In this document: piece by piece, positions 1 to 64,000 of the stretch
How positions within the stretch are numbered: the first letter of the stretch is position 1
How the letters are laid out: each line of letters starts with the position of its first letter
Assembly: GCA_018057825.1 (NCBI GenBank)
Contig: JAGPCY010000040.1
Coordinates: 1 to 64,000, forward strand
Reading direction: 5' to 3'
From: Kofleriaceae bacterium
Lineage (GTDB): Bacteria; Myxococcota_A; Polyangia; Haliangiales; Haliangiaceae
Length of the DNA stretch: 64,000 nucleotides
Program-made: the position numbers and the translations under genes
The notes under the pieces: model-generated
What the model was told of the DNA's origin: nothing
The model's input: the letters and a program-made list of their open reading frames with translations, nothing else
Database searches by the model: none

Positions 1-222
1 TACCAGCTCATCCCGATCGACCACGCGGGCCAGCTCACCCAGGACCCGCCCGCGATGATCGCGGCGACCGGCGGCCCTGCGGCCGAGGTCCTTGGAACGG
101 GGCCGAGCATCGGCGGTGCGCGAGCGGGCGATCGCCTCCCGCCGCACGCGTCCCCGCCGGTCAGTGACCGCCTGTTCCGGACGCTGCGGCGGCCCCGACC
201 GGGTCACCGACCGGGTCACTGA
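1..222 (+). CDS. 3' end of a protein related to the next gene (partial)
   Basis: Frame 1 is open from the window edge to a TGA at 220-222, giving 73 residues of a protein whose start lies outside the window. Codon use has the G/C-rich third positions typical of real genes here. The first residues (YQLIPIDHAGQ) match residues around 72-83 of the protein at 560-2590 (KYRLDPIDEHGQ), so the two are probably tandem paralogues sharing one N-terminal domain. The last 20 residues turn Arg/Pro-rich. Frame 3, overlapping the end, continues as plausible coding sequence to a TGA at 384, so a frameshift near 185 may have truncated a longer protein. Function unknown. Confidence 0.5.
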   Translation, partial: YQLIPIDHAGQLTQDPPAMIAATGGPAAEVLGTGPSIGGARAGDRLPPHASPPVSDRLFRTLRRPRPGHRPGH

Positions 223-559
223 CCGGGTCGCGCGACGTGATCCCGACCGGTTGCGCGGTGGTCGCCGCGGTCGGCGACGGGGTCACCGCGGTCGGCGACG
301 GGGTCGCGGAGGTCGCCGACCGGGTGCGCCGACCACTTGCGCGCGCGGCGTCGGTCGCGGTCGCGGTCGTCGAGGCGGTGGCCTGACCCCTGCCGCAAGC
401 GTGCGTGCCAAGAATCTTCAAAATCGACCGAGGGGTTTCGTAAAAAGGGCCGGTCTCGTGCCTCTAGGAGTAGAGGCCCCGAGATCTCGGCGCGCCTCCG
501 CCGCCTCGGGGCCCGAGGTGCGCGCGGTGTGGACCGCGCCGGTAGCGGAGGGAACGCCC
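223..559. other. intergenic region with short tandem repeats and a hairpin
   Basis: Between 198 and 232 the sequence ACCGGGTC(A/G)C recurs in tandem, and between 262 and 305 GGTCGGCGACGGGGTC is repeated. Frame 3 stays open to 384 and would read a Val/Ala/Asp-rich peptide, possibly the displaced tail of the upstream gene. A 7-bp hairpin (GCCTCTA / TAGAGGC with loop GGAG) lies at 460-477 and could act as a terminator or leader structure. A good Shine-Dalgarno (GGAGGG) sits just before the ATG at 560. I see no separate convincing gene. Confidence 0.4.
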
Positions 560-2590
560 ATGTCCCAGCTCGCGATCAATCAGCAAGGCGAGCCCTTCAC
601 CGTGCCGCCCGAGGCCCGCACCTGGCTCGTGCGCCGGATGCACGACTCGCCGCGCGGCGGTCCCCAGCGCACGCCCGGCCTCGATGGCGGCCCGGTCACG
701 ATCCCGATCTCGGCCGATCTGTCGGAGTTCCGCGCGCACCTGCGCGGCCAGGGCCTCCCGGCGGGGAAGTACCGGCTCGATCCGATCGACGAGCACGGCC
801 AGCCGGTGCGCGGTCCGTCGGCGTACTTGGTCCTCCCGCCGGAGCGCCCCGAGCGCGGCGAGCTGCGCAACGCGGCCCCCGCCGTGGCGTCTGCGCCGGT
901 GATGGTCGCGGCGGCGGCGCCGCTGGCGCACGCGATCGCGACGGCGCGCCCGGTCGACCCGTCGACCGGGCCGGCCTTTCCGTTGCCGGTGCCGGCGCAC
1001 CTGACCGGCGAGCAGTACTTGCTCGGCGAGGCGATCCGCGCGCTGGCGGCGAGCAACGCGACGTTGACGGCGTCGGTCGCGACCCTGATGGGGTCGGCCG
1101 CGGATCTGCTGCGCGCGGCGGATGGCGCGGCGATGCCCAAGCGCCGTCCGATGGCGGCGCCAGCGCCAGCGCCGGCGCCCCAGGTGATCGTGCAGCCGAT
1201 CCCGACGCCCGTGTACGGGCCTGGCGAGGGCGACGACGACGACGATCGCGAGGAAGCGCCGCCGCCGCCCGAGGCGAAGCCGGCGTGGCAAGACAAGCTC
1301 GGCGATCTGATCGGCGAGCTGTGGCCCATGGCGCAGATGTTCATCAACGCCAAGCTCGAGGACATGGCGAGCGGCGGGGCCGGGGCGATGACCGCCGCGG
1401 CGTCGATGGCGGCGCCGGTGATGCCGCCGCCGGCCGCGGTGATGCCGCCGTCCCCGCCGCCGCCGATGGCGCCCCCCTCGTCGATGGGCCCGCCGCGGGT
1501 CGCGCCGGCGCGCAACGCTCGGCCGCCGATCTCGAACGATCCGCTCACCGATGAGGAGCGCGCGCGGCTCCCGTCCGCCTGGGCGCACCTCAACGCGGTC
1601 GCGCGCCGGATCGGTCCGGTGTGGCGGCCGAAGTTCGAGGCCGAGCTGTCGCGCATGACCCCGACCGCGCGCGATCGGCTGGCGCTGCACGCGAGCACGA
1701 TGACGCTTGCGGCGGCGAGTGCCGAGGCGGTGCGTCAGCTCGGCGTCGCGGAGACGTTGCGAGCGAACCAAGCGGCGGCGGCGCTGGCGAACCTGCCCGA
1801 TGACGCGTTCGACGTGGGCGGCGACGACGCGCCGCTGTCGGTCGCGCCGCCCGAGGTCGACCCGTACGCCCCGACCGCCGCCGAGCTGCCGACGCCGGAG
1901 CAGGTCGCCGCGACGGTCGCGGGCGCGGCGCGCAACGCGGCCCCGGCGGCCCCGGCGGCCCCGAGCGGCGCCCCGGCGGTGTCGCCGCTGGCCGACCTGT
2001 ACAACAACCTCGTGAACGAGGGCTCGTTCCTGTCGCCCTGGTTGGAGCGGGTCCCGGGCGGCGCCGCCGGTGTCGAGGCGATGATCCAAGCGCTGGCTCC
2101 CGAGGCGTTGCCGCTGATCAACGAGCGGTTGGCGGCCGTGGGCGCTCCCTTCGATGACCTGGCGCGGCAGGCGGGCGTCAACCTCCCGCCCGCGGCGACC
2201 GGCGTGCTCCCGCGGAACCAGCGCGGCGTGGTCTACCTCGGTCCGGGCGAAGCGCCGACCGCGCCCCCGACCACCGCCGCGGTGCCGACCCCGGCAGCGC
2301 CGGCCGCCAGCGCGCCGGCCCCGGCCGCGCCGGCCCCGGCCGCGCCGGCCCCGGCCGCGCCGGCCCCGAACATGGCCGCCGCGCTCAAGCGCATGGCCGA
2401 GATCATGCCGCACCTGTCCGCGCCCGAGCAGGCGACCGCCCGCACGATCGCGATGCGCATCCCGACCGCCGAGCGAAACCAGCTCATGGCGGCGATCGTC
2501 GCAGCGCCGATCGATCGCGCCGTCGCGATCGTGCGCGACATCTTGCGCGACTACGACGCGACCGGCCGCCCGTTCGACGTCGCCGCCTGA
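560..2590 (+). CDS. Ala/Pro-rich protein of unknown function from the accessory segment
   Basis: A 676-residue protein. The ATG at 560 is preceded by GGAGGG; the open frame extends upstream to 92 but that part is Arg-rich and unlike coding sequence. Residues 1-95 form a conserved-looking domain shared with the partial gene at 1-222. A stretch near 155-195 (ANATL-type heptads) may be a short coiled coil. Pro/Ala-rich linkers with (A)PAAP repeats separate three helical patches; the last 70 residues are a compact helical domain. There is no signal peptide or transmembrane segment. The neighbouring small membrane protein and recombinase suggest a gene carried by an integrated element, but I do not recognise the family. 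Confidence 0.6.
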   Translation: MSQLAINQQGEPFTVPPEARTWLVRRMHDSPRGGPQRTPGLDGGPVTIPISADLSEFRAHLRGQGLPAGKYRLDPIDEHGQPVRGPSAYLVLPPERPERGELRNAAPAVASAPVMVAAAAPLAHAIATARPVDPSTGPAFPLPVPAHLTGEQYLLGEAIRALAASNATLTASVATLMGSAADLLRAADGAAMPKRRPMAAPAPAPAPQVIVQPIPTPVYGPGEGDDDDDREEAPPPPEAKPAWQDKLGDLIGELWPMAQMFINAKLEDMASGGAGAMTAAASMAAPVMPPPAAVMPPSPPPPMAPPSSMGPPRVAPARNARPPISNDPLTDEERARLPSAWAHLNAVARRIGPVWRPKFEAELSRMTPTARDRLALHASTMTLAAASAEAVRQLGVAETLRANQAAAALANLPDDAFDVGGDDAPLSVAPPEVDPYAPTAAELPTPEQVAATVAGAARNAAPAAPAAPSGAPAVSPLADLYNNLVNEGSFLSPWLERVPGGAAGVEAMIQALAPEALPLINERLAAVGAPFDDLARQAGVNLPPAATGVLPRNQRGVVYLGPGEAPTAPPTTAAVPTPAAPAASAPAPAAPAPAAPAPAAPAPNMAAALKRMAEIMPHLSAPEQATARTIAMRIPTAERNQLMAAIVAAPIDRAVAIVRDILRDYDATGRPFDVAA

Positions 2591-2604
2591 AACAGGAGCC
2601 CCCA

Positions 2605-2871
2605 ATGAAGACCACCGCACACTCTGCCCATCGTCCGCACCACAACGTTCCCAGCCGCCCGTCGTTCACGTCGAGCGCGCTAGCCTGGCTGCGGGGCGCG
2701 GCGCAACGCGCGGCGACCCTCGCGCGCCGCGCAATCAACACCGCGACGGCGACGGCAGGGGCGGTCCTCACTCGTGTGGCCACCTGGGCCGGCACCACCC
2801 CGGGGGCTGTCCTCGTCAGCGTCGGTGCGTTCCTCGTCCTGGTGGCTGCATTGATCGCGGCCAACCGCTAG
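2605..2871 (+). CDS. small membrane protein
   Basis: An 88-residue protein starting 14 nt after the previous stop, with an AGGAG ribosome-binding site, so probably in the same operon. Residues 1-60 are basic, His/Arg/Ala-rich and helical. Residues 66-85 form one hydrophobic segment (VLVSVGAFLVLVAALIA) that should span the membrane, followed by a short NR tail. Not a recognised family. Small single-span proteins of this sort are common on phage-like and plasmid-like elements, but nothing in the sequence fixes a job. Confidence 0.55.
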   Translation: MKTTAHSAHRPHHNVPSRPSFTSSALAWLRGAAQRAATLARRAINTATATAGAVLTRVATWAGTTPGAVLVSVGAFLVLVAALIAANR

Positions 2872-2963
2872 CGCACACCGTCGCAGGGATCGGGCTTGCG
2901 TTCGCGACGCCACGCCTTACCTTCTCGCCCGTGCAAGGGTTCGTCGACGGGAAAGGTTCTGCT

Positions 2964-4196
2964 ATGCCCGTCACTGTTGAGGATGGCCGTTGGTTGGCTC
3001 GCCCCGTCGTCACGTTCGCGGACGGCACCACGAAGCGGATCGCCGTGCGACCGCGCAAGTGGGGCTTCCCGAACACCGAGCGCGGGGCCGAGCTGGCCGA
3101 GCGCATCGCGATCGCGGTCGCGCTGCAAAGCACCTCGTCGACGTTCCGACCCAACCCGATGGCCGCGCGGCCCGGCGTCCTGTCGCTCCCTGCGACCGGC
3201 CCCGCGCCGGCGGTCCCTGCCAAGGAGGTCCCCACCTTCCCAACGTTCGGCGAGTTTGCGACGACGCTGATCGATCACGCCACCGCGAACCAGCGCGCCG
3301 CGGCGACCGTCGCCGCGGTCCGCAAGTTCGTCGCGCGCGCCCTGCCGTACTTCGGCCCGAAGCGCCTCGACCAGATCGGGGCGACCGAGGTCACCGCCTG
3401 GACCCGTCAGTTGCAGGACGCGGGGCTCTCCGTGGGCTCCTTGGCGTTCTACCGCTGGCGTCTCAAGTCGGCGCTCGCGGTCGCCCGGGAGTACCACCCG
3501 GGCCTCGGGCCCGCCCCCCGCATCGAGGTCGCAAAGGCCCCGCGGCGCGAGGTCGTCATCCTGACCGCCGCGCAGATCGCCCGGTTGATCGAAGTGGCCG
3601 ATCCTCGGATCGCCACCATGATCGACCTGGCCGATTCCCTCGGCCTTCGGGTCGGCGAGCTGCGCCAGCTCCGGCGCGTCGCGGTGCGGTGGGCTCCGCC
3701 GGTCATCGACGTGCGCGAGGCGGTCGTCGGGAACGTCGTCGGCCCCCCCAAGGGTCGGCGCGCCCGCGCGGTGCCCATGACCGCGCGGCTAGCGGCGGCG
3801 CTGCAAGCGCACGTCGAGCGGTCGCCGGCGTCCGAGTGGGTCTTTCCCGACCACGACGGGCGCCGCATGCGCGAGGCACGCGTCCGGCAACTGCTCGACG
3901 CCGCCTTCGCCGCCGCCGGCATCCAGCGGCCCCGCGGCCTGGCCTGGCACTGGTACCGCCACAGTTGCGCCACCCGGCTTCAGACCGAGTGCCAGGTGCC
4001 CCCCGGGATCGTCGGTCGCCTCCTGGGCCACAGCGACCTGGCCACCCTCGCCGGATACACGCACGTCACCCACGCCCACCAGCTCGCCGCCCTCGAGTCC
4101 GCCGAGACCCTTCGGCCCGCGGCGACCCCGGCGGCGACCCCCGCGCCGACCGCGGCAACGACCGCGACCGCCACCGCTTCCGCGATGGCGGCCTAG
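2964..4196 (+). CDS. tyrosine recombinase / phage-type integrase
   Basis: A 410-residue site-specific recombinase. Residues 90-185 form a core-binding SAM-like domain and 195-375 the catalytic domain. All catalytic positions are visible: Arg229 in LGLRVGEL, Lys263 in the beta-hairpin, His329 and Arg332 in HWYRHS, His356 in LLGHS and the nucleophile Tyr365 in GYTH. After Tyr365 the protein runs into a 35-residue Ala/Thr/Pro low-complexity tail, which is unusual. The ATG at 2964 is chosen because the upstream frame is a shadow of the preceding genes. It most likely integrates or excises the segment at the left of the window; the attachment site was not identified. Confidence 0.9.
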   Translation: MPVTVEDGRWLARPVVTFADGTTKRIAVRPRKWGFPNTERGAELAERIAIAVALQSTSSTFRPNPMAARPGVLSLPATGPAPAVPAKEVPTFPTFGEFATTLIDHATANQRAAATVAAVRKFVARALPYFGPKRLDQIGATEVTAWTRQLQDAGLSVGSLAFYRWRLKSALAVAREYHPGLGPAPRIEVAKAPRREVVILTAAQIARLIEVADPRIATMIDLADSLGLRVGELRQLRRVAVRWAPPVIDVREAVVGNVVGPPKGRRARAVPMTARLAAALQAHVERSPASEWVFPDHDGRRMREARVRQLLDAAFAAAGIQRPRGLAWHWYRHSCATRLQTECQVPPGIVGRLLGHSDLATLAGYTHVTHAHQLAALESAETLRPAATPAATPAPTAATTATATASAMAA

Positions 4197-4203
4197 GAAT
4201 CGT

Positions 4204-4231
4204 GGCCGGAAACGGCCGGAAACGGCCGGCC
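4204..4231. repeat. GGCCGGAAAC tandem repeat after the integrase
   Basis: Two full copies and one partial copy of GGCCGGAAAC begin 8 nt after the recombinase stop codon. The array is partly self-complementary (GGCC cores), so it could be a recombinase arm-type or attachment site or part of a terminator. There is no T-run. Only the repeat itself is certain. Confidence 0.5.
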
Positions 4232-4272
4232 AGCGCACCTAACCAGCCGAAACTACACGCTCACGAAGATAC

Positions 4273-4301
4273 GGTGACAAACCTCTCCAAAAAACACAGT
4301 T
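4273..4301. repeat. solo half of the 55.8-56.5 kb hairpin repeat
   Basis: GGTGACAAACCTCTCC followed by an A-run and CAGTT is nearly the same as the sequence at the right end of the hairpin array, just beyond the sigma-factor gene (56501-56527). The left arm of the hairpin is missing here. In both places the element touches the 3' end of a minus-strand gene. It marks a dispersed repeat family of this genome. Confidence 0.6.
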
Positions 4302-4512
4302 AACGATGACCCACGGTCATCAGCAACCCGAGGCTCACGCCGAGACCGGTGGTGAGCAGCGGGTTGGCCCGGTTGGGTCAACCGCTGTCGCAGCCGTAGA
4401 AGTAGTAGAACGCGAAGCCGGCCAGGCCGCCGACGATGGCGCCGGCGATGGGGAGCCACGGGCTCGGCCGCAGGCGAGGGACCGGGGGCTCGGGCGGCGA
4501 CGCGGCGCTCAT
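4300..4512 (-). CDS. DUF6132-like small membrane protein, candidate selenoprotein (in-frame UGA)
   Basis: Reading from the ATG at 4512 gives a Pro-rich lead, one membrane span (residues about 20-37) and then YGCDSG, after which a TGA at 4380-4378 interrupts the frame. If that UGA is read as selenocysteine the protein continues PNRANP and a second hydrophobic segment (LLTTGLGVSLGLLMTVG) and ends at TAA (4302-4300), 70 residues in all. DUF6132 proteins, from memory, have two spans with a GCxSGxC...NP motif between them, so both the Cys-rich turn and the NP after the UGA fit, although one residue is missing between Gly and Pro. The conservative alternative is a 44-residue truncated protein (4378-4512). 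Confidence 0.5.
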
Positions 4513-4529
4513 GGACGGAGGGTAGCGCG

Positions 4530-6158
4530 TCACGGCGGGTAGAGCGACGCGCAGGTGAAGACCTCGCCGGTCACGGTGGGCTCCGGAGTCATCGGGCCGT
4601 CGCCGCCGTGGGCCTGGCGGAGCGCGCTGGTCACGACGCGGCCACCGGCGATCTCGGCGAGGACCGTGGCGCCGACCGTCGGGGTCCGGGCCATGGTCGT
4701 GCGGTCGACGGCGTAGAGCCCGAAGTGTGGCCGGTAGCCCTCGGCCCACTCGAAGTTGTCGGTCAGGCTCCAGTAGTAGAACCCGCGCACGTCGGCGCCG
4801 GCGGCCTTGGCGGCGGCGATCTGCTCGAGGGCGCGGACGATGTTCTCGGCGCGGCGGGCGCCGACGTCGGTGGCGATGCCGGACTCGGAGATGACCAGCG
4901 GCAGGCCGGGATAGCGCCCGGCCATCTGGGTGATGATCGCGCCCAGGCCGGGCGCATAGAACTCGTAGCCCATGGTCGGCACGCAGAAGGTCGGATCGGT
5001 CGGCGGCAGGCACGAGCCGAAGTCGAAGGCGCCGAAGCACGGGGTGAGGCCGAGCTCGCGGATGGCCTGGCTCTGGCCGGTGACCCCGGTGCGGAAGTAG
5101 TACTGCAGGCCGAGCCAGTCGAGCTTGTTGCGCCAGGTCGGCTGCGGCTCGTCGGGCGTGCCGTCGAGGTTGGCGTCGAACATCCCGGCGGTGAGCGCGT
5201 CGATCGCCAGGTGGTGATACAGGTACGTGACCTTGTCGCGCGCGGCGACGTCGCGCGGGTCGGTCGACGGCAGGTTGCCGCCGGCCGCGGTCCAGTCGGC
5301 GATCGACAGGGTCAGGCCGACCGCGGCGACGACGCCGTCGCCGTCGGCGTCGGTGGTGTCGGCGGCCTTGATCGCGTCGTACATGCGGGCGTGGGCGGCC
5401 AGGTAGTCGCGGACCACCGGCACGAAGTCGGTGAGGAGCTGACCGACGGTGATGCGCCCGGGCGGGAACTGGCCGATGCCGTAGGCGGCGAGCAGGTAGT
5501 TGACCGGCTCGTTGAGGGTGGCCCACTCGTCGACCCGATCGCCGTAGCGGCGCGCCAGCTCGCCGGCCAGCTCGGCCATCTCGTCGACGATCTGGGCGCC
5601 GCCGGCCGAGCCCAGGCCGCACAGGTTGGTGTCGGAGGGCCCACCGGCGCAGTCGGTGGCGCGCGGGTCGGCGACCCACAGCGGGTTCGAGAAGTGGTGG
5701 ATCGTGATCATCGGACGGATGCCGCGCGCGACCATGGCGTCGAGCTGGGCGCGGTAGTGCGCGAAGGCCGCCTCGTCCCAGGTGTCGCGCGTCGGCTCGA
5801 CCCGCGCCCACTCGATCGAGAACCGGTAGCTGTCGAGGTTGGTCGCCTCGACCAGCGCCAGATCGTCGATGGCCCGGGTGTAACCGTCGACGGCGTCGCC
5901 GACGAACTCGCGGCCCTTGCCCAGGCCGCCCTCGGCCACGGGGCGGGTCCACAGGTACCAGTCGGTCAGCGTGTTGCCGTCCTCGATCTGGGTCGCGGCG
6001 CTGGCGGCCCCGAAGCGGAAGCCGGTGCGGCCAGCGTCGCCGGTCAGGGGACCGATCGCGCCGAAGGGCAGCGGCGGAGGTGGCGCGGGATCGTCGCCGC
6101 AGGCGGTGACGGCCAGGGCCAGGGCGACAGGGCAGGCGAGGGCGCGCGCGGCGAGCAT
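4530..6158 (-). CDS. GH1 family beta-glycosidase lipoprotein
   Basis: A 542-residue exported glycoside hydrolase family 1 enzyme, expected to cleave beta-glucosides or beta-galactosides outside the cytoplasm. The N-terminus is a lipoprotein signal (lipobox LAVTAC, Cys20). The GH1 barrel follows: FRFGAASAATQIEDG near 46, the acid/base in TLNEP (Glu217), and the nucleophile in LVISESG (Glu425; the usual form is ITENG). The WSLTDNFEW motif near 463 is the classical aglycone-site tryptophan loop. An insertion around 260-300 (DTTDADGDGV) looks like a metal-binding loop. It is about 80 residues longer than cytoplasmic GH1 enzymes because of the signal and loops. Transcribed away from the yceD promoter. 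Confidence 0.88.
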   Translation of the reverse strand: MLAARALACPVALALAVTACGDDPAPPPPLPFGAIGPLTGDAGRTGFRFGAASAATQIEDGNTLTDWYLWTRPVAEGGLGKGREFVGDAVDGYTRAIDDLALVEATNLDSYRFSIEWARVEPTRDTWDEAAFAHYRAQLDAMVARGIRPMITIHHFSNPLWVADPRATDCAGGPSDTNLCGLGSAGGAQIVDEMAELAGELARRYGDRVDEWATLNEPVNYLLAAYGIGQFPPGRITVGQLLTDFVPVVRDYLAAHARMYDAIKAADTTDADGDGVVAAVGLTLSIADWTAAGGNLPSTDPRDVAARDKVTYLYHHLAIDALTAGMFDANLDGTPDEPQPTWRNKLDWLGLQYYFRTGVTGQSQAIRELGLTPCFGAFDFGSCLPPTDPTFCVPTMGYEFYAPGLGAIITQMAGRYPGLPLVISESGIATDVGARRAENIVRALEQIAAAKAAGADVRGFYYWSLTDNFEWAEGYRPHFGLYAVDRTTMARTPTVGATVLAEIAGGRVVTSALRQAHGGDGPMTPEPTVTGEVFTCASLYPP

Positions 6159-6229
6159 CGGCGCATGGTGCCATCGGCGGCCGGTCCTTCGCGGGCCCTA
6201 AGACGTCGTAACCGTTGCTGTCATCCGCC

Positions 6230-6257
6230 TTGACAGGGGGCCGCCGGCACATATACT
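6230..6257 (+). promoter_or_regulatory. sigma-70 promoter for the yceD-rpmF-fab block
   Basis: A perfect -35 TTGACA (6230-6235) and a good -10 TATACT (6252-6257) are separated by 16 nt. The expected transcription start near 6264 lies about 26 nt before the GTG of the DUF177 gene. This is the clearest promoter in the window and fits a highly expressed ribosomal-protein/fatty-acid block. Confidence 0.75.
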
Positions 6258-6289
6258 CGCCGGCCTCCCGACGTTCCCAGATCCGAGCC

Positions 6290-6910
6290 GTGCGTCCGCC
6301 CGTCAAGTCCCTCACGCCGTTCCAGGTCGATGTCCGCGATCTGCCGACCCGCCGCGTCATCGCGATCGAGCCGAGCTTCGTCGCCGACGCGGTGGCCGGG
6401 ATGCCGCTGCGCGAGGCCCTGGGCGACGATCGCTCGGTGGCCGACGGCGGTGAGGCCGAGCTCGAGCTGTACAGCGACGAATCGACCGACACCACGGTCT
6501 TCGTCCACGGCGCGATCCGCGGGACGGTGGCGATCGCGTGCTGCCGATGCGTGACCCCGGTCGCGGTGACCTTCGACGAGCGGGTCCGCGTGACGTTCGT
6601 GCTGGCGGCCCCGACCGCGGCCGACGGCGGCGCCACCCCGGGCGCCCAGGGCGCGGCCGACGATGAGGATGGCGTCGAGCTGTCCGCCGATGAGCTCGAC
6701 GTCTTCCCGTACGACGGGGAGATCGTCGATCTGGCGCCGCTGGTGCGCGAGCAGTTCGTGCTCGCGGTTCCCTTCGCGCCGCTGTGCAAGGACGACTGCG
6801 CCGGCCTGTGCCCGCAGTGCGGCGTCGATCGCAACCTGTCCACCTGCGCCTGTACCCGCCCGGCCGATCCGCGGTTTGCCGCCCTGGCCGGGCTGAAGCT
6901 CCCGTCGTGA
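6290..6910 (+). CDS. YceD/DUF177 protein
   Basis: A 206-residue member of the DUF177 (YceD) family, found almost always just upstream of rpmF and linked to 23S rRNA or ribosome maturation. The GTG at 6290 is preferred over the upstream ATG (6215), which lies ahead of the promoter. A CCRC-type pair sits mid-protein, and near the C-terminus LCKDDCAGLCPQCG plus CAC forms the conserved cysteine cluster typical of the bacterial family. An acidic Asp/Glu stretch separates the halves. rpmF follows after 71 nt. Confidence 0.88.
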   Translation: MRPPVKSLTPFQVDVRDLPTRRVIAIEPSFVADAVAGMPLREALGDDRSVADGGEAELELYSDESTDTTVFVHGAIRGTVAIACCRCVTPVAVTFDERVRVTFVLAAPTAADGGATPGAQGAADDEDGVELSADELDVFPYDGEIVDLAPLVREQFVLAVPFAPLCKDDCAGLCPQCGVDRNLSTCACTRPADPRFAALAGLKLPS

Positions 6911-6981
6911 CCGGCCCGAGCGTCTTGACGACGACCGACGCCCTGCGCTAGTCCTCCACGTCCCAAGCCCGAGAGAGTGTC

Positions 6982-7188
6982 ATGGCCCTTCAGAAGCGTC
7001 GCCGCGGCCCCGCCCGCACTGGTCACCAACGGTCTGCCTGGATGAAGAAGTCCGGAGCCAACCGGCCGGCCGTCAACGCCTGCCCGAACTGCGCCGCGCC
7101 GCGCATCCCGCACCGGGTGTGCATGGCGTGTGGCTTCTACGACGGCCAGCAGGTCGTCGCCGGCAAGCAGACCGAGGCCGGCGAGTAA
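6982..7188 (+). CDS. rpmF: 50S ribosomal protein L32
   Basis: A 68-residue zinc-binding L32. The basic N-terminus (ALQKRRRGPARTGHQRS) is followed by CPNC and CMAC (four zinc ligands), so this is the zinc-containing form. The length is normal. It sits between yceD and plsX as in most bacteria, linking translation to membrane-lipid synthesis. Confidence 0.96.
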   Translation: MALQKRRRGPARTGHQRSAWMKKSGANRPAVNACPNCAAPRIPHRVCMACGFYDGQQVVAGKQTEAGE

Positions 7189-7288
7189 CCGACCCGCGCG
7201 GCCGGCGCGGTGGCACCGCGTCGACGCCGCTTGGGGTTCGCGCTCGCCAACGATTGACTTCCGCCCCTAGGGGCCCTACGCATCGGCG

Positions 7289-8317
7289 GTGACCGCCCGC
7301 GTGATCGCGATCGACGCGATGGGCTCAGACCGCGCGCCTGGCCCCGACGTGGCCGGCGCGATCGCCGCCGTGCGTGAGGCCCCCCTCGAGGTCTTGCTGG
7401 TCGGCGACGGCCCACGCCTCGAGGCCGAGCTGGCCCGGATCGGCGCCGCCCGCGAGCGGGGCGTGACCGTGGTGCACGCGCCCGAGGTCGTGGCCCATGA
7501 CGAGCACCCGGGCGCGGCCTACCGCGCCAAGCGCCAGTCGTCGCTGCGGGTGGCGATCGATCAGGTGGCGTCGGGGGCCGCCGGGGCCCTGGTGTCGGCG
7601 GGCAACAGCGGCGCGGTGCTGGCCCACGCCCTGTTCGTCCTCGGCCGCAGCCCCGGTGTCGAGCGACCGGCGCTGATCACGGTGTTCCCGACCACCGCCG
7701 GGCCGCTGACCCTGGGCGACGTCGGCGCCAACGTCGAGCCCCGGCCGTCGATGCTCGCGCAGTTCGCGGTCCTGGGCGCGGCCTACGACCGCGCGGTCCA
7801 CGGCCGGTCGCGGCCCCGGGTCGGGCTCCTCGCCAACGGCACCGAGCCGACCAAGGGCACGGAGCTGACCCGGGCGGCGGCGCTGCTGATCGCGGCGGCC
7901 GCGCCCCGGGCCGGCTTCGAGTTCGTCGGGCTGGTCGAGGGCTCGGGGATCTGGGACGGCGCGGTCGACGTGGTCGCGACCGACGGCTTCACCGGCAACG
8001 TCGTGCTCAAGGCCTGCGAGGGCGTAGCGACGGCGCTGTTCGGCCTGGTCCGGCAGCGCCTCGAGGCGACGCCGCGGGCCAAGCTGGGCGGCGCCCTGGT
8101 CGCGCCGGCGCTGCGCGATCTCGGGCGGCGCATCGACTTCGCGGAGACCGGCGGCGCGCTCCTGGCCGGCGTCGCCGGGGTGGTCGTGATCGCCCACGGC
8201 CGCAGCGACACGACGGCGATGAAGAACGCGATCCTCCTGGCCGATCGCTTCGCCGCCGCCGATCTGGCCACCCGCCTCGCGGCCGGGGTGGCGGCCACCG
8301 TCGACGCACCGCGCTAG
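7289..8317 (+). CDS. plsX: phosphate acyltransferase PlsX
   Basis: A 342-residue enzyme that converts acyl-ACP to acyl-phosphate for phospholipid synthesis. The N-terminus (VIAIDAMGSDRAPGPDV) carries the DAMG(G/S)D signature, and SAGNSGAV, LGDVGAN and DGFTGNVVLK are the family motifs in order. The start is a GTG at 7289 in a position matching other PlsX proteins. The 100 bp before it contain TTGACT at 7254 and the palindrome CCCCTAGGGG, possibly an additional promoter. fabD follows after about 90 nt. Confidence 0.95.
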   Translation: MTARVIAIDAMGSDRAPGPDVAGAIAAVREAPLEVLLVGDGPRLEAELARIGAARERGVTVVHAPEVVAHDEHPGAAYRAKRQSSLRVAIDQVASGAAGALVSAGNSGAVLAHALFVLGRSPGVERPALITVFPTTAGPLTLGDVGANVEPRPSMLAQFAVLGAAYDRAVHGRSRPRVGLLANGTEPTKGTELTRAAALLIAAAAPRAGFEFVGLVEGSGIWDGAVDVVATDGFTGNVVLKACEGVATALFGLVRQRLEATPRAKLGGALVAPALRDLGRRIDFAETGGALLAGVAGVVVIAHGRSDTTAMKNAILLADRFAAADLATRLAAGVAATVDAPR

Positions 8318-8406
8318 CCCCTGCGAATCAGCGGTGGCGGACCGGCGCGCGTTTTTCGCGGGTCGGTGGCTTTCCCCCGGCCCGGGGGTGTGCAAGAACG
8401 CCGGCC

Positions 8407-9342
8407 ATGTCAACCGCCCTCCTGTTCCCGGGCCAAGGCTCGCAGCGGGTCGGTATGGGCCGCGATCTGGCCCACCAGTTCGACGTCGCCCGTCGCACCT
8501 ACGACGAGGCCGACGCCGCCCTGGGCTTCGCGATCTCGAAGCTGTGCTTCGAGGGGCCCGAGGACGACCTGACCCTGACCCAGCACAGCCAGCCGGCCAT
8601 CCTGACCACCTCGATGGCGGTCTTCCGGGTGCTGGCCAGCGAGACCGGGCTGGCCTTCGACGCCGTAGCCGGCCACTCGCTGGGGGAGTGGACCGCCCTG
8701 GCCGCCGCCGGCGCCCTCGGCTTCGCCGACGCGGTCCGCCTGGTCCACCTGCGCGGCCAGTTCATGCAGGACGCCGTGCCGGTCGGCGTCGGCGCGATGG
8801 CCGCGCTCATGGGCCTCGACCTGGTGGCCACCCGGGCGCTGTGCGCCGAGGCCAGCGCCCCTGGCGAGCCGTGCGAGCCGGCCAACCTCAACGGTGGTGG
8901 CCAGATCGTGATCTCGGGTCACGCCGCCGCCATCGATCGCGCGGTCGCCGCGGCCAAGGGCAAGGGCGCCAAGCGCGCCGTCAAGCTGTCGGTCAGCGCG
9001 CCCTTCCACTGCTCGCTCATGGCGCCGGCCGCCGAGCGTCTGGCGGGCGCCCTGGCCGAGATCGCGATCGCGGCGCCGCGCGTGCCGGTCTACGCCAACG
9101 TCACCGCCGCGCCGACCCAGGACCCGGCCACGATCCGCCGGCTCCTGGTCGAGCAGGTCACCGGGGCGGTGCGCTGGGAGGAGTCGGTCGCGGCCCTGGC
9201 CGCCGCCGGCGTGACCCGCGCACTCGAGCTCGGCGCCGGCAGCGTCCTGCGCGGGCTGGTCAAGCGGATCGCCGACGGCATCGACGTCACCACGATCGGC
9301 GAGCCCCACGAGGTCCTCGCCTACTGCGGAAAGGCAGCCTGA
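8407..9342 (+). CDS. fabD: malonyl-CoA:ACP transacylase
   Basis: A 311-residue FabD, loading malonate onto acyl carrier protein. FPGQGSQ at the N-terminus, the nucleophile in GHSLGEW (Ser91) and the catalytic His202 in SAPFHCSLM are all present, and the length is normal. The stop codon is followed after 1 nt by fabG, so the two are translated together. The upstream 88 bp hold a GC-rich inverted repeat (CCCCCGGCCCGGGGG) that may end plsX transcription in part. Confidence 0.96.
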
Positions 9343-9343
9343 G

Positions 9344-10108
<765 letters not shown>

Positions 10109-10123
10109 CCCTGCGGTGACCGG

Positions 10124-10150
10124 TTGCCCGCGCCGTCGATTCTGTACTAA
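10124..10150 (+). promoter_or_regulatory. possible acpP promoter
   Basis: TTGCCC (10124-10129) and TACTAA (10145-10150) with a TG just ahead of the -10 lie in the fabG-acpP gap; the 15-nt spacer is short. Extra transcription of acpP would fit the high demand for acyl carrier protein. Weak by itself. Confidence 0.35.
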
Positions 10151-10174
10151 GAGAACCCGTCGAAAGGATCCCCC

Positions 10175-10414
10175 GTGAGCGATATCGAGAAGAAGGTCAA
10201 GGAACTGATCAGCCAGCAGCTCGAGGTGTCGGAGGACAAGCTCGTCCCCACCGCCTCGTTCATCGACGACCTGAAGGCCGACTCGCTGGCGGTGGTCGAG
10301 CTGGTGCTGGCCCTCGAGCAGGAGTTCGGCCTCGAGATCCCCGAGGAGGACACCGAGCAGATCAAGACCGTCGGCGACGCGATCTCGTACATCACGTCGC
10401 ACGCCAAGGCCTGA
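10175..10414 (+). CDS. acpP: acyl carrier protein
   Basis: A 79-residue ACP. The phosphopantetheine attachment serine is Ser37 in [10 protein letters not shown] (the usual form is GADSLD). The protein is acidic and four-helical, as expected. The GTG start has a GAAAGGA ribosome-binding site. Lies between fabG and fabF in the standard fab order. Confidence 0.96.
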
Positions 10415-10490
10415 TCGGCCGCGCGGGCCGGCCGAGGTCGGCGCGGTGGCGGAACTACCGCCGGCCCGCACTCTCGCAAACGGAGCCTCC

Positions 10491-11741
<1,251 letters not shown>

Positions 11742-11742
11742 C

Positions 11743-12192
11743 ATGCGCTGGTTCGTCGGCTCCGATCACGCCGGGTACGCCCTCAAGCGCCACCTGATCG
11801 AGGTGCTGCGCGGCCTCGGCGACGAGGTTGCCGATCTCGGCACCGACAGCGAGCAGTCGGTCGACTACCCCGACTACGGCGCCGCGGTCGGTCGCGCCGT
11901 GGCCTCGGCCCGGACCCCGACCTTGGGCCTCATCATCTGCGGCACCGGGGTCGGCATCAGCATCGCCGCCAACAAGGTCCCGGGGGTGCGGTGCGCGCTG
12001 TGCACCGAGGCCTTCACCGCGACCGCGTCGCGCGCCCACAACGACGCCAACGTGATCGCGCTGGGCGCCCGGGTCATCGGCGCCGGCGTCGCCGAGGCCT
12101 GCGTCCGGGCCTTTCGCGACACTGGCTTCGAGGGCGGTCGCCACGGCCGTCGGGTCGCCAAGCTGGCGACCCTCGACGACGCCGCCCGCTAG
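11743..12192 (+). CDS. rpiB: ribose 5-phosphate isomerase B
   Basis: A 149-residue RpiB/LacAB family sugar-phosphate isomerase, interconverting ribose 5-phosphate and ribulose 5-phosphate. [10 protein letters not shown] (N-terminus), [20 protein letters not shown] with the catalytic Cys, and the [12 protein letters not shown] loop are clear. It is coupled to fabF and precedes nrdR, a link to nucleotide and riboflavin precursor supply. Confidence 0.94.
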
Positions 12193-12204
12193 GGCCCGAT
12201 CGCC

Positions 12205-12669
12205 ATGCGCTGCCCGTTCTGCGCCGCCGACGAAGACAAGGTCAACGACTCGCGCCAGTCCAAGGACGCCCGCGAGATCCGGCGCCGGCGCGAGTGCCTG
12301 AAGTGCGGCCGACGCTTCACCACCTACGAGCGGATCGAGGAGGCGATGCCGATGGTGGTGAAGAACGATGGCCGCCGCGAGCCCTTCGATCGGCACAAGA
12401 TCGAGCGCGGCATCGGCTTCGCGATCATCAAGCGACCGGTGGCGGCCGAGACCGTGCGCGCGATCGCCGAGGCCATCGAGCGCGAGGTCAGCGAGCTCGG
12501 CGTCGATGAGATCCCGTCGCGGGCGATCGGCGAGCGGGTCCTGCCGCGGCTGCGCGCAGTCGATCAGATCGCCTACGTCCGGTTCGCGTCGATCTACCGC
12601 GACTTCCGCGACCTCGAGGAGTTCGCCCGCGAGCTCGAGGCGATGCAGGGCGACGGCGGCCGGCGGTGA
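12205..12669 (+). CDS. nrdR: transcriptional repressor NrdR
   Basis: A 154-residue NrdR, the ATP/dATP-sensing repressor of ribonucleotide reductase genes. The zinc ribbon is CPFC near the start and CLKCGRRF near residue 31, followed by an ATP-cone domain ([19 protein letters not shown]). Its stop overlaps the GTG of ribD by 4 nt (GTGA), a common nrdR-ribD coupling. Confidence 0.95.
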
Positions 12670-13805
12670 GCCGCGCCGCCTCGGCCGTCTCGCCGGCGGA
12701 CGAGCGGTGGATGGCGCGGTGCCTGGCCCTGGCCGCGCGCGGCGGGCGGACCGCGCCCAACCCCCAGGTCGGCTGCGTGATCGTGTCCACCCGCGGTCGG
12801 GTGCTGGCCGAGGGCTGGCACCGCGGCCCGGGCACCGCGCACGCCGAGGTCGACGCCCTGGCCAAGCTCGGCGGTCGAGCGCCGGGCGCGACCTTGTACG
12901 TCAACCTCGAGCCCTGCGATCACCACGGCCGGACGCCGCCGTGTGCGCCGGCGGTGATCGCCAGCGGCGTGGCGCGGGTGGTGATCGGGGCGCGCGATCC
13001 CATCCCCGGCCACGCCGGGGGTGCACGGCGGATCGCGCGGGCCGGTCTCGCGGTCGAGGTCGGCGTCCTGGCCGACCTGTGCCGCGCGGCCAACCGCGGC
13101 TTCTACATGGTCGCCGAGCGCGGGCGCCCGTGGATCACGCTCAAGGCGGCGATCACCCTCGACGGGCGGATCGCGACGGCGCGTGGCGAGTCGAAGTGGA
13201 TCACCGGCCCGGCGGCCCGGGCCGAGGTCCACGCCCTGCGCGCCGCCCACGACGCGGTGATGGTCGGCATCGGCACGGTCCTGGCCGACGATCCCAAGCT
13301 GACCGTGCGCGACGCACCGGGCGCCGATCCGATCCGGGTCGTGGTCGACTCCCGCGTGCGCACGCCGGTCGATGCCGCCTGGCTCGCGCCTGGGGTCCGA
13401 CGCATCGTCGCGACCCGGCCGCCGTTCACCACCCGTCGCCAGGCCCAGCTCACCGCAGCCGGCGTCGAGGTGTGGTGCCTGCCGGCCGATCGCACGGGTC
13501 GCGTGGCGCTGCCGCGCCTGGTGCGGGCGCTGGGTGAGGTCGGCGTCCAGTCGATCCTGGTCGAGGGCGGCGGCGAGCTCCTGGCGTCGATGCTGGCGGC
13601 CGGCCTGGTCGACGAGCTGGTGCTCCACGTCGCGCCGATCGCCCTGGGCGGACGGCGCGGTGGCCCAGCCTGGCTGGGTGGGGTCGAGGTCGCGCGCCTG
13701 GCCGCTGCCCACCGCTTCACCTGGCTCGAGCAGCGGACGACCGCCGATGGCGATCTGATCGCGCGCCTGGCGCCCGCGCCCGCGGCGCGCCGCCGCCGCC
13801 GGTAG
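12666..13805 (+). CDS. ribD: bifunctional pyrimidine deaminase/reductase RibD
   Basis: A 379-residue enzyme for the second and third steps of riboflavin synthesis. The deaminase domain (about 10-150) has the zinc motif HAEVDAL and [11 protein letters not shown]; the reductase domain (about 150-375) has [18 protein letters not shown] and the VEGGGELL loop. The stop codon runs directly into the hexanucleotide tract. The other riboflavin genes (ribE-ribBA-ribH) lie 13.7 kb further right, so the usual operon is split. Confidence 0.94.
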
Positions 13806-13948
13806 GCCGAGGCCGAGGCCGAAGCCGAGACCTAGTCCGAGTCCGAGTCCGAGTCCGAGTCCGAGACCGAGTCCGAGTCCGAGTCCGAGTCCGAGTCCGA
13901 GTCCGAGTCCGAGTCCGAGTCCGAGTCCGAGTCCGAGTCCGAGTCCGA
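13806..13948. repeat. hexanucleotide tract (CCGAGT/G/A)n, tract 1
   Basis: About 23 near-perfect copies of CCGAGN, mostly CCGAGT, starting at the ribD stop codon. Read on the minus strand it encodes dipeptide repeats (Asp-Ser or Arg-Thr). It separates ribD (plus) from the minus-strand tRNA-like region. Same family, in the opposite orientation, as tracts 2, 3 and 5. Confidence 0.95.
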
Positions 13949-13957
13949 TCGCGCGCG

Positions 13958-14022
13958 TTGGGGGTTCCGGATACCCGCCCGGTAGGAACCACCACCCCCG
14001 CGCATCACGCACCGGGTTCCTC
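13958..14022. repeat. single copy of the ~60-bp dispersed repeat
   Basis: This stretch (GGGGGTTCCGGATACCCGCC ... CACGCACCGGGTTC) matches the tandem units at 15454-15643. With those it brackets the tRNA-like genes and the gene at 14587-15321. Confidence 0.7.
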
Positions 14023-14032
14023 CATAAATAGT

Positions 14033-14065
14033 GAACCCCGAGGCTGTAGCCGAGCCTCGGGGTTC
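14033..14065. terminator. strong 13-bp hairpin, possible terminator of the tRNA-like transcript
   Basis: GAACCCCGAGGCT and AGCCTCGGGGTTC form a perfect 13-bp stem with loop GTAGCCG. It lies downstream (minus strand) of the permuted tRNA-like genes. No T-run follows in either direction, so it may be a processing barrier or part of the RNA rather than a classical intrinsic terminator. The palindrome CTGCGCAG occurs twice next to it (14069-14090). Confidence 0.5.
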
Positions 14066-14118
14066 GAACTGCGCAGAGTTCCCTGCGCAGGTGCCGGTTT
14101 CGCACGCCAACGACAGTT

Positions 14119-14279
14119 GCAGTCGCTCAGGTCTTCGTGCTCATGACTTTCCATTGGTCCAAGTCGCCAGGAGAGACACCGTCTCGGTCGGCGGCGGGCC
14201 TCGCGAGAGGTCCTGCCGACGCCAGACGTGGCGGCGACTGCCGGAGTCGAACCGGCATTCTTGAGCATGGGGCGACAGC
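14119..14279 (-). tRNA. circularly permuted tRNA-like gene Y (3' half upstream of 5' half)
   Basis: On the minus strand the order is: anticodon-stem 3' strand GCTCA (14266-14262), 5-nt variable loop AGAAT, T arm GCCGG-TTCGACT-CCGGC (14256-14240), acceptor 3' strand AGTCGCC (14239-14233), G73 and encoded CCA (to 14229). A 60-nt spacer follows, then acceptor 5' strand GGCGACT (14168-14162), TG at positions 8-9, a D arm with 3-bp stem GAC/GTC and GG in the loop (14159-14145), A26, and anticodon-stem 5' strand TGAGC (14143-14139). Rejoined, this is a complete class I cloverleaf with perfect 7-bp acceptor and 5-bp anticodon stems at exact spacing. A further 8-nt helix (GCGACTGC at 14126-14119 with GCTGTCGC at 14279-14272, one mismatch) would hold the open ends together. 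The anticodon is not resolved because the loop junction is unknown; no U33 is obvious. Confidence 0.55.
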
Positions 14280-14359
14280 GATCGAGATGGCGAGCTCGGC
14301 CTCGTGAGGTTGGGAGAGAGACTCAGTTTGCGTCAGCCTGACCAGACAGACCGCTCGCG

Positions 14360-14470
14360 CGGCCCGCGTCTACCAGTTTCGCCACGGGGGCAGGTTGCAC
14401 GGTGTGACCCGTCGGTGCTCCCGGGAGGACTCGAACCTCCACGCCTGGACGACTGCTCAGGGAGTTTGAA
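14360..14470 (-). tRNA. permuted tRNA-Leu-like gene X (3' half upstream of 5' half)
   Basis: On the minus strand a T arm GGAGG-TTCGAGT-CCTCC (14440-14424) is followed directly by acceptor 3' strand CGGGAGC and ACC (to 14414). After a 22-nt spacer come GCCCCCG (14391-14385), TG and GCGAAACTGGTAGACGC (14382-14366), which is the classical tRNA-Leu D arm. Acceptor pairing is 6 of 7 (one C-A mismatch). Upstream of the T arm a TTCAAAC loop followed by TCCCT would give a CAA (Leu) anticodon and a class II variable arm, but the 5' partner of the anticodon stem is not found after the D arm; AGGGA lies instead 18 nt before the loop. It has the same permuted order as Y, less completely resolved. Confidence 0.35.
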
Positions 14471-14586
14471 GCTGAGGCTCAGGTTGTCTCCCTCTCAGGA
14501 GCTGGATGGCCCTCCTTGGGCGGGACGATCGACGGGGTGGGGGCGCGCGGCGATCGCGGGTGAGGTTCGCGGCGTCAGGTCAGCCC

Positions 14587-15321
14587 TCACGGCGCGAACA
14601 GGTAGCTGAGGACCGCCTGGCCGATCTTCTGGTCCGGCGCCTCGATCGCGTTGGCCTGCTCGCGCGCGAACTTGACCGCGTTCGACAGCCGCTCGATGCG
14701 GGCCAGGAGCTGCTTCTTGCGCGGGGCGGGCAGGGCGCCAGAGTGCTTGACCGTGACCCACTGCCCGGCGATCACGTCCTCGGTGATGAGCTGGGTCTGG
14801 GCCGGGTGGTGTTCGGTGGCGTCGTACAGCACGATCGGTCGCTGCAGCTTCTTGGTCCGCTGCGTCGTCGACGGCTCGGTCCGGAACAGCCCGGTCGACG
14901 GATCGACCGACCAGTCGCTGCCGGGGTCGAGCTCGGCCATCTTGGCGACGAAGGTCGTCAGATCCGAGAGCTGCTTCTCGAGGAACAGGAGGTAGGTCGC
15001 GGGCGCGTCTTTGACCAGGACCCGGCCGTCGATCACGACGTCGGCCTTGGCCTGGCAGTTGGCCCAGTCCTTGGTCGCGGTGATGTCGAACAGCTCGGTC
15101 AAGATCGTCGCGACGCGGTCGAAGACCTCGGCCGCGTTGTGCTGGACCTTCTGCGACTCCGGCGGGTAGGTCTCGCCGTCCTCGTCGCGCGGCTGGTACG
15201 ACTTATGGAAGCCGTTCATGAGCGGCGGCTTCTGCGTCGCGTTGTGGAGCTCGGTGAACTCCGCGTACACGCGGGTCTTCAGGCCCTTCTCGATGGCCAG
15301 GATCTGGTTCAGTTTCGCCAT
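14587..15321 (-). CDS. conserved protein of unknown function (DUF7873-like)
   Basis: A 244-residue soluble protein. The ATG at 15321 is chosen because it begins a well-behaved sequence (MAKLNQILAIEKGLKTR) and the upstream frame only reads through dispersed repeats. It has a long helical N-terminal half with KSYQPRDEDGETYPPES and a C-terminal helical region. Similar proteins, annotated from memory as DUF7873, occur in actinobacteria, often near phage-tail-like genes, but I cannot confirm this. No signal peptide or membrane segment. It is transcribed toward the tRNA-like region. Confidence 0.65.
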   Translation of the reverse strand: MAKLNQILAIEKGLKTRVYAEFTELHNATQKPPLMNGFHKSYQPRDEDGETYPPESQKVQHNAAEVFDRVATILTELFDITATKDWANCQAKADVVIDGRVLVKDAPATYLLFLEKQLSDLTTFVAKMAELDPGSDWSVDPSTGLFRTEPSTTQRTKKLQRPIVLYDATEHHPAQTQLITEDVIAGQWVTVKHSGALPAPRKKQLLARIERLSNAVKFAREQANAIEAPDQKIGQAVLSYLFAP

Positions 15322-15453
15322 GACACGTCCTCGACGGAGTGCAGCAGGCGAACGATCGGCCCGCGCCCCTCGACGTGCGCAGACACTGCCAGAGCCGCCC
15401 GCAGCCGCGCAAGTGGAAACGACCGGGCGCCCCACACCCTCGCTGCGCCCCGC

Positions 15454-15643
15454 GCCACGCACCGGGTTCAGGACACCCGCCCGGTAGAAAACCCGCCCCC
15501 CGCGAGCCACGTCCGGAAAAGGCACGCACGGGGTTCCGGACACCCGCCCGGTAGAGACCACGGCCCCCGCGCGCAACGCACCGGGTTCAGGAATGCACGC
15601 CCGGTAGAGACCACCACCCCCGCGCGCCACGCACCGGGTTCAG
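15454..15643. repeat. tandem array of a ~60-bp repeat
   Basis: Three units plus a partial fourth of the pattern CACGCACCGGGTTCAGGA ... CGCCCGGTAGAGACCACCACC ... CCCGCGCG. Each unit contains CCGGG and CCCGG elements able to pair. The last copy overlaps the stop codon of the M57 gene. The rest of 15322-15453 holds no convincing gene. Confidence 0.8.
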
Positions 15644-16467
15644 GGATACAACGCCGCGGCGCCGCTGCGATCGAGGTTGGTGAGGACCAGGTCGCCGCTC
15701 TGGGTGCCGTTGCACTGCGGGTAGTGCATGACCGACGCCGAGTCGTAGGCGGTCAAGGCCCGCCAGGTGTTGTTCTCGAAGCAGGTGCCGGCCTCGGGAC
15801 GGGTGTGCTCGTGGCGGAAGCCCAGGGTGTGACCGAGCTCGTGGCGCAGGACGCCGGTCAGGGTCCACGGGTTGATGTTGCCGAACGACGACGACGCGAT
15901 CAGGAGCTCGCGGCTGCGCCGGCTGGTGCTGGGGAAGAACGCGCGCGCCAGGTACTGGCTGGTCGTGACCTGGCGGACGTTGAAGACGACGCTGTTGTTG
16001 CGGCTGGTGCAGTTGCCGTCCTGGGCCGAGGCGTGGACGAAGTTGACCCGCCCGGCGGCCTCCCAGGCCCCGGCCGCGGAGTTCATCGCGCTCACCACCG
16101 TCGCGTAGCGGCTTCCGAAGGACGACTGGCTGATGCAGTAGGTGATGTTCTGCGCCGCGCTGGCCGACCACTTGTCGTCGGCGCCGTTGACCGTGTTGAC
16201 GATCAGGCGCGACGCCACCGTGCCCAGGCCGGCCTCGCGATCGATCGCGTCGGACACCGAGTCGAGGTAGCGCTCGTAGAGCTGGCGCATGCCGGCCTCG
16301 CTCTCGACCATCTCGTCGCCGTTGATCACGAACACCCCGGTGTCCGGCTCCTGGTACGCCTGGGCCTTGAACTCATCGTAGGTGAGGACGTCTTGATCAT
16401 CCGAGGACGCGCACGCGACCAAGGCACCGAGGGAGAGAGCCACCGCAGTCGAGAGACGAACGTTCAC
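15640..16467 (-). CDS. M57-type zinc metallopeptidase lipoprotein
   Basis: A 275-residue secreted protease of the dual-action HEIGH/M57 group. The GTG at 16467 has a GGAGG 8 nt upstream and starts a lipoprotein signal (LGALVAC, Cys19). The zinc site is HELGHTLGFRHEH (His209, Glu210, His213, His219) with a Met-turn SVMHYP near 247, an astacin-like arrangement. Residues 110-190 form the preceding pseudo-peptidase fold with Cys pairs. Likely outer-surface and typical of predatory or scavenging myxobacteria. The stop codon lies in a dispersed repeat. Confidence 0.85.
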   Translation of the reverse strand: MNVRLSTAVALSLGALVACASSDDQDVLTYDEFKAQAYQEPDTGVFVINGDEMVESEAGMRQLYERYLDSVSDAIDREAGLGTVASRLIVNTVNGADDKWSASAAQNITYCISQSSFGSRYATVVSAMNSAAGAWEAAGRVNFVHASAQDGNCTSRNNSVVFNVRQVTTSQYLARAFFPSTSRRSRELLIASSSFGNINPWTLTGVLRHELGHTLGFRHEHTRPEAGTCFENNTWRALTAYDSASVMHYPQCNGTQSGDLVLTNLDRSGAAALYP

Positions 16468-16621
16468 GAGGACCTCCAGAGGCAATCGGTTGGTTCCCAT
16501 ACGGGTTGGGAACAGAGCGAACGAGACATCGTCGTCTCGAGGCCTCGAACAGTCACACTTTCTTTTCGTGTGGGCGGACCTGCGACGTCTCGCACGGCCC
16601 TCGCAAGTGGCCAACGCCACA

Positions 16622-16641
16622 GTGGGCGGATATCGGCCCAC
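16622..16641. terminator. possible terminator hairpin after the flippase gene
   Basis: GTGGGC and GCCCAC form a 6-bp stem around an 8-nt loop, about 70 nt beyond the flippase stop on the minus strand. No clear T-run follows, so it may be Rho-assisted or not a terminator. The remaining 16468-16710 region holds a second short inverted repeat (CACAC / GTGTG) and no gene. Confidence 0.3.
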
Positions 16642-16710
16642 ACCGACGCCATGAGAAAATCGTGAGGGGATCCCCGCCGGCCACCCGTCCAGCGCAACGA
16701 ACTCCGCGGC

Positions 16711-18168
16711 TCACCCGCGCCGCAGCGCGCGCTTGAGCTGGGCCAGGAAGTCGCGGGCGATCGGGCGGGCGAACAGGAACGCGGCCGGGACGTAGGCCGC
16801 GGCCCCGACGACGATCTCGACCGCGGTCAGGATCGCCGGGTGGGTGACGCCGAGCTCGCCCAGGCCGTAGCGCGTGCCGATCACCGCCCCGGCCATCGCC
16901 GCGCACGCCAGGAGCGGACGGACGAAGGCGGCGATCATCGGGCCAGGGGCGATGCCGTCGGTGGTGACCACCACGCCGATCGTGATGAGCGACTGCACGC
17001 CGAAGGCGATGCCGACCGAGGCCGCGGCCCAGCGCGGCCCGAGCGACGCGAAGGCAAAGATGCACGCGAACAAGAGCACGACCTTGGCCGCCTCGAGGAT
17101 CATGAGCGTCCGGTTGCGCCCGAAGCTGGCCAGGTAGCTCGACACGCCCCAGGCCATCGGCCGCACCACCGACAGCACCGACAGCACGGTCAGAAGCGGC
17201 GCCACGCCCTGCCACTCGTCGGACAGGAGCAGGGCGATCAGCGAGTCGCTGACCGCGCCCAGGCCGACCGCGAGGGGGAACACCGCCATCGCCATGAGGC
17301 CGGTCGAGCGGATCACCGCGGCCTTGCGCTGCTCGGGCGTGAGGCTGGCCATCGCCGGCAGGAGCACGCCGGTCATCTGCTCGCCGACCTGCACCGCCGG
17401 GATGTCGGCCAGGTTGTAGGCCATGTTGTAGGTGCCGGCGACGCCGGTGCCGAAGAAGTGAGCGAAGGCCAGGTTGTCCCAGTAGCGCGAGGCGAAGTTG
17501 AAGACCTGCCCGGCGCCCACCGGCGCGCCGAACTTCATGATCGCGCGGAACCGCCCCCAGTCCCACGGCGAGCGCTCGAACCATCGCCAACCGGTCGCGC
17601 CGACGATGAGCCCGGTGGTCAAGACCGACTGCACGATGTTGCCGATCACGATCGCGTGACCGCCGAGGTCGGTCAGGCCGGCCAAGGACAGCGCGGTGGC
17701 GGTGAAGGCCAGCTCGCCCATGCCGTTGGCGATCGCCAGCTCGCGGAAGCGCAGCTCGCGGGCGAGGATCTTGTCGGGCACGGCGCCGACGCGGCGGATG
17801 AACACCGAGACGATCAGCCCCGGCAGGTAGGCCGCCAGGTCGGGCGCGTTGAACACCGGCGCGAACCACGGGCCGACCAACGCGGCGATCGCCAGCCCGA
17901 CCACCGCGAAGGCCCAGTTGGTCATCGCGCAGTGGTAGGTCGCGGCCGGGCTGTCCGGACCGCGCACGATCATGTAGTGGTTGAAGCCCCAGTTCGACAT
18001 CCAGTTGGCCGACTGGGCGAGGACCATCGCCGCCGACACCTCGCCGACCACCTCGGGGGCGAGCAACCGGGTCATGTACAGGGTCCCGATCAGCCCGACG
18101 ACGCGGGCGCCGACCGAAGACGCGACGCTCCACAGGGCGCCGGAAGCGGCGCGTTTACCGACCGACAT
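16711..18168 (-). CDS. polysaccharide/oligosaccharide lipid flippase
   Basis: A 485-residue Wzx/MVF-type transporter with about 12-14 hydrophobic segments starting GALWSVASSVGARVVGLIGTLY. Such proteins flip undecaprenyl-linked glycans or related lipids across the inner membrane. The ATG at 18168 is preferred to a GTG six codons upstream. It is followed upstream on the same strand by a CDP-alcohol phosphatidyltransferase and an aminotransferase, which suggests a shared role in an envelope lipid or glycan. Confidence 0.85.
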   Translation of the reverse strand: MSVGKRAASGALWSVASSVGARVVGLIGTLYMTRLLAPEVVGEVSAAMVLAQSANWMSNWGFNHYMIVRGPDSPAATYHCAMTNWAFAVVGLAIAALVGPWFAPVFNAPDLAAYLPGLIVSVFIRRVGAVPDKILARELRFRELAIANGMGELAFTATALSLAGLTDLGGHAIVIGNIVQSVLTTGLIVGATGWRWFERSPWDWGRFRAIMKFGAPVGAGQVFNFASRYWDNLAFAHFFGTGVAGTYNMAYNLADIPAVQVGEQMTGVLLPAMASLTPEQRKAAVIRSTGLMAMAVFPLAVGLGAVSDSLIALLLSDEWQGVAPLLTVLSVLSVVRPMAWGVSSYLASFGRNRTLMILEAAKVVLLFACIFAFASLGPRWAAASVGIAFGVQSLITIGVVVTTDGIAPGPMIAAFVRPLLACAAMAGAVIGTRYGLGELGVTHPAILTAVEIVVGAAAYVPAAFLFARPIARDFLAQLKRALRRG

Positions 18169-18202
18169 CGCCGCCCATGCTCGCACGCCGCGGACGGCGG
18201 CG

Positions 18203-19402
18203 TCACGCCCGGGCGGCGCGCCGCGACCGGACGATCTTCAGATGGGTCGGGATCACCACCGCCAAGGTCACGACCGCGCCGACCGAAAGGAGCACGAACC
18301 CGATCTCGGGCAGGTGGGCGATGGCCAGCGCGAGGACGCCGAGGTCGATGAAGTCGCGGCGAATGATCTGGGCCGCGGCGTCCGCGACGACCGCGCCCAG
18401 CGTGCGCGGCCCATCGGCCCGCACCCCGGGACCGATCTCGAGGGCCTTCGTGTAGTCCTGGTTGTTGGTCGAGTGGATGACGAAGATGCAGTACCAGTAG
18501 ATCAAGGACAGCGAGGCCACGGTCATGGCCAGGGCGGCGCCGGTGATGGCCAGGGCCGGCCAGCTCGGGTGCAGGTGCGAGACGTGGACGCCGATGCCGG
18601 CGACCAGGGCCAGGCGGGCCAGGTCGTCGCCGATCGCGTCGAGCCAGGCCCCGGTCTTGGACATCTCGAGGCGCAGGCGCGCGACCTCGCCGTCGTTGGC
18701 GTCGACGATGCCGCCGACCACCAAGATCGCCAGGCCGATGATGTGCTCGGTCCGCGTGGGCCCAGCCGCGATCGCGCAGCCGACCAAGGACAGGATGATC
18801 GACAGCACGCTGATCGCGTTGGGCGTGAGCGGCGTGCGCAGGAACAGCTTGGTCAGGGGCCGGGCCGCCGGGCGGTAGAAGTACCGACACAGCCACGAGT
18901 CCAAGGGCTTGTCGACCAGCTCGTACTGCCAGGCGTCGGCGGCGGCGACCGCGGCGCGATCGGGGACCGGGAAGCGGGCGCGGCGATCGACCGCGACCGG
19001 GGTCGCGGCCGGCAGGGCGCGGCGCGCAGCGGCCAGCCCACCGTCGAGATCCGCGGCCAGGGCGGCGACAACCGTCGGGGCGTCGGCGGCGTCGATCGCC
19101 AGGGCCCCGGCGTCGGCGTCGCCGCGCTCCGGGTCGACGGCGTACCGAGCCCCCGGCGCGTCGCCGGCCAGGGGCTCGACCAAGGACGCGGCGACCACCT
19201 GATTGCGGGCGTCGACGACCAGGAGCGGCCCGGTGAGGCGCGGGGCGGCGGCGGTCAGCTCGGCGGCGCTGGCGACCACGACCAGCCGCTCGCCGGTGAA
19301 CCCGGCGCGGGTCGCGACCCGCCGACCACGCTCACCCAAGGTCAGGCCGGTGACGATCCGCCGGTCGCCGGGCGGCGACGCGATGACGAGGGCAGTGCGC
19401 AC
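18203..19402 (-). CDS. CDP-alcohol phosphatidyltransferase with N-terminal extra domain
   Basis: A 399-residue integral membrane enzyme. Residues 185-395 hold the catalytic domain, with the full motif DANDGEVARLRLEMSKTGAW then LDAIGDD (D-x2-DG-x2-AR-x8-G-x3-D-x3-D). It should transfer a phospho-alcohol from a CDP-activated donor to a second alcohol. Residues 1-150 resemble a degenerate nucleotidyltransferase-like fold with no visible GxGTR signature, so its activity is doubtful. Fusions of this type are known for inositol-phosphate head-group enzymes (IPCT/DIPPS). Substrates cannot be told from sequence. Confidence 0.85.
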   Translation of the reverse strand: MRTALVIASPPGDRRIVTGLTLGERGRRVATRAGFTGERLVVVASAAELTAAAPRLTGPLLVVDARNQVVAASLVEPLAGDAPGARYAVDPERGDADAGALAIDAADAPTVVAALAADLDGGLAAARRALPAATPVAVDRRARFPVPDRAAVAAADAWQYELVDKPLDSWLCRYFYRPAARPLTKLFLRTPLTPNAISVLSIILSLVGCAIAAGPTRTEHIIGLAILVVGGIVDANDGEVARLRLEMSKTGAWLDAIGDDLARLALVAGIGVHVSHLHPSWPALAITGAALAMTVASLSLIYWYCIFVIHSTNNQDYTKALEIGPGVRADGPRTLGAVVADAAAQIIRRDFIDLGVLALAIAHLPEIGFVLLSVGAVVTLAVVIPTHLKIVRSRRAARA

Positions 19403-19434
19403 GCGGTGTCGAGGTCGCGGTGTCGAGGTACGAG

Positions 19435-20673
19435 CTAGGAGATCGTGCGCGACAGGCCCATCGCCACCAGGGCGCTATGGACCGCGGCCGCGACCCGATC
19501 CATCTCGAGGCCGATCGTGATCCGCACGTAGCCCGGGAAGCGCGAGGCGATGTCGCGGACGTAGATGTGGTCGTCCTCGAGGCGCTTGCACAGCTCGGCG
19601 GTCCGGCCCTCGGGGACCCGGATGCAGACGAAGTTCCCGGCGCCGCCGGTGCGGACGTCGACGCCGCGGTCGCGGAGGTCGACGACGAAGGCGTCGCGGG
19701 CCTCGTGGGTGGCCGCGACGTAGGGCCGGTAGTAGCTGTCGAACTCGCGCAGCGCCGCGGCGGCCGCGACCTGGGCGAGCTGGTTGACGCTCTTGGGGTT
19801 GTAGAACGGCCGCAGCTCGTCGAGGGTCGCCGGGTGGGCGATCACGTAGCCGCAGCGGACCGAGGCCAGGCAGAACGCCTTCGAGAAGGTCCGCGTCACG
19901 ACCACGTTGCGGAACGCGGCGGCCAGGGGCGCGCAGGTCATCGGCTTGCCGGTGACCGGGTCGAGGGACGCGAACTCGTGGTAGGCCTCGTCGACGACGA
20001 AGGTGACCTCGGGGAACCGCACCGCCAGGGTGCGGACGTCGTCGGCCGCCCACTGGGTGCCGGTCGGGTTGTTCGGCGAGACCAGGTAGACGAGCTGCGG
20101 CCGGTGGAAGGCCACGCCGGCGATCAGCGCGTCGAGGTCGGTGGTGAACGGGTCGGCCTGCTCGAAGCGGATGAGGCCGGCGCCGGTGCCGGCGACGTTC
20201 ACGCAGAAGTGCTCGTAGGTCGGGGTCGGCGCGAGGGCGGTCTTGCCGTGGCCGAGGAGGCCATGGCACAGCAGGATCAACGCGTCGTCCGAGCCGTTGG
20301 TGATGAGCAGGTTCTCGACCGCCACGCCGCAGTAGTGGGCCAGCTCGTGCTGCAGGTCCTCGCCGCCCGAGAGCTGCGGGTACCACTTGAGGAAGTGGCC
20401 GTCGCCGGCCTGGATGTGGGCCACCATGGCGGCGGCCACGCTCGGCGGCGGGGCGATCGTGCCCTCGTTCCAGTCCAGCTTCTGGGCCGCGAACGGCGCC
20501 GCGCTGCGCAGGATCTTCTCGAGGGAGGTGGTCGGGCTGTAGCGCGGCAGCTTGGCCGGCTGGTCCCGGTGCGCCTGGGCCTCGCGCACGGCCGCGAGAT
20601 CGACCACATCGTGCTCGTGGGCGGGGACGACAGCGAGGTGTGCGCGGGACGTGGCCATGTGTCGGGCGACCAT
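19435..20673 (-). CDS. HisC-like class I/II aminotransferase
   Basis: A 412-residue PLP enzyme of the histidinol-phosphate aminotransferase group. LDWNEGT, NGSDDAL, SPNNPTGTQW, DEAYHEF and the PLP-lysine motif TFSKAF are in order. Since it lies inside the CDP-alcohol transferase cluster rather than a his operon, it may make an amino-alcohol phosphate or amino sugar for a head group, not histidinol phosphate. Two start codons (20673 and 20658) are possible. It diverges from the fusion gene at 20885. Confidence 0.82.
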   Translation of the reverse strand: MVARHMATSRAHLAVVPAHEHDVVDLAAVREAQAHRDQPAKLPRYSPTTSLEKILRSAAPFAAQKLDWNEGTIAPPPSVAAAMVAHIQAGDGHFLKWYPQLSGGEDLQHELAHYCGVAVENLLITNGSDDALILLCHGLLGHGKTALAPTPTYEHFCVNVAGTGAGLIRFEQADPFTTDLDALIAGVAFHRPQLVYLVSPNNPTGTQWAADDVRTLAVRFPEVTFVVDEAYHEFASLDPVTGKPMTCAPLAAAFRNVVVTRTFSKAFCLASVRCGYVIAHPATLDELRPFYNPKSVNQLAQVAAAAALREFDSYYRPYVAATHEARDAFVVDLRDRGVDVRTGGAGNFVCIRVPEGRTAELCKRLEDDHIYVRDIASRFPGYVRITIGLEMDRVAAAVHSALVAMGLSRTIS

Positions 20674-20743
20674 GCAAAGCCAGGACCTACCCCGATTCCG
20701 CTGCGTTGCAGGGCCGCCTGTCGGCTTTTCACCACATCTTGAC

Positions 20744-20785
20744 GGGTGTCTGACACCCGAGTGACGTCGGGGTGTCTATCACCCC
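20744..20785. promoter_or_regulatory. two palindromes in the divergent promoter region
   Basis: GGGTGTC-T-GACACCC (20744-20758) is a perfect 7+7 palindrome, and GGGGTG-TCTAT-CACCCC (20769-20785) is a related inverted repeat. They sit between two divergent genes of the head-group cluster, about 100 nt ahead of the plus-strand gene. The shared GGGTGTC half suggests operators of one regulator; hairpin terminators are less likely because no gene ends here. Confidence 0.5.
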
Positions 20786-20847
20786 CCGCGTCGTCGCCGC
20801 GTGCCAGGTCTAACCCACCGGGATCGCGTCGTCCAGTCCATGGTGGT

Positions 20848-20876
20848 TTGACAGGGCGGCCAGGTTGCAGCTTACT
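20848..20876 (+). promoter_or_regulatory. promoter giving a near-leaderless transcript
   Basis: TTGACA (20848-20853) and CTTACT (20871-20876) with a 17-nt spacer. The predicted start of transcription falls at or within a few bases of the ATG at 20885, so the mRNA would be almost leaderless. The -10 matches only in part. Confidence 0.4.
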
Positions 20877-20884
20877 GCCGCGCG

Positions 20885-22261
20885 ATGGGTCAGCCCGTGG
20901 ACGCTGCGGTGATCGCCGTTACCTCCCGGGGGCAGGCCTGGCAGGGCGAGCGGGTGGCCGGGGTCGCGCTGCTCGAGCGCACCGCCATGGCCCTGCACCG
21001 CGCCGGGATGCGCCGGATCCTGGTCGCCGTGGCGGCCGACGGGGCGCCAGCGGTCGCCGCCCAGCTCGCCGCCGCCGCCGTCTTGCGCCGCAACCGGGTC
21101 GAGGTGGCGGTGATCAGCGCGCCGACCACGGCCCAGGCCCTCGTGGCCGCCGTCCCCGAGGCTGGCGCCGTCGTCGTCGGCCCGGCGGTGGTGTTCGACC
21201 CCGGCGTGGCCAAGCGCCTGGCCGCCCTCGACGATCGCGACGGCGACGTCTGGCTGGCCACGGCGCCGGGGGCGGTCGACGGCGCCCTGGCGGTGGCCCG
21301 GACCGCCGACCGGGTGACCGCGGTCGGGCAGGGCGGCGACGTCGCGATCGGTCTGGCCCGGGTCGGGGTCGGCTTCGCCGCGGCCGCGACCGCGGCCCTG
21401 GCCGAGCGCCCCACGGCCTCGGTGGCGGCGCTCCTCGACGCGCTGGTGCGGCGCGACCGGGTCCGCGTGCTCGAGGTCGGCGCCGCCCTGTGGCACCCGG
21501 CCTCGACGTCCGCCGAGCGCGCGGCAGCGCGGACCAAGCTCCTGCGCGCCCTGACCAAGCCCACCGATGGCCTGATCTCCAAGCTGATCAACCGCCGCGG
21601 TTCGCGCGTGGTGACCGGCGCGCTCCTCGACACGGGCCTGACGCCCAACCAGATGACCCTGATCGCGGCGGTGTTCGGTGCGGTCGGCATCGCCCTGGTC
21701 GCGCGCGGCACCTGGGCCCTGGTCGCCCTGGGCGCCACCCTGGTCCAGCTCCAGTCGATCCTCGACGGCTGCGACGGCGAGCTGGCCCGCCTCACGTTCC
21801 GCAGCTCGCGGATCGGTGAGTGGCTCGACTCGATCGTCGACGACGGCATGAACGTGGCGTACCCCCTGGCGCTGGGAGCCGCGGCGGCGGCGCTCCACGG
21901 CGAGCCGGCGTGGTGGTGGGTCGGCGTCGTCGGGGCCGCCGGCTTCGCGACCCACTCGGCGGTGATCTACGCCGACATCGCCCGCCGTCACGGCAGCGGC
22001 AACCCGTTCCTGTTCCGGTGGTGGTTCCAGAAGGACGACGCCTACCTGCAGCAGGCGCTGGCGTCGGGCAGCGGCGGGCTCAACCTGGTCGGGTTCTTCC
22101 ACGCGCTCGGCCGGCGCGATCTGTTCCTGTTCGCGTTCATGGTGTGCGGCTGGCTCGGCCTGCCGGCGGTCGCGGCCGGCTGGTATGCCGTGATCGCCGT
22201 GATCAATGGCGGTATGGCCGTGGCCCACGTCGCCGCCGGCGGCCTGCGCCTGCGCCGCTAG
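20885..22261 (+). CDS. nucleotidyltransferase-like / CDP-alcohol phosphatidyltransferase fusion
   Basis: A 458-residue protein. Residues 1-190 have an alpha/beta nucleotidyltransferase-like pattern without a clear GxGTR loop. Residues 215-450 are the membrane transferase with ILDGCDGELARLTF ... GEWLDSIVDD, all four aspartates of the family motif in place. In archaea and some bacteria such a fusion activates inositol-1-phosphate and joins it to a second alcohol; here the first domain may be only structural. WWFQKDDAY in the loop may shape the acceptor site. The stop codon runs straight into hexanucleotide tract 2. Confidence 0.83.
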   Translation: MGQPVDAAVIAVTSRGQAWQGERVAGVALLERTAMALHRAGMRRILVAVAADGAPAVAAQLAAAAVLRRNRVEVAVISAPTTAQALVAAVPEAGAVVVGPAVVFDPGVAKRLAALDDRDGDVWLATAPGAVDGALAVARTADRVTAVGQGGDVAIGLARVGVGFAAAATAALAERPTASVAALLDALVRRDRVRVLEVGAALWHPASTSAERAAARTKLLRALTKPTDGLISKLINRRGSRVVTGALLDTGLTPNQMTLIAAVFGAVGIALVARGTWALVALGATLVQLQSILDGCDGELARLTFRSSRIGEWLDSIVDDGMNVAYPLALGAAAAALHGEPAWWWVGVVGAAGFATHSAVIYADIARRHGSGNPFLFRWWFQKDDAYLQQALASGSGGLNLVGFFHALGRRDLFLFAFMVCGWLGLPAVAAGWYAVIAVINGGMAVAHVAAGGLRLRR

Positions 22262-22424
<163 letters not shown>

Positions 22425-23240
22425 CTACCCGAGCGGCGCGCCTTCGCCCTTCCCCTCGAGCTCGCGGATCCTCCGGTCGGCCCGCACCACGTCGCGGGTG
22501 CGCACGCCGATCATGATCACCAGCTGCGCGACCTGGGTCGCCGACAGCACCCAGACCGCCAGGTCGAGCCGGCCGATCACCAGGGCCAGCCCCAGCCAGA
22601 ACCACAGGTCGACCTCCTCGAAGCGCCACACCCGCGACGCCATCGTCAGGCCCCAGCGCAGCCACTGGCCGCGGGTCCGCGTCGGCGGTGGCGCGATCGC
22701 GATCGGCCGGGTCCGCGCCATCACCGCCGCCACCGGATCGGCCTGGGCCTCGAGCCAGCGCACCCGCTCGCTCTCGGCGTGGGCCAGCCACTTCATGTAG
22801 CCGCACACGTTCATGCCGGTGACCCCGGCCAGGGCCAGGACGAGGTAGCCCGGCTCGCCCTCGGCGCGCGCGACCTGCCAGCCGGCCGCGCCCATGATCG
22901 CGGCCCAGGTGATCATGTCGGACACCTTGTCGTAGAACGACCCGAGCTTGGTGAAGGCCCGACGGTAGCGGGCCAGGGTGCCGTCCATGTGATCGAACAG
23001 CACGCCGACCTGGAGCAGCACCGCGGCCGCGACCCAGTGGTCGGGCGTGAGGATGAGCGCGGCGGCCCCGAGCTTGGCCAGGTTGCCGACGGTGGTGCAG
23101 CGGTTGGGCGTGACCCAGCGCCAGTCGGCGCACAGCCACAGGACCGCGATGGTCAGCGGCCGCACGATCAGCGCCGCGTACCACTCGGTCGACTGGAAGT
23201 TGCGCAGCCGGCGCAGGCGGTCGGCGGCCGCCGGCGTCAT
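22425..23240 (-). CDS. CDP-alcohol phosphatidyltransferase
   Basis: A 271-residue membrane enzyme without an extra N-terminal domain. The motif DHMDGTLARYRRAFTKLG then SFYDKVSD supplies all catalytic aspartates, with hydrophobic segments on both sides. The ATG overlaps the TGA of the upstream nucleotidyltransferase (ATGA), so the two are translationally coupled: one makes the CDP-activated head group and the other probably transfers it. The C-terminal 40 residues are charged and cytoplasmic. Confidence 0.87.
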   Translation of the reverse strand: MTPAAADRLRRLRNFQSTEWYAALIVRPLTIAVLWLCADWRWVTPNRCTTVGNLAKLGAAALILTPDHWVAAAVLLQVGVLFDHMDGTLARYRRAFTKLGSFYDKVSDMITWAAIMGAAGWQVARAEGEPGYLVLALAGVTGMNVCGYMKWLAHAESERVRWLEAQADPVAAVMARTRPIAIAPPPTRTRGQWLRWGLTMASRVWRFEEVDLWFWLGLALVIGRLDLAVWVLSATQVAQLVIMIGVRTRDVVRADRRIRELEGKGEGAPLG

Positions 23241-23986
23241 CGCCCGGCGCGCTCGGCGGCCAGGCGCGCCAGCTCGGCATCGGCGCGCTCGCGGGCGCCG
23301 GGGGTGTCGACGTCCTGCCAGAACGCGGTGCCGATGTCGGCGACCCGGGCCCGGCCGGTGGCGGCCAGCCGGCGGACGCCGTCGGACAGCGAGCAGTCGC
23401 CGCGGGCGTCGCGCTCGGCGGCCAGCGACTCGAGGAGGGGCGCGCCGATCGCGAACACCCCGCAGTCGACGCAGTCGAAGCCGGCCAGCTCCTTGCCGAT
23501 GTCGACGATACGGCCGTCCTCGGTGCGGACCTTGGTGGCGTCGTCCATGTCGTAGATCTCGTCGAGCCGGCGGTCGACGCACAGGACCAGATCGGCGGCG
23601 GCGAGGTCGGCGGCGGCGGCCACCGCGGCCAGCTCGTGGTCGTAGACGTGATCCGACATCGCCAGGATGAACGGCGTCGGCACCACGCCGCGGGCGGCCA
23701 GGACCGACAGCCCCAGGCCGCGCTGATAGTCGGGGTTGGTGATCGTCGCCAGCTCCATGCGGCCGGCGAACTCGGCGCGCCAGCCGTCGAGGGCGGCGGC
23801 CAGCTCGTCGCCGCGATGGCCGATCACGACCCAGGCGGCGCGCACGCCGGCGGCGGCCATGGCGCGCAGGCTGCGCAGGAGCAGCGGCACGCCGGCCACC
23901 TCCCGGAGCGGCTTGGGTAGGTCGACGCCATCTTCGCGCAGCCGGGTGCCGAGCCCGGCGGCCAGGATCACCGCGCGATCGATCAT
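23237..23986 (-). CDS. sugar/alcohol-phosphate nucleotidyltransferase (IPCT/LicC-like)
   Basis: A 249-residue NTP transferase. The ATG at 23986 puts MIDRAVILAAGLGTRL at the N-terminus, the nucleotide-binding loop. DLPKPLREVAGVPLL, the metal-site aspartate in LAMSDHVYD, and WQDVDTP near the end are the family motifs. Close relatives activate inositol-1-phosphate or phosphocholine with CTP. Its coupling to the transferase at 22425-23240 makes a CDP-alcohol the likely product. Confidence 0.87.
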   Translation of the reverse strand: MIDRAVILAAGLGTRLREDGVDLPKPLREVAGVPLLLRSLRAMAAAGVRAAWVVIGHRGDELAAALDGWRAEFAGRMELATITNPDYQRGLGLSVLAARGVVPTPFILAMSDHVYDHELAAVAAAADLAAADLVLCVDRRLDEIYDMDDATKVRTEDGRIVDIGKELAGFDCVDCGVFAIGAPLLESLAAERDARGDCSLSDGVRRLAATGRARVADIGTAFWQDVDTPGARERADAELARLAAERAGR

Positions 23987-24093
23987 GGCGCGCGCATACC
24001 ACGTGGCCGCGCGCCGCGGCAAACCCCACACAATCGGGCAGGTGGCGGCGGCGCGCGACCGACCTATCCGTGTACGCTGTGCAGCGCGTACCG

Positions 24094-25596
24094 ATGGCGG
24101 CGGCCCCCGAGCTCCGAAACGACGTCAACCGCGGCCTGGCGTGGATCGGCCTGGCCAGCTCGCTGGTCGGCATCCTCGACTTCCTGGCGCTCCTGATCCT
24201 GTCGGCGTTCTGGATCGGGCCCGACGCCTACGGCACCGCGACGATCGCGATCGCGGTGTTCCCGGTGCTCGATCAGCTCACCGACCTGGGCCTGTCGTCG
24301 GCGGTGATCCAGCGCGAGCGCCGCGATCCCGACATCATCTCGTCGGTCTTCTGGATCAACCTGACGATCGCCGGCGTGCTGTTCGCGCTGTTACTCGCGA
24401 TGTCGGGGCCGGTCGGCACGCTCTTCGAGAGCGCGACGATCGGGACGATGCTCATCGTCTACGGGACCAAGCTCCTGTGGCAGAACGTCTACTTCATCCC
24501 GGTGGCGTTGATGAAGAAGGACCTGCGGTTCAAGGAGCTGTCGGTCATCCGCATCATCGCCAACCTGACCGAGTTCGCCGGCAAGGTCGGGTTCGCGGCC
24601 GCCGGGCTCGGGGTGTGGGCCTTCGTCCTCGGGCCTCTCGGGCGGGTCCTGGTCACCGGCATCGGCGCCCAGATCTGCAACCCGTGGCGGCCGCGGTTCG
24701 TGCTCAAGCTGCGCGCGACCTGGGACTACGTGACCTTCGGGCTCAAGGCCTCGGCGTCGCAGATCCTGTTCTCGCTCTACACCAACGCCGACTACTGGGT
24801 CGTCGGCTACTTCTACTCGCCGACCGCGGTCGGCATCTATCGCCTGGCCTTCGAGATCGTCCTCGAGCCGGTCAAGATGATCTCGAACGTGGTGGTCGAC
24901 ATCGCGTTCCCGACCTTCGCCCGGCTGCGCCACCACCGCGACCAGCTCATCGCTCAGTTCATCTCGTTCACCCGCCTCAACCTGGTGACGGTCATGATCT
25001 ACGCCGCGGTGGTGTTCGTGCTGGCCGAGGAGATCGTGACCTTGTTCTTCCCCAAGTACGGCCTGTTCCCGGTCGACTCGGTGCGGATCCTGACCGGGGT
25101 CGCGGTCCTGCGTTCGCTGTCGTACGTGCTGCCGCCGCTCCTCGACGGGGTTGGTCACCCGAGCCGGACGCTCATCTACATGGTGGTCGCGGCGATCGTC
25201 TTGCCGGTCTTGTTCGTGGTCTCGGTGCTCGTCCTCGACGAGCCCCACGGCTTCGAGTCGGTCGCGGTGGCCTGGGCGGTCGGCTACCCGATCGCGTTCG
25301 TCGTGCTCCTCCTCCTCGCGACCTACACGATCAAGCTCCCGGTGCGTTACTTCGTCAGCAAGACCATCGGGGTGCCGGCGTGCATCCTGGCCGGCGGCCT
25401 GGTCGGCGGTGGCCTCAAGTGGGCGCTCCACGGCGCGCCCGACGTCGTCCGCGGCCTGGCGGTCCTGGTCGGGATCGTCGGCGTGTCCGGGGTCCTCCTG
25501 GCCTACACCCAGGGGCTGTCGCCGGCCCGGGCGCGGGCGGCGCTCAAGGGCACGCCGGTCGAGCCGCCGGCCGAGCCGCCGCCCGTCGACGACTAG
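24094..25596 (+). CDS. polysaccharide flippase, second copy
   Basis: A 500-residue membrane protein with about 12-14 spans, starting GLAWIGLASSLVGILDFLALL, and the charged loop VALMKKDLRFKEL near position 160 common in Wzx/lipopolysaccharide translocases. The ATG at 24094 is preferred to GTG 24070. The C-terminal tail is Pro-rich (EPPAEPPPVDD). It shares its final CTAG with the convergent gene's stop codon. It lies back-to-back with the nucleotidyltransferase at 23237-23986. Confidence 0.85.
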   Translation: MAAAPELRNDVNRGLAWIGLASSLVGILDFLALLILSAFWIGPDAYGTATIAIAVFPVLDQLTDLGLSSAVIQRERRDPDIISSVFWINLTIAGVLFALLLAMSGPVGTLFESATIGTMLIVYGTKLLWQNVYFIPVALMKKDLRFKELSVIRIIANLTEFAGKVGFAAAGLGVWAFVLGPLGRVLVTGIGAQICNPWRPRFVLKLRATWDYVTFGLKASASQILFSLYTNADYWVVGYFYSPTAVGIYRLAFEIVLEPVKMISNVVVDIAFPTFARLRHHRDQLIAQFISFTRLNLVTVMIYAAVVFVLAEEIVTLFFPKYGLFPVDSVRILTGVAVLRSLSYVLPPLLDGVGHPSRTLIYMVVAAIVLPVLFVVSVLVLDEPHGFESVAVAWAVGYPIAFVVLLLLATYTIKLPVRYFVSKTIGVPACILAGGLVGGGLKWALHGAPDVVRGLAVLVGIVGVSGVLLAYTQGLSPARARAALKGTPVEPPAEPPPVDD

Positions 25597-26333
25597 CGGC
25601 GCTCGCGGGCCGCGACCAGGGCCTCGGCGCGCGCCAGATCCTCAACGTTGTCGATCTCGATCACCGTGCAGTCGTGGACGTCGACGATGCCGAAGCGGAG
25701 CGCGCCGCGACCGAACAGGCGGGCGTAGGCGTACTCGTAGTACTCGCCGGTCTTGCCCTCGTCGCGCAGGGCGCGCAGCTCGGCGAAGGCCAGGGCGGCC
25801 GCCGCCGGTGACAGCCGCGACACGCCGATGTACTCGCCGACGCAGGCCTCGGGCGCGAGCTGCTTGGACAGGCCGATCACCGCGCCGTCGCCGTCGACCT
25901 GGGCCTTCATGGTCTCGTCGTCGAGCTCGGGCCGGCAGTCGACCGCCAGGACCGCGTCGCCGGGGGCGGCCAGCACCTTGGGCAGCATGTGCTCGTCGAG
26001 GATCACGTCGCCGTCGAACTGCAGGAAGCCGTCGCCGCCGACCGCGGCCTCGGCCACCGCCAGCGACCAGAAGTTGTTCCACGGCTGGTACATCTCGTTC
26101 TCGACCACGACGCAGTCGCCGAACCCGCCGGCGGCCAGGGCCGCGCGCAGGGTGTCGAGGCGGTAGCCGCCGACGATGATCACGTCGGTCATCGCGAAGC
26201 CGACGGCCTTCAGGTGGTCGAGCTGGCGAAACAGGATCGGTCGCCCCAGGACCGGGACCAGGACCTTGGGGCGATCGTCGGTGAGCGGGGCCAGGCGCGA
26301 GCCCATGCCAGCGGCCAGGATGACGGCCTTCAT
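25593..26333 (-). CDS. LicC-type nucleotidyltransferase
   Basis: A 246-residue NTP transferase beginning MKAVILAAGMGSRLAPLT with RPKVLVPVLGRPIL. The NEMYQPWNNFWSL and FLQFDGDVILDE segments and the central ELDDETMK stretch are like those of phosphocholine or phosphoethanolamine cytidylyltransferases. Likely makes a CDP-activated alcohol for the CDP-alcohol transferases next to it. Start ATG 26333 matches the family. Convergent with the flippase (stop codons overlap) and divergent from the gene at 26441. Confidence 0.87.
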   Translation of the reverse strand: MKAVILAAGMGSRLAPLTDDRPKVLVPVLGRPILFRQLDHLKAVGFAMTDVIIVGGYRLDTLRAALAAGGFGDCVVVENEMYQPWNNFWSLAVAEAAVGGDGFLQFDGDVILDEHMLPKVLAAPGDAVLAVDCRPELDDETMKAQVDGDGAVIGLSKQLAPEACVGEYIGVSRLSPAAAALAFAELRALRDEGKTGEYYEYAYARLFGRGALRFGIVDVHDCTVIEIDNVEDLARAEALVAARERR

Positions 26334-26440
26334 CGCGCCTCGATCATCGTCGGAGTGGACACGCGCGGACGATACGCGAACGACCTCGCGAGTCAAGGCG
26401 CCGGCTTGCTGGCGCGCGGCGGCTGTGGCACTGACTAGCG

Positions 26441-27448
26441 GTGACCGCGCCGGTGTTCGTCGACTACGCCGACCGCGGTGCGATCGCCGGCCTGCGCCTG
26501 GGCGGGATGTCGATCGTCGAGCGGATCGTGCGCGACGCCGCGGTGGCCGGGGCGCCGGCCGCCACCGTGCGGCTGGCCGCCGCCGACCGGCCGAGCCTGC
26601 CGAGCTTGCCGATCGCGGTCACCTGGCTGCCGGTCGACGCGCCGCCGCCGGCCGACGCGGTCGCGGTGCCGGGCGACGTGATCGCCGGGGTGCAGATCGT
26701 CGATCGCGCCAGCCGCAAGGCCGCGGAGCGCGCGCTCATGCAGCAGTGTCGACGGTCCTACGACGGCCTCGGCGACACCTACGTGATCCGTCCGGTGTCG
26801 CTGCGCATCACGCCGCACCTGGCCGCCCTCGGCGCGACCCCCAACCAGGTCACCTGGGCCAACGCCGTGGTCGGGCTGGCGGCGTGCGCGCTGGTCGCGG
26901 CCGGGCCGCGCTGGGCCCAGGTCGCCGGCGGCCTCGCGATCTTCCTCCAGGTCGTCCTCGACTCGTGCGACGGCGAGCTGGCCCGCATCCGCCACCGCTA
27001 CAGCGCCTTCGGCCGCGGCCTCGACAACGTCACCGACGATCTGATCGACCTCGGCATGACGGTCGGGTTCGGCCTCGCCCTCGGCGGCGCCTGGCTGTGG
27101 CTGGCGATCGGCGGCGCGGTGGCGCGGGCGTCGTGCGCGGCCATGATCTTCCGCGCGGTGGCGCGGATCGGGCGCCCGGGCGACGTCATGGCCTTCCGCT
27201 GGTTCTTCGATCGCGCCGACGCCGCGCTGGCCGAGCGCTTCGAGCACAAGCTGACGCCGATGGCGGTGGTGCGATCCCTGGGGCGGCGCGACGCCTACGT
27301 GATCGTGTGGGCGATCGCGTGTCTGGCCGGCGTCCTCGAGCCAGCCCTGGTGCTGGCGCTGATCGTCGCCTACGGCTACTTCGGGCTGTCGCTCGCCCAC
27401 CGGGTGGCGCGGGCCCGACGGCCCGTCGAGGACCGGGCCGGGATGTGA
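26441..27448 (+). CDS. CDP-alcohol phosphatidyltransferase with N-terminal extra domain
   Basis: A 335-residue protein, the fourth of its kind in 9 kb. Residues 1-95 are a shortened alpha/beta domain like those of the proteins at 18203 and 20885. The membrane transferase follows with LDSCDGELARIRHRYSAFGR then GLDNVTDD, a complete catalytic motif. The start is GTG 26441. It lies 40 bp upstream of ribE on the same strand, but the gap is short and no terminator is visible, so some read-through is likely. Confidence 0.83.
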   Translation: MTAPVFVDYADRGAIAGLRLGGMSIVERIVRDAAVAGAPAATVRLAAADRPSLPSLPIAVTWLPVDAPPPADAVAVPGDVIAGVQIVDRASRKAAERALMQQCRRSYDGLGDTYVIRPVSLRITPHLAALGATPNQVTWANAVVGLAACALVAAGPRWAQVAGGLAIFLQVVLDSCDGELARIRHRYSAFGRGLDNVTDDLIDLGMTVGFGLALGGAWLWLAIGGAVARASCAAMIFRAVARIGRPGDVMAFRWFFDRADAALAERFEHKLTPMAVVRSLGRRDAYVIVWAIACLAGVLEPALVLALIVAYGYFGLSLAHRVARARRPVEDRAGM

Positions 27449-27488
27449 CTTGCGTCGGCCGGCGCCGCGCGGTAAGTGCCAGCCGCCC

Positions 27489-28093
27489 GTGTTCACCGGC
27501 CTGATCGAAGACCTCGGCACTATCGCCCGCGCCGACCGCCGCTCCGACGCGCTGGTCCTGACGGTGCGGCCGGCGGCGATCCCCGTCGGCGAGCTCGGCC
27601 TGGGCGACTCGGTGGCCCACGACGGCGTGTGCCTGACCGTGACCGAGCGCGGCGCCGACACCTATCAGGTGCTGGCCGGCGCCGAGACCCTGGCCAAGAC
27701 CACTCTGGGCGAGCGCCGGGTCGGCGATCGGGTCCACCTCGAGCGCGCCCTGGCCTTGGGCGCGCGCCTGGGGGGCCACCTGGTGGCTGGCCACGTCGAC
27801 GGTGTCGGCGAGCTGGTGAGCCGGGTCGATCGCGGCGCCAACGTGATCCTGACCTACCGGCCGCCGCGCGAGCTCCTGCGCTACGTGATCGTCAAGGGCT
27901 CGATCGCGATCGACGGGGTCAGCCTGACGGTCAACGCGGTCGACGACGCCACCTTCGCGGTGGCGATCATCCCGCACACGGTCTCCGCCACCCACCTGGG
28001 CGCCCGCCGCCCCGGCGCCCGGGTCAACCTCGAGGTCGATCTGATCGGCAAGTACGTCGAGAAGCTGGTCGCCCCTTACCAGGAGTCACGCTG

Positions 28094-28094
<1 letters not shown>
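27489..28094 (+). CDS. ribE: riboflavin synthase
   Basis: A 201-residue riboflavin synthase alpha chain, dismutating two lumazines to riboflavin. The GTG at 27489 gives [10 protein letters not shown], the normal N-terminus. The two homologous lumazine-binding halves are visible: DGVCLTV plus [13 protein letters not shown], and DGVSLTVN plus IIPHT. The stop overlaps the ATG of ribBA (TGATG). No FMN riboswitch fits in the short upstream gap. Confidence 0.94.
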
Positions 28095-29254
<1,160 letters not shown>

Positions 29255-29264
29255 ATTGCGCGCC

Positions 29265-29735
29265 ATGTCCACGATCGAAGGCTCGCTGTCGGCGGCCGGC
29301 AAGAAGTTCGTCATCGTCGCCAGCCGGTTCAACGGCCTCATCGTCGAGCCGCTGATCGCCGGCGCCACCGACGCCATCGTCCGCACCGGCGGCGCGGCGG
29401 CCGACGTCACCGTCGTCCGCTGTCCCGGCGCCTTCGAGCTGCCGCAGGTGGTGCGGTGGGTGATCGCGCGCGGCGGCGTCGACGCGGTGATCGTGCTGGG
29501 GGCGGTGATCCGCGGCGCGACCCCACACTTCGACTACGTCGCCGGCGAGGCCGCCAAGGGCATCGCCGCCGCCGCGGCGGTCGCGGCGATGCCGGTGGTG
29601 TTCGGGGTCCTCACGACCGACACGATCGAGCAGGCCCTCGAGCGCGCCGGCACCAAGGCCGGCAACAAGGGCTTCGACGCGGCGATGGCGGCGATCGAGA
29701 TGGCCGGGCTCAAGGCCGCCCTCGAGGCGAAGTGA
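29265..29735 (+). CDS. ribH: lumazine synthase
   Basis: A 156-residue lumazine synthase, condensing the RibB product with the RibD-derived pyrimidine. SRFN near residue 24, GAFELP, the GAVIRGATPHFDYV loop with the catalytic His, and the NKG motif are present. Normal length. Its stop overlaps the nusB GTG by 3 bases. Confidence 0.95.
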   Translation: MSTIEGSLSAAGKKFVIVASRFNGLIVEPLIAGATDAIVRTGGAAADVTVVRCPGAFELPQVVRWVIARGGVDAVIVLGAVIRGATPHFDYVAGEAAKGIAAAAAVAAMPVVFGVLTTDTIEQALERAGTKAGNKGFDAAMAAIEMAGLKAALEAK

Positions 29736-30211
29736 CCACCGAGTCCCTGGCCACCCGGCGCGCGGCGCGGGCCCTGGCCCTGCAGGTGCTGTTCGCCGCC
29801 GACGACGGCGTCGCCCTCGAGCCCGGCGTCGAGCCGGCGACCGCGGTGGCGCGCATCGACGGCGAGTTCGAGCTGGGCGCCGAGGACGCGGCCCGGACCC
29901 TGGCGGTCGCCCTGGTCGCGCACCTGGCCGGCGACGAGCGGCGGCTGGCGATCGACGAGGTCATCACCGCCGGCTCGCGCAACTGGCGGCTCGAGCGCAT
30001 GGCCCGGGTCGATCGCAACATCCTGCGCCTGGCGGTCGGCGAGCTGGTCCACGCGCCGGCCACCCCGGTGCGGGTCGTGATCAACGAGGCGGTCGAGCTG
30101 GCCAAGCGGTTCGGCACCGCCGAGTCGCCGGCCTTCGTCAACGGCGTGCTCGATCGCATCGCGTCCAACCTGGGGCGACGCGACGACGGGCCGGTCGCCG
30201 AGCCGACGTGA
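29732..30211 (+). CDS. nusB: transcription antitermination factor NusB
   Basis: A 159-residue NusB, binding boxA RNA with S10 during rRNA transcription. The N-terminus RRAARALALQVLFA and the C-terminal VVINEAVELAKRFGTAESPAFVNGVLD are characteristic. The GTG start overlaps the ribH stop, the usual ribH-nusB coupling. A four-base overlap follows with the next gene. Confidence 0.93.
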   Translation: MTTESLATRRAARALALQVLFAADDGVALEPGVEPATAVARIDGEFELGAEDAARTLAVALVAHLAGDERRLAIDEVITAGSRNWRLERMARVDRNILRLAVGELVHAPATPVRVVINEAVELAKRFGTAESPAFVNGVLDRIASNLGRRDDGPVAEPT

Positions 30212-30714
30212 AGCTGTCGCTCTTGCCGCTCGAGCTGGCTCGCTGGGACGAGGCGCCCCGCGAGGCGCTGCTGGTGCCGGTGTTCGCCGACGAGCGGCCG
30301 CTGCGCGGCGCCGCCGGCCTGTGCGACTGGCGGCTGTGCGGTCGCCTGACCCGGCTGTGCAAGGCCGGGCGGTTGGTCGGCGCGCGCGGCGAGACCGTGA
30401 TGCTGCCCCCGGGCCGGCGCCTGCCGTTTCGTCGGCTGTTCCTGTTTGGCCTGGGGCCGTCGGCTGGCTACGGCGACGCCCGGCTGCGCGACGATCTGCG
30501 GTGGATGCGCGAGGTCGCGGTCGCCGCCGGCGTGCGCGACTTCGCCCTCGAGGCGCCGGGCCGCGCCACCGGCGTGATCGGCGCGCGCCGCGCCCTCGAG
30601 GTCGTGCTCGAGGAGACCGATCGGGGCGACGGCGCGGTGTGGCTGATCGACGGCCCGGCCGGCCACAAGGACATGGCCGAGCTACTGCGGCTGCAAGGGC
30701 GGCGCGACGCGTGA
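30208..30714 (+). CDS. M17-aminopeptidase N-terminal-domain-like protein
   Basis: A 168-residue protein resembling only the N-terminal macro-like domain of leucyl aminopeptidases (ERPLRGAAGLCDWRLCGRL, FRRLFLFGLG). The catalytic M17 domain is absent, so it is not a peptidase by itself. GTG 30208 overlaps the nusB stop and its own stop overlaps the next GTG, so it is coupled on both sides. Role unknown; macro-like domains can bind nucleotides or nucleic acid. Confidence 0.65.
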   Translation: MKLSLLPLELARWDEAPREALLVPVFADERPLRGAAGLCDWRLCGRLTRLCKAGRLVGARGETVMLPPGRRLPFRRLFLFGLGPSAGYGDARLRDDLRWMREVAVAAGVRDFALEAPGRATGVIGARRALEVVLEETDRGDGAVWLIDGPAGHKDMAELLRLQGRRDA

Positions 30715-31811
30715 CCCGGACGATCGGCGCGCGCTACGTCGATCCGCTGGCCGAGGTGTGGCTGGCGACCGCGGCGCGGCTCGGTCTCACCGTCGAGCGC
30801 CGCCCCGACGCCTACGCCGCCACCGACGGCCGGGGCCGGCTGGTGATCGGCAGCGACGACACCCTCGACGTCGACGACTCGCTGGCGCAGATGATCTTCC
30901 ACGAGCTGTGTCACTGGTTGGTGAGCGGCCTGGCGTCGCGCGCCGAGCCCGACTGGGGCCTCGACAACATCACCACCCGCGACGCCTGGCGCGAGCACGC
31001 GACCCTGCGGTTGCAGCGGACGATCGCCGGGCGCTATGGCCTCGACCGGTTCTTCGCGCCGACCACCGACTACCGGGTGTTCTGGGATGCGCTGCCGGCC
31101 GATCCGCTGGCCGACCGCGGCGATCCGTCGGTGGTGGCCGCGATCCGCGCGCTGGCGCTGGCCGAGCGGCCGCCCTTCGCGCCGGCCCTGGGCGACGCGC
31201 TGGCCGCGACCGCCGCGATCGTCGCCGCCGCCGCGCCGTTCGCTGCGCCCGACTCCCTGGCCCGCGGCACCACGGTGCCCCCGCCGCATCCGACCGGGCT
31301 GCCCGCCGGCGTCGACGATGGTCGGCGCTGCGGCGGCTGCGCGTGGCGGCACGACGTGCGGGGCCGCGCGCGCTGTCGCCAGGTCGAGGCCGCGATCGAT
31401 CCGACCTGGCCCGGCTGCGAGCGCTTCGAGCCGGCGCTCGACTGCCAGACCTGCGGCGCCTGTTGTCGCGAGGCCTACCACGCGGTCCGGGTCGGGCCGC
31501 GCGATCCGGTGCGGACCGCCGCGCCCGACTACGTCGTCGATCGCGCGGCCCTCGAGGACGGGCCGCGGCCGCCGGCCGCCGAGCGCTACCAGCTCGCGCG
31601 CCGGCCGCATCCCGGGCCGCTGCCGGGTCAGGAGGTCGATCGCTGCGCCGCGCTCACCGGCGGCGCGCTGGTCGCGCGCGGCGACGGCCTGACCACGACC
31701 GGCTACGCGTGTGCGATCTACGACGTGCGCCCGGCGACCTGCCGCGACTTCACGCTCGGCTCGGCCCACTGCCTGACCGCGCGTCGCCGGGTCGGGCTGT
31801 CGCTGGGCTGA
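30711..31811 (+). CDS. EpmC-like metal-binding domain fused to YkgJ-type cysteine cluster
   Basis: A 366-residue protein with two parts. Residues 1-180 hold FHELCHWLVSG, close to the HEISHWCIAG motif of elongation factor P hydroxylase (EpmC/YfcM), and the following WREH acid/His stretch fits the iron site. Residues 200-366 contain CGGCAWRHD ... CRQVE, then CQTCGACC and a spaced Cys/Asp cluster (YACAIYDVRPATCRDFTLGSAHC), the YkgJ/Fe-S or zinc-chelating family signature. This combination is not one I know. GTG start overlaps the previous stop. Confidence 0.7.
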   Translation: MTRTIGARYVDPLAEVWLATAARLGLTVERRPDAYAATDGRGRLVIGSDDTLDVDDSLAQMIFHELCHWLVSGLASRAEPDWGLDNITTRDAWREHATLRLQRTIAGRYGLDRFFAPTTDYRVFWDALPADPLADRGDPSVVAAIRALALAERPPFAPALGDALAATAAIVAAAAPFAAPDSLARGTTVPPPHPTGLPAGVDDGRRCGGCAWRHDVRGRARCRQVEAAIDPTWPGCERFEPALDCQTCGACCREAYHAVRVGPRDPVRTAAPDYVVDRAALEDGPRPPAAERYQLARRPHPGPLPGQEVDRCAALTGGALVARGDGLTTTGYACAIYDVRPATCRDFTLGSAHCLTARRRVGLSLG

Positions 31812-31826
31812 TCAGACGTCGCGCGC

Positions 31827-32627
31827 TCATCGGCCGCGGAAGGCCGGCGGCCGCTTGCCGGCGAAGGCCGCCATCGCCTCGCCGAGATCCTCCGACGCGA
31901 GGAACGCGGCGTTCCAGGCCGCGACGTACTCGAGGCCGTCGGCGACGCTCTTGCCGGCGCCGTAGTCCAGGACCTGCTTGACCCCGCGCACGACCAGCGG
32001 CGGGTTGCCCGCGATCTCGCGGGCCAGGCGATCGGCGGCGGCCCAGGCGCCGTCGCGATCGGCCGCGACCTCGCCGACCAGCCCCAGGGCCAGCGCGCGC
32101 GCGGCGTCGACGTCCTTGCCGGTCAGCGCCAGCTCGCGGGTCGCCGCCGGGCCGATGATGTGCGGCAGCCGCTGCAGCGAGCCCAGGTCGGCGACGATCG
32201 CGACCTTGGTCTCGCGCACCGAGAACACCGCGTCGGCGCTGCACACCCGCAGGTCGCACGCCGCGATCAGATCGACGCCGCCGCCCAGGCACTTGCCGTG
32301 GATCGCGGCGATCACCGGGGCCGGGCAGGACGCGATCGCGGTGAACGACCGCTGCAGCTCGCGGATGAGCGTGAGCAGCTCGCTGCGCGCGCCGGCCAGG
32401 CCGCCGCCGGTCATGACCTTGCCCCAGGCCGCCATCGCCGCCGGCAGATCGAGGCCGAACGAGAACGACGGTGCGGTCGACCGGATCACGATCGCGCGCA
32501 CGCTGGCGTCGGCGGCGAGCTCGGTGAAGGTCTGGCCGCACGCGGCGAAGAACGCCGGGGTCATGGTCGGGATGGTGAGGGTGACGGTGACGATGTCGTC
32601 GTGGCGACTACGCGCGAGCAGGTCCAT
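31827..32627 (-). CDS. enoyl-CoA hydratase/isomerase, dienoyl-CoA isomerase type
   Basis: A 266-residue crotonase. GKCLGGGVDLIAACDLRVCS forms the CoA oxyanion hole and acidic position. ETKVAIVADLGSLQRLP matches the delta3,5-delta2,4-dienoyl-CoA isomerase group, with Glu and Asp at the catalytic places rather than the Glu pair of hydratases. No operon partner; its stop is 16 nt from the convergent gene. Degradation of polyunsaturated acyl-CoAs is the likely role. Confidence 0.83.
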   Translation of the reverse strand: MDLLARSRHDDIVTVTLTIPTMTPAFFAACGQTFTELAADASVRAIVIRSTAPSFSFGLDLPAAMAAWGKVMTGGGLAGARSELLTLIRELQRSFTAIASCPAPVIAAIHGKCLGGGVDLIAACDLRVCSADAVFSVRETKVAIVADLGSLQRLPHIIGPAATRELALTGKDVDAARALALGLVGEVAADRDGAWAAADRLAREIAGNPPLVVRGVKQVLDYGAGKSVADGLEYVAAWNAAFLASEDLGEAMAAFAGKRPPAFRGR

Positions 32628-32695
32628 GGCGTGAGGCTACCCCGGGGTCGCGCCGAAAACTTGCGACCGTCGGCCGCCGGCACGAGGGTGGAGTC

Positions 32696-32911
32696 ATGCG
32701 GGGCGACATCGTTCTCCACGGCTTCGTCCTCACCGCCGAGGAATGGGCGGCGATGGATCCGGTCGCGCGTTCTCAGCTCTTGCGCGCGGCGCTGCGGCGC
32801 GACGAGCCGTGGCTGGCGACCAGCGCGCCGCCGCTGGCCACCGACGACGCCGGCGTCGACGAGCGGGCCGAGGTCGGCGAGCCGAGTCACCTGGCGATCA
32901 GCGCGGCCTGA
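32696..32911 (+). CDS. small hypothetical protein
   Basis: A 71-residue acidic protein (MRGDIVLHGFVLTAEEWAAMD) with normal third-position G/C bias and a GGAG just before the ATG. No membrane segment, signal or cysteine. Its last 14 bases overlap the convergent transglycosylase gene. Not recognised; it could be a real small protein or a chance frame. Confidence 0.45.
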   Translation: MRGDIVLHGFVLTAEEWAAMDPVARSQLLRAALRRDEPWLATSAPPLATDDAGVDERAEVGEPSHLAISAA

Positions 32912-33644
32912 GGCGCGGCGGCGCGGCGGCGCGATCGGCGGCGGCGCGGTCGAGGTGACCGCGGGCGACCAGGAGCGCCAGCACGCGATCGCGACGGGCC
33001 AGGGCCCGCCCCAGGTGGACGAACGGGTCGTAGGCCCGGGGCGCCCGGGGCAGGCACGCCAGGAGCACCGCCTCGCCGTCGGTCAGCGCCGCCACCGGTT
33101 TGCCGAAGTAGGTGCGGGCGGCGGCGGTCAGCCCGCGCGCGCCGTTGCCGTAGTCGGCGCGGTTGATCCACTGCGTCAAGAGCTGACGCTTGTCGAGGGC
33201 GCGCTCGAGGCGCAGCGCCCACACCACCTCGCGCAGCTTGCGGCCCCACGAGCGCGGACGATCGCCGCTGTAGCGCAGGCGCGCGACCTGCATCGACAGG
33301 GTCGAGCCGCCGTAGGCGATGCGTCCCGCGCGCAGATCGAGCCACGCCGCCCGCGCCAGCCCGCGCAGCTCGACGCCGCGATGATCCCAGAAGCCGTGGT
33401 CCTCGGCTTCGATCACCGCGGCTACGAAGCTCGCCGGCACTTGCTCGAGGTCGATCCAGTCGGCATCGCCGGGCGGCGGCGCCAGCTCGGCGGGGTCGAT
33501 CGGGCGCGCATAGGTGGCGATCACGATCGCCTCGAGGAGGACGACGCCGCACAGGAGCAGCGCGGCGATCGGGCCGCGCGCGCGCCGCCACAGGTGGCGC
33601 CACCGCCAGCCGCCGATCGTGCCGGCCACGGCGGCCGAGGTCAT
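32898..33644 (-). CDS. monofunctional peptidoglycan glycosyltransferase (GT51)
   Basis: A 248-residue GT51 enzyme that polymerises lipid II. One N-terminal membrane anchor (IAALLLCGVVLLEAIVIA) is followed by EAEDHGFWDHRGVE (catalytic Glu), GGSTLSMQ (usual form GGSTITQQ) and KREVVWALRLE-type helices. The GGSTLSMQ form is typical of PBP1C-type enzymes, but no transpeptidase domain follows. ATG 33644 overlaps the stop of a small upstream gene. Confidence 0.86.
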   Translation of the reverse strand: MTSAAVAGTIGGWRWRHLWRRARGPIAALLLCGVVLLEAIVIATYARPIDPAELAPPPGDADWIDLEQVPASFVAAVIEAEDHGFWDHRGVELRGLARAAWLDLRAGRIAYGGSTLSMQVARLRYSGDRPRSWGRKLREVVWALRLERALDKRQLLTQWINRADYGNGARGLTAAARTYFGKPVAALTDGEAVLLACLPRAPRAYDPFVHLGRALARRDRVLALLVARGHLDRAAADRAAAPPRLRPR

Positions 33645-33820
33645 CGGCCGAGGCCAGCGGTGAGCGGGGCCGAGGTGGCGGTGGGCGCGGTCGCGGTCGG
33701 CGCGTTGCGTGGGGCCGGGGCGCCGCGCAGGCCGGTCAGGATGGCGGCGACGATCAGGGCCACGGCGGCGCGGCGCAGGCGAGGGGCGAGGCGGGGCAGG
33801 GGGCGGGTCCGGGCCGGCAT
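33641..33820 (-). CDS. small membrane protein upstream of the transglycosylase
   Basis: A 59-residue protein translated from the ATG at 33820 to a TGA that overlaps the transglycosylase ATG (ATGA). Residues 1-18 are basic, 19-31 hydrophobic (AVALIVAAILTGL), and the rest is Ala/Thr/Pro-rich and presumably periplasmic. Coupling implies joint production. Family unknown; nearby 33821-33982 holds nothing further. Confidence 0.5.
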   Translation of the reverse strand: MPARTRPLPRLAPRLRRAAVALIVAAILTGLRGAPAPRNAPTATAPTATSAPLTAGLGR

Positions 33821-33982
33821 GACGGTAGGGATTGCAGCGGCGATGCCAGGTCGTGGGCCAACCGGTTCGCGACGTTACGCGCGAGCGCGGGCCCAGGCAC
33901 ACGGCGGATGTGGCGGCCGCGGCCGCGGTCTTGACGCGGGCGGCAGATCCGCCGCGGGCGACGCGCGTGTAAGGTCTTCCAG

Positions 33983-36391
33983 ATGGTCGGTCGAACGCTC
34001 GCGATCTGCGCCGCGCTGATCGCGCTCGGGCTGGGGTTGATCGTGGGGGCGGCGCCGGCCGCGGCGACCACCGGCCGGGCCAGTGGGCTCTACGTCGGCG
34101 GCACCGCGTTGCCGGTGGTGTCGTCGGACATCCGGATCGACGTCGAGCTCGGCGTCGCCCGCGGCACCGTGACCCAGCGCTTCCACAACCCGCGGCCCGA
34201 CGCCGTCGAGGCGGTCTACGTCTTCCCGCTGCCGCCCGGGGCCGCGGTCGACAGCCTGAGCGCGACCTTCGCCGGCCAGACCGTGCGCGGCGCGATCGCC
34301 CGCCGCGCCGAGGCCGCCGCCGCCTACCAGGACGCGGTGGCCGACGGCCGCGCCGCGGCGCTCGTCGAACAGGAGCGGCCGGGCGTGTTCACGCAGTCGC
34401 TGGCGCCGATCCCGGCCGGCGGCGAGGTGGTCGTGACCTTGACCTGGCAAGCGACGCTCGTGCGCCACGACGGCGCCTGGGAGCTGGTCCACCCGCTGGT
34501 CGTCGGGCCGCGCTTCGTCCCGGGCGCGGCGACCGGCCGACCGACCCAGGGCGTCGGGGTCGCCGTCGACACCAACCGCGCGCCCGACGCGTCGCGCGTG
34601 ACGCCGCCGTCGAGCGCCACGGTCGCGACCCCGTATCGGGTCGAGCTGCGCCTCGACGACGCGGTCGACCTGGGCTCGCCGACCCACCCGCTGGCGGTCG
34701 CGCCCCAGGCCACCGGCGCGGTGGCGACGGTGGCCGACGCGGTCGGCGATCGCGAGCTGGTCGTGCGCTGGCGCAGCGCCGCCGCCGAGCAGGTCCGGGC
34801 CATCGTCGAGCCGGCCGGCGGTGGCGCCTACGTCGCCGTCCTCGTCGAGCCGGCCGCGGCGCCGGTCGCGCCGCCGCGGGGCCCGCGCCGCTGGGTGGTC
34901 GCCCTCGATCGGTCGCCGTCGCTGGCTGGCGTCGGCGACGCCATGGTCCGCGCGGTCGGCCGGGCGACGATCGCGCGCCTACCGGCCGGCGATCGCGCGG
35001 CGGTCGTGACGCTGGGCGCGACCCCGACCGGGTTCACCGACGATCGCGCCGCGCTGGCCCGGGGCGTCGACGCCGCGCCGCGCGGCACCGCCGATCTCAC
35101 GCGGGCCCTGGCCACCAGCCTCGGGCGCCTGGCCCGCACCGGCCCGGTCGAGGTCGTGCTCATCACCGACGGCCTGATCGCCGACGACGCCGCCGCGATC
35201 GAGCGGGCGGCGGCGACCGGCCTCACGATCCACACGATCGCGATCGGCGCGGCCCCCAACCGCTGGCTCCTGTCCGCGATCGCCGCGCGCACCGGCGGCG
35301 TGGCCCGGGCCGCGGTCAATATCGACGAGGTCGACGCCGCGGTCGACGCGGTGGTGGCGGCCGATCGGCAGAGCCCGGTCACGGTCGACTGGCGGACGCC
35401 CGCGGTGATCGACACCGAGGCCAGCGCGCCGCGGGTCGGCCCAGGCCAGGCCGCGCTCCTGGTCGCGGTCGATCCCGGCGGCGTGCCGTCGGGGGAGATC
35501 GAGATCGCGATCGGCCCCCGGCGGTTGCGCGCTCGCCTCGAGCGTCGGCCGGCCGCCGGCCTGGCCTCGACCTGGGCCCGGCTGCGGGTGGCCCGGCTCT
35601 ACGCCGCTGGCGATCGCGTCGGCGCCACCCAGGTCGCCCTCGAGCGCGGCGTGATCGCGCCGACCACCGCCCTGGTCGCGACCGCCACCCGGGCCTCGGA
35701 GCCGGTGCGCTCGGTGATCTCGGTGACCGTGCCGGTGCCGGCTGGGATGCGGACCGCCGCGGTGCGCGACGAGCGCTTCGACGACGCCGAGCGCGACGAC
35801 GATCGAGGCGATGGTCAGGTCGATGATCGGTTCGGCGGCGATCAGGGCGGCGGCGGCCGGCCGGCGCCAGCCCCGGCCGACGAGGATGCGACCGCCACGC
35901 GGGTCGACCGAGCGCCGATGACCGCGACCTTGAGCGGCGCGGCGGCCTCCGAGGCCCAGGCGATGTCGCCCCTCGACGACGGGGCCGTGGCCCCGGGCGG
36001 CCTGGCCGGCGACCGCCGTCGGGTCTGGGTGCTCGGCCTGTCCCTCGGCGCCCGCCTCGATCGCGAGGTCCCGGCCGCGGTCGCCGATCTCGGCGTGTAC
36101 TGGCGCCTGCCGCGGCCCTTCGCGGTCGGCCTGCGGCTGGCCGCGGTCGCCGCGCCCCTCGACGACGATCCGGTCGCGGCCGCGGCCACCGTCGGCCTGG
36201 CGACCGCGTCGCGCCTGCCGGTCTCGCTGTCGTTCGGCGTCGGCCTGGGTTGGTCGGGCGGCCTAGGCGTGGCCTACGACGCCGGCCTGGTGTTCGGCCG
36301 CGGTGGCCTGGGCGCGGCCCTGCGCCTGCACGGCCTGGCGGGGCCGGTCCGGGCCGAGACCCTGAGCCTCGGCGTCGAGGCGGCGTTCTAG
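33983..36391 (+). CDS. exported VIT-VWA domain protein
   Basis: An 802-residue secreted protein with an N-terminal signal (LALGLGLIVGAAPAAA). Residues 35-160 are a vault/inter-alpha-trypsin (VIT) domain (VTQRFHNPRPDAVEAVYVFPL). Residues 310-450 are a von Willebrand A domain with the MIDAS motif DRSPS. Residues 570-600 form a helical hairpin, and an acidic Gly/Asp linker precedes a C-terminal region of alternating hydrophobic strands (750-802) that may be a small barrel. Such proteins are frequent in myxobacteria; ligand unknown. Confidence 0.82.
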   Translation: MVGRTLAICAALIALGLGLIVGAAPAAATTGRASGLYVGGTALPVVSSDIRIDVELGVARGTVTQRFHNPRPDAVEAVYVFPLPPGAAVDSLSATFAGQTVRGAIARRAEAAAAYQDAVADGRAAALVEQERPGVFTQSLAPIPAGGEVVVTLTWQATLVRHDGAWELVHPLVVGPRFVPGAATGRPTQGVGVAVDTNRAPDASRVTPPSSATVATPYRVELRLDDAVDLGSPTHPLAVAPQATGAVATVADAVGDRELVVRWRSAAAEQVRAIVEPAGGGAYVAVLVEPAAAPVAPPRGPRRWVVALDRSPSLAGVGDAMVRAVGRATIARLPAGDRAAVVTLGATPTGFTDDRAALARGVDAAPRGTADLTRALATSLGRLARTGPVEVVLITDGLIADDAAAIERAAATGLTIHTIAIGAAPNRWLLSAIAARTGGVARAAVNIDEVDAAVDAVVAADRQSPVTVDWRTPAVIDTEASAPRVGPGQAALLVAVDPGGVPSGEIEIAIGPRRLRARLERRPAAGLASTWARLRVARLYAAGDRVGATQVALERGVIAPTTALVATATRASEPVRSVISVTVPVPAGMRTAAVRDERFDDAERDDDRGDGQVDDRFGGDQGGGGRPAPAPADEDATATRVDRAPMTATLSGAAASEAQAMSPLDDGAVAPGGLAGDRRRVWVLGLSLGARLDREVPAAVADLGVYWRLPRPFAVGLRLAAVAAPLDDDPVAAAATVGLATASRLPVSLSFGVGLGWSGGLGVAYDAGLVFGRGGLGAALRLHGLAGPVRAETLSLGVEAAF

Positions 36392-36496
36392 GCGCTCTAG
36401 AGCTCCGGACGATCTGCGGCCGGCTGGACCCCGGATCCGCTGCGGCCCTTGGGTGCTCGATAGATCATCGCGCGCCGCCGCGCGTCTTGGGGAGCC

Positions 36497-38023
36497 ATGC
36501 GCACCTCCGCCTTGCTCGTGGCCGCCGCGCTGGCCCTGGCCCCGACCTCCGCCCACGCCTTCTGCGGCTTCTACGTCGGCGGCGCCGACGCCAACCTCTA
36601 CAACCACGCGACCCAGGTCGTGCTCATGCGCCACGGCTCGACGACGGTCCTGTCGATGGTCAACAACTACCAGGGCCCGCCCGAGGCCTTCGCGATGGTC
36701 GTGCCGGTGCCGGTCGTGGTCCGCGAGGCCGACGTGAAGACCCTCGACCGCGCGCTCCTGACCAAGGTCGACACCCTGGGCGCGCCCCGCCTGGTCGAGT
36801 ACTGGGAACAGGATCCGTGCCGGGTGCCCGAGCCGGTGATGGCCCTCGAGCGGATGTCGGTCGACGACGAGAGCGACGATCGCTCGCCGCCCAGCGACGA
36901 CGACGCCGACTACCAGGTCAAGGTCGAGGCCCGGTTCTCGGTCGGCGAGTACGACGTCGTCGTGCTGTCGGCCGGCGAGTCGACCGGCCTCGAGCGCTGG
37001 CTGCGCGATCACCGCTACACGATCCCGGCCAAGGCCGAGCCGCTGCTCCGGCCCTACGTCGAGGCCGGCACCAAGTTCTTCGTCGCCAAGGTCGATCCCA
37101 AGAAGGTCCGGTTCGTCGACGGCATGGCGACCTTGTCGCCGCTGCGCGTGGCCTACGACTCGACCGACTTCGCGCTGCCGATCCGCCTGGGCCTGGCCAA
37201 CGCCGCCGGCAAGCAAGATCTGATCGTCAACATCCTGGCCCCCGGCAACACCCGCTACGAGGTCGCGAACTATCCCAACGCCACGATCCCGACCAACCTG
37301 ATCGTGAAGGACGAGGTGCGCGGGCGCTTCGGCGAGTTCTACGCCGCGCTCCTCGATCACGCCCAGGCCCGCGTGCCGGGCGCGGTGATCACCGAGTACG
37401 CCTGGGACGCCTCGAGCTGCGATCCGTGCCCGGGTCCGACCCTCGACGGCGACGACCTCGCCACGCTGGGCGCCGACGTCATCACCGCGAACTACCAGGA
37501 CGTCGATCCGTGGGGCTTCACCTTGACCCGGCTCCACGCCCGCTACGGCGACGAGCTGGGCGACGATCTGGTGTTCCGCGCGGTCGAGCCGATCGCCGGC
37601 GGGCAGGGCACTCCCGACGCCGACGGCGCGCTGCCGACCGAGGTGATGCGCGGCGCCGGCAACGCGTTCCAGGGCCGCTACGTGATCCTGCACCCGTGGA
37701 CCCAAGAGGTGACGTGCGCCGACCCGCACCGCGGCCGCTGGGGCGGACCGCCGCTCGGCGCCCAGCTCGCCGGGGCCGGGCTCCAGGCCGCGACCGACAC
37801 CGCCTTCGCGCCCCGCGGCAAGCTCGACGTCGCGGCGCTGGTCGCGCGGCCGGTGCCCGAGATCGGCCCGCTGACCAGCGGCGGCGCCGGCCTTCCGACG
37901 CCTCTGCGCAAGGGCTCGGGCTGCGCCTGCGACGCGGGCACCGCCGGCGCCGGTGGCGCCGTCGGCCTCGGTCTGGTGACGCTTCTGGCCGCGATCCGCC
38001 GCCCGCGTCGCCGGCGGCCTTGA
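36497..38023 (+). CDS. DUF2330 protein with MYXO-CTERM-like tail
   Basis: A 508-residue exported protein. The signal is followed by FCGFYVGGADANLYN, the start of the DUF2330 domain (about 22-400), with WEQDPC and YAWDASSCDPCPGP cysteine pairs. The end has GCACDAG, a hydrophobic stretch (VGLGLVTLLAAI) and a basic cluster (RRPRRRRP), the cysteine-membrane-arginine layout of MYXO-CTERM sorting signals. It is likely processed and attached to the outer membrane. Confidence 0.85.
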   Translation: MRTSALLVAAALALAPTSAHAFCGFYVGGADANLYNHATQVVLMRHGSTTVLSMVNNYQGPPEAFAMVVPVPVVVREADVKTLDRALLTKVDTLGAPRLVEYWEQDPCRVPEPVMALERMSVDDESDDRSPPSDDDADYQVKVEARFSVGEYDVVVLSAGESTGLERWLRDHRYTIPAKAEPLLRPYVEAGTKFFVAKVDPKKVRFVDGMATLSPLRVAYDSTDFALPIRLGLANAAGKQDLIVNILAPGNTRYEVANYPNATIPTNLIVKDEVRGRFGEFYAALLDHAQARVPGAVITEYAWDASSCDPCPGPTLDGDDLATLGADVITANYQDVDPWGFTLTRLHARYGDELGDDLVFRAVEPIAGGQGTPDADGALPTEVMRGAGNAFQGRYVILHPWTQEVTCADPHRGRWGGPPLGAQLAGAGLQAATDTAFAPRGKLDVAALVARPVPEIGPLTSGGAGLPTPLRKGSGCACDAGTAGAGGAVGLGLVTLLAAIRRPRRRRP

Positions 38024-38064
38024 ATCTCGCTCGGGCGGCGGCGACCATGGCGTGGGGGTCCGCC

Positions 38065-41000
38065 ATGCCATCGCACCTGCTGTTCGTCCGCGTCGGCCTG
38101 CTCGCGCTCGCCGTCCTGTCCGCCTGCGCCAGCGGCAAGCCCGGGGGCAGCGACGACGACGCCGCGGTCGCGATCGACGCTGCCGTCGACGGCCCGACCG
38201 GGGCCGGGTTCGGCGAGGCCTGCGACGACGACACCGACTGCGCCAGCGTGGTGTGCCACGACGTCGGCGACGGCGCCCGGGTGTGCACGCGGACCTGCGA
38301 CTTCGATTGCCCCGACGGCTACGCCTGCCGCACGGTGTCCCACGACGGCAACGATCTGCGGGTGTGCATGTTGGCCGAGCCCAACCTGTGCGAGACCTGC
38401 ACCACCGACGAGGACTGCGGCGACGACGGCGATCTGTGCGTGCAGCTCACCGCCGGGCGGTTCTGCGCGATCGACTGCGCCAGCGATCCCACCGTGTGCG
38501 CGGTCGGCTTCACCTGCCAGCAGGTGGTGTCGGTCGACGAGCGGCCGCGCCGGCAGTGCCTGCCGGTGAACGGCGTGTGCTGCGTCGACGCCGACGGCGA
38601 TCGCCACGGCGTCGGCGACGGCTGCTCGGGCGCCGACTGCGACGACGGCGAGCCGACGATCTTCGACGGCAACCCCGAGGTGTGTGACGGTCGCGACAAC
38701 AACTGCGCCGGCGGCGTCGACGACGGCCCGCGCGACTGCGACCCGGCGCTGTGCGAGCTGGGCGCGCTGGGCTACTACGAGCGGCCGGCCGATGAATGCA
38801 CCGGCGCCGGCGGCTGCGTGCAACAGCCAGCGGCGCTGTGCGGTCGCTACACCTGCGACGGTGGCGGCGAGGACGGCGACCGCTGCGCCACCGCGTGCGA
38901 CGGCGAGGTCGACGACAAGTGCATCCCGGCCGCCCACTGCGACGCCGCGGTGTGCCAGGACGATCTCGCCAATGGCGCCGCCTGCGACGAGGCCTCGGAC
39001 TGCGCCAGCGGCCACTGCGAGAACGGCTTCTGCTGCGCCGATGGCGACTGCTGCCAGGTCGCGTCCGATTGCCCGACGTTCGGCACCTTCTCGCCGGTGT
39101 GCGACACCCCGGCCACCTGCCAGGGCTCGCGCGGCGCCGCGGTGTGCAACGCCAACTTCGAGTGCACGACCCAAAGCGGCGTGCCCGACGACAGCGCCTG
39201 CACCACGACCACGGTCGCCAACGACTGCGGCTGGTGGTTGCCGATCGCGTGCACCGGCGCCACCAGCCAGACCGCGCCGGCCTGTCCGACCACCTGCACC
39301 ACCTCGGCCGAGTGCGACGCCGGCGGGTGGTGTGACCCGGCCAGCCGGACCTGCCGCGAGGATCTCGACGACGGCGCCGCCTGCGGCGTCGACGATGGCC
39401 GGTGCAAGAGCGGCCACTGCCAGAACGGCTTCTGCTGCGCCAGCGGCGACTGCTGCGCCGCCGCCACCGACTGCCCGGCCAGCTACGCCAGCCCGCCGGT
39501 GTGCACCTCGCCGGTCGCGTGCGATGGCGAGGCCGACGTCGCCACCTGCGTCGCCTCGATCTGCGGCACCGCCGCCGACGTCGACGACGATCGCGCGTGC
39601 ACCGCGGCCACGGTGGCCAGCGACTGCGGGCCGTACCGCCCGATCTTCTGCACCGGCTCTGCGACCCAGACCGCGCCGGCCTGTCCGACCTCGTGCACCG
39701 GCGACGCCGAGTGCGACGCCAGCGCGTACTGCAACGCCGGCGGGCAGTGCGTGCCCGACCAGCCCGACGGTGGCACCTGCGCCGACGACGGCGAGTGCGT
39801 CGCTGGCCACTGTCAGAACGGCTTCTGCTGCGCCAGCGGCGACTGCTGCGCCGCCGACAACGACTGCGACGCCTACGACGTCGCGCCGACCTGCGGCAGC
39901 CCGGCCGGCTGCCAGGGCACCCGGGTCGAGGGCGTGTGCAGCCCGACCAAGCAGTGCGGCCCGGCCACCGTCGACGACGATCGCGGCTGCGCCGGCGTCG
40001 AGGCCAACGCCTGCGGCCCCTACCCGGCGGCGCTGTGCACCGCGGCGCCCAGCCAGTCGGCGCCGACCTGCGCCACCTCGTGCACCGGCGACGGCGGCTG
40101 CGATCCATCGGCCCACTGCGACGGTGGCGTGTGCGTGCCCGACGCCGGCCCCGGCGGCTTCTGCACCACCACCAGCCAGTGCGCGGGTGGCCTGTCGTGC
40201 GTCGACAACGTGTGTTGCACCAGCGCCTGCACCGGCGGCTGCGAGGCCTGCGACCTGCCGGGCAGCGAGGGCACGTGCACCGCGGTCCCGGCCGGGCAGG
40301 ATCCCGACAACGAGTGCGGCGCGGTGTCGTGCGTCGGCTTCTTCCACTCGTGGCTGGGCGATAGCTGCCGGCGCAAGGCCGACGTGCCGGCCAGCCAGGC
40401 CGCGTGCAGCGGCGCCCGGAGCTGCCGGACCCAGGCCCAGGAGTGCGGCGCCACCACCACCGCCGGCCCGGTCACGACGACCTGCGATACGACCTGCCAG
40501 GATCCCAACCTGTCGACCTGCACCGGCACCGTCGCTGGCGCGTGCACCAACGTCAACCCCGGGACCCAGACCTGCGGCCAGGGCGCGTGCAGCCGGACCG
40601 TCAACCAGTGTCAGAACGGCGCGCCCCTCACGTGCACCCCGGGCAGCCCGTCGACCGAGACCTGCAACGACATCGATGACAACTGCGATGGCACCGTCGA
40701 CAACGGCGCGTTCAGCGACAGCTACGAGCCCAACCCCGACTGCTCGACCGCGCGCGCCCTCGGCGGGGTCGGCTCCGACGCCGGCAACTCCTACTCGTCG
40801 ATGACGGTCTACGCCGCCGGCGACTGGGACTACTACGCGATCCCGATGACCGAGTCCGACGGGAGCTGCGGCTGCGGCAGCTTCTCGTTCGACGAGGACT
40901 ACCAGGCCCGGGTCTCGCTCACCGTGCCCGCCAGCGCCGGGGCCTACGAGATCTGCATGAACACCGACTCGTGTAGCTGGCCGAGCGGCTACTGCTTCAC

Positions 41001-41172
41001 CGCCAATCCCGGCGAGACCTTGACCGTCAGCCAGTACCTCGACGGCGCCTGCGGCCCGGGCCAGACCGATCGCTACACCGTCTACGTGCGCATCCGCGGC
41101 ACCGGCACGCCCGGCTTCGAGTGCGCGCCCTACGGCCTGTCGTACTACTTCGACGCCGGACTCTGCCGATAA
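38065..41172 (+). CDS. large Cys-rich lipoprotein with MopE-type motifs
   Basis: A 1035-residue lipoprotein (lipobox VLSAC, Cys21). More than 100 cysteines are arranged in about four imperfect modules of roughly 130 residues, each containing SGHC(E/Q)NGFCC..GDCC. Two MopE-type metal-binding motifs (CDGRDNNCAGGVDDG near 210; CNDIDDNCDGTVDNG near 870) flank them, and a C-terminal beta-sandwich-like domain (about 890-1035) ends the protein. ATG 38065 and ATG 38047 are both possible. It is likely a surface protein stabilised by disulfides. Confidence 0.85.
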   Translation: MPSHLLFVRVGLLALAVLSACASGKPGGSDDDAAVAIDAAVDGPTGAGFGEACDDDTDCASVVCHDVGDGARVCTRTCDFDCPDGYACRTVSHDGNDLRVCMLAEPNLCETCTTDEDCGDDGDLCVQLTAGRFCAIDCASDPTVCAVGFTCQQVVSVDERPRRQCLPVNGVCCVDADGDRHGVGDGCSGADCDDGEPTIFDGNPEVCDGRDNNCAGGVDDGPRDCDPALCELGALGYYERPADECTGAGGCVQQPAALCGRYTCDGGGEDGDRCATACDGEVDDKCIPAAHCDAAVCQDDLANGAACDEASDCASGHCENGFCCADGDCCQVASDCPTFGTFSPVCDTPATCQGSRGAAVCNANFECTTQSGVPDDSACTTTTVANDCGWWLPIACTGATSQTAPACPTTCTTSAECDAGGWCDPASRTCREDLDDGAACGVDDGRCKSGHCQNGFCCASGDCCAAATDCPASYASPPVCTSPVACDGEADVATCVASICGTAADVDDDRACTAATVASDCGPYRPIFCTGSATQTAPACPTSCTGDAECDASAYCNAGGQCVPDQPDGGTCADDGECVAGHCQNGFCCASGDCCAADNDCDAYDVAPTCGSPAGCQGTRVEGVCSPTKQCGPATVDDDRGCAGVEANACGPYPAALCTAAPSQSAPTCATSCTGDGGCDPSAHCDGGVCVPDAGPGGFCTTTSQCAGGLSCVDNVCCTSACTGGCEACDLPGSEGTCTAVPAGQDPDNECGAVSCVGFFHSWLGDSCRRKADVPASQAACSGARSCRTQAQECGATTTAGPVTTTCDTTCQDPNLSTCTGTVAGACTNVNPGTQTCGQGACSRTVNQCQNGAPLTCTPGSPSTETCNDIDDNCDGTVDNGAFSDSYEPNPDCSTARALGGVGSDAGNSYSSMTVYAAGDWDYYAIPMTESDGSCGCGSFSFDEDYQARVSLTVPASAGAYEICMNTDSCSWPSGYCFTANPGETLTVSQYLDGACGPGQTDRYTVYVRIRGTGTPGFECAPYGLSYYFDAGLCR

Positions 41173-41175
41173 CCG

Positions 41176-41427
<252 letters not shown>

Positions 41428-41958
41428 TCACCGCTCCGACTGCGCGCCGCGCACCACGCCGGGCGCGCGCCCCGAGCCGACCACCGCGACCGCGCGCAGC
41501 TCGGCGATCGCCCCCGGCGCCAGGAGCGCGGTGGTGCCGACCGCGGTCCACGCTGGATAGCGGTTAGGGAAGACCTCGGCGTGGACCTTGCGCATCAGAT
41601 CGAACTGGGCGCGGAACTGCTCGGGGTCGCTGACCGCGTGGAAGCTCTCGAGCTCGACCACGTCGGCCAGCTCGGCGCCGGCCGCGGTCAGGTGGACCTC
41701 GAGCTGCGTGAACATCCAGCGCAGCTTGGCCTCGTCGTCGGCGCCCTGGCTGGCCGGGATGCCCGAGACGTAGATCGTATCGCCGACCCGGACCACGGGG
41801 CTATAGCGGTACTCGTCGTAGGACGACTCCCAGCCGGCGGGGATGATGTGGGTGCGAGCCGGCGCGACCGGGGCAGGGGGCGCGGCGGCGCAGGCGGCGG
41901 TGGCGGCGGTGGCGGCGGTGGCGGCGCCGAAGAGCGCCCGTGAGACCAGGTGTCGCAT
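41428..41958 (-). CDS. RidA-family lipoprotein
   Basis: A 176-residue exported protein. An Ala-rich signal with a possible lipobox (TAAC) precedes a RidA/YjgF domain (about 45-165: VGDTIYVSGIPASQG, AVSDPEQFRAQFDLM, NRYPAWTAVGTTALLAPGA). RidA proteins remove reactive enamines in the cytoplasm; an extracytoplasmic version is unusual. The catalytic Arg of the RidA group is not obvious, so this may be another subfamily with a different job. Confidence 0.75.
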   Translation of the reverse strand: MRHLVSRALFGAATAATAATAACAAAPPAPVAPARTHIIPAGWESSYDEYRYSPVVRVGDTIYVSGIPASQGADDEAKLRWMFTQLEVHLTAAGAELADVVELESFHAVSDPEQFRAQFDLMRKVHAEVFPNRYPAWTAVGTTALLAPGAIAELRAVAVVGSGRAPGVVRGAQSER

Positions 41959-42034
41959 CCCCGAGGTATCGCCGGTCGGCGCGCGGGATGCCAGCGGTCG
42001 CGACCTCGCGCGGATGGTGTATGGTCCGCCGCGC

Positions 42035-42856
42035 ATGACCGCGTTCCAGACGATCTCGATCGATCGCGCCGGCCCGCTGGCCGTCGTCACCATCCGCCGC
42101 GAGGCCGCCTTGAACGCGCTGTCGTCGGCGGTGATCGCCGAGCTGACCGCGGCGGTCGGCGCGCTCGATGCTGAGGCCGCGGTCCGCGTGGTCGCCGTGA
42201 CCGGCGCCGGCGACAAGGCCTTCGTGGCCGGCGCCGACATCGCCGAGATGGTGGCCCTGTCCCCGGCCGAGGCCCAGGGCTTCGCCGAGGCCGGCGGTCG
42301 CCTGGGCGACGCCATCGAGGCCTCTCCCAAGGTCTGGATCGCGGCGGTCCACGGCTTCGCCCTGGGCGGCGGCTGCGAGCTGGCCCTGGCCTGCGACTTC
42401 CTCTACGCCACCGACCGCGCCAAGTTCGGCCAGCCCGAGGTCAAGCTGGGCGTCATCCCGGGTTTCGGCGGCACCCAGCGGCTGGCCCGACGGGTCGGCG
42501 TCGCCAAGGCCAAGGAGCTGTGCATCACCGGCGACGTGATCGGCGCCGCCGAGGCGCTGCGGATCGGCCTGGTCGACGCGCTGTTCGCCCCTGAGGCCGG
42601 CCCCGACGGCGCGCCGGTCGCGGGTCGCGACCGCATGCTGGCGGCCATCACGGCGCTGGCGGCGCGGGTGGCCGCCAACGGCCCGCTGGCGGTGGCCGCC
42701 GCCAAGCGCTGCGTCCACCTCGGGCAATCGCTTCCCTTGGGCGAGGCCCTGGCCCTCGAGCAGCGCGAGTTCGGCGGGCTGTTCGCCACCGCCGATCAAC
42801 GCGAGGGCATGGCCGCGTTCTTGGCCAAGCGCCCCGCCCAGTTCACCGGTTCGTGA
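42035..42856 (+). CDS. enoyl-CoA hydratase
   Basis: A 273-residue crotonase. The ATG at 42035 gives the normal N-terminus. The catalytic pair is visible in [11 protein letters not shown] and [17 protein letters not shown], both with the glutamates of true hydratases. It heads a block of acyl-CoA genes; the next gene begins 10 nt after its stop. Short-chain enoyl-CoA hydration in beta-oxidation or branched-chain degradation is likely. Confidence 0.9.
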
Positions 42857-42866
42857 GGAGATCCCC

Positions 42867-44012
<1,146 letters not shown>

Positions 44013-44052
44013 GCGCACCCGGCCGATCCCCGTATCCTATTCGGAGGCTTCC

Positions 44053-44481
44053 ATGCGATTGCTAGTCATCCTCGGGTTGTCCCTGGCCGCGTGCGGCGGC
44101 TCGTCGCGTCCGGCCGCCACGACGCCGTCCGAGGGCGCCGACGAGAGCGCCGCCGACGACGATGAGGGCGGTGACAACCTGGTCCCGCCCGAGCGCATGG
44201 ACGAGATCAAGATCGCCCTCGATCGCAAGCGCAACGCCGCCGCGCGCTGCCTGGCCGACGCCGTCAACAGCGGCGCCGCCGATCGCAACGCCCGCGGTCA
44301 CGTGTCCCTCGGCTTCACGATCGGCACCGACGGCCGGGCCGGCCAGATCACCGTGATCGAGTCGAGCCTGGACAACCCGACCGTCGAGCAGTGCGTGGTC
44401 GGCAAGGTCGGCGACATCGAGTTCGGCCCGCTGCCGCGGGCCCTCGAGTGGTCGTACGTGTTCGCCTTCGAGTCGATGTGA
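44053..44481 (+). CDS. AgmX/PglI C-terminal-domain lipoprotein
   Basis: A 142-residue lipoprotein (lipobox LSLAAC, Cys14). After an acidic linker (DESAADDDEGGD) comes a TonB-C-like domain (about 70-140) of the AgmX/PglI type: two cysteines (ARCLADAV and EQCVVGKV) bracket HVSLGFTIGTDGRAGQITV. In myxobacteria these domains occur in gliding-motility and envelope complexes. Its position among acyl-CoA genes is unexplained. Its stop overlaps the next ATG by one base. Confidence 0.75.
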   Translation: MRLLVILGLSLAACGGSSRPAATTPSEGADESAADDDEGGDNLVPPERMDEIKIALDRKRNAAARCLADAVNSGAADRNARGHVSLGFTIGTDGRAGQITVIESSLDNPTVEQCVVGKVGDIEFGPLPRALEWSYVFAFESM

Positions 44482-45248
44482 TGCGCGTGCCCTGGACGCC
44501 CGCCTGGCTCGGCCTCGCGCTCCTCGGCTGCGGCGGCGCCGCCGCGACCACGCCGGTCGCCCCGACCCCGGTCGAGGACGCCGCGCCGATCGATCCCGAT
44601 GACGACGGCGACGACGGCGAGGACGACGACGGCGTCGAGCTGGTCTCGGATCGCGGCCGGATCGATCCCGAGGTCGCGGCGGCGCGGGTCGCGCCCCACG
44701 CCGCGGCCCTGAACGACTGCTACACGCAGAACCTCGCCCGCCGACGCTGGTTGGGCGGCACCGTCGAGCTGACCTGGGTGGTCGCGGTCGACGGCAAGCT
44801 GTCGGGCGTGCGCCTGAGCCAGAGCGATCTCGGCGCCTGGCCGATCGAGCGCTGCCTGCTCGAGGTCGCGGCCGGGGTCAACTTCGGCAAGCCCCAGGGG
44901 CACGGCCCGGCCGAGGTGACCTTCCCGGTCAGCTTCGCCGGCGGCGGCGCCGCGGTCGGCTGGGACGACGATCAGGCCCAGGCCGCGGTCGGCGGTAAGC
45001 CGAGCGAGCTGCGGGCGTGCGCCAAGCCGGGCGGCGGCGATCCGTACAACGTCGCGATCACGATCTACGTCGGCACCCGGGGCGCGGTGCAGTCGGTCGG
45101 CTTCGCCGGGCCGCAGCCGCTGGCCCCGGCCTGGGCCGATTGCGCGGCGGCCAAGATCGCGGCCTGGAAGCTGCCGGATCCGCGCGGCAAGATCGCCAAG
45201 CTGCAGTTCACCTACAACCCGGTCGCGATCGACGACGACGCTGGATGA
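44481..45248 (+). CDS. second AgmX/PglI-type lipoprotein
   Basis: A 255-residue lipoprotein (lipobox LALLGC) with an acidic Asp-rich linker. Residues 75-155 hold an AgmX/PglI-like domain (NDCYTQNL, TWVVAVDGKLSGV, ERCLLEVA); residues 165-250 may be a second, diverged copy (RACAKPGG, ITIYVGTRGAVQSV, ADCAAAKI). It begins on the stop codon of the preceding gene and is followed 4 nt later by an acyl-CoA dehydrogenase. Confidence 0.72.
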   Translation: MRVPWTPAWLGLALLGCGGAAATTPVAPTPVEDAAPIDPDDDGDDGEDDDGVELVSDRGRIDPEVAAARVAPHAAALNDCYTQNLARRRWLGGTVELTWVVAVDGKLSGVRLSQSDLGAWPIERCLLEVAAGVNFGKPQGHGPAEVTFPVSFAGGGAAVGWDDDQAQAAVGGKPSELRACAKPGGGDPYNVAITIYVGTRGAVQSVGFAGPQPLAPAWADCAAAKIAAWKLPDPRGKIAKLQFTYNPVAIDDDAG

Positions 45249-45252
45249 GCCC

Positions 45253-46398
<1,146 letters not shown>

Positions 46399-46477
46399 CG
46401 CCGCGCCGCCTCGTCCTCGTCTCGCCACGGCCTACCTTCCGCTCGATGATCACGCGTCTGTCACCCCAGGAGCTGCC

Positions 46478-46894
46478 ATGACCACCGCCAAGAAGCTGCG
46501 CATCCTCGTCGCCAAGCCCGGCCTCGACGGCCACGATCGCGGGGCGAAGGTCGTGGCCCGGGCCCTGGCCGACGCCGGCTACGAGGTCGTCTACACCGGC
46601 CTGCACCAGACTCCCGAGATGATCGCGGCGGCGGCGGTACAGGAGGCGGTCGACGCGGTCGGCCTGTCGATCATGTCGGGCGCGCACATGACCTTGTTTC
46701 CGGCGGTGATCGAGGCCCTGAAGGCCCGCGGCGCCGGCGACGTCCTGGTGTTCGGCGGCGGCATCGTGCCCAAGGACGATCTCGCCAAGCTGACCGAGCT
46801 CGGCGTGGCCAAGATCTTCACGCCGGGCACCACGACCACCGAGATCGTCGAGTGGGTCGAGCGCGAGGTCCGGCCGCGGGTCGAGGCCGCCTGA
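46478..46894 (+). CDS. B12-binding small subunit of methylmalonyl-CoA mutase type
   Basis: A 138-residue stand-alone cobalamin domain. [14 protein letters not shown] holds the DxHxxG cobalt-ligand motif and [12 protein letters not shown] and FGGGIVP complete the site. The large catalytic subunit is not in the window. Next to meaB, which guards methylmalonyl-CoA mutase, this points to a two-subunit mutase or a relative (isobutyryl- or ethylmalonyl-CoA mutase). Stop overlaps the next ATG. Confidence 0.88.
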
Positions 46895-48072
46895 TGCGGC
46901 GGGCCGCGGCCGCGGGCTGGCTGGTCGCGCTCGCCTGTCGCGACCCACGGCCGGCGGCGCCGCAGCCGGTCCGGCCCGACGCCGCGGTCGCCGTCGACGC
47001 CCCCGGCGACGACCTGGGGCTAGGCTCGGCCGGCGGGGATCCCGACGAGGCGCCCGAGGAGGAGCGGATCGCCGCCGTCGAGCGGGCGATGAACGAGCTG
47101 GCCCCGGTCGCCAACCAGTGCTGGGCGGTGGCGGCCAGCGACGACTTCCGCCTGCGCGGCACGATCCGCGCCCTGGTCGCGGTCGGCCGCGGCGGCGCCC
47201 GGGTCGAGATCACCGCCGACGAGCCCGGCGACGCCGCGCTCACGACCTGTCTGGTCGCGGTCCTCGAGGCCTATCCGTGGGCCGCGCCCCTCGACGGCCA
47301 GGCGGTCGAGCTGCCGTTTCGCTTCACCGCCCCGACCCAGCAGAACCTGATCGATCGGCGCATGGTCGCGCATCGCGCCCAGGCCGGCCTCGACGTCGCG
47401 GTCCTCATCGATGAGCGCAACACCGGCAACCCGGCGGTCGCGGTCCTCGACGTGCGGGCCGAGGCCAGCCGCGGCATCGGCCCGCGCCGCCCGCCCGAGC
47501 CCGAGCTGTGGCGCTTGACCACGGCCGCGAGCTGGCTCGACGGCCCGCGCCGGGTCCCGGTCGCCGCCGGCGATGTCCTGGTCGTGCCGCGCGGCGCCAA
47601 CCTGGTCCTGGCCAGCGTCGACGGCCAGCCGGTCGCGGCCACCGTCGCGATCGTCCCGGGCGGCGCCCTCGGCGTGGCCCGGGCCGGCGCGTTGCCCGAG
47701 GCGCTGCCGAGCCAGGTCCCGGCCCGGCCGGCGGCGATCCGCCACGTCGTCGCCGCCGCCGCGCAGCACTATCCGCAGGCGTCGGGAGCCGCGACCCTCC
47801 TGGTCGAGGCCGCGCCGGTGGCGGCCAGCGTCCTCGAGCTCGACGCCGGCGCGGTCATCCCGGTCCACGTCCACGCCGGCTCGACCGAGGTCCTCTACGT
47901 CCTGGCCGGCGGCGGCACGATGACCGTCGACGGCGTCGCGATCGCGGTCGAGCCGACCTCGGTCATCCAGATCCCGCCCGGCGTTCCCCACGGCTTCACC
48001 GCCACCGCCGCGACCCGCGGCTTCCAGCTCTACGCGCCACCCGGGCCCGAGCAGCGCTTCAAGAAGCAGTGA
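46894..48072 (+). CDS. AgmX-like/cupin fusion lipoprotein
   Basis: A 392-residue exported protein with a short lipoprotein signal (WLVALAC). Residues 60-160 resemble an AgmX/PglI domain (NQCWAVAA ... TTCLVAVLEAYPW). Residues 165-260 look like a worn cupin-like or jelly-roll domain, and residues 310-380 are a good cupin (PVHVHAGSTEVLYVLAGGG, metal histidines, then PPGVPHGF). It overlaps the B12 subunit by one base and precedes meaB by 1 nt, an odd place for a periplasmic protein. Confidence 0.75.
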   Translation: MRRAAAAGWLVALACRDPRPAAPQPVRPDAAVAVDAPGDDLGLGSAGGDPDEAPEEERIAAVERAMNELAPVANQCWAVAASDDFRLRGTIRALVAVGRGGARVEITADEPGDAALTTCLVAVLEAYPWAAPLDGQAVELPFRFTAPTQQNLIDRRMVAHRAQAGLDVAVLIDERNTGNPAVAVLDVRAEASRGIGPRRPPEPELWRLTTAASWLDGPRRVPVAAGDVLVVPRGANLVLASVDGQPVAATVAIVPGGALGVARAGALPEALPSQVPARPAAIRHVVAAAAQHYPQASGAATLLVEAAPVAASVLELDAGAVIPVHVHAGSTEVLYVLAGGGTMTVDGVAIAVEPTSVIQIPPGVPHGFTATAATRGFQLYAPPGPEQRFKKQ

Positions 48073-48073
48073 C

Positions 48074-49027
48074 ATGACCAGCACCACCACCACCGTCGAG
48101 CGGGTCCTGGGCGGCGACGTCCGCGCCGCCGCCCGCCTCATGCGCGAGGTCGACGACCGCAGCCCGGCCGCCCGGGCCGCGCTCAAGGCCCTGCACCCCC
48201 ACACCGGCCGCGGCTACATCGTCGGCATCACCGGCAACCCTGGCGCCGGCAAGTCGACCGTCGTCGACGGTCTGATCGCGCACTACCGGGCCCGCGGCGA
48301 GCGGGTCGGCGTGGTCGCGGTCGATCCGACCTCGCCGTTCTCGGGCGGCGCGATCCTCGGCGATCGCATCCGCATGCAGCGCCACGCCACCGACGACGGC
48401 GTCTTCATCCGATCGCTCGCGACCCGCGGCCACCTCGGCGGCCTGTCGCGCTCGACCTTCGACGTGGTCGCGGTCCTCGACGCCATGGGCTACCAGCGGA
48501 TCCTGGTCGAGACCGTCGGGGTCGGCCAGGACGAGGTCGACGTGATGAAGGCGGCCCACACCTCGGTGGTCGTGACCGTGCCCGGCCTGGGCGACGACAT
48601 CCAAGCGATCAAGGCCGGCATCCTCGAGATCGCCGACGTCCTGGTCGTCAACAAGGCCGATCGCGAGGGCGCCGATCGGACCGAGCGCGACCTCTTGCAC
48701 ATGCTCGATCTGCGGGCCGACGGCGAGCGCAAGGAGGTCGAGATCCTGCGCACGATCGCCAACCGCGGCACCGCCGGCTCGGGCCTGGCCGAGCTGGCCG
48801 ACGCGATCGAGCGTCACCGCGCCGCGACCTGGACCGGCGACCGCGGCGCGGCGCGCGCGACCGCCCGGGCTGCGGCGCAGCTCGCCGAGCTGGTGCGCGC
48901 GCTCCTGGCCGATCGGGTCGAGGCGGCGCTGATCGCGCGCGGCGGGCTGCGCGAGCTGGCCGGCGAGGTCGCGGCGCGGCGCGCCGATCCATGGACGTTG
49001 GCCGAAGAGGTCGCGGCCGGCCTGTAG
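48074..49027 (+). CDS. meaB: methylmalonyl-CoA mutase-associated GTPase MeaB
   Basis: A 317-residue G3E-family GTPase (ArgK/MeaB) that loads and protects adenosylcobalamin on its mutase. P-loop GITGNPGAGKST, the switch DPTSPFSGGAILGDRIRM, ETVGVGQDE and NKAD are in place. Length and motifs are typical. It completes the B12-binding subunit block and is followed by a gap with no terminator. Confidence 0.93.
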   Translation: MTSTTTTVERVLGGDVRAAARLMREVDDRSPAARAALKALHPHTGRGYIVGITGNPGAGKSTVVDGLIAHYRARGERVGVVAVDPTSPFSGGAILGDRIRMQRHATDDGVFIRSLATRGHLGGLSRSTFDVVAVLDAMGYQRILVETVGVGQDEVDVMKAAHTSVVVTVPGLGDDIQAIKAGILEIADVLVVNKADREGADRTERDLLHMLDLRADGERKEVEILRTIANRGTAGSGLAELADAIERHRAATWTGDRGAARATARAAAQLAELVRALLADRVEAALIARGGLRELAGEVAARRADPWTLAEEVAAGL

Positions 49028-49121
49028 GCGAGCACCTACCTACCCGGTGTCGAGGGGCGTCGATCACAGCGCGGCAGGTCGGGCCTCGCCGGCCCCGGCC
49101 GGGGTGTTACGATGGAGGTCT

Positions 49122-49838
49122 ATGTTCGCCGGTTCGCTTGCCCTGACTCGCTCGCTGGTCGCCGTCGCCGCCCTCGCCCTCGCCGGGTGTGGCCTCCTGG
49201 TCGACTCCAACATCACCGACTTCAACCTCGATCTGCCGAAGAAGACCTTCACGATCGACGCCGCCAACTGGGGCCTGCAGGGGGCCGACGCGCTGACCTC
49301 GCAGACCTGCACCGTGGCGCCGGACCCGTGCGCGGCCGCCGCCGCCGCGACCTGCACCGACGGCACCTGCATCGCCCAGTGCAACCCGTCGTCGTTGACC
49401 TGCGATCTGACGTTGTTCGTCGGGCTCCACACCCCAATCAACCTCCTGAGCGAGAAGCCCGAGCTGGCCAGCATCGACGGGCAGCCGCTGGTCGACGTCA
49501 CGATCGACGCGATCACCTACGAGGTGACCGAGAACACCATGAACGTCGGGACGCCGGAGATGAAGGTCTACGCCGCGCCGATCACCGTGACGCGCCCGGG
49601 CGACCCGCTGTCGCGCGAGATCGGCACCGTGCCGGCGATCGCCGCCGGGATGACCATGGGCGAGACCGCGGTCGTGTTGTCGCCCACCGGCAAGGCCACC
49701 CTGGCCGAGTTCATGGGCGCCTACGAGACCCCGTTCAACATCATCGTCGGCTCGAACCTCCTGGTGCAGCAGGGCGATCCGGTGCCGACCGGCCGGCTGG
49801 TCGTCACGGTCGCGGTCAAGGCCCACGCCGGCGTGTGA
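49122..49838 (+). CDS. lipoprotein of unknown function
   Basis: A 238-residue lipoprotein (lipobox LALAGC, Cys23), with GGAGG just before the ATG at 49122. After the signal it is beta-rich with two disulfide-type pairs (QTCTVAPDPC, ATCTDGTC) and an extended sheet region (DVTIDAITYEVTENTMNVG). Similar outer-membrane lipoproteins are frequent in myxobacteria, but I do not recognise the family. Upstream 49028-49121 contains a GTTACGATGG element that may be a promoter. Confidence 0.65.
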   Translation: MFAGSLALTRSLVAVAALALAGCGLLVDSNITDFNLDLPKKTFTIDAANWGLQGADALTSQTCTVAPDPCAAAAAATCTDGTCIAQCNPSSLTCDLTLFVGLHTPINLLSEKPELASIDGQPLVDVTIDAITYEVTENTMNVGTPEMKVYAAPITVTRPGDPLSREIGTVPAIAAGMTMGETAVVLSPTGKATLAEFMGAYETPFNIIVGSNLLVQQGDPVPTGRLVVTVAVKAHAGV

Positions 49839-49868
49839 ACGCCGGGGCGCCGTGCTACACGACGCGCC

Positions 49869-51080
49869 GTGCTCGTCTCCTCCGCTGACCGCGTCCGCGA
49901 CGTGATCGTCGTCGGCGCTGGCCCGGCCGGCGCCGCGGTCGCGGCCCGCCTGCACCAGCACGGCGTGCGCGATGTCCTGGTCGTCGATCGCTACGACTTC
50001 CCGCGCGACAAGCCGTGTGGCGGCGGCCTCACCGGCCACATCGATGAGGCCCTGGCCGCGGTCGACCTGCGCCTGACCGTGCCGACCCTGGCGTCGCCGT
50101 CGGCCACCGTGCGCTGCGGCGGCTTTGCGCGGACCGTGACGATGGGCCGTCCGGTCCAGGTCATCCGCCGGCTCGAGTTCGACGCCAGCCTGGTCGAGCA
50201 AGTGCGGGCCAAGGGGGTCGAGGTCGCGACCGGGGTGGCGATCGATCGGGTGGTGCCGGCCGCCGACCGGGTCGAGCTGGTCACCGACGACGGCGCCACC
50301 CTGGCCGCCAAGGTCGTGGTCGGCGCCGACGGCGCGGCCTCGATCGTGCGCAAGCACCTGACCGGCAACGCCAAGGCCCTGCCGCACCGGCTGTTCATGG
50401 CCGAGCTGCCGACCGCGAAGGCCGACGACGCGATGGTCTACGACTTCACGCCCATGCGCGACGGCCTGCGCGGCTACCTGTGGTTGTTCCCGGTCGCCGG
50501 AGGCCGCCAGAACGTCGGCCTCATGCACTACCCGTCGTCGCGCCGCGGCGGCCCCGAGCTCCTGGCGATGCTCGGCCGTTACCTCGACGGCTACGGGGTC
50601 GCGCTGCCCAAGAAGGGTCCCCGCGGCTGGCCGGTGTGGGGCTATCACCCGTCGACGCCGGTGGCGGCGCCGCGCCTGATCACCGTCGGAGACGCCGCCG
50701 GCATCGACGGGCTGACCGGCGAGGGCATCGCGGTCGCGATGGAGCAGGCCCAGGTCGCCGGCGACGCGGTCGCGCGGGCGCTCACCACCGGCGAGGTCGG
50801 CTTCGCCGGGTACCGTCGGGCGCTGCGCAAGGCGGTGGTCGGCCGCGAGCTGGCGCTCGATCGTCACCTGGCGCGCCTCCTGTACCAGGCTGGGCCGGGC
50901 TGGCGGCGCTGGCTCTCGCTGGTGCTGTTCGATCCCGACGTCCTCGAGATGTACGCGGCCCGGGTCGCCGGCACCGAGGTCCTGGCCGATCAGAAGGCCC
51001 GGCTGTGGGGCGCTCTGGTGCGCCACGGCTTCGCCGCCGGGCGCCGCCGCCGCGAGCTCGAGGCTGCGTTGGCCGGGTAG
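49869..51080 (+). CDS. FAD-dependent reductase, geranylgeranyl-reductase type
   Basis: A 403-residue flavoprotein. VIVVGAGPAGAAVAARL (FAD GxGxxG), DKPCGGGL near residue 55 and VGDAAGIDGLTGEGIAVAMEQA (second FAD motif) are those of geranylgeranyl reductase/archaeol reductase and related monooxygenases. It may saturate an isoprenoid or a lipid chain. Start GTG 49869. A hexanucleotide tract begins about 40 nt after its stop. Confidence 0.8.
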   Translation: MLVSSADRVRDVIVVGAGPAGAAVAARLHQHGVRDVLVVDRYDFPRDKPCGGGLTGHIDEALAAVDLRLTVPTLASPSATVRCGGFARTVTMGRPVQVIRRLEFDASLVEQVRAKGVEVATGVAIDRVVPAADRVELVTDDGATLAAKVVVGADGAASIVRKHLTGNAKALPHRLFMAELPTAKADDAMVYDFTPMRDGLRGYLWLFPVAGGRQNVGLMHYPSSRRGGPELLAMLGRYLDGYGVALPKKGPRGWPVWGYHPSTPVAAPRLITVGDAAGIDGLTGEGIAVAMEQAQVAGDAVARALTTGEVGFAGYRRALRKAVVGRELALDRHLARLLYQAGPGWRRWLSLVLFDPDVLEMYAARVAGTEVLADQKARLWGALVRHGFAAGRRRRELEAALAG

Positions 51081-51122
51081 GGCCCGCAGGGCCAATGCCG
51101 GTGACGTAGGCGGCTCCTCGAC

Positions 51123-51236
51123 GGGATCGGGATCGGGATCGGGATCGGGATCGGGATCGGGATCGGGATCGGGATCGGGATCGGGATCGGGATCGGGATC
51201 GGGATCGGGATCGGGATCGGGATCGGGATCGGGATT
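51123..51236. repeat. GGGATC hexanucleotide tract, tract 4
   Basis: Nineteen exact copies of GGGATC end 2 nt before the stop codon of the convergent RHH gene. Each unit carries three G, so this is a near-ideal G-quadruplex repeat on the plus strand (G3N3)n. The sequence differs from the CTCGGN tracts but its position between convergent genes is the same. Confidence 0.95.
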
Positions 51237-51238
51237 CT

Positions 51239-51430
51239 CTACTCGTCGTCGCCGCGCTTGGTCGCCGGCGGCGCGTCGCCCTTGACCTTGCGCCCTGCCT
51301 TGCGCAGCGCCTCGCGCAGCACGAACTCGATCTGGCCGTTGATGCTGCGCAGCTCGTCGGAAGCCCAGGCCTCGTAGGCGGTGAGCACCGCCGGATCGAG
51401 GCGCAGGAGGAACGGCTTGCGCGTGGCCAC
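51239..51430 (-). CDS. Arc-like ribbon-helix-helix DNA-binding protein
   Basis: A 63-residue RHH regulator: ATRKPFLLRLDPAVL supplies the beta strand and AYEAWASDELRSINGQIEFVLREAL the two helices; the tail is charged. The start is GTG at 51430, 4 nt after the SPFH stop, so it is the second gene of an SPFH-RHH operon. Arc-type proteins bind palindromes such as the one at 52354-52383, ahead of that operon, and probably autoregulate it. Confidence 0.82.
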   Translation of the reverse strand: MATRKPFLLRLDPAVLTAYEAWASDELRSINGQIEFVLREALRKAGRKVKGDAPPATKRGDDE

Positions 51431-51434
51431 GGGC

Positions 51435-52331
51435 CTAACCCTGGTGGAGCGTGCCGGCGTTGATCACCGGCTGCGTGGCGCGCTCGCCGCACAGCACGAC
51501 CAGGAGGTTCGACACCATCGCCGCCTTGCGCTCCTCGTCGAGCTCGACGACCTTGTGGCGGGCGAGCTGGGTCAAGGCCATCTCGACCATGCCGACCGCG
51601 CCCTCGACGATGCGCTGGCGCGCGGCGATGATCGCGCCGGCCTGCTGGCGTTGGAGCATCGCCTGGGCGATCTCCGGCGCGTAGGCCAGGTGGGCGATCT
51701 TGGCCTCGAGGATCTCGACGCCGGCCTTGTGGCAGTGCTTGGCGATCTCGGACTGGAGCTGCTCGGAGACCGCGTCGGTGTGGCCGCGCAGCGAGACGGT
51801 TCGCTCGTCTTGGCCGTCGTAGGGGTGGTGGGTGGCGAGGTTGCGGACCGCAGCCTCGGCCTGGACGCGGACGAATGAAGCGTAGTCGTCGACGACGAAG
51901 CAGGCGGCGGCGGTGTCGACCACGCGCCACACCACGATCGCCCCGATCTCGATCGGGTTGCCCTCGACGTCGTTGACCTTGATGATCGGGGTCTCAAAGC
52001 TGCGCATGCGCAGCGACAGCGAGCGCTTGCTGTAGAACGGGTTGACCCAGCGCCAGCCCTCCTCCTTGGTGGTGCCGACGTAGCGCCCGAAGAGCTGCAT
52101 GACCCGCGCCTCGTTGGGCGCGATCGTGAACATGCCGATGAGGAGCAAGAGCGCGACCAGGCCGAGCAGGCTGGCGCCAACCGCTGCGATCGCGATCTGC
52201 TTGCCGGCGCCGACCGCGTGTGGGTTGGATGGCAGGAGCGCCACCAGGAGCGCGATCGCCGCGCCGACGGCGGCCAGGGACAGGACCAGGGCCAAGCTGC
52301 CCGGAAGAGAGTGGATGCGGCGTTCTTGCAC
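51435..52331 (-). CDS. SPFH/band-7 domain membrane protein
   Basis: A 298-residue protein with two N-terminal membrane segments (about 10-32 and 45-68) and an SPFH domain (about 75-250: [49 protein letters not shown]). Such proteins form membrane rings or scaffolds. GTG 52331 has an AGGTGA site. SPFH/Arc pairs are recurrent in bacteria; the palindrome lies 23-52 nt ahead of the start. Confidence 0.88.
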
Positions 52332-52353
52332 GGGTCACCTCGCGGTCAAAGCG

Positions 52354-52383
52354 TGATGTCAAAGTGATATCACTTTGACATCA
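52354..52383. promoter_or_regulatory. 30-bp perfect palindrome, likely RHH operator
   Basis: A perfect 30-nt inverted repeat whose half-site is TGATGTCAAAGTGAT. The core GTCAAAG recurs at 52345, giving a further partial half-site, and GTCAAG follows at 52385. It lies 23-52 nt ahead of the SPFH start and about 50 nt from the divergent SDR gene. It may control both directions, with the small RHH protein as the reader. Confidence 0.8.
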
Positions 52384-52432
52384 TGTCAAGGTCGATCGCG
52401 GCGGCCGCCCGCGGATCGTGCGAGGGTAGGGC

Positions 52433-53188
52433 GTGGCCCTCCCGATCGTCGTCACCGGTGGCAGCGCCGGCATCGGCCGGGCGGTGGCGGCCGCGCTCGT
52501 GGCCGCCGGGCATCCGGTCATCATCGCCAGCCGGCACCCCGAGCGAGCCAGGTTGCCGGGCGCCCGGCTCATGCCGCTCGATCTCACCGATCGCGCGTCG
52601 ATCGAGGGCCTGGCGGCGACCGTGCGGGCCGAGGACCTCAGGCTCGCTGCGGTGATCGCCAACGCCGGCGTCTGGCCGACCCGTCGGATCGTCACGCGCG
52701 CCGGGCACGAGCTCGGCCTGGCGGTGGCCCACGTCGGCCACGCTGCGTTGATCGACCGGCTGGCGCCGGCCCTCGACGATAGGGCCCGGATCGTCGTCGT
52801 GGCCTCGGGGCTCCACGCCCGCGGCCGCATCGCGTGGGACGATCTGGCGGCGGCGCGCGGCTTCGATCCGCTGGCGGCCTACGCCCAGGCCAAGCTCGCC
52901 AACGTGATGTATGCCCTGACCCTGGCCCGGCGTCGGCCGACCTGGCGGGTCAACGCGGTGCATCCCGGGATCGTGCGCACCGCGCTCCACGGCGAGCGGG
53001 TCCCGCCGCGCGCGATCGCCCCCGAGATCGCCGCCCGCGCCATCGTCGCCCTGGCGATCGATCCGCGGCACGCCGCGACCACCGGCCGCTACTTCGATCA
53101 GACGACCTCGCGCCGGCCCGCGCCCCACGCCCTCGACCGTGCCTCGCAAGATCGACTGTGGTCGATCACCGAGGCGATGATCCGCTAG
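52433..53188 (+). CDS. short-chain dehydrogenase, retinol-dehydrogenase-like
   Basis: A 251-residue SDR. VTGGSAGIGRAV is the cofactor loop, NAGVW, the serine in VVVASGLHA and YAQAKLAN (Tyr, Lys) are the catalytic residues, and VHPGIVRTAL follows. The start is GTG 52433. It diverges from the SPFH operon across the palindrome. The stop is followed after 3 nt by hexanucleotide tract 5. Substrate unknown. Confidence 0.85.
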   Translation: MALPIVVTGGSAGIGRAVAAALVAAGHPVIIASRHPERARLPGARLMPLDLTDRASIEGLAATVRAEDLRLAAVIANAGVWPTRRIVTRAGHELGLAVAHVGHAALIDRLAPALDDRARIVVVASGLHARGRIAWDDLAAARGFDPLAAYAQAKLANVMYALTLARRRPTWRVNAVHPGIVRTALHGERVPPRAIAPEIAARAIVALAIDPRHAATTGRYFDQTTSRRPAPHALDRASQDRLWSITEAMIR

Positions 53189-53191
53189 CAC

Positions 53192-53309
<118 letters not shown>

Positions 53310-53324
53310 CGCGTCGCCCCCCCG

Positions 53325-53966
53325 CTACGGGGCCTGCGCAGCGGCCATCGCCAACGTCAGGTCGTGCAGCTCGATCAACCCGGCCCAGCTCCAGAACCGG
53401 CCGTCAGCGTGGAGCGCGAGCTCGGCGGTCACGCGCGTCGGGTCGCCCGCGACCTCGAGGTCGATCGGCAAGCCGCGCAGCGTCACCGGTCCCAGGGGCG
53501 TGACCCGCCCGCCGGTGTCGAGCGACCAGGACAATCGCAGCGTCGTCGTCAGCGAGGCGTGGGCGGCGTTGGGCCCGTCCCAGGTCGTCATCGCCGTCGC
53601 GCCGTCGGTGGCCAGGGCGAGGGTCAGGTCGGTCAGCCGCGCCGGCTGACCGAACACCGCGTCGGGCAGAGCGATCGGCGCCAGCGCGACCTCGAGCCCG
53701 TCGAGCGCGAGCTGGTCGTGGCGATCGACCGACAGCCCGAGGCCGCCGCCGTCGAGCTGGATCGCCAACGTCCCCTCTTCCCAGCGACCGCGCCACTGCC
53801 GGGCGGTGATTGTCCCGGCGTCCGGATCCGCCGAGATCGTCAGCACCGCGCCATCGCTGGCCAGCGCGTCGCGGACCGACGCCGGGGGATTCGGCGTGGG
53901 GAGAGCTTCTGGTTCAAAGGCGCACGCCGACGCCCACAACCCCGAGATCAACAGGAACGTACGCAT
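53325..53966 (-). CDS. lipoprotein of unknown function
   Basis: A 213-residue lipoprotein (lipobox WASAC, Cys15) beginning MRTFLLISGLWASAC, otherwise a chain of beta strands (GTLAIQLDGGGLGLSVD, LTLALATDG) with few charged residues and a Pro linker. Possibly a beta-barrel lid or surface domain. No family recognised. It faces tract 5 and is preceded by an AT-richer gap of 150 bp. Confidence 0.6.
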   Translation of the reverse strand: MRTFLLISGLWASACAFEPEALPTPNPPASVRDALASDGAVLTISADPDAGTITARQWRGRWEEGTLAIQLDGGGLGLSVDRHDQLALDGLEVALAPIALPDAVFGQPARLTDLTLALATDGATAMTTWDGPNAAHASLTTTLRLSWSLDTGGRVTPLGPVTLRGLPIDLEVAGDPTRVTAELALHADGRFWSWAGLIELHDLTLAMAAAQAP

Positions 53967-54120
53967 GATGACGCGTTGCGCAGCAAAGCGAGGACCAATG
54001 ATTGGACCACTTGCTGGGCTGTGATCGCGGAGGCTTGCGGTGACCCGGGTGCGCCATCATGGCACATTCCGCAACTCGACGAGCCATCGAGGCGCGCCCA
54101 GGCCATCGGGCCTGCTCAGG

Positions 54121-54372
54121 CTACTCGATGACGGTGAGGCTGGCGGCCGCGCGCCGGGCCTGGGCCTGGGCATAGGCCTCAAGGACGGCCCTCACGCGTT
54201 GCTCTTCTTCGGCGAGCGTCTCCTGGATGCATGCACCCGCTTGGTTCGGAGTCAGGTCGCGCGTCGATGGTTCGAACCACGCCCAGGTGACGACTCCGAT
54301 CGCGCACACGACGAGTCCACTCCGGATCGGCCGGTGGAAGATGCTCGAGGACAGGGCGCTCAAGGAGGGCAT
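54121..54372 (-). CDS. small membrane protein
   Basis: An 83-residue protein; ATG 54372 has GAAGG 4 nt ahead. One span (about 20-38: SGLVVCAIGVVTWAWF) is followed by a helical, charged C-terminal tail (AEEEQRVRAVLEAYAQAQ) typical of small membrane-anchored coiled segments. Not recognised. A GTG at 54396 is an alternative start. Confidence 0.5.
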   Translation of the reverse strand: MPSLSALSSSIFHRPIRSGLVVCAIGVVTWAWFEPSTRDLTPNQAGACIQETLAEEEQRVRAVLEAYAQAQARRAAASLTVIE

Positions 54373-54438
54373 GGCCCTTCGACCCACGTCCTCCACGATC
54401 CTTGGGATTCGGAGGTCACGCGATCATCCGAAGGGGCC

Positions 54439-55574
54439 CTACCGCCCGAAGCGTCCGCGCCGATCGTGTTCGAGCGCCGTGACCTCCCACGGGTAGTACT
54501 CGAAGAGCCCTTTGGCCAGGCGCCAGCTCACCACGCCGCGCACCGGCACGAGCACGCCGTCGTGGATCGCCCAGGCGTCGGCCCGGGCCTCCCAGTCCTC
54601 GAGCTTGGCGTCGGGGCCGCCGCCCAGGTAGCGCCGCGCGGTGAAGCCCACCGGCCGGCCGGCCTCGTCGAAGGCGAAGCGACCGGTGACCGAGGCGTCG
54701 CCCCACACGAGCGTCGCGTCGGCGTGGCGGTCATCGACCGCGGTCCAGGTCAGGTACGGCGCCAGCGCCGCGCTCGGCGCCCACATCAGCTCGCCGAGGA
54801 AGCGCAGGAGCGCGCCCTGGTCGATCGGTGGGCCGCTGGCGTCGACGATCGTCACCAGCGCCGCCGCCGCGATCCGCATGCTGCCGCGGCCGTCGAGCAA
54901 GACGTCGCGGCCGCGCACCGGGATGACCCGCTTCATCGTCACCTCGACCGACCACACGAAGCCCGGGCGCACCAGATCGACGTACTGCTCGGCGGCGGCC
55001 GGCATGAGCGTGGCGCCAGGTTCGGTGCGCAGCGCGCCCCGCTGCCGCAGCCGGATCGCGTGGGCGCGCGGACGACCGATCACCCCGGCGATCGTCAGCC
55101 AGCGCGCCACCGGCGCCGGCAGCGCCGCGACCTCGGCCTCGGTGATCGCGGGCGACGCCGCCGGTGCGGGCCCGGCGTAGAGCGCCGCCACCGCCGCGTC
55201 GGTGCCGCGCTCGAACCGCGCGTCGGCCACCCGACCAGCACCGCGATCGCCAAGACGACGTTGGGCAGCGTGCCGACCTTGGCGTCGGGCCACGCGTAGA
55301 CGATCAACACCTGGGACACGATCGCGGCCGCGAGGCCCAGGCGCCACCAGCCCGCCGCCGACACCAGGTAGAGCGACGCGGCCCCGATCACCGCCACCCC
55401 GGCCACCAGCCACAGCGCACCGATCGGCCGTTGCCAGCCCGGCCCCAGGGCCAACAAGGTCGCGCCTCGGAGCTGCGGCACCTCCGCCAGACCGAAGGCC
55501 TTCACGAAGCCGAGCAGGTGGATGAGCCCGTGGATCACCAGCAGGCTGACGAGCGCGATTCGCAAACCTCCCAT
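54439..55574 (-). pseudogene. frameshifted DUF6544 family gene
   Basis: The N-terminal part (from ATG 55574: MGGLRIALVSLLVIHGLIHLLGFVKAF on) has four membrane segments and ends in a frame closed near 55230. The following frame gives VADARFERGTDAA and a full soluble DUF6544 domain (WSVEVTMKRVIPV, TWTAVDDRHADATLVWGDASV, VSWRLAKGLFEYYPWE) to a TAG at 54441-54439. Together they make one ordinary protein, so a single base has been lost at a G-run at 55230-55232, either in nature or in the assembly. Confidence 0.75.
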
Positions 55575-55770
55575 ACCCGATCCTGGGAGCAACCTCGAGG
55601 CCAGCTCCACCCCTCGCGCTCCTCGCGCAACCTCCCCCGCAACGCGCCCTCCCGCGCACCGCGTGCGCCGACGCCACGCTCCCCGTGCAACCTCATCGCC
55701 GAAACCCACGCGCCTCTCCGAATCAGCGCCCTCCCAGCCGCGCTGAACCTCCAGCGCGCCAGAGGCGCGC

Positions 55771-56520
55771 GTCTCGGAGAGGGGACCCGCCGGGGACCTG
55801 GCCCCGGCGGGGAGAGGTTTGGTGACAAACCTCTCCAAGAAGCCCGACCGGAGGGAGGCGTCTCGGAGAGGGGACCCGGCGGGGACCTGGCCCCGGCGGG
55901 GAGAGGTTTGGTGAGAGGGGAGGTTTGGTGACAAACCCGCCCGAGGTCACACGAACTTTCGCTGTGGCACGGGGCGCCCCGAAGGGGCGCCAGCCGACCG
56001 GAGGGAGGCGTCTCGGAGAGGGGACCCGGCGGGGACCTGGCCCCGGCGGGGAGAGGTTTGGTGACAAACCTCTCCAAAAAGCCCGACCGGAGGGAGGCGT
56101 CTCGGAGGGGAGGCTCGCTGGGGCTTCGCCCCAGCGAGGGGAGGCTTGGTGACAAACCCGCCCGAGGTCACACGAACTTTCGCTGTGGCACGGGGCGCCC
56201 CGGAGGGGCGCCAGCCGACCGGAGGGAGGCGTCTCGGAGAGGGGACCCGGCGGGGACCTGGCCCCGGCGGGGAGAGGTTTGGTGACAAACCTCTCCAAAA
56301 AACCCGACCGGAGGGAGGCGTCTCGGAGGGGAGGCTCGCTGGGGCTTCGCCCCAGCGAGGGGAGGTTTGGTGACAAACCCGCCCGAGGTCACACGAACCT
56401 GCGCTGCACCGCCCGGCGCCCCGGAGGGGCGCCAGCCGACCGGAGGGAGGCGTCTCGGAGGGGAGGCTCGCTGGGGCTTCGCCCCAGCGAGGGGAGGTTT
56501 GGTGACAAACCTCCCCCAAA
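55771..56520. repeat. tandem array of hairpin repeats with tetraloops
   Basis: About seven mosaic units. One hairpin type is GGAGAGGTTTG / CAAACCTCTCC with a GTGA tetraloop (55811-55836, 56050-56075, 56271-56296, and a variant at 56491-56516). A second is CTCGCTGGGGC-TTC-GCCCCAGCGAG with a UUCG-type cap (about 56113-56139, 56334-56360, 56467-56493). They alternate with GGGGCGCC palindromes and a GACCGGAGGGAGGCGTCT spacer. The array stands between the DUF6544 and sigma-factor genes. No gene is hidden here; the open frames are chance frames. The preceding 55575-55770 shows nothing. Confidence 0.9.
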
Positions 56521-56523
56521 AAC

Positions 56524-57858
56524 TCAGTTCCCGTCGAACAGCCCGATGTGCTCGTCGCCCAGCGCCTTCTTCAGCTTGCCCAGCGCGGCGTTCTGGATCT
56601 GCCGGATGCGCTCACGCGACAGCCGGTACTGATCGCCGATCTCGCGGAAGGTGCGCTCCTCGTCGTCGCCGAGGCCGAAGCGCTTGCGGATCACGTCGGC
56701 CTCGATCGGCGACAGCTCGCCCATGAGCGACCGCACCTGCTTGGACAGCGCGGTGGTGGTCATGTCGTCGGCCGGGCTCGCGTCCTCGCTCTCGGGATCG
56801 GCGAGCATGTCGCCGAGCGCGCGATCGTCGTCGTCGTGGACCGGCCGATCGAGGCTGAGCGGCTGCCCCATCAGGTAGCGGTGCATCTGGTTCAGCTTCG
56901 CCAGCGGCACCCGCGCCGCCTTGGCGACCTCCTGCGGGGTCGGCTGACGGCCGAGCTCGCGCACCAGGCCCTGGCGCACCTTTTCGAGCTGCTGCTGGGC
57001 CTCGAGCATGTGGACCGGGATCCGCACCGCCCGGGCCTTGTCGGCGAGGGCGCGGCCGATCGCGTGGCGGATCCACCAGCAGGCGTAGGTCGAGAAGCGC
57101 AGCCCGCGCCGGTAGTCGAAGCGGCTGACCGCGTGCATGAGCCCGAGGTTGCCCTCCTGGATCAGGTCGGCCAGCGGCATGCCGCCGCGGTCGTAGCGGC
57201 GCGCCATGGTCACGACCAGGCGCAGGTTGCACTTCACGAACTCCTCGCGCAGCGACGACGAGCCGCGATAGGCCTCGTCGATGCCGGCCAGGTAGGCCGC
57301 GAAGGCCGGCGTCGCCGCGGCGGCGTAGACCGTGCCGGGCTGCTTGGCGCCGGCCAGCGACTGCGCCCGGGCCCGGCGCAGCTCGCGCCGGACGGCGTCG
57401 ATGTGCAGCCGATCCAGGTCCTGGGCCCGCAGGAACTCGGCGAGCTCCCGCGCGGCGCTGGTGAGGCGCGCCACCGCCCGACGATCGGGCTTCTTGCCGC
57501 GGACGGCCTCCACGGCCTTCTCGTACTTCTGCGGCTTCAAGGGCTCCTCGAGCTTGCCGTCGAGCATGGCCAGCACCTCGAGGCCGATGTCGGCGCGCGC
57601 CAGCACGCGCTCCCAGGTCAGGACCTCCTGGTCCTCGATGCCCTGGGACAGCTCGCGCTCCTGCTCGGGAGACAGCAGATCGTGCTCCGCCAGATCGCGG
57701 AAGTAGGTCGACAGGTGGTCGTCGGAATCGCTGCGCAGGAGCTTCGAATCCGAGGGGGCCGGCCGAGGCGCAGCCTCGGCGTGACCGTCACGGGCCGTGC
57801 GGGAAGCGGCGGCGGCGCGGCGGGGGGAGCGGAGGCTATGGGCGGTTGGCTTCGGCAT
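56524..57858 (-). CDS. RNA polymerase sigma-70 family factor
   Basis: A 444-residue group 1/2 sigma factor. After a basic/low-complexity N-terminus the region 1.2-2 sequence ([70 protein letters not shown]) is strong. Region 3 ([17 protein letters not shown]) and the region 4 helix-turn-helix ([21 protein letters not shown]) follow. It lacks the long region 1.1 of RpoD, so it is probably an alternative factor. Its stop is only 4 nt from the hairpin array. Confidence 0.92.
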
Positions 57859-58107
57859 GGCGTTCTCCTGCGTTTCGGCCGCAATGCGTGCCGATCGCGT
57901 CTCGGACGCTCGCCCGGGGAAAAACGTTGCACCTACAGCCAGCGAGGAGTGGTGCGCGGGGGCGAGCGAGGGGCTGCTACTACTACGATCCAGAACCGCG
58001 GTGGTATCGGCCCTGATTCCCGAGCACGGTGATCATCGGCGTCGCTCGGCGCAAGGCCGGCGTCGCCACTTCTCGCCCGGCAGCATAACGGCCTGAAATT
58101 GCGCGGG

Positions 58108-58578
58108 CTAGGGCAGGGCCCCGAGGGGCGCCAGGTCGGTCGCCAGCGCGGGATCTGCCCCGGTGAGGAGCTTCTCCATGCGATCGAGGAGGGCCACCTG
58201 GTCGGGGTGGATGATCCGCCGAGCCCGCGTCATCTCGATGAACTCGGCCTTGTCGACCTCCCACGACGCGCAGCGTGGGGCGGCGTCGCCGGGCGCGGCC
58301 CCGGCGAACCCGTGGACCCGCTTGCGCGATCGCGTGTAGTCGACGAACCCGATCGCGATCAGGTCGCCCGCGATCACCCCGGTCTCCTCCATCGTCTCCC
58401 GGCGGGCCGCGGCCTCGAGCTCCTCGCCCGGATTGGGCTGGCCCTTCGGGATCCCCCACGGCGCGCGGCGATTGTAGGCCCCGGCGGGGTGGACGAGCAG
58501 GACCTCGAGAGTAGCGCCGCGCTTCCGGAACAGCACTGTTCCGGAGGATTCGCGCGACCGGGACTCTCCGCGGTTCAT
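58108..58578 (-). CDS. NUDIX hydrolase
   Basis: A 156-residue NUDIX enzyme. The Nudix box is GQPNPGEELEAAARRETMEE followed by TGV, complete. GTVLFRKRGATLEVLLVHPAG and WGIPKG precede it. The C-terminal half (RKRVHGFAGAAPGDAAPRC) is like the bis(5'-nucleosyl)-tetraphosphatase/ADP-ribose group. ATG 58578 is chosen by length; the longer frame is a shadow. It cleans modified or dinucleoside polyphosphates. The 57859-58107 gap to the sigma gene contains nothing obvious. Confidence 0.88.
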   Translation of the reverse strand: MNRGESRSRESSGTVLFRKRGATLEVLLVHPAGAYNRRAPWGIPKGQPNPGEELEAAARRETMEETGVIAGDLIAIGFVDYTRSRKRVHGFAGAAPGDAAPRCASWEVDKAEFIEMTRARRIIHPDQVALLDRMEKLLTGADPALATDLAPLGALP

Positions 58579-58729
58579 AGCTGCACCTTGCGCAAGAAAC
58601 CTCGCTGGCGCAACTCGCAGACGGTGATCGTCGGGTCGCTTGGCGTCGATCCGGGTCCGGTGGTCAGTCCAATCGCAGGCCCTGCGACCGCGGTCACAGC
58701 GGCAGATCCCGTTGTGATACCGTGGACCG

Positions 58730-59035
58730 ATGTCCATCGAAGCGCGCGAGCGCTGGTTTGCGACGATGATGGAGTCGGGCCTGGCCCAGCAGATCTTCGC
58801 GCCGGCCGACGTGCTCCGCCACGCCACCCCCGAGGTCCTCGCCAAGAACCTCCCGCCGGAGCTCTTGTCCAAGGTGCTGGCGGCGTCGCTGGCGGCGGGC
58901 GCGATGACCCCCGACCGCGTCCTCGAGACCGTGACGCCGGATGTGATGGCGCGTCACCTGCCGCACGAGGTCCTGTGGGAGTGCATCGCTGCCGCGGCTG
59001 AGCGCGCCGGGGTGGTCGGAGGGCGGGCGCCGTGA
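58730..59035 (+). CDS. small protein with HATP-type repeats
   Basis: A 101-residue helical protein with about two copies of a 33-35-residue motif: DVLRHATPEVLAKNLPPELLSKVLAASLA then DRVLETVTPDVMARHLPHEVLWECIAAA. It is not a family I know. Its stop overlaps the GTG of the next gene, which carries the same motif, so the two are translated together and may form a complex. Confidence 0.6.
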   Translation: MSIEARERWFATMMESGLAQQIFAPADVLRHATPEVLAKNLPPELLSKVLAASLAAGAMTPDRVLETVTPDVMARHLPHEVLWECIAAAAERAGVVGGRAP

Positions 59036-59979
59036 CTGCCCCGGCTGGCGTGCGTGGGTTCTTCGTCGACTCCCTCGGGCGCGCGCTCGAGCTCGGTCTG
59101 GCGACGCCCGACGACGTCCTCGCCCACGCGACGCCCGACGTGCTGGCGACGCATCTGCCGCGACCGGTCTGGGCCAAGCTCCTCGCGGCCTGCCTGATCG
59201 CGCCCCGGACCGACGCCCGCCTCGTCGTCGACACGATCACGGTCCAGGTCTTGTGCGAGTGGGTGCCGGCGCCGCTTCTGTGGGCCTGTCTGGCCCAGGT
59301 GGCGACCCGCGCCCTCGGCCGCGGGCTGGTCGCACCGCCGCCGCCGCTGGTGGCGGCGCCGCCCCCGGCCGCGATCCCTGCCGCCGTGGCCTCGGCGCCG
59401 AGCGCGCCGGTCGCGTCGGTGGCCGCGCCGCCGGTGGCCGCGCCGCTGGTGACCGCGGCGATCCCGGTGGCGCCGGCGCCGGCGCCGGCCCGCGCCGTCG
59501 AGCCTCGCGCCGTCGAGCCTCGGCCCGTCGTCGAGTCCCGGACCGCCATCGAGCCTCCGACCGCGGAGCTGGCCGCCGAGGTCACGCGGGTCGCGCCGAC
59601 GCCGGCGCGCCCTGCGCCGCCTGCGCCGCTACCGGCCGCACCGACCCGCGCGGCGACGAGTGACGGCGCCCGACCCATCGAGCCCGCGCCTCTCGAGCCG
59701 CCGCCGTCGACGCGGCCCGGCGCAGCCCGGACGACGCTGGGCGCGCGGCGTCCCCAGGCCGCTGCGGCGATGCCAGCGCGCCGCGCCGACGCCCGCGCCG
59801 ACGCCCGTCCGCCGTCGAACCGCGCCGCCACCGCGACGGACTTCGAGATCGAGGCCGACGTCGGCGAGGCGTGGCGCAAGGAGCCCGAGCAGGTCGACGA
59901 CGATCAGCTCATCGACTGGTCGCAGTCCGAGGAGACCATGACCGGCTCCGAAGGCGTCGCGCCCGAGCGGCGACGGTAG
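59032..59979 (+). CDS. HATP-repeat protein with Ala/Pro linker
   Basis: A 315-residue protein. Residues 1-95 repeat the motif of its neighbour (DDVLAHATPDVLATHLPRPVWAKLLAACLI, then VVDTITVQVLCEWVPAPLLW). A low-complexity Ala/Pro/Val/Glu linker covers about 105-260, and a short acidic end (FEIEADVGEAWRKEPEQVDD) could be a binding tail. GTG 59032 overlaps the upstream stop by 4 nt. Confidence 0.6.
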   Translation: MTAPAGVRGFFVDSLGRALELGLATPDDVLAHATPDVLATHLPRPVWAKLLAACLIAPRTDARLVVDTITVQVLCEWVPAPLLWACLAQVATRALGRGLVAPPPPLVAAPPPAAIPAAVASAPSAPVASVAAPPVAAPLVTAAIPVAPAPAPARAVEPRAVEPRPVVESRTAIEPPTAELAAEVTRVAPTPARPAPPAPLPAAPTRAATSDGARPIEPAPLEPPPSTRPGAARTTLGARRPQAAAAMPARRADARADARPPSNRAATATDFEIEADVGEAWRKEPEQVDDDQLIDWSQSEETMTGSEGVAPERRR

Positions 59980-60008
59980 CGGCGTCGTCACCGACGCACG
60001 TGCACTCG

Positions 60009-60080
60009 TGGGCGCTGTAGGGATCGAACCTACGACTTTCACCGTGTGAAGGTGACACTCTTCCGCTGAGTTAAGCGCCC
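60009..60080 (-). tRNA. tRNA-Val (CAC)
   Basis: The minus strand folds as a standard cloverleaf: 7-bp acceptor GGGCGCT/AGCGCCC, D arm ACTC/GAGT, anticodon stem TCACC/GGTGA with loop TTCACAC (anticodon CAC), variable loop AAGTC and T arm GTAGG-TTCGATC-CCTAC, then A73. CCA is not encoded. The CAC anticodon reads GUG codons, in keeping with the high GC. Confidence 0.95.
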
Positions 60081-60189
60081 CGGAAGCGCGTCGTTCTTAC
60101 TCGGAAGAATGTGCGGCTGTCAACGCCCCGATCGCGCGGATGCGCTTGGGGGTCGACGCCGCGCCGGCGCCGGAGCGACAATCCCCGGC

Positions 60190-61941
60190 ATGTTGACGTA
60201 CCTCGCGCGCGTTCGCGCCGTGGCCTGGGCCGGCCTGCTCGTCGGTGTCGTGGCCTGCGGTGGCTCCGACGACACCGGCGTGCCGACCAACGGCACCCTG
60301 GTCATCGCCCCGTCCTCGGCCCAGCTCTTCGTCGATAACGGCGCCCCGGCCACCCAGGCCTTCACGGTGACGCTGGTCGACGACGCCGGCCGCGAGAGCG
60401 ACGTGACCGGCCAGGTCGGCTGGCAGCTCGTCGACCCGGCCTTCGGCAGCTTCGCGGGCGCGACGTTCACCGCGCGCGGCGGCCGGGCCGGCAAGACCAT
60501 GGCCCAGGCCAGCCTCGGCCCGCTGACCGGCCAGGCGCAGATCGAGGTCACGGTGCGCGGTCGCCGCGTCACCGCCGGCGCGCCGGCCAACGCCCCCGAC
60601 CTGTTCGCCAGCGCCACCGATGATCCGGCGGTCGCGCCGGCCATGGTCTATCCGCCCGATCGCGTCGTCGTGCCCGGCAACCTGGGCGACTTCGAGGCCC
60701 ACTGGACCGACGCCCACGGCCACGATCTCTACGAGGTCCGCCTCGAGGGCGATCACGTCGACCTCCGCGCCTACACCGCCGGCGGCGCCACCGGATGGAC
60801 GGCTTTCACGCCCAGCGAGTGGGACGCGGCGGCGCGCTCGAGCGCTCAGCTCACCCTCGGCCTGCGCGGCCTGACCCTGGCCAACCCGGGCCGCGCTGGC
60901 GTCGCGCCCAACCAGATCGTCACCCACGGCGTCGAGGACGTCGAGGGCGGCCTGTACTACTGGGCCGCGGAGTCGGCGGACGCCTCGACGCCGGCCGGCA
61001 TCTTTCGCTACGACTTCGGCGCGGTCGGTCAGCCGGCCGAGGAGTTCTACACCACGCGGCAGTCGGCCAACGGTCGGTGCGTCGCCTGCCACACCCTGTC
61101 GCGCGACGGCACCAAGATGGCGTTGACCTACGACGGCGGCAACCAGAGCGCGACCATCGTCGACGTCGCGACCCGCACGCCCGCGATCGCGCCGAGCACC
61201 GAGTACTGGAACTTCGCGGCCTACACGCCCGACGGCGCCAAGCTCATCACGAGCCACAACGGCGTCTTGACGGTGCGCGACGGCACCACCGGCGCGGCGC
61301 AGGGCACGGTGCCGACCGGCGCCTACGCCACCCATCCCGACTTCGCGCCCGACGGGACCACCCTGGTCTACGTGCAGGTCGCGGCCCCGGGCGCCGACTG
61401 GCACTTCGGCGGCGGCGCGATCATGGCGGTGAGCTACGACGCCGCCACCGGGGCCTGGGGCGCACCGCGGGTGGTGGTCGAGGGCGGCGGCAACAACTAC
61501 TACCCGTCGGTGTCGCCCGACGGCCAGTGGGTGCTGTTCAACCGCTCCGGCGAGGACGCCTACGACGACGCCTCGGCAGAGCTGTGGGTGGCCCGGCTCG
61601 ACGGTAGCCAGCCGCCGCGCAAGCTCGACCTGGCCAACATCGGCGTCGGGCTGACCAACTCGTGGGCCCGGTGGGCGCCGTTCCGCAACACGTATAGCGA
61701 CGGCGTCAACACGGAGGACCTGTACTGGATCACCTTCTCGAGCAAGCGGGCCTTCGGGGTCCGGCTCGGCGCGGGCCGTCCGCAGATCTGGATGGCGGCC
61801 TTCTTCCCCCGCCGCGCCGCCGCGGGCAACGATCCCACCGGGCCGGCCTTCCGCCTGCCGTTCCAGGCCCTGGTCACGTCGAATCACATCGCGCAGTGGA
61901 CCGAGACGGTGGTGCCGATCGGCCGCACCCCGCCGCGCTGA
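60190..61941 (+). CDS. propeller lipoprotein with a heme-binding motif
   Basis: A 583-residue lipoprotein (lipobox GVVAC). Residues 25-130 form an Ig-like lead domain. A stretch of TolB-like propeller strands occupies about 300-560 (AAYTPDGAKLITSH, YPSVSPDGQWVLFN). CVACHTLSRDG near 300 is a c-type heme attachment motif CxxCH, so the protein may carry one heme. Start ATG 60190 matches the signal peptide. Comparable cytochrome-like lipoproteins occur in myxobacteria; partner unknown. Confidence 0.75.
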   Translation: MLTYLARVRAVAWAGLLVGVVACGGSDDTGVPTNGTLVIAPSSAQLFVDNGAPATQAFTVTLVDDAGRESDVTGQVGWQLVDPAFGSFAGATFTARGGRAGKTMAQASLGPLTGQAQIEVTVRGRRVTAGAPANAPDLFASATDDPAVAPAMVYPPDRVVVPGNLGDFEAHWTDAHGHDLYEVRLEGDHVDLRAYTAGGATGWTAFTPSEWDAAARSSAQLTLGLRGLTLANPGRAGVAPNQIVTHGVEDVEGGLYYWAAESADASTPAGIFRYDFGAVGQPAEEFYTTRQSANGRCVACHTLSRDGTKMALTYDGGNQSATIVDVATRTPAIAPSTEYWNFAAYTPDGAKLITSHNGVLTVRDGTTGAAQGTVPTGAYATHPDFAPDGTTLVYVQVAAPGADWHFGGGAIMAVSYDAATGAWGAPRVVVEGGGNNYYPSVSPDGQWVLFNRSGEDAYDDASAELWVARLDGSQPPRKLDLANIGVGLTNSWARWAPFRNTYSDGVNTEDLYWITFSSKRAFGVRLGAGRPQIWMAAFFPRRAAAGNDPTGPAFRLPFQALVTSNHIAQWTETVVPIGRTPPR

Positions 61942-61984
61942 GCGTCGCGCCCGGCCCGCGCCGCGCGTCGTGGTACGACAGGCC

Positions 61985-62373
61985 ATGGCGCGCACCGTGA
62001 TCGCAACCGCCGACGCCCCTGCCGCGATCGGCCCGTACTCTCAGGCCATCCGCGTCGGCGCGATGGTCTTCACCTCCGGCCAGATCCCGCTCGATCCGGC
62101 CACCGGCCAGATGGTCACCGGCGACATCGCCGTCGAGACCCGCCGGGTCCTCGACAACCTGGCCGCGGTCCTGACCGCCGCCGGCACCGGCTTCGCCGAG
62201 GTCGTGAAGACCACGATCTTCCTCACCGACCTGGGCGACTTCGCCGCGGTCAACGCGGTCTACGCCGAGCGCTTCGCCGGCGCGCCGCCGGCGCGGTCGA
62301 CGGTGCAGGTGGCGCGGCTGCCGCGCGACGCCCGGGTCGAGATCGAGATGATCGCGGTCGTGGGAGGTGCGGC

Positions 62374-62377
<4 letters not shown>
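61985..62377 (+). CDS. ridA: RidA enamine/imine deaminase
   Basis: A 130-residue cytoplasmic Rid[32 protein letters not shown], and the catalytic Arg in [13 protein letters not shown] all fit. It removes reactive 2-aminoacrylate-type intermediates. ATG 61985 is the family start. Its stop overlaps the GTG of the next gene by 3 bases, so it is coupled to acetyl-CoA synthetase. Confidence 0.93.

Positions 62378-64000
<1,623 letters not shown>

What the first reader, a model, noticed from the sequence alone, without database searches (positions are those of the whole stretch)
14119..14279. A circularly permuted tRNA-like gene in a bacterium
On the minus strand a complete tRNA 3' half (anticodon-stem strand, variable loop, T arm, acceptor strand, G73, encoded CCA) precedes, after 60 nt, a complete 5' half (acceptor strand, positions 8-9, D arm, anticodon-stem strand). 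Put in order, the acceptor stem pairs 7/7, the anticodon stem 5/5, and all spacings are those of a class I tRNA. A second helix of 8 nt (one mismatch) beyond the anticodon stem would hold the break together. Permuted tRNA genes are known in some algae and archaea, not, to my knowledge, as an established bacterial gene class; bacteria lack the usual splicing machinery, so a self-splicing permuted intron or a new ligation route would be needed. The loop lacks an obvious U33, so the product may not be a standard decoder.
Basis: partly seen in the sequence, partly recalled or inferred. Interest (0 to 1): 0.88.

Follow-up and report, generated by a model that had tools for sequence, protein, structure and literature searches.

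The report
Twin permuted tRNA-like noncoding RNA
The 'inside-out tRNA' is real, but it is not a tRNA gene: it is half of an apparently undescribed RNA, carried by bacteria and many phages beside one unstudied protein, in which two tRNA-shaped modules with swapped halves sit in a row.

Summary
Relatives give massive compensatory change. The unit is not a tRNA gene, however. It is the second of TWO tandem permuted tRNA-like modules in one ~460-nt structured RNA (about 14492-14028) directly downstream of a DUF7873 gene (PF25283). I fetched 101 DUF7873 loci from Myxococcota, actinomycetes, Ktedonobacteria and phages of diverse hosts. A descriptor finds at least one module downstream in 92 and two in 69, against 0-3 in controls; a covariance model raises this to 98. 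The anticodon stem does not close on an anticodon loop but runs into two further covarying helices, so this is a tRNA mimic inside a larger RNA, not a decoder to be spliced. Rfam has no match and I found no description. The closest known RNA is the Ro60 partner YrlA, also a circularly permuted tRNA mimic, but single, smaller and tied to Ro60. Ends at the joints look tRNA-like (NCCA, G1, U-1), so RNase P/Z trimming into base-paired pieces is possible. Function with DUF7873 is inferred, not shown.

The parts
14590..15318 (-). DUF7873 protein gene (core reading frame; stop at 14587), conserved partner directly upstream of the RNA
   Evidence: Pfam PF25283 E 4e-103; homologues beside the RNA in bacteria and phages
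14028..14492 (-). whole RNA (approximate ends: 5' end inferred from conservation, 3' end at the terminal hairpin)
   Evidence: conserved in all same-genus genomes and some of the family
14462..14485 (-). 5' lead with repeated YTNAR motif (AACCTGAGCCTCAGCTTCAAACTC); role unknown, pairing with the middle not supported
   Evidence: seen in nearly all relatives; lead-middle pairing z 1.4
14441..14450 (-). unit 1: anticodon-stem 3' strand and variable loop
   Evidence: (z 6 over relatives)
14424..14440 (-). unit 1: T arm GGAGG-TTCGAGT-CCTCC
14417..14423 (-). unit 1: acceptor 3' strand CGGGAGC (6/7 pairs with 14391-14385)
14392..14416 (-). unit 1: joining segment, begins ACCG
   Evidence: median length 9 nt in relatives
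14366..14391 (-). unit 1: acceptor 5' strand GCCCCCG + TG + D arm (tRNA-Leu-like)
14305..14326 (-). middle hairpin element (CTGAG ... CTCA)
   Evidence: recurrent in relatives, weak in the window
14280..14292 (-). HY 5' strand (CGCCA) and ATC-GAYC-like motif
   Evidence: HY z 8; ATCGACC motif in alignment A3
14272..14279 (-). HX 5' strand GCTGTCGC
   Evidence: HX z 16; 7/8 pairs in the window
14262..14266 (-). unit 2: anticodon-stem 3' strand GCTCA
   Evidence: z 12; A3 helix 2
14240..14256 (-). unit 2: T arm GCCGG-TTCGACT-CCGGC
14233..14239 (-). unit 2: acceptor 3' strand AGTCGCC
   Evidence: 7/7 pairs with 14168-14162, covaries
14169..14232 (-). unit 2: GCCA followed by a joining segment that folds as its own hairpin; under 15 nt in many relatives
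14162..14168 (-). unit 2: acceptor 5' strand GGCGACT
14145..14161 (-). unit 2: positions 8-9 and D arm TGGACCAATGGAAAGTC
   Evidence: D stem paired in 100% of A3
14139..14143 (-). unit 2: anticodon-stem 5' strand TGAGC
14119..14126 (-). HX 3' strand GCGACTGC
14105..14109 (-). HY 3' strand TGGCG
14069..14090 (-). hairpin CTGCGCAG-GGAACT-CTGCGCAG
   Evidence: sequence; kept in same-genus relatives
14033..14065 (-). terminal hairpin with conserved GGNTA apical loop (GGCTA), followed by a T-rich stretch
   Evidence: GGNTA-loop hairpin in 42/54 relatives, 1.45 expected by shuffling

Best explanation
SHOWN by comparison: a ~460-nt structured RNA follows the DUF7873 gene on the same strand. It contains two tandem tRNA-like modules in circularly permuted order: the acceptor stem is closed by a joining segment, and the anticodon stem is the exit to the rest of the RNA. 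In unit 2 the exit stem is prolonged by helices HX and HY; a hairpin with a GGNTA loop ends the RNA. SHOWN by genetics: the RNA travels with DUF7873 through distant bacteria and phages. INFERRED: RNA and DUF7873 protein form one ribonucleoprotein, and the two tRNA elbows (T loop against D loop) act as tRNA mimics that dock on tRNA-binding partners: tRNA-maturation or modification enzymes, a ribonuclease or the ribosome. In phages, where the cassette often lies inside tRNA arrays, it would protect, tune or decoy the tRNA pool during infection. It would work in the manner of bacterial Y RNA, whose permuted tRNA module docks PNPase to Ro60. Whether the joining segments are cut out by RNase P and RNase Z is unresolved.
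For: Two-module anatomy at nearly every DUF7873 locus; 92/101 with a module downstream, 69 with two, versus 1/101 opposite strand, 3/102 upstream, 1/95 further downstream, 0/101 shuffled; model R1 rescues six of the remaining nine. All 13 Myxococcota genomes with a full DUF7873 match carry an R1 match above 50 bits beside it. Helices not used for selection also covary: HX z 16, anticodon stem 2 z 12, HY z 8; D stem 100% paired, covariation score 0.841 vs 0.212 shuffled and at most 0.212 slid. Acceptor sequences vary freely while pairing is kept, as expected of shape rather than aminoacylation identity. The anatomy holds down to 31-32% protein identity in Klebsiella jumbo phage FBKp24 (two modules); Vibrio phages show one clear module. 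The cassette lies beside ribD/nrdR in one relative (inverted relative to the window) but not within the fetched flanks of others, so it moves as a unit.
Against: No expression or binding data. DUF7873 has no solved relative and no significant fold match, so RNA binding is a guess from adjacency. Three DUF7873 loci show no RNA (L051, L099, L100) and one orphan unit without DUF7873 was seen (L176). The lead YTNAR repeat and GGNTA loop are unexplained.
Confidence: 0.62

Rival explanations
1. Processed multi-piece RNA: RNase P cuts before each acceptor 5' strand and RNase Z or exonucleases trim to NCCA, giving three pieces held by the stems, with two tRNA-like 3' ends, as in two-piece tmRNA. The ends may be CCA-added or even aminoacylated.
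For: C at position 74 in 48/56 (unit 1) and 52/56 (unit 2); NCCA in 24/56 and 27/56; G1 in 47/56 and 50/56; U at -1 in 39/56 of unit 2 and 28/56 of unit 1. Both units in Klebsiella phage FBKp24 carry ACCA.
Against: Many joining segments are 4-7 nt, some resembling stable tetraloops (ACTTCGG), where cleavage is unneeded and extended pairing can inhibit RNase P. CCA in units does not track CCA in neighbouring tRNAs (rho 0.19, p 0.48, n 17). Acceptor sequences show no synthetase identity.
Confidence: 0.22
2. A bacterial permuted tRNA gene whose halves are joined into a decoding tRNA.
For: Rejoined halves fold as tRNA; 3' half precedes 5' half.
Against: No anticodon loop: the stem continues into HX and HY, which covary. 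The modules usually occur as a pair linked by conserved sequence. No intron or splice motif in Rfam. The host has an ordinary tRNA set.
Confidence: 0.03
3. A member of the bacterial Y RNA (YrlA) class that partners Ro60/Rsr.
For: YrlA is a circularly permuted tRNA mimic (PMC11472068) with D-, T- and acceptor-like arms on a basal stem (PMC8394870); the host genome does hold a TROVE gene.
Against: TROVE lies on another contig, and four phages that carry the RNA have none. Two modules and ~460 nt instead of one in 90-150 nt.
Confidence: 0.08
4. A cis-regulatory 3' element of the DUF7873 mRNA rather than a free RNA.
For: Same strand, directly downstream, closed by a terminator-like hairpin.
Against: Size, two tRNA folds and a conserved terminal loop exceed what a 3' element needs; tRNA-like ends suggest separate maturation.
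Confidence: 0.05

Closest known systems
Bacterial Y RNA YrlA (Ro60/Rsr partner, PDB 6CU1)
   Same: Circularly permuted tRNA-like module with D, T and acceptor arms; the exit is at the anticodon side, on a basal stem; encoded beside its protein; also reported from phages (the last from own knowledge).
   Different: One module in 90-150 nt, partner Ro60 and PNPase. Here two tandem modules in ~460 nt, partner gene DUF7873, no Ro60 in four phages tested, tRNA-like NCCA/G1/U-1 at the joints, GGNTA terminal hairpin.
Two-piece (circularly permuted) tmRNA
   Same: 3' acceptor part lies upstream of the 5' part, joined by a removable segment; tRNA-like ends.
   Different: No tmRNA family match above threshold; acceptor lacks the G3-U70 alanine mark in this unit; complete D and anticodon stems; two modules; host has a normal tmRNA elsewhere.
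Permuted tRNA genes of algae and archaea
   Same: 3' half before 5' half, acceptor ends joined.
   Different: Those yield a complete tRNA with an anticodon loop; here there is no anticodon loop and the stem continues into a larger RNA.
Large phage RNAs often found near tRNAs (GOLLD, ROOL; from own knowledge)
   Same: Large structured RNA of phages and bacteria near tRNA genes.
   Different: No Rfam match; tRNA-like modules and a DUF7873 partner.

Membership tests
Permuted tRNA gene | 3' half encoded upstream of 5' half with complementary acceptor strands | tested here: met
Permuted tRNA gene | halves meet in an anticodon loop that gives a decoding tRNA | tested here: not met
   anticodon stem is followed by the covarying helices HX and HY, not by a 7-nt loop
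Permuted tRNA gene | splicing or ligation product joining the halves | not testable with these tools
   no RNA sequencing at hand
Bacterial Y RNA (YrlA) | circularly permuted tRNA-like module on a stem | tested here: met
   definition from PMC11472068 and PMC8394870
Bacterial Y RNA (YrlA) | encoded with Ro60/Rsr (TROVE) protein | tested here: not met
   beside DUF7873; no TROVE in four phages with the RNA; host TROVE on another contig
Bacterial Y RNA (YrlA) | binds Rsr and PNPase | not testable with these tools
   needs binding assays
tmRNA | match to an Rfam tmRNA model | tested here: not met
   best 12.8 bits against cut-off 84; host tmRNA is at C18
tmRNA | G3-U70 alanine identity pair | tested here: not met
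   window unit 2 has C3-G70 (GGCGACT/AGTCGCC), unit 1 has a C-A mismatch there
Group I (permuted) intron | intron core around the halves | tested here: not met
   no Rfam intron match, even at E up to 10 in 13980-14560
DUF7873 (PF25283) | profile match above gathering score | tested here: met
   344.9 bits against 27

The most novel reading that the evidence does not exclude
A new class of ribonucleoprotein: DUF7873 plus an RNA cut by RNase P/Z into three base-paired pieces that displays two tRNA elbows with two tRNA-like 3' ends, used by phages and bacteria to engage the tRNA machinery or two ribosomal sites at once.
Probability: 0.2. Interest if true: 0.95.

Novelty: new variant of a known kind. 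Interest (0 to 1): 0.85.

Why it matters
It adds what appears to be an undescribed, widely spread RNA family with its own protein partner, found in phages of many hosts and in several bacterial phyla, and it shows that permuted tRNA mimicry is not limited to Y RNA. It gives a function handle on an unknown protein family, suggests that some phage 'tRNA' annotations are wrong (a 'tRNA-Sup-TTA' in Klebsiella phage FBKp24 is part of this RNA), and makes the question of what phages do with tRNA mimics inside tRNA arrays directly testable in laboratory phages.

Tried and rejected
Decayed tRNA array or chance: rejected by conservation and compensatory change. Artefact of two identical tandem tRNAs (which also put a 3' half before a matching 5' half): such pairs do give partial model matches at positions 35-119 in many genomes (e.g. 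L175, L179, L181), but here no intact tRNA flanks the unit and the acceptor sequences are unique. Replacement tmRNA: rejected, ordinary tmRNA present. A short peptide in the lead (codons like AAG CTG AAA CTG): frames are not kept between relatives and no start codon recurs; judged by eye only. Lead pairing with the middle or tail: z 1.4 and 1.5, like the 1.8 of a control. CCA in units tracking CCA in neighbouring tRNAs: no correlation, n 17. DUF7873 fold: AlphaFold model pLDDT 91.6, no significant match in PDB or viral libraries; no PHROG, NCBIfam or PADLOC family. Circularity note: sequences in alignment A3 were picked with the acceptor and T-stem descriptor, so only the other helices, the same-genus loci and the locus controls are independent evidence.

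Full report
Observation. On the minus strand of 14279-14119 the sequence reads HX strand, anticodon-stem strand, variable loop, T arm, acceptor strand, G73-CCA, a 60-nt joining segment, the complementary acceptor strand, positions 8-9, D arm, anticodon-stem strand, HX strand. ARAGORN and Rfam see nothing there.

It is conserved. A BLAST search with 501 bases of the region matched all six same-genus genomes and several of the family. In the alignment the acceptor pair changes on both sides again and again while staying complementary, and the joining segment shrinks to about 5-20 nt. The conserved block is much larger than the finding: about 14492 to 14028. Just upstream lies a second unit of the same kind: T arm 14440-14424, acceptor strand CGGGAGC, joining segment, GCCCCCG and a tRNA-Leu-like D arm (14391-14366).

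It has a protein partner. The gene directly upstream on the same strand is DUF7873 (PF25283, E 4e-103). Its relatives occur in Myxococcota, Streptomyces, Nonomuraea, Streptacidiphilus and Ktedonobacteria and in 73 phage records: Vibrio, Gordonia, Rhizobium, Klebsiella, Serratia, Arthrobacter, Rhodococcus, Pseudanabaena, Microcoleus. A viral-contig scan found 228 relatives. In most annotated records a gap of several hundred unannotated bases follows the gene, often inside a tRNA array. A simple descriptor (T arm, 7-nt strand, joining segment, complementary strand, D arm) finds at least one module in 92 of 101 such stretches and two or more in 69. The same descriptor finds 1/101 on the other strand, 3/102 upstream, 1/95 further downstream and 0/101 in shuffled sequence. 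A covariance model of unit 2 (R1) then finds it in six of the nine apparent blanks. In 284 Myxococcota genomes, 15 match DUF7873; the 13 with a full match all carry an R1 match above 50 bits beside it. In Klebsiella jumbo phage FBKp24, at 31.5% protein identity, both modules are there, with 7/7 acceptors and ACCA, and a GGTTA-loop hairpin at the end. GenBank calls part of it a suppressor tRNA. Vibrio phages show one clear module.

Structure. To avoid relying on one alignment I paired each sequence's own strands and compared with strands swapped between species. Acceptor 1 z 19, acceptor 2 z 21, anticodon stem 1 z 6, anticodon stem 2 z 12, HX z 16, HY z 8; no permutation out of 2000 reached any of these. 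Acceptor and T-stem figures are inflated because the loci were picked by them; HX, HY and the anticodon stems were not. Counted on alignment A3: 90.6% of cells paired against 57.4% shuffled, covariation score 0.841 against 0.212 shuffled and at most 0.212 slid. Rejoined halves are called tRNA by ARAGORN in 55/56 and 56/56, against 21% and 15% for halves of different species; an artificial loop had to be supplied. The anticodon stem opens into an internal loop and then HX, a second internal loop (ATCGACCG facing CTTAAACG) and HY. A terminal hairpin with a GGNTA loop occurs in 42 of 54, against 1.45 expected.

What it is. It is an RNA with two tandem permuted tRNA mimics and its own protein, not a tRNA gene. 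Established precedent: YrlA, the bacterial Y RNA, is a circularly permuted tRNA mimic (PMC11472068), with D, T and acceptor-like arms on a basal stem, tethering PNPase to Rsr (PMC8394870). The present RNA works like that in shape but fails the membership test: it sits beside DUF7873, and four phages that carry it have no TROVE gene. The host genome does have a TROVE gene on another contig, inside a 27-tRNA array.

Ends. The joints carry tRNA-end features: C74 in 48/56 and 52/56, NCCA in about half, G1 in 47/56 and 50/56, U-1 in 39/56 of unit 2 and 28/56 of unit 1. Bacterial RNase P and RNase Z could therefore cut the RNA into base-paired pieces, as in two-piece tmRNA. But joints of 4-7 nt, some tetraloop-like, need no cut, and CCA in units does not follow CCA in neighbouring tRNAs. 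I leave this open.

Function. Inferred: DUF7873 binds the RNA, and the two elbows engage tRNA-binding partners. Free variation of the acceptor sequence speaks for shape, not aminoacylation identity. Residence in phage tRNA arrays suggests a role in defending or steering the tRNA pool. DUF7873 itself gives no clue: a confident model (pLDDT 91.6) without significant matches.

Novelty. No Rfam family, no paper naming DUF7873 and no paper found on permuted tRNA-like RNA in phages; preprints and most subscription journals were not searchable. I rate it a new variant of a known kind, permuted tRNA-mimic RNA, with a categorically new ribonucleoprotein as the open upper case.

Noticed in passing
L005 (G000:C80:27000-39000), and C80:34511-35398: Same genome: a 27-tRNA array on a 59-kb contig with a TROVE (Ro60/Rsr) gene inside it.
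   Followed up: partly
L005 minus strand about 6070-5800: Two tRNA-like genes in normal order with roughly 60-90 nt inserted between the anticodon-arm halves (acceptors GCAGACG/CGTCTGC and GCAGGTG/CACCTGC), not called by ARAGORN.
   Followed up: no
window 14462-14485 minus and the same place in relatives: Lead of the RNA carries a repeated YTNAR motif in nearly all relatives; similar pieces recur in the middle and tail; pairing tests do not explain it.
   Followed up: partly
window 14033-14065 minus: Terminator-like hairpin has a conserved GGNTA apical loop, which an ordinary terminator would not need.
   Followed up: partly
L159, L160, L161: A divergent, slightly longer DUF7873 group in three genomes; permuted tRNA-like sequence is clear in L160 and less regular in the other two.
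   Followed up: no
L176 1501-1626 minus; L178 1501-1626 minus: Permuted tRNA-like units in genomes without a DUF7873 or TROVE match; L176 keeps the ATCGACC motif.
   Followed up: partly
L186 3015-3094 (Klebsiella phage vB_KpM_FBKp24): Feature annotated as tRNA-Sup-TTA overlaps unit 2 of this RNA.
   Followed up: yes
L060 5050-5421 (Microcoleus phage): Appears to hold further T-arm and acceptor pieces nested in the joining segment, perhaps a third module.
   Followed up: no
window about 13830-13945 minus: Long run of the hexamer GGACTC just beyond the 3' end of the RNA.
   Followed up: no

Follow-up and report, generated by a model that had tools for sequence, protein, structure and literature searches.

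A structured RNA of about 470 nt with two permuted tRNA-like domains beside DUF7873 genes of bacteria and phages

The permuted tRNA pieces at 14360-14470 of the window, the whole 64,000-nt stretch of Kofleriaceae DNA that was analysed, do not represent a broken tRNA gene but make up one of two tRNA-like domains in an RNA of about 470 nt, which is encoded beside a gene of the protein family DUF7873 (PF25283). Comparison among relatives makes it almost certain that both domains are tRNA cloverleaves in circular permutation, with loop-capped acceptor stems, within the overall structure listed below. The explanation that we favour, and consider fairly likely, is a non-coding RNA with two tandem permuted tRNA mimics, part of a ribonucleoprotein that would engage tRNA-binding proteins as a tether or decoy. 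The elements of the locus are as follows, in the 5' to 3' direction of the RNA.

14587-15321, minus strand: DUF7873 gene (PF25283), 244 aa, directly 5' of the RNA
14030-14502, minus strand: whole RNA, ends approximate; conserved block 3' of DUF7873, with the 3' end placed at the terminator
14487-14492, minus strand: GGGAGA, 5' strand of the helix closing domain A; pairs with TCTCCC 14312-14317, a pairing also visible in relatives
14456-14485, minus strand: R1, hexamer-phased CTNAGN repeat, contains TTCAAAC; the repeat pattern recurs in all lineages
14445-14448, minus strand: CCAG, 3' strand of the domain A anticodon-stem equivalent; pairs with CTGG 14342-14345
14424-14440, minus strand: domain A T arm; covariance model (CM) match, covariation
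14417-14423, minus strand: CGGGAGC, domain A acceptor 3' strand; CM match
14392-14416, minus strand: domain A acceptor-capping loop, 25 nt; starts ACC like a tRNA 3' end
14385-14391, minus strand: GCCCCCG, domain A acceptor 5' strand; 6/7 pairs
14366-14384, minus strand: domain A Leu-like D arm; Leu is the nearest isotype for most distinct domain A D arms (67/75)
14349-14364, minus strand: hairpin GGCCGC-GCGA-GCGGTC inserted after the domain A D arm, in the window's clade
14342-14345, minus strand: CTGG, 5' strand of the domain A anticodon-stem equivalent; pairs with CCAG 14445-14448
14304-14334, minus strand: R2, second conserved repeat; includes TCTCCC 14312-14317, which closes domain A
14262-14267, minus strand: TGCTCA, domain B anticodon stem 3' strand; pairs with TGAGCA 14138-14143
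14240-14256, minus strand: domain B T arm; CM match
14233-14239, minus strand: AGTCGCC, domain B acceptor 3' strand, then GCCA; 7/7 pairs with 14162-14168
14169-14232, minus strand: domain B acceptor-capping loop, 64 nt; 6-158 nt at other loci
14162-14168, minus strand: GGCGACT, domain B acceptor 5' strand; 7/7 pairs
14145-14161, minus strand: domain B D arm; CM match
14138-14143, minus strand: TGAGCA, domain B anticodon stem 5' strand; pairs with TGCTCA 14262-14267
14092-14126, minus strand: conserved 3' segment, basal arm of domain B; pairs with the inter-domain region, helices B1-B3 covary
14033-14065, minus strand: terminator-like hairpin of 13 bp, followed by ACTATTTATG; other loci also have a GC-rich hairpin here

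A sequence-only reading had described here a second tRNA-Leu-like gene, which could read CAA, with its 3' half ahead of its 5' half. The parts are there as described: the T arm (14440-14424), CGGGAGC (14423-14417) and ACC (14416-14414) are all present on the minus strand, and GCCCCCG (14391-14385) starts 22 nt past ACC and is followed by TG and the D arm TGGCGAAACTGGTAGACGC (14384-14366), which is indeed Leu-like. The acceptor of domain A has a single C-A mismatch, common to its genus, and 7/7 pairs form in many members that are more distant. The order with the 3' half first is real and is present twice at the locus. The proposed gene did not stand: the pieces are domain A of one structured RNA, with the acceptor ends joined by a loop, and no anticodon loop was conserved in either domain across the loci compared. 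TTCAAAC, which had been taken for the anticodon region, sits in the hexamer-repeat stretch 5' of domain A (14485-14456), and the reading is not conserved. The stem partner reported as missing after the D arm exists; it is CUGG (14345-14342), which lies past the inserted hairpin (14364-14349) and pairs with CCAG (14448-14445). Two neighbours with permuted order had also been claimed, which is correct for the order but not for two separate genes, since that first element corresponds to domain B of this RNA.

The covariance search which that reading proposed was run with models built without the window sequence. They scored 56.8 bits (E 8e-14) for domain A, at 14451-14359, and 52.3 bits (E 4.5e-14) for domain B, at 14267-14138, far beyond chance as had been suspected, though the CM score alone is not specific because tandem ordinary tRNAs reach up to about 54-56 bits; since these also score, whole-genome CM scans are unusable as presence/absence tests. 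Neither ARAGORN nor RF00005 called a tRNA in native order at the RNA locus, no ordinary tRNA lies nearby, and the sole tRNA called in the window is a tRNA-Val at 60008-60080 (ARAGORN, Rfam). The single-sequence fold of the RNA had a z of -2.5 and recovered the domain B cloverleaf and the GGGAGA/TCTCCC helix closing domain A. A terminator scan alone was not above shuffle expectation. The repeats R1 (14456-14485) and R2 (14304-14334), both made of hexamer-phased CTNAGN, flank domain A on both sides and are possible protein-binding sites. In addition, CCGAGT hexamers stand in tandem at 13826-13950, between a ribD-like gene and the RNA.

Relatives of the locus carry the evidence for the structure. 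In each domain the T arm comes first, followed by the acceptor 3' strand, the capping loop, the acceptor 5' strand and the D arm, and the anticodon stem joins the domain to the remaining RNA. With 30 compact sequences per domain, the acceptor, T and D stems were 96-100% paired with many compensatory changes; these percentages lean upwards because the alignment loci were chosen by acceptor pairing, while the compensatory changes as such are not inflated. The covariation score was 0.681 in domain B (0.211 shuffled) and 0.489 in domain A (0.146 shuffled). For both domains 0 of 500 shuffles scored as high, and the score collapsed on sliding. Degenerate pseudogene pieces lacking conservation, which the sequence-only reading had considered as an alternative, are excluded by this covariation.

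The anticodon stem played no part in locus selection. Stems of 5 bp at canonical tRNA spacing (one nt past the D stem, 4-5 nt ahead of the T stem) were found at 33 loci for domain A and 70 loci for domain B, where 5 and 7 were expected, respectively. When the halves were rejoined in tRNA order, ARAGORN called a tRNA in 243 of 254 domains; the figure was 71/254 when halves of different loci were combined and 12/127 in raw regions. Three further helices (B1-B3) connect the middle segment with the 3' part; they covary and make up the arm that bears domain B.

The RNA goes together with DUF7873. The product of 14587-15321 matched PF25283 over 242 of 244 positions (347 bits, E 7e-104; gathering score 27). 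A DUF7873 gene was present in 13 of 56 related genomes, and the same downstream block was present in 13/13. The order 3' of DUF7873 is CTNAGN hexamers, T arm, acceptor 3' strand, short loop, acceptor 5' strand, D arm, middle segment, second unit and GC-rich hairpin; other families and classes of the phylum show very different letters and the same pairing. A mechanical scan looked for a T arm, an acceptor 3' strand, a complementary 7-nt acceptor 5' strand and a D arm. Downstream of DUF7873 it detected one or more such units in 178 of 189 loci (some of them duplicate records) and at least two in 123, versus 11/189 upstream and 7/189 antisense; the permuted order is kept at this place. Eight of the 11 loci missed by the scan were recovered by the covariance models, one of them divergently oriented (L019 and L040, the same place). 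By scan or models, the RNA was not found at two Herpetosiphon loci and one other Chloroflexota locus out of the 189.

Scans of GTDB genomes (494 relatives seen by genome scan) and of IMG/VR contributed 80 loci each. Cellular DUF7873 loci belong to Myxococcota, Actinomycetota, Planctomycetota, Acidobacteriota, Chloroflexota and Armatimonadota; hosts of the RNA include the first four of these and Armatimonadota, and also many phages, where it often lies in tRNA arrays. DUF7873 was also found in 73 GenBank phage records, including Arthrobacter, Gordonia, Rhodococcus, Vibrio and Pseudanabaena phages, and in four records of the plasmid collection (Streptomyces, Nonomuraea). In several phages DUF7873 lies within a tRNA array, and the unannotated gap of ~500 nt behind it is the RNA. 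A quick DUF7873 tree mixed phage and cellular copies, and its well-supported branches force at least six switches between phage and cell.

Some loci deviate. L023 (G128:C198) has a divergent DUF7873 paralogue and one permuted unit, then immediately, by eye, an apparent ordinary tRNA gene. At L021 and L022 (G198, G114) the DUF7873 matches are short or degenerate, with partial coverage of the family. Clustering of neighbouring genes gave mostly overlapping-frame noise, and one 11-locus cluster is a possible transporter.

The protein itself was modelled with AF2 (pLDDT 93.7 for the window copy) and has long helices with beta strands. Foldseek gave no match to this model at E <= 0.001; the best VIA-align match, 3kdq (Z 8.8), was distrusted because of its rmsd of 7.9. 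DUF7873 is near neutral (pI 6.3; median 6.4). Because the protein is not basic and is without a clear fold match, RNA binding by DUF7873 is suggested by gene adjacency alone. No paper naming DUF7873 was found in the literature searched.

The tRNA likeness of domain A has a preferred isotype. Compared with 306 ordinary tRNAs of these loci, the 67 of 75 distinct D arms nearest to Leu stand against 11.5 expected, which is to be read as a statement about the group because the classifier is only about 40% accurate in leave-one-out. By this measure domain A is Leu-like across lineages. The D-arm comparison gave no fixed isotype preference for domain B. Among longer loops, A73 was found in 61/76 of domain A, which combines a Leu-type D arm with A73; position 73 in domain B is U or G. 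C74 was present in 57/76 (domain A) and 62/72 (domain B).

These features bear on the chief rival explanation, that the RNA is a relative of split tmRNA with two tRNA-like structures. RNase P and tRNase Z would open the acceptor loops and leave three base-paired RNA pieces with two chargeable 3' ends (Leu on domain A), for use in translation, ribosome rescue or peptide transfer. The permuted tmRNA is a precedent (PMC10085705): there, too, the 3' half of the tRNA domain is encoded ahead of the 5' half and joined by a spacer, and a long arm replaces the anticodon loop under the tRNA body. The loops here begin like a tRNA 3' end, with A73 mostly in domain A, U/G73 in domain B, and C74; none is shorter than 6 nt and the lengths vary freely, as expected of a discarded spacer, and domain A keeps Leu-type D arms across lineages. 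But the anticodon is missing, and CCA is encoded in only 38/113 loops of domain A and 42/113 of domain B, about a third, which makes a strict requirement for a charged end less likely. Unlike two-piece tmRNA, the RNA has two tRNA domains, normal D arms and a Leu-like rather than Ala-like domain A. No tmRNA or permuted-tmRNA model matched it. Inspection by eye found no conserved tag frame in the repeat region; a coding reading of the hexamer repeats (KLRLKLKL-like) was rejected because the frame shifts between loci (L011 and L013). We regard this explanation as unlikely.

In Rfam 15 no family reached its threshold on the RNA, and scans at gathering thresholds gave ordinary tRNAs and a single phage tmRNA, nothing else. 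Among known RNAs the tRNA mimic of Y RNAs comes closest in kind, because YrlA (RF02553) matches both domains weakly but end to end. In permissive mode the scores were 24-37 bits (best 37.1), with the gathering score at 69, and the matches include cases of both domains in one RNA; in the window there was no RF02553 match up to E 5. YrlA RNAs have 90-150 nt, with an Rsr-bound basal stem and a tRNA-like domain with D, T and acceptor arms (PMC8394870). The RNA here likewise carries such arms on a basal stem.

It could therefore be a true Y RNA of the YrlA family, with its partner Rsr (Ro60) encoded elsewhere and DUF7873 a mere neighbour. The end-to-end matches and the shared architecture speak for it, yet the scores are far from the gathering score, and ordinary T-arm/D-arm neighbours also get about 26 bits with YrlA. 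Where YrlA has one domain in 90-150 nt, this RNA has two in tandem in about 470 nt; the acceptor, D, T and anticodon stems are all kept, and the partner gene is DUF7873, not Rsr, an adjacency which holds across phyla and phages. This makes a Y RNA in the strict sense improbable. The tRNA-like module thus belongs to a known kind, and its double form with DUF7873 is new; our literature searches did not find a description of the RNA, and those on permuted or tRNA-like phage RNAs gave known cases only. GOLLD and ROOL, the large ornate RNAs, are also large, structured and present in bacteria and phages, but neither has an Rfam match here, and the tRNA-like domains and the DUF7873 link distinguish this RNA from them.

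Genome scans also met single permuted units elsewhere. Four genomes of the same family (L240, L241, L242 and L243 in G028, G009, G019 and G015) have arrays of such units flanked by CCCTACACGCA and CACTCGG motifs, which are Y-RNA-like; the arrays L240 and L242 precede an uncharacterised protein (..PESQMGPAERLLDVV..) without a Pfam match. Single units also lie upstream of a Band-7/SPFH-like gene at L248 (G128:C38) and L251 (G028:C58), with a Band_7 match shown for L248. The arrays beside other proteins look like Y RNAs or their kin. In the window's genome, another capped tRNA-like unit (L252, C28:25563-25631) scored 37.8 bits with YrlA, below threshold.

As in algae and archaea, permuted tRNA genes could mature by circularisation and cleavage, here into tRNA-Leu and a second tRNA. 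They share with this RNA the 3' half ahead of the 5' half, and full cloverleaf pairing is present; but there is no conserved anticodon loop to restore, extra conserved helices and repeats lie between the halves, and the canonical tRNAs are present. The genome carries tRNA-Leu with anticodons CAG, GAG, TAG, CAA and TAA outside the RNA locus. The sequence-only reading had asked whether Leu-CAA is missing elsewhere; an ordinary tRNA-Leu(CAA) is located on contig C58 and another in the 27-gene tRNA array of contig C80 (L229), which includes further Leu genes. We consider this origin very improbable. The C80 array also contains 75-nt tRNA-Leu genes without a long variable arm.

An ordinary-order class II tRNA at 14502-14417, degenerate or suppressor-like, can be practically dismissed: GCTCCTG (14502-14496) pairs 7/7 with CGGGAGC (one G-U) and there is a weak tRNA-Sec match (19.2 bits, E 2.1), but a tRNA-like D arm is lacking and it is the permuted partner that is conserved; in relatives the 5' strand is not maintained as a partner and has the sequence TCCCG, which can pair with GGGAG in a small hairpin.

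So we return to the tether or decoy explanation. Both domains would fold as L-shaped tRNA bodies without a usable anticodon, and the conserved adjacency suggests that the RNA and DUF7873 quite probably assemble into a single ribonucleoprotein. By analogy with YrlA, which is modified by TruB and DusA and tied to PNPase (PMC8394870) and for which competition with an anticodon nuclease has been proposed as a possibility (PMC7790460), this particle may engage proteins that recognise the tRNA elbow or acceptor; the tether or decoy role taken by itself is tentative. Candidate targets would be tRNA-modifying or tRNA-processing enzymes and tRNA nucleases, and possibly LeuRS for domain A. That phages carry the RNA in their tRNA arrays is consistent with a function in safeguarding translation during attacks on tRNAs. 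Beyond this, it is an evenly balanced question whether DUF7873 and the two permuted tRNA bodies represent a widespread, undescribed class of bacterial and phage ribonucleoproteins that would act through two tRNA-shaped ends at once, for example as an un-cleavable tRNA decoy or as a charged-end pair serving one enzyme.

It means that scattered "permuted tRNA pieces" can be ordered domains of non-coding RNAs which tRNA finders miss. Mimics of tRNA show what machinery of the cell recognises the shape of tRNAs. Here many soil bacteria, and phages within their tRNA arrays, carry a conserved RNA that has two mimics, of which one has stayed Leu-like. Together with DUF7873 it may explain a protein family of unknown function, and it bears on how phages guard translation.
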